Assembly: GCA_937858935.1 (NCBI GenBank)
Contig: CALLZX010000077.1
Location: forward strand, 1-44,767
Direction of reading: 5' to 3'
Source: an uncultured Ignavibacteriales bacterium
GTDB lineage: Bacteria; Bacteroidota; Ignavibacteria; Ignavibacteriales; Ignavibacteriaceae
DNA: 44,767 nucleotides
Below, piece after piece: positions 1 through 44,767 of the stretch; the stretch's first letter is position 1, and each line of letters begins with the position of its first letter. Under the pieces are notes generated by a model that was not told the DNA's origin, did not search any database, and was given only the letters and a program-made list of their open reading frames with translations. The translations under genes and the position numbers were made by a program.

Positions 1-585
1 TATTTCCAGATGTTCGATTCTGTTCTATGGTACGTTCAAAAATATGTAGATGCAACTTCTTTAAACAATTTTGTTAATGGCCTACTTAGTGGTATCGGTA
101 TTAATATGAATTGGAAGTTTGATGTTGAACATGTAACGGTAATAAATGCGGGTACGATAATTTTTCTTCAATTAATTGTTTCAAACATTGTTAAACATAC
201 AAAAGCGCTGCCAACAATGATTGTGGGAATTGCAATGGGCACTATCGGGATGGCAATTCTTGCAATCGACACAAGCATCTGGGTGTTTATGCTTGGTATT
301 ACAATTTTTTCAATTGGTGAAATGACGGCACATCCAAAGTTTATAAGTTATGTTGGATTGATTGCGCCTGAAGATAAGAAAGCACTTTATCTTGGATATT
401 CGTTTTTATACGGTGTGTTAGGAAGTTTTGTTGGTGGAATACTTGGTGCAAATCTTTATGTTCACTTTGTTGATAAACTAAATCAACCTAGTACACTCTG
501 GATTATTTTCAGTTTAATTGGTGTGGTTACAATTATTGGTTTATTACTTTATAATAAATTTGTAAGCCCAAGAAAAGCCGTTTAG
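1..585 (+). CDS. POT/PTR2-type MFS transporter, C-terminal part (5' end outside window)
   Basis: This is the C-terminal ~194 residues of an inner-membrane transporter. The reading frame is open to the first base (Y-F-Q precede the first ATG at 10), so the gene is cut by the window edge and the ATG at 10 is internal. About four to five hydrophobic helices are visible. The segment around IAPEDKKALYLGYSF matches the corresponding part of the complete POT-family protein at 21822-23171 (APKGEEGLYLGFSH), so the two are paralogues. Such proteins normally move di- or tripeptides or related solutes with protons, but the N-terminal ExxER signature is outside the window and the substrate is unknown. A strong terminator follows directly. 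Confidence 0.8.
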   Translation, partial: YFQMFDSVLWYVQKYVDATSLNNFVNGLLSGIGINMNWKFDVEHVTVINAGTIIFLQLIVSNIVKHTKALPTMIVGIAMGTIGMAILAIDTSIWVFMLGITIFSIGEMTAHPKFISYVGLIAPEDKKALYLGYSFLYGVLGSFVGGILGANLYVHFVDKLNQPSTLWIIFSLIGVVTIIGLLLYNKFVSPRKAV

Positions 586-594
586 TTTTACTAC

Positions 595-630
595 TTATTA
601 AAGGGACTCTTGATTGAGTCCCTTTAATAA
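595..630 (+). terminator. Intrinsic terminator after the POT transporter gene
   Basis: A perfect 15-bp inverted repeat (595-609 with 616-630) encloses a 6-nt loop, with GGGACTC/GAGTCCC at its core and AT pairs at its base. The AT base of the stem supplies the U-rich end in either direction. It lies 10 nt after the stop codon at 585. Confidence 0.85.
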
Positions 631-751
631 CCATTCATCAGGCAATTCAAATTATTTTCATCATTTCATTTCTTTACAAAATAAAAAGGATTAGTTTTAA
701 ACGGTGCTTAAGTAAAAACATGAATCTCAACCTTGTTTAATCGAGGAATTA

Positions 752-3208
752 ATGATTGAGACGAGCGCTAAATTAAAATTCATCCTTTTTGCCGATGCTA
801 TACTACTTCTTCTGTGCATTGCAGGATTGATCAGCATTGATGAAAAAGCAAAACTTCCTTTTGAGCTGACTACACAGGATTCTCTTCTCTCTATTACAAT
901 TCAGGATTCAAATCCTTACGGATTATCTACCGGCGATAAACTTATTTCTGTTGATGGCTTTAAAGTCAACTTAGTTGAAAAAACCGAGTTTATTACTGAC
1001 ACAAAAAACATAGGGGAAAGTATTTCAATTGGTGTTCTTACAAAATCAGGGCAAATAAATTTACGCGTTGTTCTTACAAATTATTACAGTGCTTTTTATC
1101 TGATTAGCACAGCCGTTATTGCTTTATTGTTTTTTGTTATCGCTGTATTTGTTTTACTTAAAAAATCTGAAATGAAGGCTGCTCATGTTTTTCATTGGGC
1201 AAGCATTTGCATGGCAATAATGATGTGTATGACCTGGTCTAATCTTAATACATTATCATTTCTCTCCACATATTTTTTCAGGATTATACTGCTTATTTCA
1301 TATGTTGCAACACCTGCATTTTTTGTTCATTTCACTTTGGTATTTCCTAGAGATAATACATTAAAATGGAAAAATCTTCTCAGACTAAATTATTCTGTGG
1401 CGGTTATCTTGGCATTAATAAACAGTTACTTATTTATTTATTCATTATCAGCTAATAGTGACAAAGCAATAGATAATTATTTAACCGCATTTAACATTTT
1501 AAGAATATACTTAATCGTTAGTGTAATACTTTCTATCTTTTTTTCCAGCACTGCATTTCTAAAAGAAAAAGGGAAAGTGGAACGACAGCAATTAAAATGG
1601 CTTTTATTTGGTTTTATTATTGGTCCATTAAGTTTTGTGATCCTATGGGTTTTACCGATTCTTTTTAATGGAAAAGCATTAATCCCTGAAGAAATGATAA
1701 TGATATTATTGTGTGCCATACCGATAACATTTGCTATTGCAATTATCAAATATCATATGCTGGATATAGATGAAGTCTTGAATAGAAGTATTGTTTATGG
1801 AATTGTAATATCATTACTCTTACTCATTTATTCAGTTGCTATCGGAACTTTTGTTACTTCCTTTCATGTGTCAGATCAATCTATTGTATCTGCTTTAGCT
1901 GCTGTCATATTAGCTCTTGTGTTTCAGCCACTAAAGACTAAGGTTCAGAAATTTGTTGATAAGAAATTCTTTAGAATTCAATATAATTTCAGAAAAGAGC
2001 TAAACAGGTTTAATTCCCAAATTAAAAACTACAATGAAATCAATTCACTTAGCCTTTATTTAATAAAAGAAATAAGTGCTCTAATTCCTGTAGAAAAAAT
2101 TGCTTTCAGTGAGTTAGATACTCAAACAGGTAAACTTTTTATTCGAGCTCAAAATAATTTTGATCAGATCGCAAATAAAAGTCTTAGAATAAAACCAGAA
2201 ACTCTGGAAAGAAAATGGTTTCAGGTTGCTGCTGTTAAAAATAAAGTTGAAGGCGAAGCAAACATTTCAACTATTTTCCAAAACACTTTGGTGCGTTGGA
2301 AAATAAATCTTGTGGTACCTATTAAATCTGTAAATGATGAACTATTCGGATTTATAATACTGGGAAATAAAAAGTCGGGTGCAAGATTTACTACCGAAGA
2401 TGTGGATCTGTTAAAAGACATAGGGATAAATGTCGGATCAACCATTGAAAGGATACTACTTCAGGAACAGCTTATCCGCGAAAAACTAACTGCGGAAAAA
2501 CTGGAAGAACTTAATAAGCAGAAATCAATGTTTGTCTCAACAGTTTCACACGATTTAAAAACTCCTTTAACTTCTATAAAAATCTTTGCCGAAATGCTTC
2601 TTGAAAATGAAAAAAGCCTGTCTGACAAATCAAAAAATCATCTTGAGATCATTGAAGGTGAGACCGACCGGTTAACACGCTTGATAAACAACGTACTCGA
2701 TTTTTCTAAAATTGAAAAAGGGATTAAGGATTATTCTTATCGGGAAGTGCATTTTAATAAAATTGTTAAAAATGTAATCGAGCGAATGAAGTATACTTTA
2801 AAGATGAAAGGATTTAATCTAAAAACCAGATTTGATGATTTTAATGATTTAATTTTGGGCGATGCGGATGCAATTACCGAGGCGATTGAAAATGTTATTT
2901 CAAATGCTATTAGATTCTCAATCGATAATAAAGAAATAATAGTTGCAACATACTTCAAAGATGATTTTGCTTGTGTTGATGTAAGGGATAATGGCATAGG
3001 AATAAATCAGTCTGATATCGAAAAAATATTCGATCCCTTTTTCAGGTCGGATGATGCCAGATCAAAGAAAATAGAAGGAACCGGGTTGGGATTACCAATA
3101 GTTAAACATATTATAGAAGAGCACAAAGGTATTATAACAATTAATAGTTCACCAGAGCATGGAAGTACTTTTACTCTGTGTTTTCCTTTATTGTCTAACA
3201 ATAAATGA
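752..3208 (+). CDS. Membrane sensor histidine kinase with PDZ-like, multi-TM and GAF regions
   Basis: An 818-residue sensor kinase. After one N-terminal membrane helix (about 8-28) comes an exported ~70-residue stretch with a PDZ-like GDKLISVDG motif. About seven to eight further membrane helices run to about residue 390. A GAF-like domain (about 425-565) and a short coiled coil precede the catalytic core. The H-box has the phospho-acceptor H600 in VSHDLKTP, the N-box has N714 and N718, G1 is D746-NGIG, and G2 is GTGLG at 776-780, so all ATP-binding motifs are intact. The start at 752 has GAGG at 743-746. The cognate regulator begins 7 nt after the stop. The signal is unknown; a PDZ-like domain would suit sensing of peptides or envelope proteins, but this is inference. 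Confidence 0.9.
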   Translation: MIETSAKLKFILFADAILLLLCIAGLISIDEKAKLPFELTTQDSLLSITIQDSNPYGLSTGDKLISVDGFKVNLVEKTEFITDTKNIGESISIGVLTKSGQINLRVVLTNYYSAFYLISTAVIALLFFVIAVFVLLKKSEMKAAHVFHWASICMAIMMCMTWSNLNTLSFLSTYFFRIILLISYVATPAFFVHFTLVFPRDNTLKWKNLLRLNYSVAVILALINSYLFIYSLSANSDKAIDNYLTAFNILRIYLIVSVILSIFFSSTAFLKEKGKVERQQLKWLLFGFIIGPLSFVILWVLPILFNGKALIPEEMIMILLCAIPITFAIAIIKYHMLDIDEVLNRSIVYGIVISLLLLIYSVAIGTFVTSFHVSDQSIVSALAAVILALVFQPLKTKVQKFVDKKFFRIQYNFRKELNRFNSQIKNYNEINSLSLYLIKEISALIPVEKIAFSELDTQTGKLFIRAQNNFDQIANKSLRIKPETLERKWFQVAAVKNKVEGEANISTIFQNTLVRWKINLVVPIKSVNDELFGFIILGNKKSGARFTTEDVDLLKDIGINVGSTIERILLQEQLIREKLTAEKLEELNKQKSMFVSTVSHDLKTPLTSIKIFAEMLLENEKSLSDKSKNHLEIIEGETDRLTRLINNVLDFSKIEKGIKDYSYREVHFNKIVKNVIERMKYTLKMKGFNLKTRFDDFNDLILGDADAITEAIENVISNAIRFSIDNKEIIVATYFKDDFACVDVRDNGIGINQSDIEKIFDPFFRSDDARSKKIEGTGLGLPIVKHIIEEHKGIITINSSPEHGSTFTLCFPLLSNNK

Positions 3209-3215
3209 GGTTACA

Positions 3216-3896
3216 ATGAAAAGAATTTTAATCATTGAAGATGATCCGGCAATAAGAACTGGACTTAAAGAAGCTTTTACAACTGAAGGATATACAATAT
3301 CAGAGGCAGAAACCGGAACTAAAGGATTTGAACTTGCAATTCATAATAATTTTGATTTAATAGTTTTGGATTTAATTCTGCCTGGCAAAGATGGAATTGA
3401 GATTTGTAAAGATCTAAGAAGTGGCGGAGTAAAAACTCCAGTTATTATGGTTACCAGCAGAAAGGAGGAAATAGATAAAATACTTGGTCTAGAAATCGGG
3501 GCAGATGATTATGTAACAAAACCGTTTAGCATTCGTGAACTTCTGGCAAGGGTAAAGGCTTTGATACGAAGAAGCACATATGAACCAGGTGACATTGAGG
3601 AAGTTGCTTTTGCTGATTTGAAAATCAACTTTAAAAAACAGGAAATGCTTAAAGGTAAAAATACGGTAAGACTTTCTGCAACAGAATATAGGATCCTCCA
3701 TTATTTTATAGATCATGAAAGTGAAGTAATTTCTCGCGATAAATTTCTTGATGAGGTTTGGGGTTATGATTCTTATCCTACAACGCGCACAGTTGATAAT
3801 TATATACTCTCATTAAGAAAAAAAATTGAAGATGATCCTGCAAATCCAAAACATCTTGTAACTGTTCATAAGGTGGGATACAAATTTGTAAAATAA
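3216..3896 (+). CDS. OmpR/PhoB-family response regulator
   Basis: A 226-residue DNA-binding response regulator. The receiver domain (1-120) has the acidic pair D9-D10, phospho-acceptor D52, conserved T80 and K102 in YVTKPF. A winged-helix output domain follows (about 130-226) with the typical RTVDNYILSLRKKI recognition region. I chose the ATG at 3216 because GAGG at 3207-3210 precedes it and the protein then starts with the standard MKRILIIEDD. A longer in-frame start at 3159 lies inside the kinase gene and adds 19 residues with no counterpart in the family. It forms a two-gene operon with the kinase. Its targets are unknown; the downstream mannosidase locus is a possible one by position only. 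Confidence 0.93.
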   Translation: MKRILIIEDDPAIRTGLKEAFTTEGYTISEAETGTKGFELAIHNNFDLIVLDLILPGKDGIEICKDLRSGGVKTPVIMVTSRKEEIDKILGLEIGADDYVTKPFSIRELLARVKALIRRSTYEPGDIEEVAFADLKINFKKQEMLKGKNTVRLSATEYRILHYFIDHESEVISRDKFLDEVWGYDSYPTTRTVDNYILSLRKKIEDDPANPKHLVTVHKVGYKFVK

Positions 3897-4059
3897 GGAG
3901 TTCATGTGTTTTAATTTAGTTACTTATAAACCCATATGGTAAGCTGAATCTATTTAAGTATGGAGTAATTTTCCATTTTGGAATTCCTTTTCTTAAAATT
4001 GAATTACAGTAAAAAAAATTTATTAACTATTTTAGCATAACCAAATACAGAGAGTTTAG

Positions 4060-5493
4060 ATGCCCTCCAGAAGAAATTTTATAAAAACAAGCAGCCTTGC
4101 AATTGCAGGATTATCACTTTCAAATCTTTCTTTTACAAAATCATTCGCACCAAAATCTTTTATTTCTAATCGGCCGCCTATCTCTGAAAGAAAATTTATT
4201 AGCGAAGCAGTTGAAGCTAAGATTGCCGAGATGAAAAAGACAATAAAAGATGAAGAACTTGCTTGGCTATTTGAAAATTGTTTTCCCAATACACTCGATA
4301 CAACGGTTAATTATAAAATAATTAGCGGTAAACCAGATACATTCGTTATAACAGGTGATATTAATGCAATGTGGCTTCGCGATTCATCTGCACAGGTTTG
4401 GCCTTATTTAGATTTTATAAACGAAGACAAAAAATTAAAAGATTTGGTCGCTGGAGTTATAAATCGGCAGACTAAGTGTATTCTCATTGATCCTTATGCA
4501 AATGCTTTTAATGATGGGCCAGGTGAAAGCCAATGGAAAAATGATATTACAGAAATGAAACCTGAACTTCACGAACGTAAATGGGAAGTTGATTCATTGT
4601 GTTATCCAATTCGTCTTGCTTATGGCTATTGGAAAACTACAAAAGATGTTTCGGTATTTGATGATGATTGGAAGTCTGCAATGAAGCTTGTTCTTAAAAC
4701 ATTTAAAGAACAGCAGCGCAAGGACGGAAAGAGTCCTTATAGATTTATGCGAGAAACTGCCTGGGCAACAGATAGTCTGCCTCTTGGCGGATATGGAAAT
4801 CCAATAAATCCAGTTGGCTTGATTGTTTCGTCATTCCGTCCAAGTGATGATGCTACAACATTTTCATTTTTGGTTCCATCAAATCACTTTGCCGTTGTTT
4901 CATTAAAACAGCTATCAGAAATGCTTACAGAAGTTTTAAAAGATACATCATTTGCTTCGGAGTGTGTTAATCTTGCAGATGAGGTTCAAGAAGCATTAGA
5001 TAAATATGCCCAAGCAGAACATCTTAACTTTGGGAAAATTTATCCTTATGAAGTTGACGGATTTGGAAACAAACTTTTTATGGATGATGCAAATGTTCCA
5101 AGTTTATTATCACTTCCATATCTTAATGCAGTCTCTTCAGAAAACGTACTTTATAAGAACACCAGAAAATTTTTATTCAGTAAAAACAATCCATATTATT
5201 TTGAAGGCAAAGCCGGCAATGGAATCGGTGGGCCGCACGCGGGACTTGGTAAGATCTGGCATTTATCTGTAATAATGCGTGGCTTAACAAGTCAGTATGA
5301 AGATGAAATTGTTGATTGCATAAAACTTCTTAAGTCATCACATGCAAATACTGGATTTATGCACGAATCATTTGATAAAGATGATGCAACAAAATTCACT
5401 CGAAGCTGGTTTGCCTGGGCAAATACATTATTTGGTGAATTTATTTTAAAGGTTCAAAAAGAACATCCACATCTATTACAAAAACAATTTTAA
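4060..5493 (+). CDS. GH125 exo-alpha-1,6-mannosidase, Tat-exported
   Basis: A 477-residue glycoside hydrolase of family GH125 (formerly DUF1237). These are inverting enzymes that release terminal non-reducing alpha-1,6-linked mannose from N-glycan cores or mannan. The N-terminus SRRNFIK followed by a hydrophobic stretch is a clear twin-arginine signal, implying export of a folded protein. Family blocks include TGDINAMWLRDSSAQ, NAFNDGPGESQW and the C-terminal FTRSWFAWANTLFGEF. Likely catalytic residues by family comparison are D263/D264 in FRPSDDA (acid) and E436 in MHESF (base); this is inferred from motifs, not alignment. The start has GAGAG just upstream. Only 5 nt separate it from the GH92-GH47 gene, so the two are almost certainly co-transcribed. 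Confidence 0.9.
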   Translation: MPSRRNFIKTSSLAIAGLSLSNLSFTKSFAPKSFISNRPPISERKFISEAVEAKIAEMKKTIKDEELAWLFENCFPNTLDTTVNYKIISGKPDTFVITGDINAMWLRDSSAQVWPYLDFINEDKKLKDLVAGVINRQTKCILIDPYANAFNDGPGESQWKNDITEMKPELHERKWEVDSLCYPIRLAYGYWKTTKDVSVFDDDWKSAMKLVLKTFKEQQRKDGKSPYRFMRETAWATDSLPLGGYGNPINPVGLIVSSFRPSDDATTFSFLVPSNHFAVVSLKQLSEMLTEVLKDTSFASECVNLADEVQEALDKYAQAEHLNFGKIYPYEVDGFGNKLFMDDANVPSLLSLPYLNAVSSENVLYKNTRKFLFSKNNPYYFEGKAGNGIGGPHAGLGKIWHLSVIMRGLTSQYEDEIVDCIKLLKSSHANTGFMHESFDKDDATKFTRSWFAWANTLFGEFILKVQKEHPHLLQKQF

Positions 5494-5498
5494 ATTTT

Positions 5499-8400
5499 AT
5501 GAAACTACTGCAACTTGCTTTTATTGTTCTGCTTTTAATAACTCACAATATCTTCGCACAGGATTACACACAATTCGTTGACCTATTTATTGGAACTGAT
5601 TATCACGGGCATACTTATCCAGGAGCAACGGTTCCGTTTGGAATGGTACAACTTAGTCCTGATAATGGTAGAAACGGTTGGGATTGGAGTTCCGGATATC
5701 ATTACTCTGATAGTATTATCGTTGGTTTTTCTCATACACACTTAAGCGGAACTGGAATTGGTGATTTGTGCGATATTCAATTTATGCCAGCAACTTTTCT
5801 AAATAATATTTCTGATGAAGAAATTATTAAACAGAAATTCATTTCTAAGTTCGATCACCAAAATGAAAAAGCAAGCGTGGGATATTATACTGTTTTATTA
5901 ACAGATTACAATATTACTTCAGAATTAACTGCTGCTCTTCGTTCGGGATTACAAAAGCACATTTTTAACAAAGATGGAAAAGAATTTGTTCAGCTTGATT
6001 TAGGATATTCTAAAAATTGGGACGATCCAACGGAAACTTTTATCAAGATTATGGATGATCATACAATTTGCGGTTACAGATATTCAACTGGTTGGGCAAA
6101 AGATCAGCGAGTTTATTTTTATACGCTGTTTTCAAAACCAATTACAAAATCTTTTTTAATTCAAGATAGTGCATATATTAAAACTCTTAATGAAGTAATT
6201 GGAAAAACAACAAGAGCAATATTTCAATTTGATCTAAAAACAAATTCAGAATTGCTAATTAAAACAGGGATATCATCTGTTAGTATTGAAAATGCAAAAC
6301 TAAATCTTGAAAACGATATTGAAGACTGGGATTTTAATAAACTAAAAAACGCTGCAACTTTTCAATGGAACAAAGAATTAAGTAAGATCGAAGTAAAATC
6401 TTCAAATGAAGATTATCTTAAAACATTTTACACCGCCTTTTACAGATCAATGCTTGCACCAATAGTTTTTTCTGATGTAAATGGAGAATACAAAGGGGCT
6501 GATGATAAAATTCATAAAGCTAAGGACTACACCAAGTACAGTATTTTTTCTTTGTGGGATACATTTCGTGCTGAGCATCCTTTGTTTACCGTTGTTCAAC
6601 CTGAACGTGTAAATGATATGATAAGCTCAATGCTATCTCATTATAATGAGTATGGTTTGCTTCCTGTCTGGGAACTTCTTGGAAATGAAACAGGAACTAT
6701 GATTGGTTATCACTCTATTCCTGTAATTACTGATGCAATTTTAAAAGACTTTAAGGATTTTGATATTAATCTTGCTTACGATGCAATGAAGAAATCTGCA
6801 ATGCAAGATCATTTAGGATTAAACTCGTATAAATCACTCGGCTATGTTGCAGATGATAAAGAAGTTGAATCAGTTTCAAAAACTCTTGAGTATGCTTACG
6901 ATGATTGGTGTATTGCTCAGGTTGCAAAATATCTCGGTAAAGAGGAAGATTATAAATACTTTTCAAATCGTGCTGAGTATTACAGAAATCTATTTGACCC
7001 ATCAACAAACTTTATGCGTGCTAAATTAAGCGATGGCAAATGGAAAACTCCATTTAATCCAAGATCATCTGAACATAGGAATAACGAATACACTGAAGGA
7101 AATGCCTGGCAATATTTATGGTCTGTTCCACAAGATGTTGAAGGTTTGATAAATCTATTTGGAAGCGAAGAAAAGTTTACTGAAAAACTCGATTCACTTT
7201 TTATAATTGATTCAAAACTTGAAGGCGAAAATCCAAGTTCTGATATTTCTGGAATGATTGGACAATATGCACAAGGTAATGAGCCGAGTCAGCATATATC
7301 GTATTTATATAATTTTGTTGGGCAATCCTGGAAAACCCAGAAACGTGTTAATCAAATTTTAAAAACACTTTATAATGATTCCCCTTCCGGACTTTGCGGA
7401 AACGAAGATTGCGGACAAATGTCTTCGTGGTATATTTTTAGTGCTTTAGGATTTTACCCTTTCAATCCTGCTGATCAAAACTATGTTATAGGTTCGCCTT
7501 TGTTTGATGAGGCAACAATAAATCTTTCTGATGGTAAGAAATTTCTAATCAAAGCAAATAATCTTTCAGATAAAAATATTTACATAAATTCTACAAAGCT
7601 TAACGGAAAAGAATTAACAAAAAGTTTTATCACTCATAAAGAGATTATTAATGGCGGTTTACTTGAATTTGAAATGAGTGATAAGCCAAATAAAGAACTT
7701 TGGAATTCTTCGATTTCATTTCCTCCTTCAATGACTGAAATAAAACCAAATGACGAGATCAATAAAAATGAATACGCAGAAAAAGTAAAACAAGAATTTC
7801 TGCACGCCTGGAATGCTTACAAAAAATATGCTTGGGGACAAGATCAATTAAAACCTTTAAGCAAAACCTTTCGTAATTGGTATAATGAAAGTTTATTGAT
7901 GACTCCTGTTGACGCATTTGATACTATGGTTTTGATGGGGCTAAAAGAAGAAGCAGCCGAGACAAAAGAATTGATATTTAAAGATCTTTTATTTGATAAA
8001 AATATTTCTGTTCAAAATTTTGAAATTACAATTCGTTTGCTTGGTGGATTGATCTCAGCTTATCAACTTGATGGAGATAAAAGATTTTTGGATTTAGCTG
8101 AAGACCTTGGAAACAGATTGCTCCCTGTTTTTAATTCTAAGACAGGAATGCCCTACCGATATGTTAACTTACAAAACGGTGAACTTCGTGACAGCATAAA
8201 CAATCCTGCAGAGATTGGAACACTAATGTTAGAGTTTGGAATGCTAAGCAAGCTGACTGGAAATCCAGTTTATTATGATAAAGCAAAACATGCAATTACA
8301 GAACTATATAATCACAGATCTAAAATTGGTTTAGTTGGAACACAAATAAATGTTGAAACGGGTAAATGGACAAATAATGATTCACATATAAGCGGAATGA

Positions 8401-9047
8401 TCGATTCCTATTATGAATATCTTATTAAGGCTTATTTATTATTTGATGATGAAGATTTTAAAGCAATGTACGATGAAAGTATAACAGCTGTAAATAGATT
8501 TCTGTTGGACTCAACCATTACTGGGGTTTGGTATGCGCACGCTGACATGAATACCGGAGAAAAAACACAAAGTGTATTTGGCGCGCTCGATGCATTTATG
8601 CCTGGGATGCTTGCTCTTGGTGATGATCTTAAGACTGCAGAAAAAATTCAGGAAAGTTGTTATAAAATGTGGACTCACTTTGGAGTTGAGCCGGAAGAAA
8701 TGAATTACAAAACATTTGAAATAACTGCACCTTATTATATTTTGCGACCAGAAAATATTGAATCAGCATTTTATCTTTATCGTAAAACAAAAAACCCAAA
8801 ATATTTACTAATGGGCAAAACATTTTTTGACAGTATAGAAAAATATTGTAAGCTCGATGAAGGTTATGCTTCTTTGAAAAATATTATGAGTAAAGAGAAA
8901 ATGGATTCAATGGAAAGTTTTTATCTTGCAGAAACGCTTAAGTATCTTTATTTGATATTTGCACCGGAAGAAGCTCTTGATTTACAAAAATTTGTATTTA
9001 ATACCGAAGCACATCCATTTAAAAAATTGAGCAATCAAAATGACTAA
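5499..9047 (+). CDS. Two-domain alpha-mannosidase: GH92 fused to GH47
   Basis: An 1182-residue exported protein with a Sec signal ending at about residue 20 (NIFAQ). Residues about 22-735 form a complete GH92 calcium-dependent exo-alpha-mannosidase. It has FIGTDYHGHTYPGATVPFGM, E533 in EGNAWQYLW (likely acid) and GNEDCGQMSSWY at about 634-645 (likely base region). From about 758 to the end is a GH47 class I alpha-1,2-mannosidase, a family best known from the eukaryotic ER/Golgi and rare in bacteria. It shows FLHAWNAYKKYAWG, E842 in FEITIR, D969 in MIDSYYEYL, E1085 in RPENIES and the calcium-binding T1169 in TEAHPF. Both modules are near full length with intact motifs, and the frame is continuous across the ~20-residue linker. 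It probably trims alpha-1,2/1,3-mannose before GH125 acts. No T9SS tail is present. Confidence 0.93.
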   Translation: MKLLQLAFIVLLLITHNIFAQDYTQFVDLFIGTDYHGHTYPGATVPFGMVQLSPDNGRNGWDWSSGYHYSDSIIVGFSHTHLSGTGIGDLCDIQFMPATFLNNISDEEIIKQKFISKFDHQNEKASVGYYTVLLTDYNITSELTAALRSGLQKHIFNKDGKEFVQLDLGYSKNWDDPTETFIKIMDDHTICGYRYSTGWAKDQRVYFYTLFSKPITKSFLIQDSAYIKTLNEVIGKTTRAIFQFDLKTNSELLIKTGISSVSIENAKLNLENDIEDWDFNKLKNAATFQWNKELSKIEVKSSNEDYLKTFYTAFYRSMLAPIVFSDVNGEYKGADDKIHKAKDYTKYSIFSLWDTFRAEHPLFTVVQPERVNDMISSMLSHYNEYGLLPVWELLGNETGTMIGYHSIPVITDAILKDFKDFDINLAYDAMKKSAMQDHLGLNSYKSLGYVADDKEVESVSKTLEYAYDDWCIAQVAKYLGKEEDYKYFSNRAEYYRNLFDPSTNFMRAKLSDGKWKTPFNPRSSEHRNNEYTEGNAWQYLWSVPQDVEGLINLFGSEEKFTEKLDSLFIIDSKLEGENPSSDISGMIGQYAQGNEPSQHISYLYNFVGQSWKTQKRVNQILKTLYNDSPSGLCGNEDCGQMSSWYIFSALGFYPFNPADQNYVIGSPLFDEATINLSDGKKFLIKANNLSDKNIYINSTKLNGKELTKSFITHKEIINGGLLEFEMSDKPNKELWNSSISFPPSMTEIKPNDEINKNEYAEKVKQEFLHAWNAYKKYAWGQDQLKPLSKTFRNWYNESLLMTPVDAFDTMVLMGLKEEAAETKELIFKDLLFDKNISVQNFEITIRLLGGLISAYQLDGDKRFLDLAEDLGNRLLPVFNSKTGMPYRYVNLQNGELRDSINNPAEIGTLMLEFGMLSKLTGNPVYYDKAKHAITELYNHRSKIGLVGTQINVETGKWTNNDSHISGMIDSYYEYLIKAYLLFDDEDFKAMYDESITAVNRFLLDSTITGVWYAHADMNTGEKTQSVFGALDAFMPGMLALGDDLKTAEKIQESCYKMWTHFGVEPEEMNYKTFEITAPYYILRPENIESAFYLYRKTKNPKYLLMGKTFFDSIEKYCKLDEGYASLKNIMSKEKMDSMESFYLAETLKYLYLIFAPEEALDLQKFVFNTEAHPFKKLSNQND

Positions 9048-9447
9048 TGATTCCTGGAATTGGCAGCCTGGAAAGGTTAACATTCAAAATCGTTATTTTG
9101 AGTTAAAGTACGGTTTCGATCCCATCCCCGTGACACGAATTGGAATAGGGTCAAATCGGAATTTTATAGTGGAGTTTCTACTAAATGTAAATGATGATGT
9201 AGATAAATTAAAAGAAATATTTAGTGAAGCGCTATGGGAAATTGAACTTTACTTAATAAACAACAGTGAACCCGATCCGATTGAATATATGATTAACCAC
9301 ACAAAGAAATGTGCTAACATGTATTCTAAAATTCACTGGAGATATTATCCTCTAGGTTCAATACGGCCAATCTTTTTAGGAAAAGTAAATTCCATCCCCG
9401 AATCATTGGACTCATTCAAGAAACTATTTTCAAAATTAATAGACTAG
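9040..9447 (+). CDS. Small orphan protein overlapping the mannosidase gene
   Basis: A 135-residue protein I do not recognise. The ATG lies inside the end of the GH92-GH47 gene (8-nt overlap, different frame), which suggests translational coupling and functional linkage to the mannosidase locus. There is no signal peptide and no membrane segment, so it is probably cytoplasmic. It is rich in aromatic and charged residues (WNWQPG near the start, HWRYYPLG near residue 100). No Shine-Dalgarno is visible. It is the last gene of the probable mannosidase operon. Confidence 0.65.
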   Translation: MTNDSWNWQPGKVNIQNRYFELKYGFDPIPVTRIGIGSNRNFIVEFLLNVNDDVDKLKEIFSEALWEIELYLINNSEPDPIEYMINHTKKCANMYSKIHWRYYPLGSIRPIFLGKVNSIPESLDSFKKLFSKLID

Positions 9448-9497
9448 TTATCTTTGAATGCATATTCTTCAATTAATTAGTTGTTGAACTAATACTT

Positions 9498-9515
9498 TTT
9501 ACATTTCTATGACAA
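9498..9515 (+). promoter_or_regulatory. Pho-box-like direct repeat upstream of the Omp85-type gene
   Basis: TTTACAT-TTCT-ATGACAA is two 7-bp half-sites with a 4-bp spacer, giving the 11-bp period of PhoB/PhoP sites. It lies 42 nt before the ATG at 9558. The TACATTTCTATGACAAC core is repeated almost exactly upstream of the nucleotidase gene at 10811. Regulator identity is inferred. Confidence 0.5.
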
Positions 9516-9557
9516 CTGGATAATTGTCCTGATTTAATTTTTTATTCAAAGACTTGG

Positions 9558-10694
9558 ATGATTATGAATATTTTAAAAATCAAAATATTATCTAATGTAA
9601 TCTGCAAAGGATTCATACTCCTGTTAATTCTATTTCCCAAAACAATCAAAGCTCAACAAGACTCTGTTTATGATTCTGATCTTGAGGTTTTTCCTATTAT
9701 TAATTATGATTCTGATGCCGGGTTTGGTTATGGGGCTAAAGCATTTCTATTTAACCAAATGGGATTGAAAGAAAGTTACGATCTGATACTTTACAATAGC
9801 ACTAAGGGCGAAAGATGGTATAGGTTTGTCTTTTCAATTATGGATATTCAAAAAAGACAAGGTCAGAAATATCCGCTAGCATTGGATCTAATTGTTGATT
9901 ACGATAAATGGATTAACTATCGATATTATGGAGTAGAATATTTTTATGAACGGGACAGCTTACTTGAATATGAAACTTATACACGAGAACCATTTGAAAT
10001 TTCAGCTGTAATAAGTAGCGCATTTACAAAAACATTTGTAGTAAACGCTGGATTAAAATATAGAACTATAAGCAGTTACAATTTTGATACAAATGGTGAA
10101 CTTCAAAAGTTTGATGGTTCATTTAACAATAGATTTATCAATACACTTTCCCTTCTGGCTATTGTTAGATGGGATAGCAGAAACAATTTTATAAATCCAA
10201 ATAAAGGCACAGTATTGCAAATTGATGCAGAGTACGCACCGGATCTTTCATTCACTAACGAGAATTATTTTAAACTTGGCGTAACATTTCAAAACTATTT
10301 TACTTTACTTCAACCACAATTTGTTTTTGCTTCAAGATTTGTTGGCCAAATAATATTTCCAGATAATGTTCCAATACAACTGCAGCTTCCAATCGGTGGG
10401 AACAACACTTTAAGGGGTTTACCGCAAGACAGATATCTTTCCGCCTCTACACTTATAATCAATAATGAAATTAGATTTCCTATTTGGTGGAGATTCGGTG
10501 GAATAGTTGGATTAGATATTGGTGCAACTGGTTCAACAACTGATTATGAGTTTTGGACACAACAGTTATCCGGCTGGATTGTAAATCCTGTTTTAGGACT
10601 TCGATTCTATATGGATAACTTCATTGTACGTTTTGATGTTGGATTTGGGAGTGAAACAACAGGAATTTATTTCAACTTTGGACATATTTTTTAA
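9558..10694 (+). CDS. Omp85-type outer-membrane beta-barrel (BamA/TamA surface-antigen domain)
   Basis: A 378-residue outer-membrane protein with an N-terminal signal ending near residue 33 (IKAQQ) and a series of amphipathic strands ending in a C-terminal phenylalanine. The LRGLPQDRYL segment near residue 290 fits the (V/L)RG(F/Y) loop-6 motif of Omp85 barrels, and the length suits a ~16-strand barrel. There are no POTRA domains, so it is a barrel-only member rather than BamA itself; its function is unknown. Two ATGs compete (9558 and 9564); the second has GGAT just upstream, so the true start may be six bases later. The promoter region holds a Pho-like box shared with the following nucleotidase gene. 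Confidence 0.75.
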   Translation: MIMNILKIKILSNVICKGFILLLILFPKTIKAQQDSVYDSDLEVFPIINYDSDAGFGYGAKAFLFNQMGLKESYDLILYNSTKGERWYRFVFSIMDIQKRQGQKYPLALDLIVDYDKWINYRYYGVEYFYERDSLLEYETYTREPFEISAVISSAFTKTFVVNAGLKYRTISSYNFDTNGELQKFDGSFNNRFINTLSLLAIVRWDSRNNFINPNKGTVLQIDAEYAPDLSFTNENYFKLGVTFQNYFTLLQPQFVFASRFVGQIIFPDNVPIQLQLPIGGNNTLRGLPQDRYLSASTLIINNEIRFPIWWRFGGIVGLDIGATGSTTDYEFWTQQLSGWIVNPVLGLRFYMDNFIVRFDVGFGSETTGIYFNFGHIF

Positions 10695-10712
10695 TTAGCA
10701 ATCAATATTTCT

Positions 10713-10741
10713 CTAACATTCTTTTGACATTTCTATGACAA
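10713..10741 (+). promoter_or_regulatory. Triple Pho-box-like tandem repeat upstream of the nucleotidase gene
   Basis: Three 7-bp units, CTAACAT, TTGACAT and ATGACAA, are separated by 4-bp spacers (TCTT, TTCT), an exact 11-bp period. This is the architecture of PhoB (E. coli) and PhoP (Bacillus, TTnACA repeats) binding sites. It ends 69 nt before the start of a 5'-nucleotidase, a classic phosphate-starvation product. Sequence and spacing are seen; binding is inferred. Confidence 0.6.
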
Positions 10742-10796
10742 CTTTTTTCTTTGTTAAAGCCAATTTACTATCGTAATAATTCAAACTTTAACAAAC

Positions 10797-10803
10797 AAAG
10801 GAG
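10797..10803 (+). promoter_or_regulatory. Shine-Dalgarno that sets the nucleotidase start
   Basis: AAAGGAG lies 7 nt before the ATG at 10811. It favours this start over an in-frame upstream codon at 10751, because a signal peptide begins immediately after the ATG at 10811. Confidence 0.8.
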
Positions 10804-10810
10804 TACTGAA

Positions 10811-13111
10811 ATGCAAAACATATTTTATACTTTTGCTGCCTTCATAATTTTTACTTCACTTATTTTTTCACAACCTCAGCCATTAACGATCCTTCATGTT
10901 AATGATTCACATTCAACTCTTGAAGCTATTGGGCCAAGAGATGCAAATCTTAAAGGGACTTTAGGCGGAGTTTCCAGAGTTGCAACTTTAGTGGGTATGA
11001 CCAAAATGACAGAACCAAATGTTTTGTTCCTTCACTCAGGTGATATTTCGATCGGTGATGTTTTCTTCAACAAAAATATTCAAGTTCCGGAACTTCAAAT
11101 TCTTGATGCAATCGGGGTGGATGCTATGACACTTGGTAATCACGAATTTGATTTAGGACCAAGCACTTTGCTTTATGCATTTAGTCAATCTTTTCTTACT
11201 CCGAATGACGCTTTTCCAATATTAACAGCAAATGTAGATTTTTCTGATCCAACTATAGTTGCACTGGAAAATTATGTTGATGAATATACAATAAAAGAAT
11301 TTGGAGATTTAAAAGTTGGAATATTCGGATTAACAACGCCTGCAACAAATTTACTTTCAAACCCTTCGCCCGCTATTGTAAGTGAAGACATAATTACAAT
11401 TGCTGCTGCAATGGTTGGCACGCTGCGTACTGTTGAGAATTGCGATGTAGTAATTTTACTATCACATCTCGGTGTTGCATTAGATCAAATTATTGCAAGT
11501 AATATTCCTGGAATAAATGTAATAGTTGGCGGACATGATCATTATAAATATGAGGAGCCAATAACCATTTCCAACATTGGCGGAATAACATGGATTGTTC
11601 AGGCAAGATCCAATTATATGAATGTTGGAAAAATGAATTTACTTATTGATGGAACAAACGTTCAGTTAGTTGACTATCAACTAATACCGATTGATGAGAA
11701 TATTCCTCAAGAGCCAACTGTACAAGGAATCGTAGATTATTTAATAACTGATCTTGAAATTACTTATCAAATTCCATTTTTTACCCAACCAATGGGTTAT
11801 GCAAGTTCTTTCTTTGAAGAAGAAGCAACTGATCTTCTAAATCTCGGCACACACGACACACCACTTGGAAATTTAGTCGCAGATGCTTTCCGTTCATTAA
11901 CATCTACAGACATAGCATTGCAGGCGGGAGGATCAATTGCACTTCCTATTTGGGAAGGAACATTTACTGCCGGTGATTTATTCAGAGCAAATGGATATGG
12001 ATTTAATGAGACAAACACACTTGGTTTTCAACTTGCAACTTTTGATTTAACTGGAATGGATATTTTAACAGGAGTTACATTCGGACTTTCTGAGATAGAA
12101 ATGAATGACGAATTCCTAATTCAGGTATCAGGAATGGAATATACTTATGATGGGACAAAACCAGCAGAAGAAAGACTAGTTTCAGTTAAAATAAACGGAT
12201 TACCAATTGATCCAACAGCTAATTATTCTGTTACTGCAAATGAAATGGTTTTAGGAATACTTGCTTACATCGGAATCGTCCCTTCAAATGTAAACATTAT
12301 GACAGGTGTTACAGAATTTCAAGCTTTATCGGCATATGTAATGCAACAAAATAATTTTATCCAACCAAAAACTTTAGGAAGAGTATTAAATGTTGGAGAC
12401 CAAAACTCAAGAAGCACTATAGTAGGTGCCGGATGGATGAATTCTAATCAAGGGAATTATATGCTCGATAAACTCCTTTGTGATAAACTGTTTTTTGAGT
12501 TTCATATGATTGACCGAGGTTTGATGTATCAGCCGACCGGAAAAGTAACCATAAGATTGCATCAAGCAAATTTAACATTCAAAAGCAATGTGTGCGAGTG
12601 GCTGTTAATGCAAAACAAAACTGCAACCTTAACGGGTAACGGCAAAATAAATAATCAAGGAAATTATGGATGCCTGCTAGTTGCAAATGATCAGCCCGAT
12701 AAACTTAGAATTGTCATCTGGGATAAGAATGATGGGGATAGAATCGTTTATGATAATCTAACACCACAAAACATTCAAGGTGCAATTGTAATGTTTGACA
12801 GATGCATACTTTCTAAAGAGGGCGATGATAATATGCTAACTGCTCCTACCGAATTTGTGCTTAAACAGAATTATCCGAATCCTTTCAATCCTGTAACAAC
12901 TATAACCTACTCTATTCCAGAAGCAGGAAATGTTGAGATGAAAATTTATGATATTCTGGGAAATGAAGTTGCCACTTTAGTAAAGGAAGTAAAAGCACCT
13001 GGCACTTACTCTGCAGTATTTGATGCATCTTCATTTGCAAGTGGTATTTACATGTACATGTTAAGAACTAACAACTTTGTTCAAACAAAGAAGATGACGT
13101 TAATGAAGTAA
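10811..13111 (+). CDS. UshA-like 5'-nucleotidase/phosphoesterase with post-COAP-like domain and T9SS tail
   Basis: A 766-residue extracellular enzyme. After a signal peptide (about 1-20) the metallophosphoesterase domain shows all metal-site motifs: D32-x-H34, SGD, the N110-H111-E112 block and GGHDH at 240-244. A C-terminal 5'-nucleotidase substrate domain follows (about 330-520). At the usual NGGGIR motif it reads AGGSIA (372-377), so the conserved substrate-binding arginine is replaced by A377. Residues about 535-665 resemble the post-COAP-1 domain (GAGWM, CEWLL, IVIWDK). The protein ends with a type A T9SS sorting domain (NYPNPFNP to the final lysine). It probably releases phosphate from nucleotides at the cell surface. 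The upstream Pho-like repeats fit this role. A terminator follows. Confidence 0.9.
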   Translation: MQNIFYTFAAFIIFTSLIFSQPQPLTILHVNDSHSTLEAIGPRDANLKGTLGGVSRVATLVGMTKMTEPNVLFLHSGDISIGDVFFNKNIQVPELQILDAIGVDAMTLGNHEFDLGPSTLLYAFSQSFLTPNDAFPILTANVDFSDPTIVALENYVDEYTIKEFGDLKVGIFGLTTPATNLLSNPSPAIVSEDIITIAAAMVGTLRTVENCDVVILLSHLGVALDQIIASNIPGINVIVGGHDHYKYEEPITISNIGGITWIVQARSNYMNVGKMNLLIDGTNVQLVDYQLIPIDENIPQEPTVQGIVDYLITDLEITYQIPFFTQPMGYASSFFEEEATDLLNLGTHDTPLGNLVADAFRSLTSTDIALQAGGSIALPIWEGTFTAGDLFRANGYGFNETNTLGFQLATFDLTGMDILTGVTFGLSEIEMNDEFLIQVSGMEYTYDGTKPAEERLVSVKINGLPIDPTANYSVTANEMVLGILAYIGIVPSNVNIMTGVTEFQALSAYVMQQNNFIQPKTLGRVLNVGDQNSRSTIVGAGWMNSNQGNYMLDKLLCDKLFFEFHMIDRGLMYQPTGKVTIRLHQANLTFKSNVCEWLLMQNKTATLTGNGKINNQGNYGCLLVANDQPDKLRIVIWDKNDGDRIVYDNLTPQNIQGAIVMFDRCILSKEGDDNMLTAPTEFVLKQNYPNPFNPVTTITYSIPEAGNVEMKIYDILGNEVATLVKEVKAPGTYSAVFDASSFASGIYMYMLRTNNFVQTKKMTLMK

Positions 13112-13122
13112 AACTTGATTGG

Positions 13123-13154
13123 GCCTCCCATATTATGGGAGGCTTTTATGTTTT
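13123..13154 (+). terminator. Intrinsic terminator after the nucleotidase gene
   Basis: A 9-bp GC-rich stem GCCTCCCAT/ATGGGAGGC (13123-13131 with 13135-13143) with a 3-nt loop is followed by TTTTATGTTTT. It begins 12 nt after the stop codon. Confidence 0.92.
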
Positions 13155-13166
13155 AAGTTTAACTCT

Positions 13167-13174
13167 AAAGGAGG
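13167..13174 (+). promoter_or_regulatory. Strong Shine-Dalgarno fixing the lipoprotein start
   Basis: AAAGGAGG lies 4 nt before the ATG at 13179. It is among the strongest ribosome binding sites in the window and rules out the in-frame start at 13119, which falls before the terminator. Confidence 0.85.
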
Positions 13175-13178
13175 AGTT

Positions 13179-13919
13179 ATGAAAAAGATTTTTACAATTT
13201 GTTTTATAACAATTTTAATATTTATGATGCTTTCTTGTGCAGCATCCTTGCCACCAAATTCTTATATCCGAAGTCAATATTTCAGCATAACAACTCCTTG
13301 TGAAAAAGATTGGAATGAGATTAAAGGTAATAATTTAGAAAACGATGAGATCATTTGGTTACAAAAGGGGCACGGACCGGGAAATTTATCAAAAGCAGAG
13401 CATCCTATAAAAACACTATTTATTCAGAGAAGAACAATCCAAGACAATATAGATAATACAGAACTGTTAAACGCCACACTTTATGACAATGTGCAAAGTG
13501 ATATTAAAATATTTGTTGATGATTTGAGCGGGAGATTCGATTTAGATGATTTCCAGTGCAATCCCATCAAATCAAAAGATCAACTTATTTACCATTTCAC
13601 TTATAACGTATCCATCCATTTTGATAGTTTAGACCCTAACACTCCTCGTATACCAGAAAAAATTCCTATGGGAACTGGAATTGGACAGTATTACATATAT
13701 TTACCCAAATTTTATAAAGAGTGGAATTCTTATTATTTGTTTATCTATGATGAATATCCTTTAAATCATTCAAACGAAAAGAATCTTAATATTTCTAAGA
13801 AAGCAGAAATAACTAAAGATTCAATTAAATCGAGCTCTGAAATCGATACTGAAATAAAATTTGAATTAACTGAATTTATAAAAGGTTTTTCATGTGTTGA
13901 AGATTCTTTGAAAAAATAA
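13179..13919 (+). CDS. Hypothetical lipoprotein
   Basis: A 246-residue protein that I cannot assign to a family. The N-terminus is a lipoprotein signal with lipobox MLSC (C20 would be lipidated). The mature part is soluble and rich in charged residues. A hydrophobic/aromatic patch near residues 165-190 (FHFTYNVSIHFD, YYIYLPKF) is consistent with a beta-sandwich, and the C-terminal region is lysine- and serine-rich and probably helical. It sits between the nucleotidase terminator and a decayed T9SS fragment, so it may be transcribed alone. The presence of a gene is well supported by the ribosome binding site and signal; its function is unknown. Confidence 0.75.
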   Translation: MKKIFTICFITILIFMMLSCAASLPPNSYIRSQYFSITTPCEKDWNEIKGNNLENDEIIWLQKGHGPGNLSKAEHPIKTLFIQRRTIQDNIDNTELLNATLYDNVQSDIKIFVDDLSGRFDLDDFQCNPIKSKDQLIYHFTYNVSIHFDSLDPNTPRIPEKIPMGTGIGQYYIYLPKFYKEWNSYYLFIYDEYPLNHSNEKNLNISKKAEITKDSIKSSSEIDTEIKFELTEFIKGFSCVEDSLKK

Positions 13920-13951
13920 AATAATTTATTTGTACTAATTAACATTAATCT

Positions 13952-14032
13952 GAAGAACTGATAGCCTTGTATTTCGGAAGATTGCTAGCAGACGATTTTG
14001 TGCTGACAAGAAAGATGATCCGAATGAAGTAA
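13952..14032 (+). pseudogene. Remnant of a T9SS C-terminal sorting domain
   Basis: In one frame this stretch reads EELIALYFGRLLADDFV followed by LTRKMIRMK and a stop at 14030-14032. This is the typical end of a type A T9SS sorting domain; compare the nucleotidase ending, where MYMLRTNNFVQTKKMTLMK precedes its stop. The frame is closed by a stop (13946-13948) a few codons upstream and no start codon or other part of a cargo gene remains. I read it as the last ~27 codons of a lost T9SS cargo gene. Confidence 0.6.
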
Positions 14033-14120
14033 AACATTACTTATTTTTTGATCTGACCTCTATCAATGATTGTTGCTAGGGGTTCTTATTTGACGAGTAC
14101 AAATTAATTGATTTCAATTT

Positions 14121-14138
14121 TTTACCATTTTATGACAA
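14121..14138 (+). promoter_or_regulatory. Pho-box-like repeat upstream of the 14191 gene
   Basis: TTTACCA-TTTT-ATGACAA has the same 7-4-7 layout and the same TATGACAAC half-site as the sites at 9498 and 10724. It ends 52 nt before the ATG at 14191. The first half-site is weaker than in the other two. Confidence 0.4.
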
Positions 14139-14190
14139 CCCTGCGAAAGGAAATGATTATGTTACTCCCAGAACCTATAAGAGTGATCAG

Positions 14191-15063
14191 ATGAAAAAAA
14201 TAAAACTGCTTCTTTTATTATTATTTGTATCAAGTATTTGTTTGGCTCAACAAAAAGACACTACTAGAGTAATAGTTCCATCTGACACTTTAAAAATTGT
14301 TAAGATAACACTTAGCGATAATTCAATTTTATTTGGTCAAATATTAGCTGAATCGGATACTTTGATTGAATTTAAATCTTCGGCAGGATTATTTATAAAT
14401 TTTAGACCGGAACTTATTAGAGAGAGAGAATACCTGAAAGGGGTAACCGATGATGGAAAGTATGTAAGATATGATCCAAGCAATTCCAGATTGTTTTTCT
14501 TTCCAACTGCAAGAACTCCCCAAGCGGGCAGTGGATATTTTTCTGACTACGAATTACTGTTTCCGTTTCTTTCAATTGCAGTAACTGATTTTTTAGTTTT
14601 AAGCGGTGGAATGTCTATTGTGCCGGGAGCATCAGATCAGCTTATATTTATCGCCCCAAAGATTAGGGTCTTTAATTCAGAAAATTTCTGTGCTTCAGGT
14701 GGATTGCTGTATATAAATATTCCGGAAGAGGTTGACAATGTTGCATTGGGATATGGAGTCATAACAATAGGGACACAAAAAGCTGCATTTAGTTTGGGTT
14801 ATGGAACACATATTTCCAGCAACGATGAAGGTGATCTTACAGGCTTAGTTATGATAGGTGGAGATATACAGCTATCCAACAGCGTAAAATTAATGAGTGA
14901 AAATTATATTCCTGTTGGAGTTGAAGATATGGATATTGTTTACTCATTCGGTGTGAGATTTTTTGGAGACAACTTGTCTGTGGATCTTGGCTTCTTTGGG
15001 GTAACCGCGGAAACTGAAGGGTGGCCATTTATTCCTTGGATTGGTTTTGCATATAACTTTTAG
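14191..15063 (+). CDS. Hypothetical exported protein, probable outer-membrane beta-barrel
   Basis: A 290-residue protein with a clear signal peptide (about 1-19, ending LAQQ). Residues about 30-85 form a small all-beta region (KITLSDNSILFGQILAESD) of the kind often seen at the start of Bacteroidota surface proteins. From about residue 110 there are alternating glycine/hydrophobic strands ending in YNF, as expected for a barrel. I do not recognise a named family. It is probably co-transcribed with the next lipoprotein gene (67-nt gap). The upstream Pho-like half-sites suggest shared control with the nucleotidase gene. Confidence 0.65.
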   Translation: MKKIKLLLLLLFVSSICLAQQKDTTRVIVPSDTLKIVKITLSDNSILFGQILAESDTLIEFKSSAGLFINFRPELIREREYLKGVTDDGKYVRYDPSNSRLFFFPTARTPQAGSGYFSDYELLFPFLSIAVTDFLVLSGGMSIVPGASDQLIFIAPKIRVFNSENFCASGGLLYINIPEEVDNVALGYGVITIGTQKAAFSLGYGTHISSNDEGDLTGLVMIGGDIQLSNSVKLMSENYIPVGVEDMDIVYSFGVRFFGDNLSVDLGFFGVTAETEGWPFIPWIGFAYNF

Positions 15064-15130
15064 AATATGAAAAGGTTAACAGTATTTATATTAATTTTGC
15101 AGAAGAAAAATTATTTTATTGAGGTATGAT

Positions 15131-16120
15131 ATGAAAAAAATAATGCTTTCAATAGGATTTTTAAGCTTTGTTTTTTTTGCACTATTTGCCTGCACGACAA
15201 TTCAAACACTTTATTTGCAGGATGTGGAAGTAACTGGACCAATTAATCAATCCGCAGTTCATATTACCGATAGTACTAATGCTCCTTCAATAACAATTTC
15301 GGCCCGGTTTTCTTACAACCCGGAAAAAGAAATAAAAGCTAAAACTGATGGAACTCCAAAAGTTAACTCTCAAGGATTCTATCAGGTAGATACAACCTTC
15401 TACAATGATGAAACTATTAAGTACACAAAAACTCCGGGTGTAAATAAATTTCCCTATCCTGTTGAAAATCTAACCTGGAAATTAGCTTCGTTTACTGCGG
15501 GACTCGATTTTGATTTTAAATTTTCAAGAAGCTTTGCTCTTTTTGCAGGTGTTAATTATGCTGGAGTTAATAACAAATCATTATGGGGTGGTACATTTGG
15601 GTTAGGAGTTTTTGGTGTTGAAAACGAAATGGCATTTCGGCTTGATGCTGGTTTACATATCCAAAACATTACATATGATGCTTACACAATTGCAGAAATT
15701 ATGCAAACTGATTTTTGGGGTTCTACAGAAGAATATGTGCTTTTCTACCATGACATCGATGAATCAACTCACTTCGACCCTTTTATAAACTTTACATTTA
15801 ATACTGCTAAAAGAAATTGGATTATTAATATATTTATAAACGGAGGATATAGTGTTCAGTCATTATTAGACTTTGAACCCAAAACCATTGACTATGCATG
15901 GTTTCCTTTGCCACCTTATGTTTTTAATACAACAACAACTTATGATTACCGTGGTGAAACAACTACAGGATTTATTCATTTTACACCTGGCGTTTATTTC
16001 AACGCAGGTGAAAAAAGCCGGATCATTTTTGGAGCAAGATTTTTTTATGAAACTCAACTAGAAGACGCTACACAGAATTTATTTATTCTTCCAATGCTGC
16101 AGTTTGATTTTAAATTGTAA
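15131..16120 (+). CDS. Hypothetical lipoprotein with beta-barrel-like C-terminal region
   Basis: A 329-residue protein with lipobox LFAC (C21) and a mature part of repeated beta strands (FTAGLDFDFKF, FALFAGVNYAG, INIFINGGYS, LPMLQFDFKL) ending in FKL. This is an outer-membrane barrel-like pattern combined with an N-terminal lipid anchor. I chose the ATG at 15131 because GAGG at 15121-15124 lies 6 nt upstream. An alternative TTG at 15119 overlaps that site. No family is recognised. Its 3' end converges with the zinc-ribbon gene on the other strand, with only 12 nt between the stops. Confidence 0.65.
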   Translation: MKKIMLSIGFLSFVFFALFACTTIQTLYLQDVEVTGPINQSAVHITDSTNAPSITISARFSYNPEKEIKAKTDGTPKVNSQGFYQVDTTFYNDETIKYTKTPGVNKFPYPVENLTWKLASFTAGLDFDFKFSRSFALFAGVNYAGVNNKSLWGGTFGLGVFGVENEMAFRLDAGLHIQNITYDAYTIAEIMQTDFWGSTEEYVLFYHDIDESTHFDPFINFTFNTAKRNWIINIFINGGYSVQSLLDFEPKTIDYAWFPLPPYVFNTTTTYDYRGETTTGFIHFTPGVYFNAGEKSRIIFGARFFYETQLEDATQNLFILPMLQFDFKL

Positions 16121-16132
16121 GAATAATGTAAA

Positions 16133-16714
16133 TTAGATTTCGTTTTCTGAATTATAATCTTTCACTTTAAATTCATCGTAAAATCTATTTGTTATTAACA
16201 TAAAACCTATGCCTGCAACGGCACCTAGAATAATCATTGAATTTCCAATTGATAATTGCTTATACAAGAATTCAAGATTAAAATAATAACTAAATCTAAA
16301 GTAAACCAATTTACCAGTATGAGAAATAAGATTCCCGAAACCCGCTCCGAAGAAAGCAAACAATAAAATCTTTGAAGTCTTATAAACAATTCTAAACTGT
16401 GAATAACTTGTTGCAACTTCTTTTATCAAACCGTAAACAGAAAATATTCCAACCACCATCCAGAAGAATTCACTGTTGCCGATAAAATCAGGAATAAGGA
16501 ATATGGTTATAAGTAAAATTACCAAACGAAAAATAATTGTAACATACAGTTGTGGATAATCCAGAAAACTAAGTTTACCAACAAGAGAATCATTAATACT
16601 TTTTGTGATGCTGTTCTTGTTTACGATTTCAGCCTTCTCAAATCCACAGCTCGGACAGTCTTTTAATTCGTGTTCGGATTTCTCTCCGCAATTTGGGCAG
16701 ATGTTTGTATACAT
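16133..16714 (-). CDS. Zinc-ribbon membrane protein of unknown function
   Basis: A 193-residue protein that starts with a double CxxC zinc ribbon (CPNCGE at 6-11 and CPSCGF at 20-25), followed by a polar linker and about four transmembrane helices (about 60-80, 85-103, 116-137, 156-176). It follows the acyl-CoA ligase gene after 6 nt, so it is the last gene of a three-gene minus-strand operon. Proteins of this layout are common and mostly uncharacterised; the ribbon could bind another protein or sense metal, but nothing here decides this. Confidence 0.7.
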   Translation of the reverse strand: MYTNICPNCGEKSEHELKDCPSCGFEKAEIVNKNSITKSINDSLVGKLSFLDYPQLYVTIIFRLVILLITIFLIPDFIGNSEFFWMVVGIFSVYGLIKEVATSYSQFRIVYKTSKILLFAFFGAGFGNLISHTGKLVYFRFSYYFNLEFLYKQLSIGNSMIILGAVAGIGFMLITNRFYDEFKVKDYNSENEI

Positions 16715-16720
16715 TTTTCT

Positions 16721-18430
16721 TTAGTGAACATTTTTAACCAAATATCTTTTAATCTTTTGTGTTGTTGTTTTTTCAAACTCACTGTCTCTTACGTAAAATT
16801 TTCGTATTTGCTTAAAGGCAGGCAGTTCTTTATTTGTTTCTTTAACTGCTTCGCCAATAATATCATTTACTAACTCTGGAGTTATTTTAACTTTATTTTT
16901 TTCCGAGTATTCGATAAACGCTTCTGCATCTGTTACAATTTGTACAGCAATTATTTCAGTGTGCTTTTCATCCTGTTCTCCATAAACCATGCTTTCTTGC
17001 ACAAATGGGTTTCTATTTAAAATATCTTCAATCTCTTCAGGAAAAACATTTTCTCCGCTTTTAGAAATGATAACGTTCTTCTGCCTTCCATTTATATGCA
17101 AGAATCCATCATCATCAAAGAAACCGATATCTCCTGTTTTAAACCAGCCATTATCAAAAGCTTCATCAGTTAATTTTTGATTTTTGTAATAACCAAGCAT
17201 TACGCTGCTGCCCTTAATATATATTTCTCCAATCCCCGCTTCATTAGGATTATTGATTTTAATATCGAGACCAGGTAATGGCAGTCCCGCAGCATTATCT
17301 TTAAAACTATACAAACGATTTAAGGCAACAATTGGTGAGGTTTCTGTAAGCCCATATCCTTGAACAAAATTAAATCCGAGTTCACGTAGACCTTTTGCAA
17401 CTTTTGGATCCGGTGCAGCACCTCCCGCAATAAATAACCTTATATGTCCGCCAAATTTATGATGCAGTTCTTTAAAGATTAATTTCTTAGAACTCTTCCA
17501 GCCAAATGATTCAAAAATATTTGTAAGAGAAATTAGCGGCGGAACAATAACTGATTTTAATTTGTCTTCCTGAATTCCTTTATAGATCTTCTTAAACATT
17601 TTATCATACAAGAGCGGGACACCAAGCAGGATTGTTGCTTTTACTTTTTGTAAATCATCAACAACTGTCTTTAATGATCTTGCGTAGTGAGCTGAAGCTC
17701 CAGCATACAAAGGACAAAGCAACCCGCAAGTACACTCATATTTGTGATGAATTGGAAGGACGGAAAGAAATCGGTCTTCGGGTATAATCTGTATCATACT
17801 GGTCATGGCCATAAGATTTGAAGCAATATTCTTTTGTGTAAGCATAACGCCTTTTGCTCTGCCCAGAGAACCGGATGTAAAAATGATTTCTGCCATAACA
17901 TCAGGATTTATAAAAGGCAATCTTTCAATTGATGCTGATTGTTTTTCAATCATTTTTGTCATCGAAAGGATTCCGTCTTTATGTTCTTTCGAATCCATAT
18001 TGATATAGTATTTTAGATTTAACAGAGAATCCCTTTTTTCTTTCATCAAGGGTTCAAATCCATCCGAAAAAATGATTGCCTTAGCTTCTGATTCATGTAT
18101 GATATTAAGTATTTCATTATGGTTTAGATTCTTATCAACAGGAATAATAACCATGTTAAAACACATTGATGTAAAATATGTCATTGACCATTGTATACGG
18201 TTTTCACTTATAACGGCAATGTGATCTCTTTCTTTTATTCCAATTTCAAACAGTGATTTACCAAAACGTATTACATAATCATGCAGTTGTTTGTATGATA
18301 CTCTTGCTATCGGGTTGTCTGCTAAATCTTCAAGTGCCAGTTTATCACCATAAACTTTTGCTGATCTTAAAAGCATATCTTGTATTGAGGTTATGCTAGG
18401 AACAACATATCGTGGATATTCTTTGACCAT
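16721..18430 (-). CDS. AMP-dependent long-chain acyl-CoA ligase (FadD15-like)
   Basis: A 569-residue adenylate-forming enzyme that would activate a fatty acid with ATP and CoA. The phosphate-binding loop is TSGSLGRAKG starting at T185, slightly unlike the common TSGTTGxPKG. The YGLTE motif ends at E363, the hinge region reads WFKTGDIG...INGRQKN, and the C-terminal catalytic-lysine motif is TTTQKIKR. All core motifs are present, so it should be active. The sequence type (GENVFPEEIED, SEKNKVK) resembles the long-chain FAD15 group, though acyl-chain preference cannot be read from sequence. It lies 15 nt after the DUF3365 lipoprotein gene and 6 nt before the zinc-ribbon gene. Confidence 0.88.
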   Translation of the reverse strand: MVKEYPRYVVPSITSIQDMLLRSAKVYGDKLALEDLADNPIARVSYKQLHDYVIRFGKSLFEIGIKERDHIAVISENRIQWSMTYFTSMCFNMVIIPVDKNLNHNEILNIIHESEAKAIIFSDGFEPLMKEKRDSLLNLKYYINMDSKEHKDGILSMTKMIEKQSASIERLPFINPDVMAEIIFTSGSLGRAKGVMLTQKNIASNLMAMTSMIQIIPEDRFLSVLPIHHKYECTCGLLCPLYAGASAHYARSLKTVVDDLQKVKATILLGVPLLYDKMFKKIYKGIQEDKLKSVIVPPLISLTNIFESFGWKSSKKLIFKELHHKFGGHIRLFIAGGAAPDPKVAKGLRELGFNFVQGYGLTETSPIVALNRLYSFKDNAAGLPLPGLDIKINNPNEAGIGEIYIKGSSVMLGYYKNQKLTDEAFDNGWFKTGDIGFFDDDGFLHINGRQKNVIISKSGENVFPEEIEDILNRNPFVQESMVYGEQDEKHTEIIAVQIVTDAEAFIEYSEKNKVKITPELVNDIIGEAVKETNKELPAFKQIRKFYVRDSEFEKTTTQKIKRYLVKNVH

Positions 18431-18445
18431 TTTATTTTTCCTTAT

Positions 18446-19033
18446 CTATAGAGTTTTCTGAATTGAAACAGCACCACGAAGATCATCCATCTGATAACCA
18501 GTAGCCTTATCATCAGGATATTTATTATTTAAAATTAACTTCACTTCAGGTCCAATATTTTCAACAGTTCCATGGCATCCCAGACAGGGTGCTTGAACAA
18601 TTATTGGCTTTAAATACCATACATTTTTAATTCCATCTATATCAACAACATCATAATACTCAGTTGTTTCGCTAAGTTTACCGGATGATTTTAATTCTTC
18701 AAAATATTTAAGAGCTTTGGCTTCAACCTCATCTGGTTTGTTATTAGTGTTTCTATACTTAAAGGACACACGTTTGATATAAATTCCCTTATTAACACCA
18801 TAATTATTTGTTAGAATTTGAGCGGTATCAGAACAAACAGAAACAGCACTAACAATTCCATTAGTTTGCATCTCTTTAACCAAAACAGATTTTAGGGATT
18901 CCATAAACTGCTTAGCATCGGTTCTTAATCCATTTTTAATTTGTTCGGTTAGTTCCGGCGTAGGTTTTCCACCGCATCCTGTAAGAAGAAAAAGAAATAT
19001 TGATAATGCTGATAAAGAAATGATTTTTTTCAT
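18446..19033 (-). CDS. DUF3365/Tll0287-like c-type haem lipoprotein
   Basis: A 195-residue exported lipoprotein with lipobox LTGC and one c-type haem motif C150-LG-C153-H154. The region before it matches the DUF3365 (Tll0287-like) fold, with VSVCSDTAQ, a following RVSFKYRNTNNKP stretch and YYDVVDIDGIKNVWYLKPI. These proteins are periplasmic haem or small-molecule sensors or redox proteins, often found as sensor domains; here the domain stands alone. It has a good ribosome binding site (AGGAGAG). It is the first gene of the operon with the acyl-CoA ligase. A 16-bp palindrome lies about 50 nt upstream in the divergent promoter region. Confidence 0.85.
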   Translation of the reverse strand: MKKIISLSALSIFLFLLTGCGGKPTPELTEQIKNGLRTDAKQFMESLKSVLVKEMQTNGIVSAVSVCSDTAQILTNNYGVNKGIYIKRVSFKYRNTNNKPDEVEAKALKYFEELKSSGKLSETTEYYDVVDIDGIKNVWYLKPIIVQAPCLGCHGTVENIGPEVKLILNNKYPDDKATGYQMDDLRGAVSIQKTL

Positions 19034-19086
19034 AATTCTCTCCTATAATTAAAATTATCAATTCCTGATATTAATTTAGCAATAAA

Positions 19087-19102
19087 TATCTAACGTTAGA
19101 TA
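19087..19102. promoter_or_regulatory. 16-bp perfect palindrome in a divergent promoter region
   Basis: TATCTAACGTTAGATA is a perfect palindrome in the 100-bp region between the divergent haem-lipoprotein and transporter genes. Its size and position suit the operator of a dimeric regulator acting on one or both promoters. No regulator gene is adjacent, so the binding protein is unknown. Confidence 0.5.
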
Positions 19103-19133
19103 AATAATATTTAAGTTTGAGCATATAATCTTA

Positions 19134-20462
19134 TTGGATCTTTTGAATATAAAACGCGAACTAACTCAAAAAACTATTTTGACTTTCTGGATTCCCTTAG
19201 CGGCAACATGGCTAATGATGTCCATTGAAGGTCCATATCTTTCTGCATTAATTGCCAGATTGGCTGAACCAAAATTTAATCTTGCTGCTTATGGTATTGC
19301 ATTTTCACTCGCATTAATTATTGAAGCACCTGTCATAATGATGATGAGTGCATCAACAGCGCTTGTAAAAGATAATCAATCATTTAAACAGTTAAAGAAG
19401 TTTAATTACATATTAAGCGCTTCGCTTACCGCAGCAATGGTAATATTAATTCTACCACCAATATTTTATTTTGTTACAGAGAATTTGATTGGCCTGCCCC
19501 GAGAAGTATCTTATTTAACTCACCTCGCTGTTATGATATTAATTCCCTGGCCCGGAGCAATTGGGTACCGGAGATTTTATCAGGGAATTTTAATTCGCAA
19601 TAACTTAACACGGTTGGTCGCTTATGGTACTATCATCAGATTAATCTCAATGACAATAACCGCATTTATATTATACAAGTTTACAGATGTTCCGGGAGTT
19701 GTTGTTGGTGCAAGTGCTTTATCAGCAGCAGTTATATGTGAAGCAGTTGCCAGCAAAATGATGGTTAAAAACTTTCTTGTAAAATTAAGAGCCCAAGTAA
19801 ATGAAACACAAAACGAATTGACTATAAAAGGAATTATAAAATTTTATTATCCGTTAGCGCTTACTTCGCTACTTACACTTGGCATTCAGCCTTTTGTAAC
19901 TTTTTTTATCGGACAAAGCAGAATGCCGCTTGAGTCATTTGCCGTTATGCCGGTAGTAACTTCATTCGTTTTTATTTTTAGAGGACTTGGCTTATCTTTT
20001 CAGGAAGTTGTTGTTGCGTTGATAGGAGATAATATGGATGGTTTTAATCAATTAAAAAGATTTGCAATTAAGCTTGCTATGTTTGTTGCAGGAACATTAA
20101 TGTTGATAGCTTTTACTCCGCTTGCAGAAATATGGTTCAGAGACGTTTCGGGCTTATCAGAATCATTAACTGAATTTGCTAAACTTCCATTAATGATTAT
20201 GTCTTTCTTCCCTGCTTTTACAGTTCTAATAAGTTTTCAACGTGCTGTTTTAGTAAAAGCGAATGAAACAAAACAAATAACTTATGGAACGGCAATTGAG
20301 TTTGTTGGAATAATTGTGGTAGTTGCAATCTGCATAAAATTCTTTTCACTGGTTGGCGCAGTTGCCGCAACAATAGCGTTTGTTATCGGAAGAATGGCGG
20401 CTTGCGGATATTTGCTGCCGCCTACAATTTCTTCACTTAAAAAAACTAATCAATCAGTGTGA
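19134..20462 (+). CDS. MATE/ANKH-like membrane exporter
   Basis: A 442-residue integral membrane protein with about 12 helices in two halves, each half opening with a similar segment (LTFWIPLAATWLMMS near 17 and IKFYYPLALTSLLTL near 237). This two-fold pattern is that of the MOP/MATE superfamily. The AAYGIAFSL and FYYPLAL blocks recall the progressive-ankylosis (ANKH) branch more than NorM-type pumps, but this is a by-eye impression. Substrate unknown. There is no ATG before residue 27, which is already inside helix 1, so translation probably begins at TTG (19134 or 19143). Its 3' end overlaps the convergent nitroreductase gene by 17 bp. Confidence 0.75.
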   Translation: MDLLNIKRELTQKTILTFWIPLAATWLMMSIEGPYLSALIARLAEPKFNLAAYGIAFSLALIIEAPVIMMMSASTALVKDNQSFKQLKKFNYILSASLTAAMVILILPPIFYFVTENLIGLPREVSYLTHLAVMILIPWPGAIGYRRFYQGILIRNNLTRLVAYGTIIRLISMTITAFILYKFTDVPGVVVGASALSAAVICEAVASKMMVKNFLVKLRAQVNETQNELTIKGIIKFYYPLALTSLLTLGIQPFVTFFIGQSRMPLESFAVMPVVTSFVFIFRGLGLSFQEVVVALIGDNMDGFNQLKRFAIKLAMFVAGTLMLIAFTPLAEIWFRDVSGLSESLTEFAKLPLMIMSFFPAFTVLISFQRAVLVKANETKQITYGTAIEFVGIIVVVAICIKFFSLVGAVAATIAFVIGRMAACGYLLPPTISSLKKTNQSV

Positions 20463-21075
20463 AGATTTGCTCAAAGGATTTTTTATCTCTTTGGGTAATG
20501 AATTCCCTCGGCTTACCGATCGCAACACAAGCTGCTAGTGTGTTTGGTGATTTGATACTGAGTAATTCTTCAAGTTCGTTACGTGCAATTAAAAGTCCAG
20601 AAAGCCAGCAAGCACCATATCCTAAATCAAATGCCGAGAGAATTAAATTTTCTACAGCGGCTCCGATTGATTGAATGTTAGGATAATTTCTCAATCTGTT
20701 TACATCTTCTAAACTTAACTCACGCCCTTTCAGTAATTCTTCAATCACTGTTTGATAAGGACTCATCTCAACAGCAATCAAAACCGGTGCATCCATAAAG
20801 AATGAGGAGAATCTTAAAACTTTGGCCTGAGCCATCATCTTTTCTTTGATATTCTCATGCGGAAAATATTCAAGAACTTTTTTCTGTACAATCTTCCCCA
20901 TTTTTTCTATCATCTCTTCATTAGTAATTGCAATAAATTTCCACGGCTGAGAGTTATTAATACTTGGTGCAAGTCCGGCTCTTCTGATAATTTCCTTAAT
21001 GTGTTCAGCAGAAACAGGTTCATCAGTAAATGTTCTAATACTCGCCCTTTTTTCTATTACGTCTTTTAATTCCAT
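20446..21075 (-). CDS. Nitroreductase-family FMN oxidoreductase
   Basis: A 209-residue cytoplasmic enzyme of the nitroreductase superfamily. The N-terminal RASIRTF motif (FMN phosphate contacts), the APSINNSQPWKF block at about 36-47 and the C-terminal IGAAVENLILSAFDLGYGACWL segment are diagnostic. Such enzymes use NAD(P)H to reduce nitroaromatics, quinones or flavin and act as dimers; the physiological substrate is not predictable here. The ribosome binding site is AGGAG just before the ATG. Its 3' end overlaps that of the MATE-like gene. Confidence 0.9.
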   Translation of the reverse strand: MELKDVIEKRASIRTFTDEPVSAEHIKEIIRRAGLAPSINNSQPWKFIAITNEEMIEKMGKIVQKKVLEYFPHENIKEKMMAQAKVLRFSSFFMDAPVLIAVEMSPYQTVIEELLKGRELSLEDVNRLRNYPNIQSIGAAVENLILSAFDLGYGACWLSGLLIARNELEELLSIKSPNTLAACVAIGKPREFITQRDKKSFEQIFTLID

Positions 21076-21217
21076 TTTAACTCCTGTTTAATAATGCGAT
21101 AAAAAATGATTTTTTCTAAAATTATTGTGTTGATAATAAGATTTATTTACGGAATATTCTGCAACCAAAAATTGTTTTATTTTGTTAGTAAATATATATA
21201 GTAACAGGAATTTTTAG

Positions 21218-21757
21218 ATGAAAATTGCGATTGTTTTTTTGCTTATAATCGGCTTAACCAGTTTATGGATTAAACTTAATCCTGATGATTCAACTTCATT
21301 GGCAAGGGTTAAAAATTTAAGTGAACCTGATTCAACAAATCATAACGGAGTAAATATGGACAATAAAGTTGTTAAGACTGATGAAGAATGGAAAAAAGAA
21401 TTAACACCAGAAGAATATAGAATTTTACGCGAGAAAGGAACTGAGAGAGCATTCACAGGAAAATATTGGGATCATCACGAAATAGGAACTTATATTTGCG
21501 CAGCTTGCGGTACAGAACTTTTTGAATCTAATACTAAATTTGATTCAGGCTGCGGCTGGCCAAGCTATTTTGAACCAATTGACAGCAGCAGAATTATTTA
21601 CAATGATGATAGCAGTTTTGGAATGAAGAGGACAGAAGTAATCTGTGCAAAATGCGATGGACATCTTGGTCACGTTTTTGATGACGGACCGCCCCCAACC
21701 GGTTTAAGGTACTGCATAAACTCCGGCTCAATGAAGTTTATTAAGAAAGAAAAATAG
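21218..21757 (+). CDS. msrB: Membrane-anchored or exported methionine-R-sulfoxide reductase
   Basis: A 179-residue protein with an N-terminal hydrophobic segment (about 2-18) that should anchor it in, or export it across, the inner membrane. The MsrB domain (about 50-175) has the structural-zinc cysteines C94/C97 (CAAC) and C143/C146 (CAKC), the GWPSY active-site block, and catalytic C166 in [11 protein letters not shown]. It reduces methionine-R-sulfoxide in proteins; the location suggests repair of envelope proteins. The recycling cysteine must be supplied by thioredoxin or a periplasmic reductant, which I cannot identify in the immediate neighbourhood. An ATG at 21356 could give a cytosolic form, but the upstream start fits better with AGGAA at 21205-21209. 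Confidence 0.92.
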
Positions 21758-21821
21758 TTGTCTGAAAAGTTTTAAACCATATCTTTCAACTTCAAAATAA
21801 AAAAATTATCAGAGGTAATTA

Positions 21822-23171
21822 GTGAGTAATACTACAAAGTCAGATAAGCAAAACGGAGTTAATAACACAAGTTGGAAATTTCCAAAAGCATTTTGGACAG
21901 CAAATATAGTTGAGCTTTTTGAGAGAGCGGCATATTACGGAGTGTTCATTGCCATCACTCTTTATCTTTCACGCATAGTTGGATTTGATGATATTGAAGC
22001 TGCCTGGATTGGTGGAGTTTTTTCAGCAGGCCTATATTTTCTACCTCCTTTTACCGGAGCCTTCGCAGATAAAATTGGATTTAGAAACGCCATCATACTT
22101 GCCTTTGCACTTTTATCTGCGGGATATTTTGCACTTGGTGCGATGCCGTATAAAGCTGTTGTGCTCCCATCACTGGTTGTTCTCATGTTTGGGGGATCGT
22201 TTATAAAATCTATTATTACTGGAACAGTTGCAAAGACAACAACAACCGAAACAAGGGCAAGAGGCTATTCAATATTTTATGGTATTGTAAACGTCGGAGC
22301 TTTTCTGGGTAAAACTTTTGCATATCCAATAAGAATCGAATTGGGATTAACTGCAATCAATTACTTTTCTGCATTGATGAGTTTTATTGCACTTATCGTG
22401 GTTATTTTGTTTTATAAAAATGTTAGTGCAGATGGCGAAGGAAAATCAGTAAAAGAAGTTTGGGGTGGATTTGTCAGGGTTGTAACAAATATGCGTTTAC
22501 TTACTTTGATTTTTATTGTTACGGGATTCTGGATAATTCAACATCAGCTTTATGCAACAATGCCAAAATATGTTTTAAGAACTGTTGGCGAGCAAGCTTC
22601 ACCCGAATGGATTGCAAATGTTAATCCTGCGGTTGTAATGGCTCTTGTTATGTTCATAACTCATCTTATGAAAAATGTGAAAGCTGTTTCCTCTATGGCA
22701 GTAGGTATGTTTCTTATGCCACTATCCGCTTTGCTAATGGCCTCCAGTAATTTACTTGAGGGTATTACCGGGCAATCTGTTTCAATTTTGGGGTTATTCA
22801 GTGCTCATCCAATTACTGTTATGATGATAGCTGGAATTATGGTTCAAGGTTTGGCAGAATGTTTTATTTCGCCTCGTTATCTTGAGTATTTTTCATTACA
22901 AGCTCCAAAAGGGGAAGAGGGATTGTATCTTGGATTCAGTCATCTTCACTCATTTCTATCTTCAATATTAGGGTTTGGAATTTCCGGATATTTATTAACC
23001 GCATACGCTCCGGATCCTGCTACTCTTTCTCCGGAACAACTTTTAACTGCGTATGATAAGTCTTATATGATATGGTATTATTTTGCAGCTATCGGATTAA
23101 CTGCGGCAATTGCGCTGTTAATTTATCGATGGTACTATCAAAGAAAAGATTTGAGAACCGCTCGCGGTTAA
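21822..23171 (+). CDS. POT/PTR2-family MFS transporter
   Basis: A 449-residue inner-membrane transporter with about 12-14 helices. ELFERAAYYG at about 30-39 matches the ExxERxxYYG signature of proton-dependent oligopeptide transporters, and GAFADKIGFRNAI is the MFS loop 2-3 motif. It likely imports di- or tripeptides with protons, although bacterial members differ in substrate. Translation starts at GTG 21822 with AGAGG at 21811-21815; no ATG is available before the first helix. It is a paralogue of the partial gene at the window start. A dispersed-repeat hairpin lies between it and the convergent peptidase gene. Confidence 0.88.
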   Translation: MSNTTKSDKQNGVNNTSWKFPKAFWTANIVELFERAAYYGVFIAITLYLSRIVGFDDIEAAWIGGVFSAGLYFLPPFTGAFADKIGFRNAIILAFALLSAGYFALGAMPYKAVVLPSLVVLMFGGSFIKSIITGTVAKTTTTETRARGYSIFYGIVNVGAFLGKTFAYPIRIELGLTAINYFSALMSFIALIVVILFYKNVSADGEGKSVKEVWGGFVRVVTNMRLLTLIFIVTGFWIIQHQLYATMPKYVLRTVGEQASPEWIANVNPAVVMALVMFITHLMKNVKAVSSMAVGMFLMPLSALLMASSNLLEGITGQSVSILGLFSAHPITVMMIAGIMVQGLAECFISPRYLEYFSLQAPKGEEGLYLGFSHLHSFLSSILGFGISGYLLTAYAPDPATLSPEQLLTAYDKSYMIWYYFAAIGLTAAIALLIYRWYYQRKDLRTARG

Positions 23172-23190
23172 ATAAAAGCTGTCTAAAAAA

Positions 23191-23247
23191 GTCATTGCGA
23201 ACGAAGTGAAGCAATCTTTTTGATCACTTCGCTTCGCTCGTAATGAC
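23191..23247. repeat. Dispersed REP/MITE-like hairpin repeat
   Basis: Two ~26-bp arms (23191-23216 and 23222-23247) are imperfect inverted copies (21 matching pairs by eye, further pairs as G-U). Each arm begins GTCATT(G/A)CGA(A/G)CGAAG. Elements of this GTCATTGCGAGCGAAG type are common as dispersed repeats in bacterial genomes. It fills the space between two convergent genes and could serve as a bidirectional terminator. Confidence 0.65.
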
Positions 23248-23255
23248 AATTTAAT

Positions 23256-25166
23256 TTAGTTCTTCTCTTCTTTCAACTCAGCAGCTCTTCCGCCAAGATG
23301 TTTGAAAAAGAATTGTTCCATCGCACCATAAAAATCAAATCTGTTTTCTTCATTTCTAAATCCATGTCCTTCGTTATCTTTAACCATATAAGGAACATCT
23401 ATACCTTTTTTCTTTAACGCTTCAACCATTTGATCTGATTCAGCTTTATTTACTCTTGGGTCATTTAATCCCTGAGCAACTAATAATGGAGCTTTAATAT
23501 TATCAACATGAAAAACAGGCGATGCATCTCTTAAAAGCAAAGAATCCTTTTGTGGATGTCCAACCATTTCATAAAGCATTTCTTTGTATGGCTCCCAATA
23601 AGGTGGAATTGATTTTTGGAATGTGAACAAATTAGATACTCCAACGTAATCAACACCGCAAGCATAAAGTTCTGGTGTAAATGTCAGTCCAGCTAATGTT
23701 GCATAGCCGCCATAAGATCCACCGTATATTGCAACACGTTTAGGATCTGCAATTCCTTGATCGATTAACCATTTAACTCCATCAGAAATATCATCCTGCA
23801 TTGTCTTGCCCCACTGTTTAAAACTCTTCTCCCAAAATTCTCTTCCATATCCTGTTGAACCACGGAAGTTCATTTGAAGAACAGCATAGCCTCTGTTTGC
23901 AAGAAATTGTACTTCGGGATTAAATCCCCAAGCATCTCTAGCCCACGGACCACCGTGAGGATTTATAACTACTGGAAGATTTTTAGGATCAACACCCTTT
24001 GGTAAAGTTAAATAACCATGAATTGTAAGACCATCTCTTGTTTTGTATGTAATTGGTTTTTGATCAGCCAAATCATTTTCGTTCAACCATGGACTAACAT
24101 CTACCAGCTTACTTAGTTCTTTAGTTTTAACGTTATAGAAATAAAATGATCCAAGTGATTTATCACTGTATGTTCTTACTAAAAGCTTATCTTCGTTTTT
24201 ATTTATTCCGGTTATTACAAGTTCTTTACCCGGTAGTTTTGATATTAAATCACTATAAATATCTTTAGTCTCTTTATCAAAGAAATGATATTCCTGTTTC
24301 CAGCCGGTATAGTTTGCAAACTCAATTACTTTCCTTTTGCGTGAGTAACTTAATCCGTTTACATCATAGTCCGGATTTTCATAAAGCACTTTTATTTCTT
24401 TTTTATTTGCGATGTCATATTCAACTATTGAGGCTTTGTCTCGGCCAATGTTAGAAGACACATAAAGGTTTTTATTATCAAAAGTAAAAAACAGAGGGGC
24501 AAAAGTTTCTTTAAATGTTGTTGTTAATAAAGGTTTAAATTCCTGATCTTCACTATCACGATAAAGAACGCTTGAGTTTACACCGTCTGTAGTGATTGCC
24601 ACTCTCAGTTTTCCATTATGATCAGTTTGCCAGCCGGTTATGTTCCCTGGATTCTGTCCTACAACAGTCATATCACCGGTATTAACATTAATTCTATAAA
24701 CATCAAACACCTGTGGATTTTCCTTATTCATCTGAATTAACATTTCATTCGGATTATCAACAAGATCGTCTACAACTCCTGCTCTAACTTTATCAAACGG
24801 TGTAAGATCTTTTTGATTTTTACCATCTTTATCAACACCGAATAATCTAAAATTCTCATCTCCCTTAGAATCCTGAACATAAATTATGCGGTTGTTTCCC
24901 TTCCAGAAATAACCTGCAATATCTCTTTCGGTTGCAAAAGTTACTTGCGTAGATTTATCTTCACCGATCTTTTGAACAAACACGTTCATTCTGGAATTGA
25001 CTGGCTGCATAAAAGAAAGATAATCTCCATCCGGAGAAATTTGATATCCCCTTCTTTCCACATTACGGAAAAAATCTTTCATTGGGATTAGCGGAACTTC
25101 ACCTGTTTGGGCAAATACGGATGCTGTAATAAGCATGAACAATCCTATAATAGTTAGTTTTTTCAT
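23256..25166 (-). CDS. S9-family prolyl-oligopeptidase/acylaminoacyl-type peptidase, exported
   Basis: A 636-residue serine peptidase with an N-terminal signal (about 1-20, ending VFAQ). Residues about 30-370 form the beta-propeller that limits access to small peptides. The alpha/beta-hydrolase domain follows with the catalytic triad S484 (GGSYGGY), D569 (NDPRV) and H601 (EGHGF). It should degrade oligopeptides in the periplasm, which would suit the neighbouring oligopeptide-type transporter. I set the start at 25166 because GGAGAGG lies just upstream (25169-25175) and the signal peptide starts there; the longer ORF adds nine unsupported residues. Confidence 0.92.
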   Translation of the reverse strand: MKKLTIIGLFMLITASVFAQTGEVPLIPMKDFFRNVERRGYQISPDGDYLSFMQPVNSRMNVFVQKIGEDKSTQVTFATERDIAGYFWKGNNRIIYVQDSKGDENFRLFGVDKDGKNQKDLTPFDKVRAGVVDDLVDNPNEMLIQMNKENPQVFDVYRINVNTGDMTVVGQNPGNITGWQTDHNGKLRVAITTDGVNSSVLYRDSEDQEFKPLLTTTFKETFAPLFFTFDNKNLYVSSNIGRDKASIVEYDIANKKEIKVLYENPDYDVNGLSYSRKRKVIEFANYTGWKQEYHFFDKETKDIYSDLISKLPGKELVITGINKNEDKLLVRTYSDKSLGSFYFYNVKTKELSKLVDVSPWLNENDLADQKPITYKTRDGLTIHGYLTLPKGVDPKNLPVVINPHGGPWARDAWGFNPEVQFLANRGYAVLQMNFRGSTGYGREFWEKSFKQWGKTMQDDISDGVKWLIDQGIADPKRVAIYGGSYGGYATLAGLTFTPELYACGVDYVGVSNLFTFQKSIPPYWEPYKEMLYEMVGHPQKDSLLLRDASPVFHVDNIKAPLLVAQGLNDPRVNKAESDQMVEALKKKGIDVPYMVKDNEGHGFRNEENRFDFYGAMEQFFFKHLGGRAAELKEEKN

Positions 25167-25351
25167 TTCCTCTCCATCTAAAAAATTAAACAAACATTAT
25201 TATTAAAATAATTTAACAGATAAAAATTCAATAATGACATAGAGAATACACTTAAATATACATAAGCGGTTATATCAAATGACAGCTAACCGATTACTGG
25301 TATAAAAAAGAGTAAAATAAATTTAAAATTTGAAGTGAATTTAAAATAAAA

Positions 25352-25380
25352 AATCCGTACCGAATTTATCGGTACGGATT
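25352..25380 (-). terminator. Terminator of the TonB receptor/PorV operon
   Basis: A perfect 11-bp stem AATCCGTACCG/CGGTACGGATT with a 7-nt loop is followed on the minus strand by a T-rich run. It lies 22 nt after the stop of the PorV-like gene. Confidence 0.9.
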
Positions 25381-25401
25381 GTATAAACAAAGAACTAGAT
25401 T

Positions 25402-26433
25402 TTAGAAACCAACTGAAAGAGCAAAAACATGGTTTCCATCAAAGTATTGAGCTGTTCTATAAGCATAATCTACTCTCAATAGAATTCCATCAAGATTTAC
25501 ATTTACACCAGCACCGGCAGTTAAACCATATAAATATTGTTCACTGTCTACATCTGGAGCAAATTGATAACCTAATCTTGCAAAGAATTGATTATTGAAG
25601 CCATATTCAGCTCCAAACTTATATTCATCTTCTGAGAAGTTGTTATTTAGAAATACGCCTGCTAATTGAACAGCATTTTGTTCATCAAATTCGGCTTTAT
25701 ATCCAACACCCATTTCAAAAGAAGATGGCAGATCAAATTTTGCTGCTTCAATTTTAGTGTACTGCGGCGGACGATTCTGATCCTGCACTGATGAAAGAAC
25801 AAGCATTCCAGAACCATCATATTGCATTTGTGGTCCAACATTTTTCATAGCAATACCAATGCTTAATCCTTTTATATCAGCAAGAGTATTGTATATAACG
25901 CCAACATTAAAACCAAAACCTGTAGAGCTAGCGTCTCCAAGAGTTTCAGTAATTAAGTTAGCTGTAAGACCAACAGATATTCTTTCTGTTAATTGGCGTG
26001 AGTATGTTAACCCTGCAGTTAACATTTGCGGGGAAAATACCGCTCCGCCTAATCCGTCAGGATCAGTGGTTGTGGTAACTAATATATCGCCAATTCCAAG
26101 ACTTTTTAGACTTAATGCAACAACTCCAAAGCCTTCAATATTTGTAGCTACAGCACCATATTCTACACCAATATCTGCTAAATATGACATGTGTGAAAAC
26201 ATAACACTGGTAGAGTTTTGCATATTAGCCACACCAGCAGGATTCCAGAATATTGATTCTATACCCTGTGCTACTGCAAGATTGGCTTCACCCATTGCTA
26301 TACCGCGCGGACCAACAGGAATAAGCAGCTGAGCAGCTCCTCCTGTACCTGTTCTATTTCCACCTCCAGCATATACATCAAGTGTAAGCAGGAGGGCAAG
26401 AACTATTATTAATAATCTAAATATATTTTTCAT
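25402..26433 (-). CDS. PorV/PorQ-family outer-membrane protein
   Basis: A 343-residue FadL-like barrel protein of the PorV/PorQ (UPF0164) group, with a signal peptide ending near residue 22 (VYAGG). The conserved N-terminal block AQLLIPVGPRGIAMGEANLA and the IFWNPAGVA motif are typical, and the C-terminus ends in strand ALSVGF. PorV-type proteins act at the outer membrane with the T9SS translocon and carry cargo to the attachment complex. This copy is the last gene of an operon with a large exported protein and a TonB receptor, so it may be a dedicated shuttle for that operon's product rather than the general PorV. The last step is inference. Confidence 0.87.
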   Translation of the reverse strand: MKNIFRLLIIVLALLLTLDVYAGGGNRTGTGGAAQLLIPVGPRGIAMGEANLAVAQGIESIFWNPAGVANMQNSTSVMFSHMSYLADIGVEYGAVATNIEGFGVVALSLKSLGIGDILVTTTTDPDGLGGAVFSPQMLTAGLTYSRQLTERISVGLTANLITETLGDASSTGFGFNVGVIYNTLADIKGLSIGIAMKNVGPQMQYDGSGMLVLSSVQDQNRPPQYTKIEAAKFDLPSSFEMGVGYKAEFDEQNAVQLAGVFLNNNFSEDEYKFGAEYGFNNQFFARLGYQFAPDVDSEQYLYGLTAGAGVNVNLDGILLRVDYAYRTAQYFDGNHVFALSVGF

Positions 26434-26464
26434 TTTTACTCCTATACTTTTTTACTTGATTTCA

Positions 26465-29400
26465 TTAGAATCTATCAAGAATTTGTTGTTCCTGAATAAC
26501 AGCTATTTTAAGGATTTTTGTCTCACCAAGATCAGGTAAATCAATATATGCGAGATACAATCCGCTTGCGACCGGTAATCCAGCTGTATTTGCTAAATCC
26601 CATCTTAGGAATTGATCAATATCATCCTTATTTATTGTTCTTACATGAACACCTGCAAGATTAAAGATTCTAATTGTTGCTTTTTCTGGTAGATGGCTAA
26701 ACGTAACAAATTTGTTGTATTTATTAAGTTCTTCTGTATTTACACCATAATATGGATTTGGAAATACATTAATTTTATCCACCTGTGTTTTAGCAAGTTC
26801 ATTAGAGAAAGATGAACCATTAGTGTTGAATAAATATTTATCCACACCAATTTGAATTGGGTTATCGTATGATACTGTGACAACATCACCAAGTGTATAG
26901 TTGGTTCCGTAAAATACAAGTACCCAGGTTGCTGGATCACGAAGTGCACCAGTTAATGGTGTAGTTGCATTGTAAGCAGAGTTTACAATAATTGCATACA
27001 TTCTGTTAACTGGGTTCCAGGCATAAAATGGTTCCGCAGTTGGCGTTTGAATACGATCTCTAAACATTAAATTAACCTGAGTCTGAGTATCTTTATTCCA
27101 AACCTCAAATGGTACCCGAATCAAGAAAGGAGCAGTAGAACCCGGATTAGGATTAAGCGGGTGTGTAGCTAAACCAGCAGCACCTGTTACAGTAGAGAAT
27201 ATTGTAGCGAGCGAGCCTGTTCCTTCTCTAACTGTTATACGGGTTTGTCCGCCAACTACAGTAGTATCCCAAATTCCTGTAAATCTTAATTCATAATCTA
27301 ATTGTAGTTCATCAATACTATAAGTACCAAATCCAAAGTTATCCGCTGCATAACTAGTTATGGTGCCACCAAATATTGTATAGTTTTGTATATCAAGATT
27401 ACCAGTAGAAGAATTTGAAGATAATGTAGTCGGACTATTTGCCGGACTAAGTGTAAGTCTATCACCGCTGAAATTTATAGGAGCTTCATATACTACACTT
27501 ACTCCTACCTGGAAGCCATCAACAATAGGATCTGCTGTTGTTGTTGGATTTAATTGTGCAGCATTAAAATCATCGCGTGGAGGGAATAGATACTCGCCGC
27601 CGATAATACCTTGGTTTTCAAGAAGAACTGTACTAGTTGTAACATCTCTTAAATTCCAATACTTTGCTGTTCTGGTTAGATTAGCAATAGTAGAAACTGT
27701 TGTTGTTCCTGACGCATCAATAGGCCCCCCTGCCCAACCGTCATCAACAATAACCCAGTCAACAGCAAGAGGTAAATTAGCAGGTTCGATATAAACAATC
27801 CATTCTTCAGTTCCTTCAAAAGCACCATTACCAGTTAATGATCCAGAGACATCACCAAAGTTGATTGTATTGCCAACAATTTCTGGAACGATTATACCGC
27901 CATTTGCAGCATCATGATTCAATGCTTGAAAGGTTGGAGCACTAAGAATATTTACACCAGCAGGGAAAGTCATTGAAAGACCATCGCACCAGTCACCGTC
28001 AGCTGATACTAGATTTAACAAGCAATGAAGCTCCACTTCACCAGAAGTGCCATATACAGCGGCTATATCTATTGAAGATCCTGTTAATGTATCCGGGCCC
28101 ATATTTCCGTCAACTACGGCAGCAGCAACCCAGTCACCATTCTGATCTCTTATCTCTGCACGCTGTGTAAAGAACACTTCGTAATTATGACCTGTTGTTG
28201 CAGCAGGATCAACCACACTAACTGTTGGACCGCCATCTGCAGTTCCTTCATGTGTTATTGTAACTGCGCCACCTGATTCATCACCGTATGTAACACCTGG
28301 ATTTGGAGTTTGTGGAATAACAGTAAGAATAGCAATTGGATTTTCAAGATTATTTGGAACAGCTGCAAGATCAGGATTATAACTATATGCTGTAACCGCA
28401 AAGTAATACTTAATTCCGTTTACCAACGGAATTCCGCCATCAACAGCATCATTTGTTATAGAAATAAATCGTCTAATTCCAGTATCGTTTCCAAACTGAA
28501 CAGGATATTTAATTACAGAGCCTGTTTTTACATCAAAAACAAAATCCGAAATTTTTCCAACTGCATCAACAATATCATAAGTGGCAATTCTAATACCTTC
28601 TGACACCTGAGATGAAGCAGTAGGCAATTGATATATATTGTATCCCTGGAAGGAGTGTCCCTTTTTGTTAAAGGTTTCAGTAGCTTCAACTTTTGCTGTA
28701 TTCTTTGACCAGTCAAGTATTATTTCTCTATCTAAAGAAGTAACAGAAACTTCCGGTGCCGGTGGAGCTGTTGGAAGATCAAAGAAGTTATTGTAAGCTA
28801 CTTGTGCCTGAGCATCATAAAACTTTAAAAGTCCTAATGCTGAAAGTCTATCAACACCAGGTATTGCACCTGCAACTATTTCAGCAACTACTACTTCCTG
28901 GGTATCACCAGGAGCCATATTGAATGGACCGGATGCGCTTCCCTGACGTCTATCGCCAGCGGGTAACTGTTCACCGTCTCTCCAACCTGTACCAGCTTGC
29001 GGATCACCATTTAAAGCATAAGTTGTTGGAAGCAATGTTTTAAGATCAATAAACGGAGCACCTGAAACACCAAATTTACCCTGGAAGAAATTATAAAATT
29101 CACGTGAACCATCTATTTCTCCCTGTGGCGGATCGCCGATGTTAGCATCACCATTAGCAAAATAATATGCTGCAGTCATTGGTAAATTAATTTTGCCTGG
29201 TCCTGCTACCTGGTTATTAAATATTCCAAAATCAGAAGCATCATCTATTCCGTTTTTATTTATATCTTCACCTGCTATTCCATCAATAAGTGGTCCCTGA
29301 AAAAAGTCAAAGCCAACTGCTGGAGGAGGTAGTGGATTATAAGTTGCATCTGTTGCACCAAAATTATAGCAATATTGTAAACTCAAAGTAGTATCAACAC

Positions 29401-30274
29401 CAACAAAATCATCGCCTGCATCACCAAGATCAACATCCGAAAACATTGAAAAATACATATTTTCAAATGTAATTGGATTTACAGTTCTATCTGTTATGTT
29501 GATAACTTTATATTTTCTAAAATACATACTGCCAAGAGCGTTTGCCTGATTGTATGCCCAAATAGTTACCTGGCACTCGATTCCCAGAGGATTTGCACCA
29601 TAAAGATATGTGGTTTGTCCGGAATTTAAATCATTAGCAACAAACCATATTGTTTGATCTGCATCTTTAACGCCTGGTATATCTATAGTTGGTTCATATA
29701 TACCATTTGTATTGACATCATTAAATGGTGCACCCATATCTGCTGGCCATTCTGTCCAATCTGCTTCATATTGAGTTCTAATTGCTGCTTCAGATGTTCC
29801 ATCTAATGCGGCTTCCGTTGATAGATCAACATTTGGATCAGATCCTGGAAACACATCACGTCTAACTCTATAGATTCTATATTTATCCAAAGTTGTTACA
29901 TCTGCGGTTCCATCAGGTAATACTTTACCTGGTTGCAGGCCGGTTCTATATGCAGTACCGCCAACTCTTGGATCCGGATCTCCGGCAACTCTTGCACCCC
30001 AAAGAAGACCAGATGTAAACACTGCTGTTTTACCGCTTCCTTTAGGATAAACTAATCCTGAGTTACCTGATGCGGATATATCAGAAATACCATTATTAAA
30101 AAAGTATGTTGATATATTATTAATGTTTAGACTAGTTAACGCAACATAGTTATTGATTTTTTTCAAATCCTTATTGCTGTTATCTTTCTTATCCCCCTCT
30201 GCCCTTAAACCGGGTGCGAGGAAGAAGATACTCATCACAAAGACAAGTATATATTTAATTTTTCTATAACTCAT
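26465..30274 (-). CDS. Large exported protein with T9SS-type C-terminal domain, partner of TonB receptor
   Basis: A 1269-residue protein with a signal peptide (about 1-25, ending LRAEG). Residues about 505-645 include a fibronectin-III-like domain (EIILDWSKN, GYNIYQ, YYFAVTAYSYNPD). The region between is beta-rich and threonine/glycine-rich with no family I can name. The C-terminal ~105 residues (INVFPNPYYG, IRIFNLAGVHVRT, ASGLYLAYI) resemble a FlgD/T9SS type A sorting domain but end ILDRF rather than with the usual lysine. It sits between the TonB receptor (34-nt gap) and the PorV-like gene (31 nt). A plausible role is a surface ligand-binding partner for the receptor, analogous to SusD, although it has no SusD similarity that I can see. 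Confidence 0.75.
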   Translation of the reverse strand: MSYRKIKYILVFVMSIFFLAPGLRAEGDKKDNSNKDLKKINNYVALTSLNINNISTYFFNNGISDISASGNSGLVYPKGSGKTAVFTSGLLWGARVAGDPDPRVGGTAYRTGLQPGKVLPDGTADVTTLDKYRIYRVRRDVFPGSDPNVDLSTEAALDGTSEAAIRTQYEADWTEWPADMGAPFNDVNTNGIYEPTIDIPGVKDADQTIWFVANDLNSGQTTYLYGANPLGIECQVTIWAYNQANALGSMYFRKYKVINITDRTVNPITFENMYFSMFSDVDLGDAGDDFVGVDTTLSLQYCYNFGATDATYNPLPPPAVGFDFFQGPLIDGIAGEDINKNGIDDASDFGIFNNQVAGPGKINLPMTAAYYFANGDANIGDPPQGEIDGSREFYNFFQGKFGVSGAPFIDLKTLLPTTYALNGDPQAGTGWRDGEQLPAGDRRQGSASGPFNMAPGDTQEVVVAEIVAGAIPGVDRLSALGLLKFYDAQAQVAYNNFFDLPTAPPAPEVSVTSLDREIILDWSKNTAKVEATETFNKKGHSFQGYNIYQLPTASSQVSEGIRIATYDIVDAVGKISDFVFDVKTGSVIKYPVQFGNDTGIRRFISITNDAVDGGIPLVNGIKYYFAVTAYSYNPDLAAVPNNLENPIAILTVIPQTPNPGVTYGDESGGAVTITHEGTADGGPTVSVVDPAATTGHNYEVFFTQRAEIRDQNGDWVAAAVVDGNMGPDTLTGSSIDIAAVYGTSGEVELHCLLNLVSADGDWCDGLSMTFPAGVNILSAPTFQALNHDAANGGIIVPEIVGNTINFGDVSGSLTGNGAFEGTEEWIVYIEPANLPLAVDWVIVDDGWAGGPIDASGTTTVSTIANLTRTAKYWNLRDVTTSTVLLENQGIIGGEYLFPPRDDFNAAQLNPTTTADPIVDGFQVGVSVVYEAPINFSGDRLTLSPANSPTTLSSNSSTGNLDIQNYTIFGGTITSYAADNFGFGTYSIDELQLDYELRFTGIWDTTVVGGQTRITVREGTGSLATIFSTVTGAAGLATHPLNPNPGSTAPFLIRVPFEVWNKDTQTQVNLMFRDRIQTPTAEPFYAWNPVNRMYAIIVNSAYNATTPLTGALRDPATWVLVFYGTNYTLGDVVTVSYDNPIQIGVDKYLFNTNGSSFSNELAKTQVDKINVFPNPYYGVNTEELNKYNKFVTFSHLPEKATIRIFNLAGVHVRTINKDDIDQFLRWDLANTAGLPVASGLYLAYIDLPDLGETKILKIAVIQEQQILDRF

Positions 30275-30308
30275 ATTTTGAAACTCCTATTTTTTTATAC
30301 TATCAATT

Positions 30309-33300
30309 TTAGTATTCTAATTGAAATCCAAATCGAACTTGGCGTGGAGGACCATACAATACGCCAACATTTGTTTGATAAGCTTGATAATAGTCAATGT
30401 TTATTGCTCTATACATAGCTTCATATTCTTCTCTTTGATAGGTCTTTAATGTTCCGCCTAATCCTGGATCATTCAAATAACCATCATCAGTAGGAGTTCC
30501 TGTTCTAAGGAACACGTTTGTGATGTTTGCTGCATCAAAAAGATTAACAATAAAGAAGTAAACATTTGCACGCAATTTATCAGTAATAGAAAAAGATTTA
30601 TCTATCTTTAAATCAAGCTGACTTGTCCATGGAGTTGTTGATGAGTTCAAAGCTTCTATCGGAGATCTAAATCTGTTATCTCCTTCTAATGAACCGTTGT
30701 TATCTCCTTTTCCTGTTCCAAGTGTATATGGATGTCCGCTGTCAAAAGTAAAGAGAGCAGCAACACCAAATTCACGTAAAATAGGTGATTCGGTATCTGC
30801 AGGAAATCTATAATCTATATTCATATTTCCTGTGATTGCCTTGTTGAAATCAAGAGGAGCAATATTAGTTGGTTTAAATACTGTAACTCCATCTAACGGA
30901 GCGCCAACTATACCTGCTTTAGAATTTGGATTAGATCCTGTTCCCTGAGCATTCTGGAATGCAACAGAAGCGTTAACCTGAATGTTTTCCACTCTTCTCA
31001 TATTAAATGATACTTCAACACCCATCGTTGTTGCAAAGTCACCATTTTTAAGAATATTATATGACTGATATGGTGAGCCTGATGCTGTGTTTTGAATATC
31101 AAATTCAACCTGATCCTGTATGTCTTTATAATATCCGGTAATATCAAAAGATGCAAAGTTTGAAACTTGTTGTGTAAACCCAATTTCATACTGTGTAGTT
31201 CTTGTAGGTCTAACATCTAAACCAACCGGAGTTGAAATAAAGAATCCGCCTCTTAATTGAGTACCAAGACCATAAATACCTTGATACATATCTCTTAGTC
31301 TTGACTGTTGAACGAATTTACCATACTGTGCATGAAAAACAGTTGCATCAGTAACAGGGAAAGAGAAACCAATACGAGGACTGACAGCGCTGAAAGATTC
31401 TGTTTTTGTTAATCCTGTAGGATCAATTTTATTTGTCGTAAATTCAATCGCTGATTCAGGACGAGTTGCGTCTTTAAGGATTAAATTGTCTGTATCAAAG
31501 TAGTCAAATCTTAAACCAACATTTAAGATAAGGTCTTTGTATGTTATTTTATCTTCAAGATAAGCACCAGCAAATACTGGTTTTTTAGGAGCTAATAGTC
31601 CTGCATCATCAACTGCACCATTCTCATTAAAATCGCCGTCTATTTCATTTCCAAAATGATCATAACCATAACTATTGGTTAATGAAATCATAACATCATT
31701 AATTGGTAATGGATTGGCAAGCTGACTGTTCTTAAATACATCGTTAGCATATTGAGCTGCTGATCTGCCTGCTGCAAAACCATAGCTTCTTATTGTATAC
31801 GTAGATAACTCACCACCAAACTTAATTGAATGGATTTTATCTATTTCAGTTGAAAAAGCCGCGTTAAAATTAAAAACTTCTCTTTTATTCTTGCTGTAAG
31901 CAGCAGTAATATCATTAGGGGCAAAGAAATTAAAACCAAGAACATCATAAGAAGTTGGTCTTTGATATCTACCAATTCTTCCCTGAGAGATATCTCTGGC
32001 TGTTCGCTGCCAAACAGCTCCAACTTCTGCATTTGCAACGCTATCTCCGTATAATTCCCAATTATCTCTTAACAATGGATCCATATTTTCTGTAAAGTTA
32101 TATGTATAGCCAGCACTTATTTCGTAATAAGTAGTTGGACTTAAAATATGGGTCATCTTAGCAGAAAACGAAGAGTTTGCACTTTCGAAAATTGAGATTC
32201 TTCCAAGATTCAATAATTGGCTGATGTTTCCACCGCCGCCATTTCCACCTTTAGAATCTGTATAGGATCCAGTTACTCTAAATATTAATGGATTAAAATC
32301 AAATGTTAATGTACCTGTGCCGGTATAAATTTGATTTTGAGCTCCATAAGTAGGTCCAGCTGGATAATACATTTCAATTGAATTTGTTTCCGGTGTTGTA
32401 GATTGCTGATCTGTTATTACACCAAGATCAATTCCAGGGAAAGGCAAAGGATTCTGATCTAACTTCCAGTTTGAATTAATTAAACCAAAAAATTTAATGT
32501 TATCTGCAAATAGAGGTCCGCTTATTGTACCTGTGAATTCATTATAACCATACTGATAAGCGCCTAAAGTTTGTTCGCCATTAAATCTATCATCTTTGCT
32601 TTTGAAGGTCAAATTATCTGTAACGTAAGCAATGCTAAATTTAAAATCAGATGTACCTGATTTAAGCTGAGTTCTTACAATACCGGAATTTGCTCCGCCA
32701 TATTCAGCAGTATAACCACCAGCTTGCACTTGAATTTCTTCAACCGCATCCTGTACAATTGTAACACCGCGTCCGCCCAATACCGGGTTGGTAATGTTAG
32801 TACCTTCAAGGTAATAGCCAACTTCATCAACACGTCCACCTCTTATGTAAACGTTTTGATTTTGAATGACAACACCAGGTGTTAATTTCAAAATGTTATT
32901 AAAATCTCTTACAGGCAAATCATCAATGATATCGCTTGTAGTTGTTCTAATAGCATTTGTGTTGCTGGGGTTAATGAGTGGTCGTTCTGATACCACGACA
33001 ACTTCTCCAACTGATATCCCTTCGCCGGGCAATTGAAAATTAAGTTCTGTGGTAAGATCAGTATTAACACGTACGTTAGTAAGTGTAATTGTTTGATACC
33101 CGATGTAAGAAGCTTTTACTTCATAAACACCGGCTTGTAAATTGAAAATAGTGTACTCACCTTTTACGTCCGTTGCTGCTCCCAATGAGGTTCCAACTAC
33201 TAAAACGTTGGCACCTATTAGAGGTTCGCCGGATGTAAGGTCAGTAACTTTTCCTTTTATTTTTCCCGTTTGAGCCAACATTATTGTCGGCAGTAGTAAA

Positions 33301-33332
33301 AGGGAAAATAGAATAGTAAACCATCTATTCAT
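30309..33332 (-). CDS. TonB-dependent receptor with carboxypeptidase-regulatory-like N-domain
   Basis: A 1007-residue outer-membrane receptor. A signal peptide (1-20) is followed by a carboxypeptidase-regulatory-like domain (about 23-105: GKVTDLTSGEPLIGANV, GEYTIFNL). Next is a plug domain with DLPVRDFNNILKLTPGV, NVYIRGGR and VEEIQVQAGGYTAEYGG, then a 22-strand-type barrel ending VRFGFQLEY. The domain order is that of SusC-like receptors, but no SusD gene is present; the next gene encodes a T9SS-type exported protein instead. The substrate is unknown. It is the first gene of the operon, with AAGGAGAG before the ATG and a 372-bp untranslated region upstream. Confidence 0.9.
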   Translation of the reverse strand: MNRWFTILFSLLLLPTIMLAQTGKIKGKVTDLTSGEPLIGANVLVVGTSLGAATDVKGEYTIFNLQAGVYEVKASYIGYQTITLTNVRVNTDLTTELNFQLPGEGISVGEVVVVSERPLINPSNTNAIRTTTSDIIDDLPVRDFNNILKLTPGVVIQNQNVYIRGGRVDEVGYYLEGTNITNPVLGGRGVTIVQDAVEEIQVQAGGYTAEYGGANSGIVRTQLKSGTSDFKFSIAYVTDNLTFKSKDDRFNGEQTLGAYQYGYNEFTGTISGPLFADNIKFFGLINSNWKLDQNPLPFPGIDLGVITDQQSTTPETNSIEMYYPAGPTYGAQNQIYTGTGTLTFDFNPLIFRVTGSYTDSKGGNGGGGNISQLLNLGRISIFESANSSFSAKMTHILSPTTYYEISAGYTYNFTENMDPLLRDNWELYGDSVANAEVGAVWQRTARDISQGRIGRYQRPTSYDVLGFNFFAPNDITAAYSKNKREVFNFNAAFSTEIDKIHSIKFGGELSTYTIRSYGFAAGRSAAQYANDVFKNSQLANPLPINDVMISLTNSYGYDHFGNEIDGDFNENGAVDDAGLLAPKKPVFAGAYLEDKITYKDLILNVGLRFDYFDTDNLILKDATRPESAIEFTTNKIDPTGLTKTESFSAVSPRIGFSFPVTDATVFHAQYGKFVQQSRLRDMYQGIYGLGTQLRGGFFISTPVGLDVRPTRTTQYEIGFTQQVSNFASFDITGYYKDIQDQVEFDIQNTASGSPYQSYNILKNGDFATTMGVEVSFNMRRVENIQVNASVAFQNAQGTGSNPNSKAGIVGAPLDGVTVFKPTNIAPLDFNKAITGNMNIDYRFPADTESPILREFGVAALFTFDSGHPYTLGTGKGDNNGSLEGDNRFRSPIEALNSSTTPWTSQLDLKIDKSFSITDKLRANVYFFIVNLFDAANITNVFLRTGTPTDDGYLNDPGLGGTLKTYQREEYEAMYRAINIDYYQAYQTNVGVLYGPPRQVRFGFQLEY

Positions 33333-33704
33333 AAGATCTCTCCTTGATTAGATTACAGATGATGGTGGTTAATTAATTAAATGATCGATCTAATACTTTG
33401 TAACAATATGTGAATGAACAAAAAATAATAAAAGCAGATTTTATTAATCTACAGTTTAATGATTAACTGAATATGCATAGTATAAAGAATTCTTATAGTA
33501 AAGAGATTGATACAGAGATCTGGATATTAGATTTGTAAAATTTTGTATCAATCAATCCGATAAACATTCCTTTTGATAAGTTTTTTAAATTTTATATGAC
33601 AACGTCCTAAAAAATATTGTTAAAGTCAACAAATAATATAAGAATGTTTAAATTTTTTAATTATTAACTTTTAGCAAGTCTTCGTTTAATATTTTTCAAA
33701 AATT
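33333..33704. other. Long AT-rich intergenic region upstream of the TonB receptor operon
   Basis: This 372-bp gap contains no convincing ORF. It should hold the promoter of the TonB receptor operon. Visible structure includes a perfect 10-bp inverted repeat GATTGATACA/TGTATCAATC (33505-33514, 33544-33553), a 10-bp palindrome AAGAATTCTT (33485-33494), and one isolated TATGACAAC motif (33595-33603). No terminator for the upstream DUF6029-like gene is obvious. Confidence 0.6.
33505..33553. promoter_or_regulatory. Inverted repeat in the TonB operon leader/promoter region
   Basis: GATTGATACA and its exact reverse complement TGTATCAATC lie 29 bp apart, about 170-220 bp upstream of the TonB receptor start. 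They could be paired operator half-sites for a looping regulator or a stem in a long leader. No regulator is identified. Confidence 0.35.
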
Positions 33705-35249
33705 CTATAAACGCGTAAGAATTTTTAATTCCACACCCTGAAAAGCTGGTTCGTACCTGCAAATTCCACCAATACAAATGTTGCCGGCTTGCCTTGTTCC
33801 GACAAGCAAACTTAAATCACTGTGATTACCAAGCTTGTATCCAAATTGTATAAAGCTCCAGAATTTTCTTACAACATTTCCTTCCTGAGGTTCTTTGGTT
33901 TGAAGTTCTGCTACAACGGCAACACTAAAATTTGGAGAACGTAAATATTCAATGTTAATTATATCATCGTAATATTTTTCATCAGTTGTAAGATTTTCTG
34001 TTTGTTGGTGTTCCAGTACTAATTTAATTGTATTAATATCATCAAAGTAAAATTTGTTTTCCAAAATTGGTGTAAAGTTTTTTGTGTTTGTTGATAACTC
34101 TTCGTTGTATCCAAAAGCAAGTATTGAGGTTAATGATTCACTCCAATTATGTGCTGCTTGTAAATATATTTCTTCTAACTGTGTAGCAATGGGAAGTGAA
34201 AGATTATTCACTTGCTGATAATAGGAACTAGTAGGAAGTGTGTTAGTAATACCATAATTAGCTATCAATGATGTTTCATCCGAAATATTGAAATTCATTT
34301 CAACAGCATATCCCTCTTCATTTGATTGATCAAGCGGAGATGGATGACGATTCAGCAGTTGATAAGTATATTCTTTTCTCAAGGACGGTGCAGTGTTATA
34401 AAATATTGTTCCGTCATTAGAGGTGAAAGCATAGTTATCATAATATTTATATTCACCAACAATTGAAAAAACATCATAATAAAAATTCAAACTGCCGTAA
34501 AATGCTTCGCCAATTTTCCATTCATCATCATGAAAAACCTGTGACTGAACATCCTCATTACTCTTAACTCCATACTCAGCATATCCATCAAAATTCCAAT
34601 AAGACGGTTGTATTCTAAATGAAGCTAATGTTGTTCTGGCCACTCCTTCAATCGATGGCAAGTTAGAGGCAAATGTTGTACCCAGTTTCACCAAATCAAA
34701 TTTGCCATATTGCAAATCAACAGCATGAAGAATGTCTTCTCTTAAATTATTTGAGTTAGCTGCCGAACCTGAAAGTGCGGTAAGTGTAAAACCCTCATAA
34801 TTAGCCTCAACCTTTACACCTATTAGATTATTATCGATTCTTATATTTCTATCCTCGTAACTTTTTAAAATTAACCCGCGACCAAAAAGTTTGTAAAAAT
34901 TTCCTACCGTTATATTTAATCCTTCTTCAACATCACCGATATCTACCCCGATATATTTATATGCAATATCTGCATACTTAACTTTTCCTCTGCTTATGGA
35001 TGGATCCGGATCATTTGGCTGGAATATTTCGAATCTAATCCCGGCACTAAAAATATTTTTGTTATAATCCAGATTTAACCAGTTTTCAAAAATTTCATTA
35101 TTAGTATCGGTATCGTACGAGTATTCAAGCTGATTTGAAAAACCTAATCCATCTGGCAAAAGAAACCATCTATTGTCAGTTTGACTAATTACTTTTGTTG
35201 ATAATATAATTATTAATAAAATGGTGATGCGAGTAATGGCAGTTTTCAT
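33705..35249 (-). CDS. DUF6029-like outer-membrane beta-barrel protein
   Basis: A 514-residue exported protein (signal about 1-22, ending VISQ). The conserved block VGNFYKLFGRGLILKSYEDRNIRIDN is spread over residues about 115-142, and the C-terminal CIGGICRYEPAF region precedes a terminal strand. Together these resemble the DUF6029 family of Bacteroidota outer-membrane proteins. The many amphipathic strands indicate a barrel. Function is unknown. It follows the TlpA gene but is separated from it by a strong terminator whose stem ends only 37 nt before its start codon, so its own promoter must overlap that hairpin or it depends on read-through. No Shine-Dalgarno is visible. Confidence 0.72.
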   Translation of the reverse strand: MKTAITRITILLIIILSTKVISQTDNRWFLLPDGLGFSNQLEYSYDTDTNNEIFENWLNLDYNKNIFSAGIRFEIFQPNDPDPSISRGKVKYADIAYKYIGVDIGDVEEGLNITVGNFYKLFGRGLILKSYEDRNIRIDNNLIGVKVEANYEGFTLTALSGSAANSNNLREDILHAVDLQYGKFDLVKLGTTFASNLPSIEGVARTTLASFRIQPSYWNFDGYAEYGVKSNEDVQSQVFHDDEWKIGEAFYGSLNFYYDVFSIVGEYKYYDNYAFTSNDGTIFYNTAPSLRKEYTYQLLNRHPSPLDQSNEEGYAVEMNFNISDETSLIANYGITNTLPTSSYYQQVNNLSLPIATQLEEIYLQAAHNWSESLTSILAFGYNEELSTNTKNFTPILENKFYFDDINTIKLVLEHQQTENLTTDEKYYDDIINIEYLRSPNFSVAVVAELQTKEPQEGNVVRKFWSFIQFGYKLGNHSDLSLLVGTRQAGNICIGGICRYEPAFQGVELKILTRL

Positions 35250-35286
35250 TTTTATTTTAGATTTGATATGATTAAAGCAAAAATAT

Positions 35287-35321
35287 AATTCCTTCGGTAC
35301 GTATGATTTACCGAAGGAATT
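35287..35321 (-). terminator. Terminator after the TlpA gene
   Basis: A perfect 13-bp stem AATTCCTTCGGTA/TACCGAAGGAATT (35287-35299 with 35309-35321) has a 9-nt loop and AT-rich flanks. It lies 5 nt after the stop of the minus-strand TlpA gene. Confidence 0.88.
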
Positions 35322-35326
35322 AAAAA

Positions 35327-35833
35327 TTATTTTTCTAGTAATTCAGATATTATTTTCTCAACTTTTTGTTCATCACCTTTCATATAACCAAGGTGCGAGT
35401 ATACAATATTTCCAGTCTTATCTATTACTACGGTGTATGGCATTTGCTGGGCATAGTACTTTCTTGAAACTTCACTGTTTGTATCAAGTACAACTGGAAA
35501 TTTGTAATCTTTTGATTTGATGTAAGGCTTTACCTTAGCCACTGATTTTTCAGTGTCCGTTGAAACGGCAAGCAAAATAAATCCCTTTTCTTTATATTGC
35601 TCATAAATTTTATTGTACTCAACCATTTCTTCCAGGCAAGGCTTGCACCAAGTTGCCCAAAAACTTAAAAGAATAGGACCATTACCGGTTATGCTGTTTA
35701 ACTCAACATATTTACCATCAAGATTAACAAGTTTAAAGTTGGGTGCTTTTCTTCCGGTAATATCTTCTTCATTTTGTGCGATAACGGGAAGCGAAACAAT
35801 AAACACAAAAACTAACAACAAAAGAAATTTCAT
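35327..35833 (-). CDS. TlpA/ResA-type periplasmic thioredoxin
   Basis: A 168-residue exported thioredoxin-fold protein with a signal peptide of about 19 residues (LPVIAQ). The active site is W62-C63-K-P-C66 and the cis-proline loop is QMPYTVVID. The APNFKLVNLDGKYVELN opening is typical of TlpA/ResA proteins, which reduce disulfides in exported proteins or carry reducing power outside the membrane. Its ATG follows the TAA of the preceding T9SS module gene with no spacer, so the two are translationally coupled. With three CxxC Omp28-type proteins upstream, it could supply or accept electrons for them; this is inference. Confidence 0.9.
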   Translation of the reverse strand: MKFLLLLVFVFIVSLPVIAQNEEDITGRKAPNFKLVNLDGKYVELNSITGNGPILLSFWATWCKPCLEEMVEYNKIYEQYKEKGFILLAVSTDTEKSVAKVKPYIKSKDYKFPVVLDTNSEVSRKYYAQQMPYTVVIDKTGNIVYSHLGYMKGDEQKVEKIISELLEK

Positions 35834-36571
35834 TTATTTCTCCAAAATCATTTTTCTTGTTTGAACAAATTCACTAGTAACAATTTTATAGAAGTAAACA
35901 CCACTGCTAAGATTTGATGCGTTTAGTAAAGCTGTGTGTTTGCCCGCAGATTTAAATCCATCAACCAGTGTTGCAATTTTATTACCAAGAATATTATATA
36001 TAGAAATTTCAACATTGCCGGCTTTCTTCAATCCATAATTTATTTGTGTAGAAGGATTGAAAGGGTTTGGATAGTTTTGAGCTAAATAATAATCAGTGAC
36101 TGATGTTTTTTCATCTTCTACAGAAACAGGATTAACTGTTGCAGTAAAGTCAGTCGTAATCCTAACAGATGGATTTCGGAATGTGCCTACTTGTACTTGA
36201 ACGTTTGCTGTACCACTGTTATTTAATGCTGTTACATGTAAAGAAGTTATTAATGTTTCTCCTGGATTTAAAGGAAGCGTTGTTCCAAAATCAGAAGTTG
36301 TTGCTATGCTGTCTAAAAATGGAGGAAAGCAAGTCTGATCAAAACACAGTGAAGACTGCCAATCAGCAGGTAGATTATTGATCGTTCTAACTTCGAAAAT
36401 AGTTTGTACATATTGAGAAATATTTTTTACCTCAAAATCAAAAACCATTTCCGATCCAAGGGTGCTGTCTATGAACGTTCTATGAACTGTAACCTCAATA
36501 TCTTGGGCCTTAAATGTTCCCGTAAGGGTAAAAATTAAAAACATTATAACTCTAAAAACTTTATTCATCAT
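35834..36571 (-). CDS. Short T9SS cargo consisting of one duplicated module plus sorting tail
   Basis: A 245-residue exported protein. After a signal peptide (about 1-22) residues 24-245 align without gaps, about three quarters identical by eye, to the last 222 residues of the protein at 38908-41337. The module holds a ~125-residue beta-rich part with an LCF(x)nTCFPPFLDS cysteine motif and a type A T9SS sorting domain (NYPNPFNPSTQ to the final lysine). It is therefore a stand-alone copy of another protein's C-terminal half attached directly to a signal peptide. I start it at the ATG at 36571; a TTG three bases upstream is less likely. It is directly coupled to the TlpA gene. Confidence 0.85.
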   Translation of the reverse strand: MMNKVFRVIMFLIFTLTGTFKAQDIEVTVHRTFIDSTLGSEMVFDFEVKNISQYVQTIFEVRTINNLPADWQSSLCFDQTCFPPFLDSIATTSDFGTTLPLNPGETLITSLHVTALNNSGTANVQVQVGTFRNPSVRITTDFTATVNPVSVEDEKTSVTDYYLAQNYPNPFNPSTQINYGLKKAGNVEISIYNILGNKIATLVDGFKSAGKHTALLNASNLSSGVYFYKIVTSEFVQTRKMILEK

Positions 36572-36607
36572 CAAACCTGATTTTATTTATAAATACTGAA
36601 AAAGAGA

Positions 36608-36644
36608 TTTAACGGAAGGAACAAATAATATTCCTTCCGTTAAA
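36608..36644 (-). terminator. Terminator after the Omp28-type T9SS cargo gene
   Basis: A perfect 14-bp stem TTTAACGGAAGGAA/TTCCTTCCGTTAAA (36608-36621 with 36631-36644) has a 9-nt loop and a T-rich minus-strand downstream side. It lies 8 nt after the stop at 36653. Confidence 0.9.
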
Positions 36645-36652
36645 ATTAGGAA

Positions 36653-38734
36653 CTACTTTAAAATACTCATCTTTTTAACCTGAGAAAAACTGTTTGATGT
36701 CATTTTGTAGAAGTAAACTCCCGATGACAATCCGACAGAATTAAAATCAACTTCAAAATTACCTGCTTCTTTAACTTCATTTACTATTATTGCAACTTCC
36801 TGCCCTGTTAAATCATAAACTGCAATTGTAACTAGACCACTTTGAGGAACAGAGTATTTTATTTTTGTAGTTGGGTTAAAAGGATTTGGATAATTTTGTC
36901 CAAGTGCATAATCAATTGGCAATTCAATCACTACAGCAACAACATCACTATAATTTACACTGCCGCTATAGTCAACTTGTTTAAGTCTATAATAGATTGA
37001 TTGGGTTGCATTATACTCAAACTCATCAACAAAAGAATATGATCTTGGTTCTGTTGTAGTACCATTTCCTTTAATAAAACCAACAGCAAAAAAAGTATTA
37101 CCATCAAATGACCTTTCTATTTCAAAACCTGAGTTATTAAGCTCAGTTGCCGTTGTCCAATCAAGCTGTACTTTGCCAGAATTAGCTTTAGCTGTAAAAG
37201 ATGTTAACTCAACTGGTAAAGGACTTAATTCTTCGAGAGCAACTTTGGTTCCCTGAAGAATTTCTTTACCGTCAAGGTTTTGTATAAAAGAAACAAGTTC
37301 GCAGTTAGCTAATACCCATGCAGCATTTTTACTAAAGTTAAGGTTTATATCAATAACATTTCCTGATGAAAAATCAAGTGGTGTTCCAAGTTCATTTGGA
37401 ACCATTAATCTTTCAGCATTATGTACCATTGTTTGTCCCTGCCAGTTGAAAGGGATTTCTGATTCAGTTAATGCTAAATGCAGTACAAGATTACTGTATG
37501 ATGCGGGAACATTTGCATGTTTAGTAATACGAAGATTTAATGAATAATCCAGCCCGCTGTTTTGTCCATAAATTTCAATTGAATACGCTGAATTTTTTGC
37601 TTTACGTGCATCATAAATAGGAAGATAGGTTGTATACATACTAACGGTATTGCTTCCGCCAACAACATATTGAACACCATCAAATACAGCTGTTGGAAAT
37701 CCAGAAATTCCGTAATAAGTATTTCTTGCGTTTGAAAATGTGTTTGTAAAAGTATCCCCGTTATGATATTTAATCACACCAACAGCTTTTCCATTTGTAA
37801 TTAAATCGTGGGCACCCATTGCAGCCCCCGGACAATATTGACACCAGGTACCTGTTCCAATCTCTAAAATAACCATACCTCTTTGCGTAGTGTATGTATC
37901 AAATCCTTCGATTCTGCTATCATTTGTTGGATCTAAGTCACCGGCTAAATTTGTAGTAACATTTACCTCATAAAGATCATTAGCCGCCGTAGGTGTAAAG
38001 TCAGGAAATGATACTATCTGTTCAACACCAGCAGCAAGATTTACAGCCGGGCAATTCTGTGTATAGACTGAAGTGCCATTCAATTTTATTATGCAGGTCG
38101 CATCAAATGTTTCTGAATTCAATCCAAAGTTTTTTAATCTGGCCTGAGGTGTAAAGGGGGTTCCTGCCACATATTCAGGATTGATAACAATGTCTTTTGT
38201 CATTGCGTCGTGTGCAAGAGGAACAAATAATTTAACATCATCTATATACCAGTAATTCAAGTTGTAGGAATCGCCACTAAAGAAAAAACATACTTGAAAA
38301 TCTGCTGCGCCAACATCAGAATTGCTAATATTAATTAGCTCCTCACTCTGTGTACTTGCAGAAGGATTAACGATTGACCAAACAGTATTCCATATTCCTC
38401 CGCCTGATCGGGTTGCAACTCCAATTGTATAGGGACCGCCATAATGATCTAATGAATGTTTAAATTGAAACATTAATAATGTTTTCCCCGTAGTATTAAC
38501 TGCAGGAGAAATAAAATGTGAAGTGGCGTTAAATTGAGGAGTCCAATTTAATCTTAACTCTGGAGCAACACCGCCAGCATTGGCGGAGGCTACTGCTGAC
38601 CAATTACCCGATTGAAGATCTATACTCCAACCAGCTGGTGGATAGCCACCTGCAAAATCAACGGTTAATAATGGTTGTGAATTTGCCAAAAATGGTATAA
38701 GAACAAAAACTAAAAGAGTAAAGAGTCTTTTCAT
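36653..38734 (-). CDS. Omp28-type T9SS cargo with thioredoxin-fold CxxC domain
   Basis: A 693-residue exported protein in several parts: signal peptide (1-19); a MAM/jellyroll-like domain (about 25-170, ending YWYIDDVKLF); a CARDB-like stretch (about 175-275); an Omp28-like thioredoxin-fold domain with C298-QY-C301 in GTWCQYCPG and GFPTAVFDG as the likely cis-proline loop; a fibronectin-III-like region (about 505-600); and a type A T9SS sorting domain (NYPNPFNPTTK to the end). Omp28 proteins of Bacteroidota are outer-membrane or surface proteins linked with adhesion, and their redox role is unproven. It is the first of three Omp28-type genes here, with its own terminator. Confidence 0.85.
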   Translation of the reverse strand: MKRLFTLLVFVLIPFLANSQPLLTVDFAGGYPPAGWSIDLQSGNWSAVASANAGGVAPELRLNWTPQFNATSHFISPAVNTTGKTLLMFQFKHSLDHYGGPYTIGVATRSGGGIWNTVWSIVNPSASTQSEELINISNSDVGAADFQVCFFFSGDSYNLNYWYIDDVKLFVPLAHDAMTKDIVINPEYVAGTPFTPQARLKNFGLNSETFDATCIIKLNGTSVYTQNCPAVNLAAGVEQIVSFPDFTPTAANDLYEVNVTTNLAGDLDPTNDSRIEGFDTYTTQRGMVILEIGTGTWCQYCPGAAMGAHDLITNGKAVGVIKYHNGDTFTNTFSNARNTYYGISGFPTAVFDGVQYVVGGSNTVSMYTTYLPIYDARKAKNSAYSIEIYGQNSGLDYSLNLRITKHANVPASYSNLVLHLALTESEIPFNWQGQTMVHNAERLMVPNELGTPLDFSSGNVIDINLNFSKNAAWVLANCELVSFIQNLDGKEILQGTKVALEELSPLPVELTSFTAKANSGKVQLDWTTATELNNSGFEIERSFDGNTFFAVGFIKGNGTTTEPRSYSFVDEFEYNATQSIYYRLKQVDYSGSVNYSDVVAVVIELPIDYALGQNYPNPFNPTTKIKYSVPQSGLVTIAVYDLTGQEVAIIVNEVKEAGNFEVDFNSVGLSSGVYFYKMTSNSFSQVKKMSILK

Positions 38735-38829
38735 ATCATTCCCCTTAGAATGATTAATAAATATGTTAATTAAGAGTACAGGATCATAAAACTGTAATTA
38801 CATTTCATAAAGATTAAAAAATGAATTTA

Positions 38830-38898
38830 CTGCTTTGCTGGTAAAACTTGTTTTAATTCTAACGATAAAAATGAAACAGGTTTTATCCAGCAAAGCAG
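38830..38898 (-). terminator. Long hairpin terminator after the 813-residue-ORF Omp28 gene
   Basis: A 12-bp perfect outer stem CTGCTTTGCTGG/CCAGCAAAGCAG (38830-38841 with 38887-38898) continues inward as an imperfect AAAAC/GTTTT stem. On the minus strand a T-rich stretch follows. It lies 9 nt after the stop at 38908. Confidence 0.8.
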
Positions 38899-38907
38899 TC
38901 TAATAGA

Positions 38908-41337
38908 TTACTTTAAAAGCATCATCTTTCTTATTTGAACAAAATCTTCGGAAATAATTTTATACAGATACACACTGCTGCTTAATTTTGATGCATTAAA
39001 AGTTACAGAATGGTTACCTGCAGGTTTGTGTCCATCAATCAATGTTGCAATTTTATTTCCCAGCATATCGTAAACTGTTATCTCAACATTTCCGGCTTTT
39101 TTCAATCCAAAATTTATTGTTGTAGATGGATTGAAAGGATTAGGATAATTTTGATCTAGGTAATATTCTTTTACAATTGCATTTTCATCCTCAACAGAGG
39201 TAGCAATTGCAGTCGCTGTAAAATCGATTGTCAATCTATCTGTTGGATTTAGAAATGTACCTATCTGGATCTGAACATTTGCGGTTCCATCATTTTGTAA
39301 TGCTGTAACATGCAAAGATGTTATTAAAGTATCACCAGGGTTTAGCGGAAGTGTTGTTCCAAAATCTGAAGTAGTTGCAATACTATCTAAAAATGGAGGA
39401 AAACATGTTTCTCCAAAACAAAGAGAAGACTGCCAGTTGGCTGGTAAATCATTTATCGTTCTAACTTCAAAAACTGTTTGCTGAACTTGTGAAATATTTA
39501 TCACCTCAAAATCAAATATCATTTCTGCACCAAGAGTACTATCTATTTGAGTTTGATGAACAATAACTTCTAAAGCTTGAGTTGGGATTACAACATTTTC
39601 AGCTAACCAGCGAAGACTTCGCGCAGCAATTGTATCTCTTACAGGTTGCTCTGTTATTTGTTCTAAACCTGCAACCATATAAACAACACGATAATTATCT
39701 GCAGCTGCTCTAACACCCGCAACATCGGGTCCATTAAAGTATGTTAAGAATGATGTTGCATTTGAATCTCTTGGTGCAATTTTATCCAGAGATCTGTCAT
39801 AAATTGAATTTGCAATAAATTGAATACCGTTAGAAATAATATCTCCGGTAATTCCTTTTATGAAAAACAGGTTAGAAAAATCTGCTACATAATTTGTGTG
39901 CAAATAATTATGATAAAAATCTTGAGCAAACTGACTTTGACCAGAAGCCTCAAATATATCTGCACCTAAATTTTGGCCGGTAATTAATAGATTACCACCG
40001 CCAGTTAAATAATCCTCAAGTTTTGTAACTTCATTTTCATAAAATGCACGATCTGAATTACTTGCCTGCCAAACAACAATACCGAAATTAGATAAATCAA
40101 TATTTGAAGGTTCTAATGCTGATCTTGAAACTGCACCATAGGTGCCTTCAAATACATTGTTGATTGATCCTGTAACATATGATTCAAATTCTCTACTTCC
40201 GGCACTTATTACAAGAACATCTGTTCCTCCGTTTGTAACATTGTTAAAAGTAATTGTACCAGACATACCGGGGTTATTATGTGACTCAAATTCAACGACA
40301 GTATTACCATATCCATTTATTCCCTGCGGATCTATTTCAATTTGAATCACCGCAGAATCGTCAGGGCTGATTTCAATTGAGTCGGCTGTTCCAAAAGAAA
40401 AAGTTCCGTTAGCTGTGGTATACTCTCCAACCCAACCAACAGGTGCATTTAGTGAACAATTTATTGTGTAAACATCAGACATCATTCCAATGTTTTTAAT
40501 AACTGCATTAAAACTTACCGGTGTGCTATTGTCTGAAATTACATCTGGACTTTGTGAATTTATTTGAGCCACAAAATTTGGAACGATTTCAAACATCTCC
40601 GACTGATAAATAGACTTATTACTTTCATTTTGTATAAACGCTACAACTCTCAAACTATCCATATTTACAGATTGCAAAAAGGATGCTGTTGGTATATATT
40701 GAAGTATAATTTCAGTTGAGTCGCCTGGGGCAGGAATGGTTAATATTGTTCCATTTCCATCGGGCATCATTTTTCTGCAAACACTAGAAAAATGTGATTC
40801 ACCGTTTGTACCTGGAGGAGTGGGAAATACTACGGTTTTTTCTGTCAAAGCAACTTTAAGTTTGGTAGTTCCAAAAGTTGTAACATCACCCGGATCTCTT
40901 ATAATCTTAACACCAATCTCTACAAGATTATCTGATAAAGCTCTCTGAGTCATAATTATTTTAAATGGAGAGTATTGAGAATTACCTGTGTTAACTGCAT
41001 TAATAAACGTTGATTGTACGGTTGCTGTTGTAGCTCCATTAACAACTATCCACGGAACTGAATTTACTCCATAATAATTTGTACGGGTTGTGTTATCCGG
41101 AGTATTTAATAAATACATTGGATCATTAGCGCCCGGCCACCAGACATTATATATAAGATGCGAAATAGACTCAGTGGCAAGCATACCAGCTGTTGTAGCA
41201 TTGTACCAAGCATTATTTAATGATGCACAAGGTGCACACGAAGCATTAGTAAATCTTTCGACAAGAGATTTTTTATCATAAGAATAGGTGGTAAAAGCAA
41301 AAACTAAAACGAGTGAAAAAAGTAGTATTCTTTTCAT
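38908..41337 (-). CDS. Omp28-type T9SS cargo with GATase-like middle domain
   Basis: An 809-residue exported protein. After the signal (about 1-20) comes an Omp28 thioredoxin-fold domain with C34-AP-C37 in TNASCAPC and the paralogous VFPTPPGTNGE...RKMMP block. A CARDB-like stretch (about 250-350) follows, then a Rossmann-like domain resembling class I glutamine amidotransferases (about 355-585: LVISAGSREFE, LEDYLTGGGNLLITGQNLG) without an obvious catalytic cysteine. The last 222 residues are the module shared with the gene at 35834, ending in a type A T9SS tail. I place the start at 41337, where GGAGA lies 7 nt upstream; the ORF could begin four codons earlier. Confidence 0.83.
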   Translation of the reverse strand: MKRILLFSLVLVFAFTTYSYDKKSLVERFTNASCAPCASLNNAWYNATTAGMLATESISHLIYNVWWPGANDPMYLLNTPDNTTRTNYYGVNSVPWIVVNGATTATVQSTFINAVNTGNSQYSPFKIIMTQRALSDNLVEIGVKIIRDPGDVTTFGTTKLKVALTEKTVVFPTPPGTNGESHFSSVCRKMMPDGNGTILTIPAPGDSTEIILQYIPTASFLQSVNMDSLRVVAFIQNESNKSIYQSEMFEIVPNFVAQINSQSPDVISDNSTPVSFNAVIKNIGMMSDVYTINCSLNAPVGWVGEYTTANGTFSFGTADSIEISPDDSAVIQIEIDPQGINGYGNTVVEFESHNNPGMSGTITFNNVTNGGTDVLVISAGSREFESYVTGSINNVFEGTYGAVSRSALEPSNIDLSNFGIVVWQASNSDRAFYENEVTKLEDYLTGGGNLLITGQNLGADIFEASGQSQFAQDFYHNYLHTNYVADFSNLFFIKGITGDIISNGIQFIANSIYDRSLDKIAPRDSNATSFLTYFNGPDVAGVRAAADNYRVVYMVAGLEQITEQPVRDTIAARSLRWLAENVVIPTQALEVIVHQTQIDSTLGAEMIFDFEVINISQVQQTVFEVRTINDLPANWQSSLCFGETCFPPFLDSIATTSDFGTTLPLNPGDTLITSLHVTALQNDGTANVQIQIGTFLNPTDRLTIDFTATAIATSVEDENAIVKEYYLDQNYPNPFNPSTTINFGLKKAGNVEITVYDMLGNKIATLIDGHKPAGNHSVTFNASKLSSSVYLYKIISEDFVQIRKMMLLK

Positions 41338-41373
41338 ATAAGTCTCCATTAATATTTTATTGCTATTATCAAT

Positions 41374-42354
41374 TTAAAATGTAGATCCTGCCTGGTAAAT
41401 TTCTTTTGTGTCTTTATTCTGTATGAATACAACGGTGTTTATGTTGTTTTGAATCCAAGCAGAGTTTAGTGTTAGCTGCCTTTGAAAATTATAGACGCCA
41501 ACTTGATTGATGGATGCTAATGATTCTCCCTGATTACTGGGAAGCATTTTTCGCATTACATCATAAAACTTTGTTTCTCCGTTTGAACCTGGTGGAGTTG
41601 CAAATTCAATATTAGTTTCAGTTACTACTGAGTGAAGAACAAGTTTTGAAAAATCGATATTAGTAATATCCTTAACCTCAACAGAGATATTTATAGTATA
41701 GTTGCTTCCTGCGTTACTCGCACTAACATCAATTATAAACTGCGGCACTTTTGCCAATTCAGAAAAAATTTTATTCTTAACATCATTAGAGTCCGTAGAA
41801 GTTGGTCTTAAATTGCCATCAACTATTGTAGTTGGGGCAAACAATATATTATAATAACCCATTCTTGCGTTGCAATCCGGACCATTTGCAAGATAAAAAG
41901 GATCTACTGGTGAAGGAAAGTTTGTTGGGTATTTTATCGCAACGAGTTTTGAGGTTCCAAAGTTATCATTAATAAGATGTTCTATGATTTTATTACTTGT
42001 TACACATGGTCCGCAGCTAACATTAGCAAAGTCTTCAATTAAAACTATTTTATTTGCAGCAAAAAGATTTGCAGTTAATTCAATCTCAGTATTCTTTAAA
42101 ATATTAATATTCAATATTAAGCTATCATAATTCTCTTTGACTAATTCTATTGTATGATTTCCAACGGTTGTTTTTAATGTATCGGGTGTTAGTTTGCCAG
42201 TATCATTTCCATCAAGAAATATTTTAGCATTAGGAACATTTGATATAAGTTTAACACTGCCATATTCAACAATAGGTGTAACAGGTGTAGTTGGTGGATT
42301 TGTCTCGCAGCTTACATATAAAATTGCAAGAAAGAGAATAAGAATTTTTCTCAT
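41374..42354 (-). CDS. Lipoprotein with PEGA and Omp28-like CxxC domains
   Basis: A 326-residue lipoprotein (lipobox YVSC, about C16). A PEGA domain follows (about 30-85: GSVKLISNVPNAKIFLDG, VGNHTIELVKENY). After it comes an Omp28-like thioredoxin-fold domain with C114-GP-C117 (NVSCGPC), a cis-proline-like FAPTTIVDG and the family block FATPPGSNGE...MRKMLP. There is no T9SS tail, so it is lipid-anchored rather than secreted. I chose the ATG at 42354, where the lipoprotein signal starts; the ORF is open for 33 more codons upstream without a recognisable signal. It lies 36 nt upstream of the 809-residue Omp28 protein, so the two are likely co-transcribed. Confidence 0.83.
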   Translation of the reverse strand: MRKILILFLAILYVSCETNPPTTPVTPIVEYGSVKLISNVPNAKIFLDGNDTGKLTPDTLKTTVGNHTIELVKENYDSLILNINILKNTEIELTANLFAANKIVLIEDFANVSCGPCVTSNKIIEHLINDNFGTSKLVAIKYPTNFPSPVDPFYLANGPDCNARMGYYNILFAPTTIVDGNLRPTSTDSNDVKNKIFSELAKVPQFIIDVSASNAGSNYTINISVEVKDITNIDFSKLVLHSVVTETNIEFATPPGSNGETKFYDVMRKMLPSNQGESLASINQVGVYNFQRQLTLNSAWIQNNINTVVFIQNKDTKEIYQAGSTF

Positions 42355-42508
42355 AGCACAATGACTTTCCTTAAGTTCAATAATTTTACCCCTTACTAAG
42401 GTAAACATTATTAATTTGCTAGGGGAAATTAAAAACGGATAGTCAAAGATCAAAAATCTTTTTTAATAAAGTGTGATTTTGTTGAAAATAAGAAGTGAGA
42501 TGTAAATT

Positions 42509-42868
42509 TTATGGATTGTGTGCAGCCCAATATCCGCTTATTGAAAACAGTTTAGAATCCGCCCATGTACGTACCTTTATAGTAAAGCCGTCTCTGGAAA
42601 TTGAAATTGCTTCTACATTGTATCTAACATTTGATTCTTTATCAGAATCAATCTGAGTGACACTTAAAAAAATCTGTGGTTTTTTAGTAAATGCTTTTTC
42701 AAATTTTACTTCAATCGTCATAGTTCGCTCACCGTTATTTTTATCAAGCGAGTAAGCTGCTAAACTCTGGTTAACAGACCAACTGCTGCTCTGAATTGTT
42801 TGAGCTGAAGCATTTACTGAGAGTATTATAAAGAAGAAGAGAAATATAAATGTGTGAATATTTTTCAT
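42509..42868 (-). CDS. Small secreted H-type lectin-domain protein
   Basis: A 119-residue exported protein: a signal peptide (about 1-22, ending ASAQ) followed by one complete H-type lectin domain. The pattern VKFEKAFTKKPQIFLSVTQID, RYNVEA, DGFTIKVRTWADSKLFSISGYW is characteristic. These domains bind N-acetylgalactosamine or related sugars as trimers or hexamers in animals, and bacterial copies are mostly uncharacterised. There is no T9SS tail, so it may remain periplasmic or be released. No Shine-Dalgarno is visible. Position next to the Omp28 cluster suggests a surface role, but it is separated by 154 bp and may be independent. Confidence 0.8.
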   Translation of the reverse strand: MKNIHTFIFLFFFIILSVNASAQTIQSSSWSVNQSLAAYSLDKNNGERTMTIEVKFEKAFTKKPQIFLSVTQIDSDKESNVRYNVEAISISRDGFTIKVRTWADSKLFSISGYWAAHNP

Positions 42869-42959
42869 ATCTTTTTTTTATTAACTATTAAAAATTAATT
42901 CCAATATTTTTCATTTACAATCAGCATTGTTGATATAGTGATAGTCATCAAGATTAGTA

Positions 42960-43310
42960 TTACTTGAGTTTATCCCTTTCGCTCTTTTTTAATACTCTTA
43001 CAACTTCATCGTAAGAATGATCAATCCATTCCTTTAAATCACTCCAGCGAATATTTCCTTCCAGAATAATTGTATTCCAATATTTCTTACTCATATGCCA
43101 GCCGGGCTGCACATATTCAAATTGTTCTCTTAATTCCATCGCTTTTTCAGGATCACATTTTAAATTTATCTGCAAAGGAATTTTTTCCAACGGAATAAGT
43201 GCAAACATTTTGCCGCCGACTTTAAACACAAGTGTTTCTTCATCAAAGGGGAAATCCTCAACAGCGCCCTTTTTACTTAAGCAATACTGACTAATAGTTT
43301 CTACGTTCAT
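42960..43310 (-). CDS. MmcQ/YjbR (DUF419) family protein
   Basis: A 116-residue cytoplasmic protein of the MmcQ/YjbR family. Diagnostic features are the CLSKKGAVEDFPFDEETLVFKVGGKMFALI opening (about 9-38), LKCDPEKAMELREQF and PGWHMSKKYWNTI. The fold is a double-wing related to DNA-binding CyaY-like structures; the biochemical role is not established. It is full length for the family. It is divergent from the aminotransferase gene, with 79 bp between the start codons. Confidence 0.9.
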   Translation of the reverse strand: MNVETISQYCLSKKGAVEDFPFDEETLVFKVGGKMFALIPLEKIPLQINLKCDPEKAMELREQFEYVQPGWHMSKKYWNTIILEGNIRWSDLKEWIDHSYDEVVRVLKKSERDKLK

Positions 43311-43389
43311 TCAAGTATGGGTTAAATTTTTCTAAATCGTTAATAAAATTTCTTTTGATTATTTTATCACATCAAAAAATTACATAAAA

Positions 43390-44232
43390 ATGATTGTTTA
43401 TTTCAATGATAAATATATTCCGCACGATGAGGTAAGAGTTTCCCCTTTTGATCGCTCTTTTCTTTTTTCAGACGGAGTTTACGAAGCATTAAGAACTTAT
43501 AATGGTAAACTTTTTCGATTACAAGATCACCTTGAAAGATTAAAATATAGTCTACAGGAGCTCGAGATAAGTTTTAAAGATTTCGATCAGCTTGAAAATA
43601 TTTTCACAACACTTTCGGAAAATAATAATATCAAAACAGAATATTCAGTTTATTTGCAAATAAGCAGAGGAGTTAGTTTTCCACGGACACATAATTATGA
43701 AAATAATTTAACTCCAAATGTTTTTGCATTTGTAAAACCGATTAAAGATAACAGCAAAGAAATAAATAATGGAGTAAAAGTAATTCTGGAAAAAGATCTT
43801 CGCTGGTTACGATGCGATATTAAATCCACTTCCCTTTTGCCTTCTGTTATGGCAAATCAAAATGCAATCAGAAATAATGCTTTTGAAGCGATACTATTTC
43901 GTGATGATTTTATTACAGAAGGATCTCATACAAATTTTTTTGCAGTTAAGGAGGATAAGATTTTTACTGCTCCACTCTCTAATTATATTTTAAATGGCGT
44001 TACGCGAAAAGTTATTCTTGAGCTTTGCAAAGAAAATAAAATTGATTTCTCTGAAGAGCACATAACCATAAATAAACTAAAAGACTATGATGAGTTTTTC
44101 CTAACGGGAACCACAACTGAAGTTACTCCCGTTATTCAGATAGATGATTGGATTGTTGGTGATGGAAAACCGGGAAACATAACACGTAGCATTCAGGAAT
44201 TATTCTTTAACTCAGCAAAGCAAGTTTTATGA
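43390..44232 (+). CDS. PLP-dependent class IV aminotransferase, D-alanine aminotransferase-like
   Basis: A 280-residue fold-type IV PLP enzyme. The lysine that holds PLP is K145 in CDIKSTSLL, and the cofactor-binding E177 lies in ITEGSHTN, exactly the numbering of the well-studied Bacillus D-amino-acid aminotransferase. The ISRGVSFPRTH segment keeps the substrate-carboxylate arginine and histidine (R99, H101) with one extra residue. It most likely interconverts D-alanine and D-glutamate for peptidoglycan; a branched-chain or aminodeoxychorismate role is less likely. The stop overlaps the start of the DNA polymerase II gene (ATGA), so the two are translationally coupled. Confidence 0.87.
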   Translation: MIVYFNDKYIPHDEVRVSPFDRSFLFSDGVYEALRTYNGKLFRLQDHLERLKYSLQELEISFKDFDQLENIFTTLSENNNIKTEYSVYLQISRGVSFPRTHNYENNLTPNVFAFVKPIKDNSKEINNGVKVILEKDLRWLRCDIKSTSLLPSVMANQNAIRNNAFEAILFRDDFITEGSHTNFFAVKEDKIFTAPLSNYILNGVTRKVILELCKENKIDFSEEHITINKLKDYDEFFLTGTTTEVTPVIQIDDWIVGDGKPGNITRSIQELFFNSAKQVL

Positions 44233-44767
44233 AAACTGATCATAAAATATCTGCAGATGTTTTTCTTCTAACAGGAGAATGGAGCGACTACAGCGGAAAA
44301 AGTGTACTTAAGTTTATTGGTACAAGTCATGAACTTGGACCAGTTGAAATTATTGTTACAAATAACAAACCTGTTTTCTTTATCGAAAAAGATGCGGTGT
44401 TAAATCCGTTAAATAAAACTTATCTAAGAAAAGAAACCAAACTTAAAAACTTTAATAACAAACCTGTTGATGCGCTTTATTTTAATACTCAGAAAGCATT
44501 AAGTGTTTTAGCCGAAACAATTCAGCAATCAAACCAAATAACTTATGAGTCCGATGTTGATCCGTTAAGAAGATTTTTAATGGAGAAATCAATTAACTCG
44601 CAGATGAAGATTACAGGTATTGCGGAACAAAAAAATTCAATTGTACGATTTACAAATCCAACAATACTGCCTTGCGAAACTTCTCCCATATTTGTAATTG
44701 CTTCAATCGATATTGAAACAGGTGCAAAAACAAATCAACTTTATTCAATAGCAGTTCACATCACAGG
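44229..44767 (+). CDS. polB: Family B DNA polymerase II, N-terminal part (3' end outside window)
   Basis: About 180 N-terminal residues of a family B DNA polymerase; no stop codon occurs before the window ends. The segments YESDVDPLRRFLMEK and ASIDIET (exonuclease I motif with catalytic D and E) match the N-terminal and 3'-5' exonuclease regions of E. coli Pol II. Pol II acts in replication restart and translesion synthesis. The ATG at 44229 overlaps the aminotransferase stop by 4 nt. The polymerase domain is not visible, so activity cannot be judged. Confidence 0.85.
   Translation, partial: MKTDHKISADVFLLTGEWSDYSGKSVLKFIGTSHELGPVEIIVTNNKPVFFIEKDAVLNPLNKTYLRKETKLKNFNNKPVDALYFNTQKALSVLAETIQQSNQITYESDVDPLRRFLMEKSINSQMKITGIAEQKNSIVRFTNPTILPCETSPIFVIASIDIETGAKTNQLYSIAVHIT

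Follow-up and report, generated by a model that had tools for sequence, protein, structure and literature searches.

To our knowledge, the thiol-redox pathways described in bacteria end in the periplasm. In Bacteroidota, many proteins with cysteines reside outside the cell, either secreted via T9SS or exposed as surface lipoproteins. One relevant case is HBP35 of Porphyromonas gingivalis (PG0616/PGN0659), which is located at the cell surface, has thioredoxin activity and reduces insulin better than E. coli thioredoxin does; insulin reduction is lost in the C48S/C51S variant, in which both CxxC cysteines are mutated (PMC2907840). HBP35 is itself T9SS-exported and surface-bound, and it was studied alone, from its own 1.1-kb mRNA, with no DUF6029 or TlpA partner reported (PMC2907840). 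Functionally important twin cysteines are also found in outer-membrane proteins of the T9SS and gliding track, where disulphides link SprF/PorG to GldK (PMC12635249). Here we describe a gene cluster in a 44,767-nucleotide window of DNA (contig CALLZX010000077.1) from an uncultured Ignavibacteriales bacterium, in which HBP35-like and TlpA-like proteins are encoded beside an outer-membrane barrel of the DUF6029 family. The nearest named relatives of the locus are Ignavibacteriales genomes.

Results

Six genes around a DUF6029 barrel

The cluster consists of six genes, all on the minus strand, running from 42354 to 33705 with gaps of 24, 173, 81, 0 and 77 bp. The initial annotation had described four exported CxxC proteins of thioredoxin fold in 7 kb, three related to Omp28 and one to TlpA, and these four were indeed found at their assigned positions. 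DUF6029, which is the centre of the conserved cluster, was absent from that description, as was a 245-aa T9SS protein. The features, in the direction of the gene order, are as follows.

41374..42354, minus strand: Omp28 lipoprotein with N-terminal PEGA domain, lipobox Cys16 and SCGPC (C114/C117); ORF, PF11551 at 52 bits and PEGA match
42004..42015, minus strand: CGPC active-site motif of the Omp28 lipoprotein; translation
38908..41349, minus strand: 813-aa Omp28 protein with T9SS sorting tail and SCAPC near the mature N-terminus; ORF and profile matches
41227..41238, minus strand: CAPC motif of the 813-aa Omp28 protein; translation
36653..38734, minus strand: 693-aa choice-of-anchor-J-like and Omp28 protein with T9SS sorting tail and WCQYC; ORF and profile matches
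37832..37843, minus strand: CQYC motif of the 693-aa protein; translation
35834..36571, minus strand: 245-aa T9SS-tail protein with C76-x4-C81 as its only cysteines; profile match and translation
35327..35833, minus strand: TlpA/ResA-like periplasmic oxidoreductase with WCKPC and a Sec signal, no lipobox; PF00578 at 100.4 bits
35636..35647, minus strand: CKPC active-site motif of TlpA; translation
33705..35249, minus strand: DUF6029 outer-membrane beta-barrel with 24 predicted strands and only two cysteines (C492, C497); PF19494 at 208.8 bits, AlphaFold model
33759..33776, minus strand: C-IGGI-C hairpin (C492/C497), predicted in the last extracellular loop of the DUF6029 barrel; translation

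Directly upstream of the cluster lies a secreted H-type lectin of 119 aa (42509-42868), and some relatives (L146, L147) have an ORF of equal size at this position. Positions 25402-33332, downstream of DUF6029 and likewise on the minus strand, encode a TonB-dependent receptor, a protein of 1269 aa whose C-terminus gives a PorZ-like match, and a member of the PorV family.

Omp28 proteins are exported thiol-redox proteins

The window proteins resemble the described Omp28 families (PF11551, NF033782, NF045500) in their profile matches, in the position of the CxxC motif and, for the lipoprotein, in the lipobox. They differ in that two of the three carry T9SS tails and, with PF11551 scores of 27.3 and 29.3 bits, stay below the Pfam cut-off of 34.9. 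The T9SS sorting domain (PF18962/TIGR04183) is above cut-off in the proteins starting at 36653 and 38908 and also in the one at 35834. None of the Omp28 proteins in the window reaches the NCBIfam cut-offs for the lipoprotein (NF033782) or the selenoprotein (NF045500) family; all three do match NF045500 below cut-off (best 73.7 versus 200 bits), and such sequence matches are consistent with a redox site. The active-site motifs of the three proteins are CxxC, with no Sec, and a scan of the collected loci for Sec (U) at this position returned none. An in-frame TGA in one relative (G041), considered as a selenoprotein variant, is a normal stop codon. A further sequence block had been ascribed to all three Omp28 members; this was correct for FIQN, while PPGxNGE and RKMxP occur in only two of the three.

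Among 73 aligned Omp28 lipoproteins, invariance is confined to the lipobox cysteine, the two CxxC cysteines and the cis-proline. The last three (C112, C115 and P172 in aligned-fragment numbering) were invariant among 33 sequences and again among 73, at a mean column identity of ~20%, so that the second cysteine of the motif is as strictly kept as the first; the lipobox cysteine was scored in the larger, lipoprotein-only set of 73. The AlphaFold model built with these 73 sequences (pLDDT 94.5) has a thioredoxin fold with P172 directly ahead of the next strand. In this confident model the CxxC pair does not lie in a buried structural site; it is placed at the N-terminal end of the first thioredoxin helix, where active thioredoxins carry theirs. 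The nearest solved structure is that of HBP35 (5y1a; Foldseek E 1.2e-13; Z 24.8, rmsd 2.4, 217 residues), which has the same two-domain fold and a CxxC motif at 18% identity, and the profile of the 73 lipoproteins matches PDB entries 5y1a and 2r2c. The combination of thioredoxin and Omp28 beta domains was modelled for the lipoprotein; the two T9SS members were assigned to it by profile match. A second structural match, 2axo (Agrobacterium Atu2684, Z 19.2), has the two-domain fold in common, and this proteobacterial match suggests that the fold may extend beyond Bacteroidota.

Because the CxxC and cis-proline are invariant, the site is arranged as in active thioredoxins and HBP35 is active, the assignment of the Omp28 proteins as exported thiol-redox proteins is well supported. 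One could instead suppose that Omp28 merely retains a thioredoxin fold, as has been suggested for Paraprevotella 00502, an Omp28-related protein that recruits trypsin (PMC9477747), and that the cluster is a set of unrelated surface adhesins or protease recruiters. This reading is already disfavoured and we regard it as highly improbable: the CxxC, missing in none of the aligned lipoproteins, and the cis-proline are all that is invariant besides the lipobox, and the gene order with TlpA and DUF6029 is conserved phylum-wide.

TlpA and the 245-aa T9SS protein

TlpA combines an N-terminal signal-like stretch with an AhpC-TSA/Redoxin fold, and its nearest solved relatives are ResA proteins (4nmu, E 5e-27). 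It shares this fold and the WCKPC motif with the TlpA/ResA/CcmG reductants, but is encoded beside an outer-membrane barrel and surface thioredoxins and not in a cytochrome c maturation cluster. In most Ignavibacteriales clusters a T9SS-tail protein lies directly ahead of TlpA. In the window this is the 245-aa protein, 223 aa of which align at 74% identity with the C-terminal part of the 813-aa Omp28 protein (38908-39600); both regions contain a C-x4-C motif (CFDQTC in the 245-aa and CFGETC in the 813-aa protein), and their similarity reads as a recent duplication. The 245-aa protein is possibly a substrate, or its C-x4-C may form a structural disulphide.

An invariant cysteine pair in the DUF6029 barrel

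The match to PF19494, a family without assigned function, is near full-length, and the present locus would link this family to thiol redox. The AlphaFold model, built with 100 sequences, has 24 strands (pLDDT 92.3). Its best structural matches are usher translocation barrels (Z 18-19; FimD, Z 19.1 over 369 residues), AlgE is also among the matches and the MtrB complex appears at rank 27. Loops average 13 residues after odd strands and 3 after even strands, the usual pattern for the outside and the periplasm, respectively, which places the hairpin 489-500 in the last, probably extracellular loop. C492 and C497 are predicted to face each other across the GG turn of this hairpin. In the 100-sequence alignment, invariance is limited to these two cysteines and six glycines. 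All 58 intact homologues from Pfam-selected genomes have the C-x4-C pair (40/40 in a first set and 18 further). The profile used for the collection scan was built from 18 of 40 aligned sequences, and since this pattern contains the cysteine motif, conservation was counted in the Pfam-based loci only. The DUF6029 pair is predicted to lie as Cys-x4-Cys in an extracellular loop of a 24-strand barrel, unlike SprF/PorG, which carry Cys-x-Cys in a periplasmic C-tail, PorG being 8-stranded.

Several apparent family members were set aside. PG0189 is PorG, an 8-stranded barrel; the match in G262 (L244) is false; and searching PDB sequences with the DUF6029 profile returned nothing but 32-residue matches to RecA fusion chains, which we consider spurious. 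In the congener G001, DUF6029 appears as two abutting matches in different frames (C1:3062624-3064001), and in G261 (L122) it is shortened; frameshift or decay is likely in both.

The structural matches also bear on the idea that DUF6029 is a Wzi-like barrel for polymer export. AlgE is found among them, and one paper, which suggests this role on the basis of HHpred similarity, notes a resemblance of Wzi barrel matches to DUF6029 (PMC9603273). Wzi matches, however, occur in only 2 of 67 neighbours of the module, no polysaccharide family recurs otherwise, and the conserved partners of DUF6029 are thiol oxidoreductases, which makes a role in polysaccharide secretion very unlikely.

DUF6029, TlpA and Omp28 occur together

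Among 59 relatives, DUF6029 was found in 31 genomes and Omp28 in 33, with Omp28 present in all 31 DUF6029 genomes versus 2 of the 28 others. In a phylum sample of 247 genomes, 69 have DUF6029, 53 have Omp28 and 49 have both (Fisher 1e-30, uncorrected for phylogeny); Omp28 thus occurs in 49/69 genomes with DUF6029 versus 4/178 without it, again uncorrected for phylogeny. Genomes with DUF6029 are nearly all T9SS genomes: SprA is present in 67 of the 69, one exception being the incomplete genome of the window itself.

Gene order shows the same association. In 40 Pfam-selected loci, TlpA adjoins DUF6029 on its 5' side in 31 (position -1; 27 co-directional) and is found at no position more than two genes away, and Omp28 lies directly downstream (+1) in 22. 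In the family of the window the Omp28 genes are found upstream of TlpA instead of downstream of DUF6029. The TlpA/DUF6029/Omp28 trio occurs in 80 named loci, from Ignavibacteria, Kapabacteria, Bacteroidales, Flavobacteriales, Chryseobacterium and Chitinophaga. Thioredoxin-fold CxxC proteins account for 123 of 353 genes within three genes of DUF6029 versus 4 of 174 beyond five genes (60 related loci), so that the cluster is conserved above chance. The four exported thioredoxin-like proteins therefore belong to a gene module conserved across the phylum Bacteroidota. Among 67 other neighbours of DUF6029, no Pfam family recurs except T9SS tails (6 members).

Other thioredoxin folds take the place of Omp28

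By Pfam, 20 genomes have DUF6029 without Omp28, and most of them belong to one family (f27) with a divergent DUF6029, which we call Flavobacteriaceae-like, the name being presumptive. The order in this family is TlpA (WCKPC), DUF6029 (CTSGIC) and a redoxin (mostly CPHC), and in most loci another redoxin, which carries a T9SS tail, comes next; in the type case, L144, the Redoxin and Por_Secre_tail domains were confirmed by Pfam. In loci L228-L243 of this family, a T9SS-tailed redoxin is the surface member and represents an exported thioredoxin lineage distinct from Omp28. Some rumen Bacteroidales encode a 483-aa protein with a C-terminal redoxin domain (CINC) ahead of TlpA. Since other exported redoxins stand in the place of Omp28, what is kept is an exported thioredoxin fold rather than Omp28 as such, which argues that thiol chemistry, and not another property of Omp28, holds the module together.

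These replacements weigh on a further explanation, redox-assisted uptake, in which a metal, haem or a comparable ligand would enter through a DUF6029 channel, Omp28 would capture the ligand at the surface and the thiols would handle or release it. HBP35 is the nearest solved relative; it binds hemin, and in hemin-free conditions its mutant grows poorly (PMC2907840). A barrel with a surface lipoprotein resembles known uptake pairs, and the TonB-dependent receptor gene lies 372 bp downstream of DUF6029. Hemin binding by HBP35, however, needs neither the CxxC nor the thioredoxin domain (PMC2907840), the redoxins that replace Omp28 keep the thioredoxin fold and not the Omp28 beta domain, and no metal or haem family recurs beside the module among the 67 neighbours. 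Overall, we consider uptake unlikely.

Discussion

The module suggests that these bacteria have a machinery for handling disulphide bonds on their outer surface. We tentatively favour, with some reservation, a thiol-disulphide system that runs from DsbD through TlpA and the DUF6029 hairpin to the surface Omp28 proteins. With the same degree of caution, the locus may be taken as the Ignavibacteriales version of a Bacteroidota-wide envelope module composed of a periplasmic TlpA, a DUF6029 barrel and at least one surface thioredoxin-fold protein. The surface members would here be one lipid-anchored and two T9SS-secreted proteins of the Omp28/HBP35 type, with the lipoprotein presumably facing outwards.

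In this scheme, the inner-membrane reductase DsbD would charge TlpA, and TlpA would exchange with Cys492/Cys497 of the barrel, either via the lumen or during barrel assembly. The surface Omp28 CxxC proteins would exchange with the same pair and act on the disulphides of surface and T9SS-secreted proteins. The barrel pair would have to cycle, and the barrel would be the physical link between periplasm and surface, so that DUF6029 may pass thiol redox equivalents across the outer membrane. A DsbD_TM domain is present in the genome of the window and in 8 of 8 near-complete relatives, VKOR is absent from all nine (0/9), and DsbB was not found in the window's own genome, which is 85% complete. As TlpA is of the WCKPC reductant type, the simplest assumption is that reducing equivalents start out from DsbD. 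A broader role for DUF6029, as an outer-membrane thiol conduit between TlpA and the surface thioredoxins via its C-x4-C in T9SS-bearing Bacteroidota at large, a counterpart of DsbD/CcdA working in the reducing or the oxidising direction, is conceivable but doubtful. The likeness to the outer-membrane electron conduit MtrABC, in which redox equivalents pass between one partner in the periplasm and another at the surface by way of a large barrel, is a works-like analogy: MtrABC carries haem electrons, not thiols, and the visible resemblance goes no further than both having large barrels.

A real difficulty for the relay is that a periplasmic TlpA has no evident access to the hairpin after barrel insertion, if the hairpin is extracellular as modelled. 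The chief rival reading makes DUF6029 a channel for another purpose, with a structural disulphide in its hairpin; TlpA and the surface thioredoxins would be disulphide oxidase or isomerase helpers dedicated to DUF6029 and would travel with it for that reason. TlpA would meet the hairpin only before insertion, and a structural disulphide that needs TlpA and Omp28 for its formation would be equally conserved; DsbD and TlpA are, moreover, widespread. With its C-x4-C placed around a GG turn, the hairpin is ideally suited to a cross-strand disulphide, and the two DUF6029 cysteines always occur together. On the other hand, lipid-anchored and T9SS-exported helpers outside the cell would be odd for a one-off biogenesis step, and TlpA-type WCxPC proteins are typically reductants. 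The invariance of the pair at a mean column identity of ~25%, rumen anaerobes included, also seems to exceed what is usual for a structural disulphide. We therefore hold the biogenesis explanation to be possible but on the whole rather unlikely. Returning to the relay, the initial annotation proposed it among the extracellular CxxC proteins; their export and thiol-redox nature are well supported, the relay itself is plausible and unproven, and it more likely has the DUF6029 barrel as a partner than being confined to exchange between the four CxxC proteins.

Earlier work already covers TlpA, exported thioredoxins (HBP35) and T9SS barrels joined by disulphides (PMC12635249). In the open-access literature searched, we found nothing pertinent to the function of DUF6029, to Omp28 selenoproteins or to a thiol relay that spans the outer membrane. 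We likewise found there neither the association of DUF6029 with TlpA and surface thioredoxins nor the invariant cysteines of the barrel, and a redox role for DUF6029 appears unreported by the same measure. As a conserved barrel that has two invariant cysteines and is usually encoded next to TlpA and a surface thioredoxin, DUF6029 is a concrete candidate for managing surface disulphides, and a common family without known function thereby gains one that can be tested.
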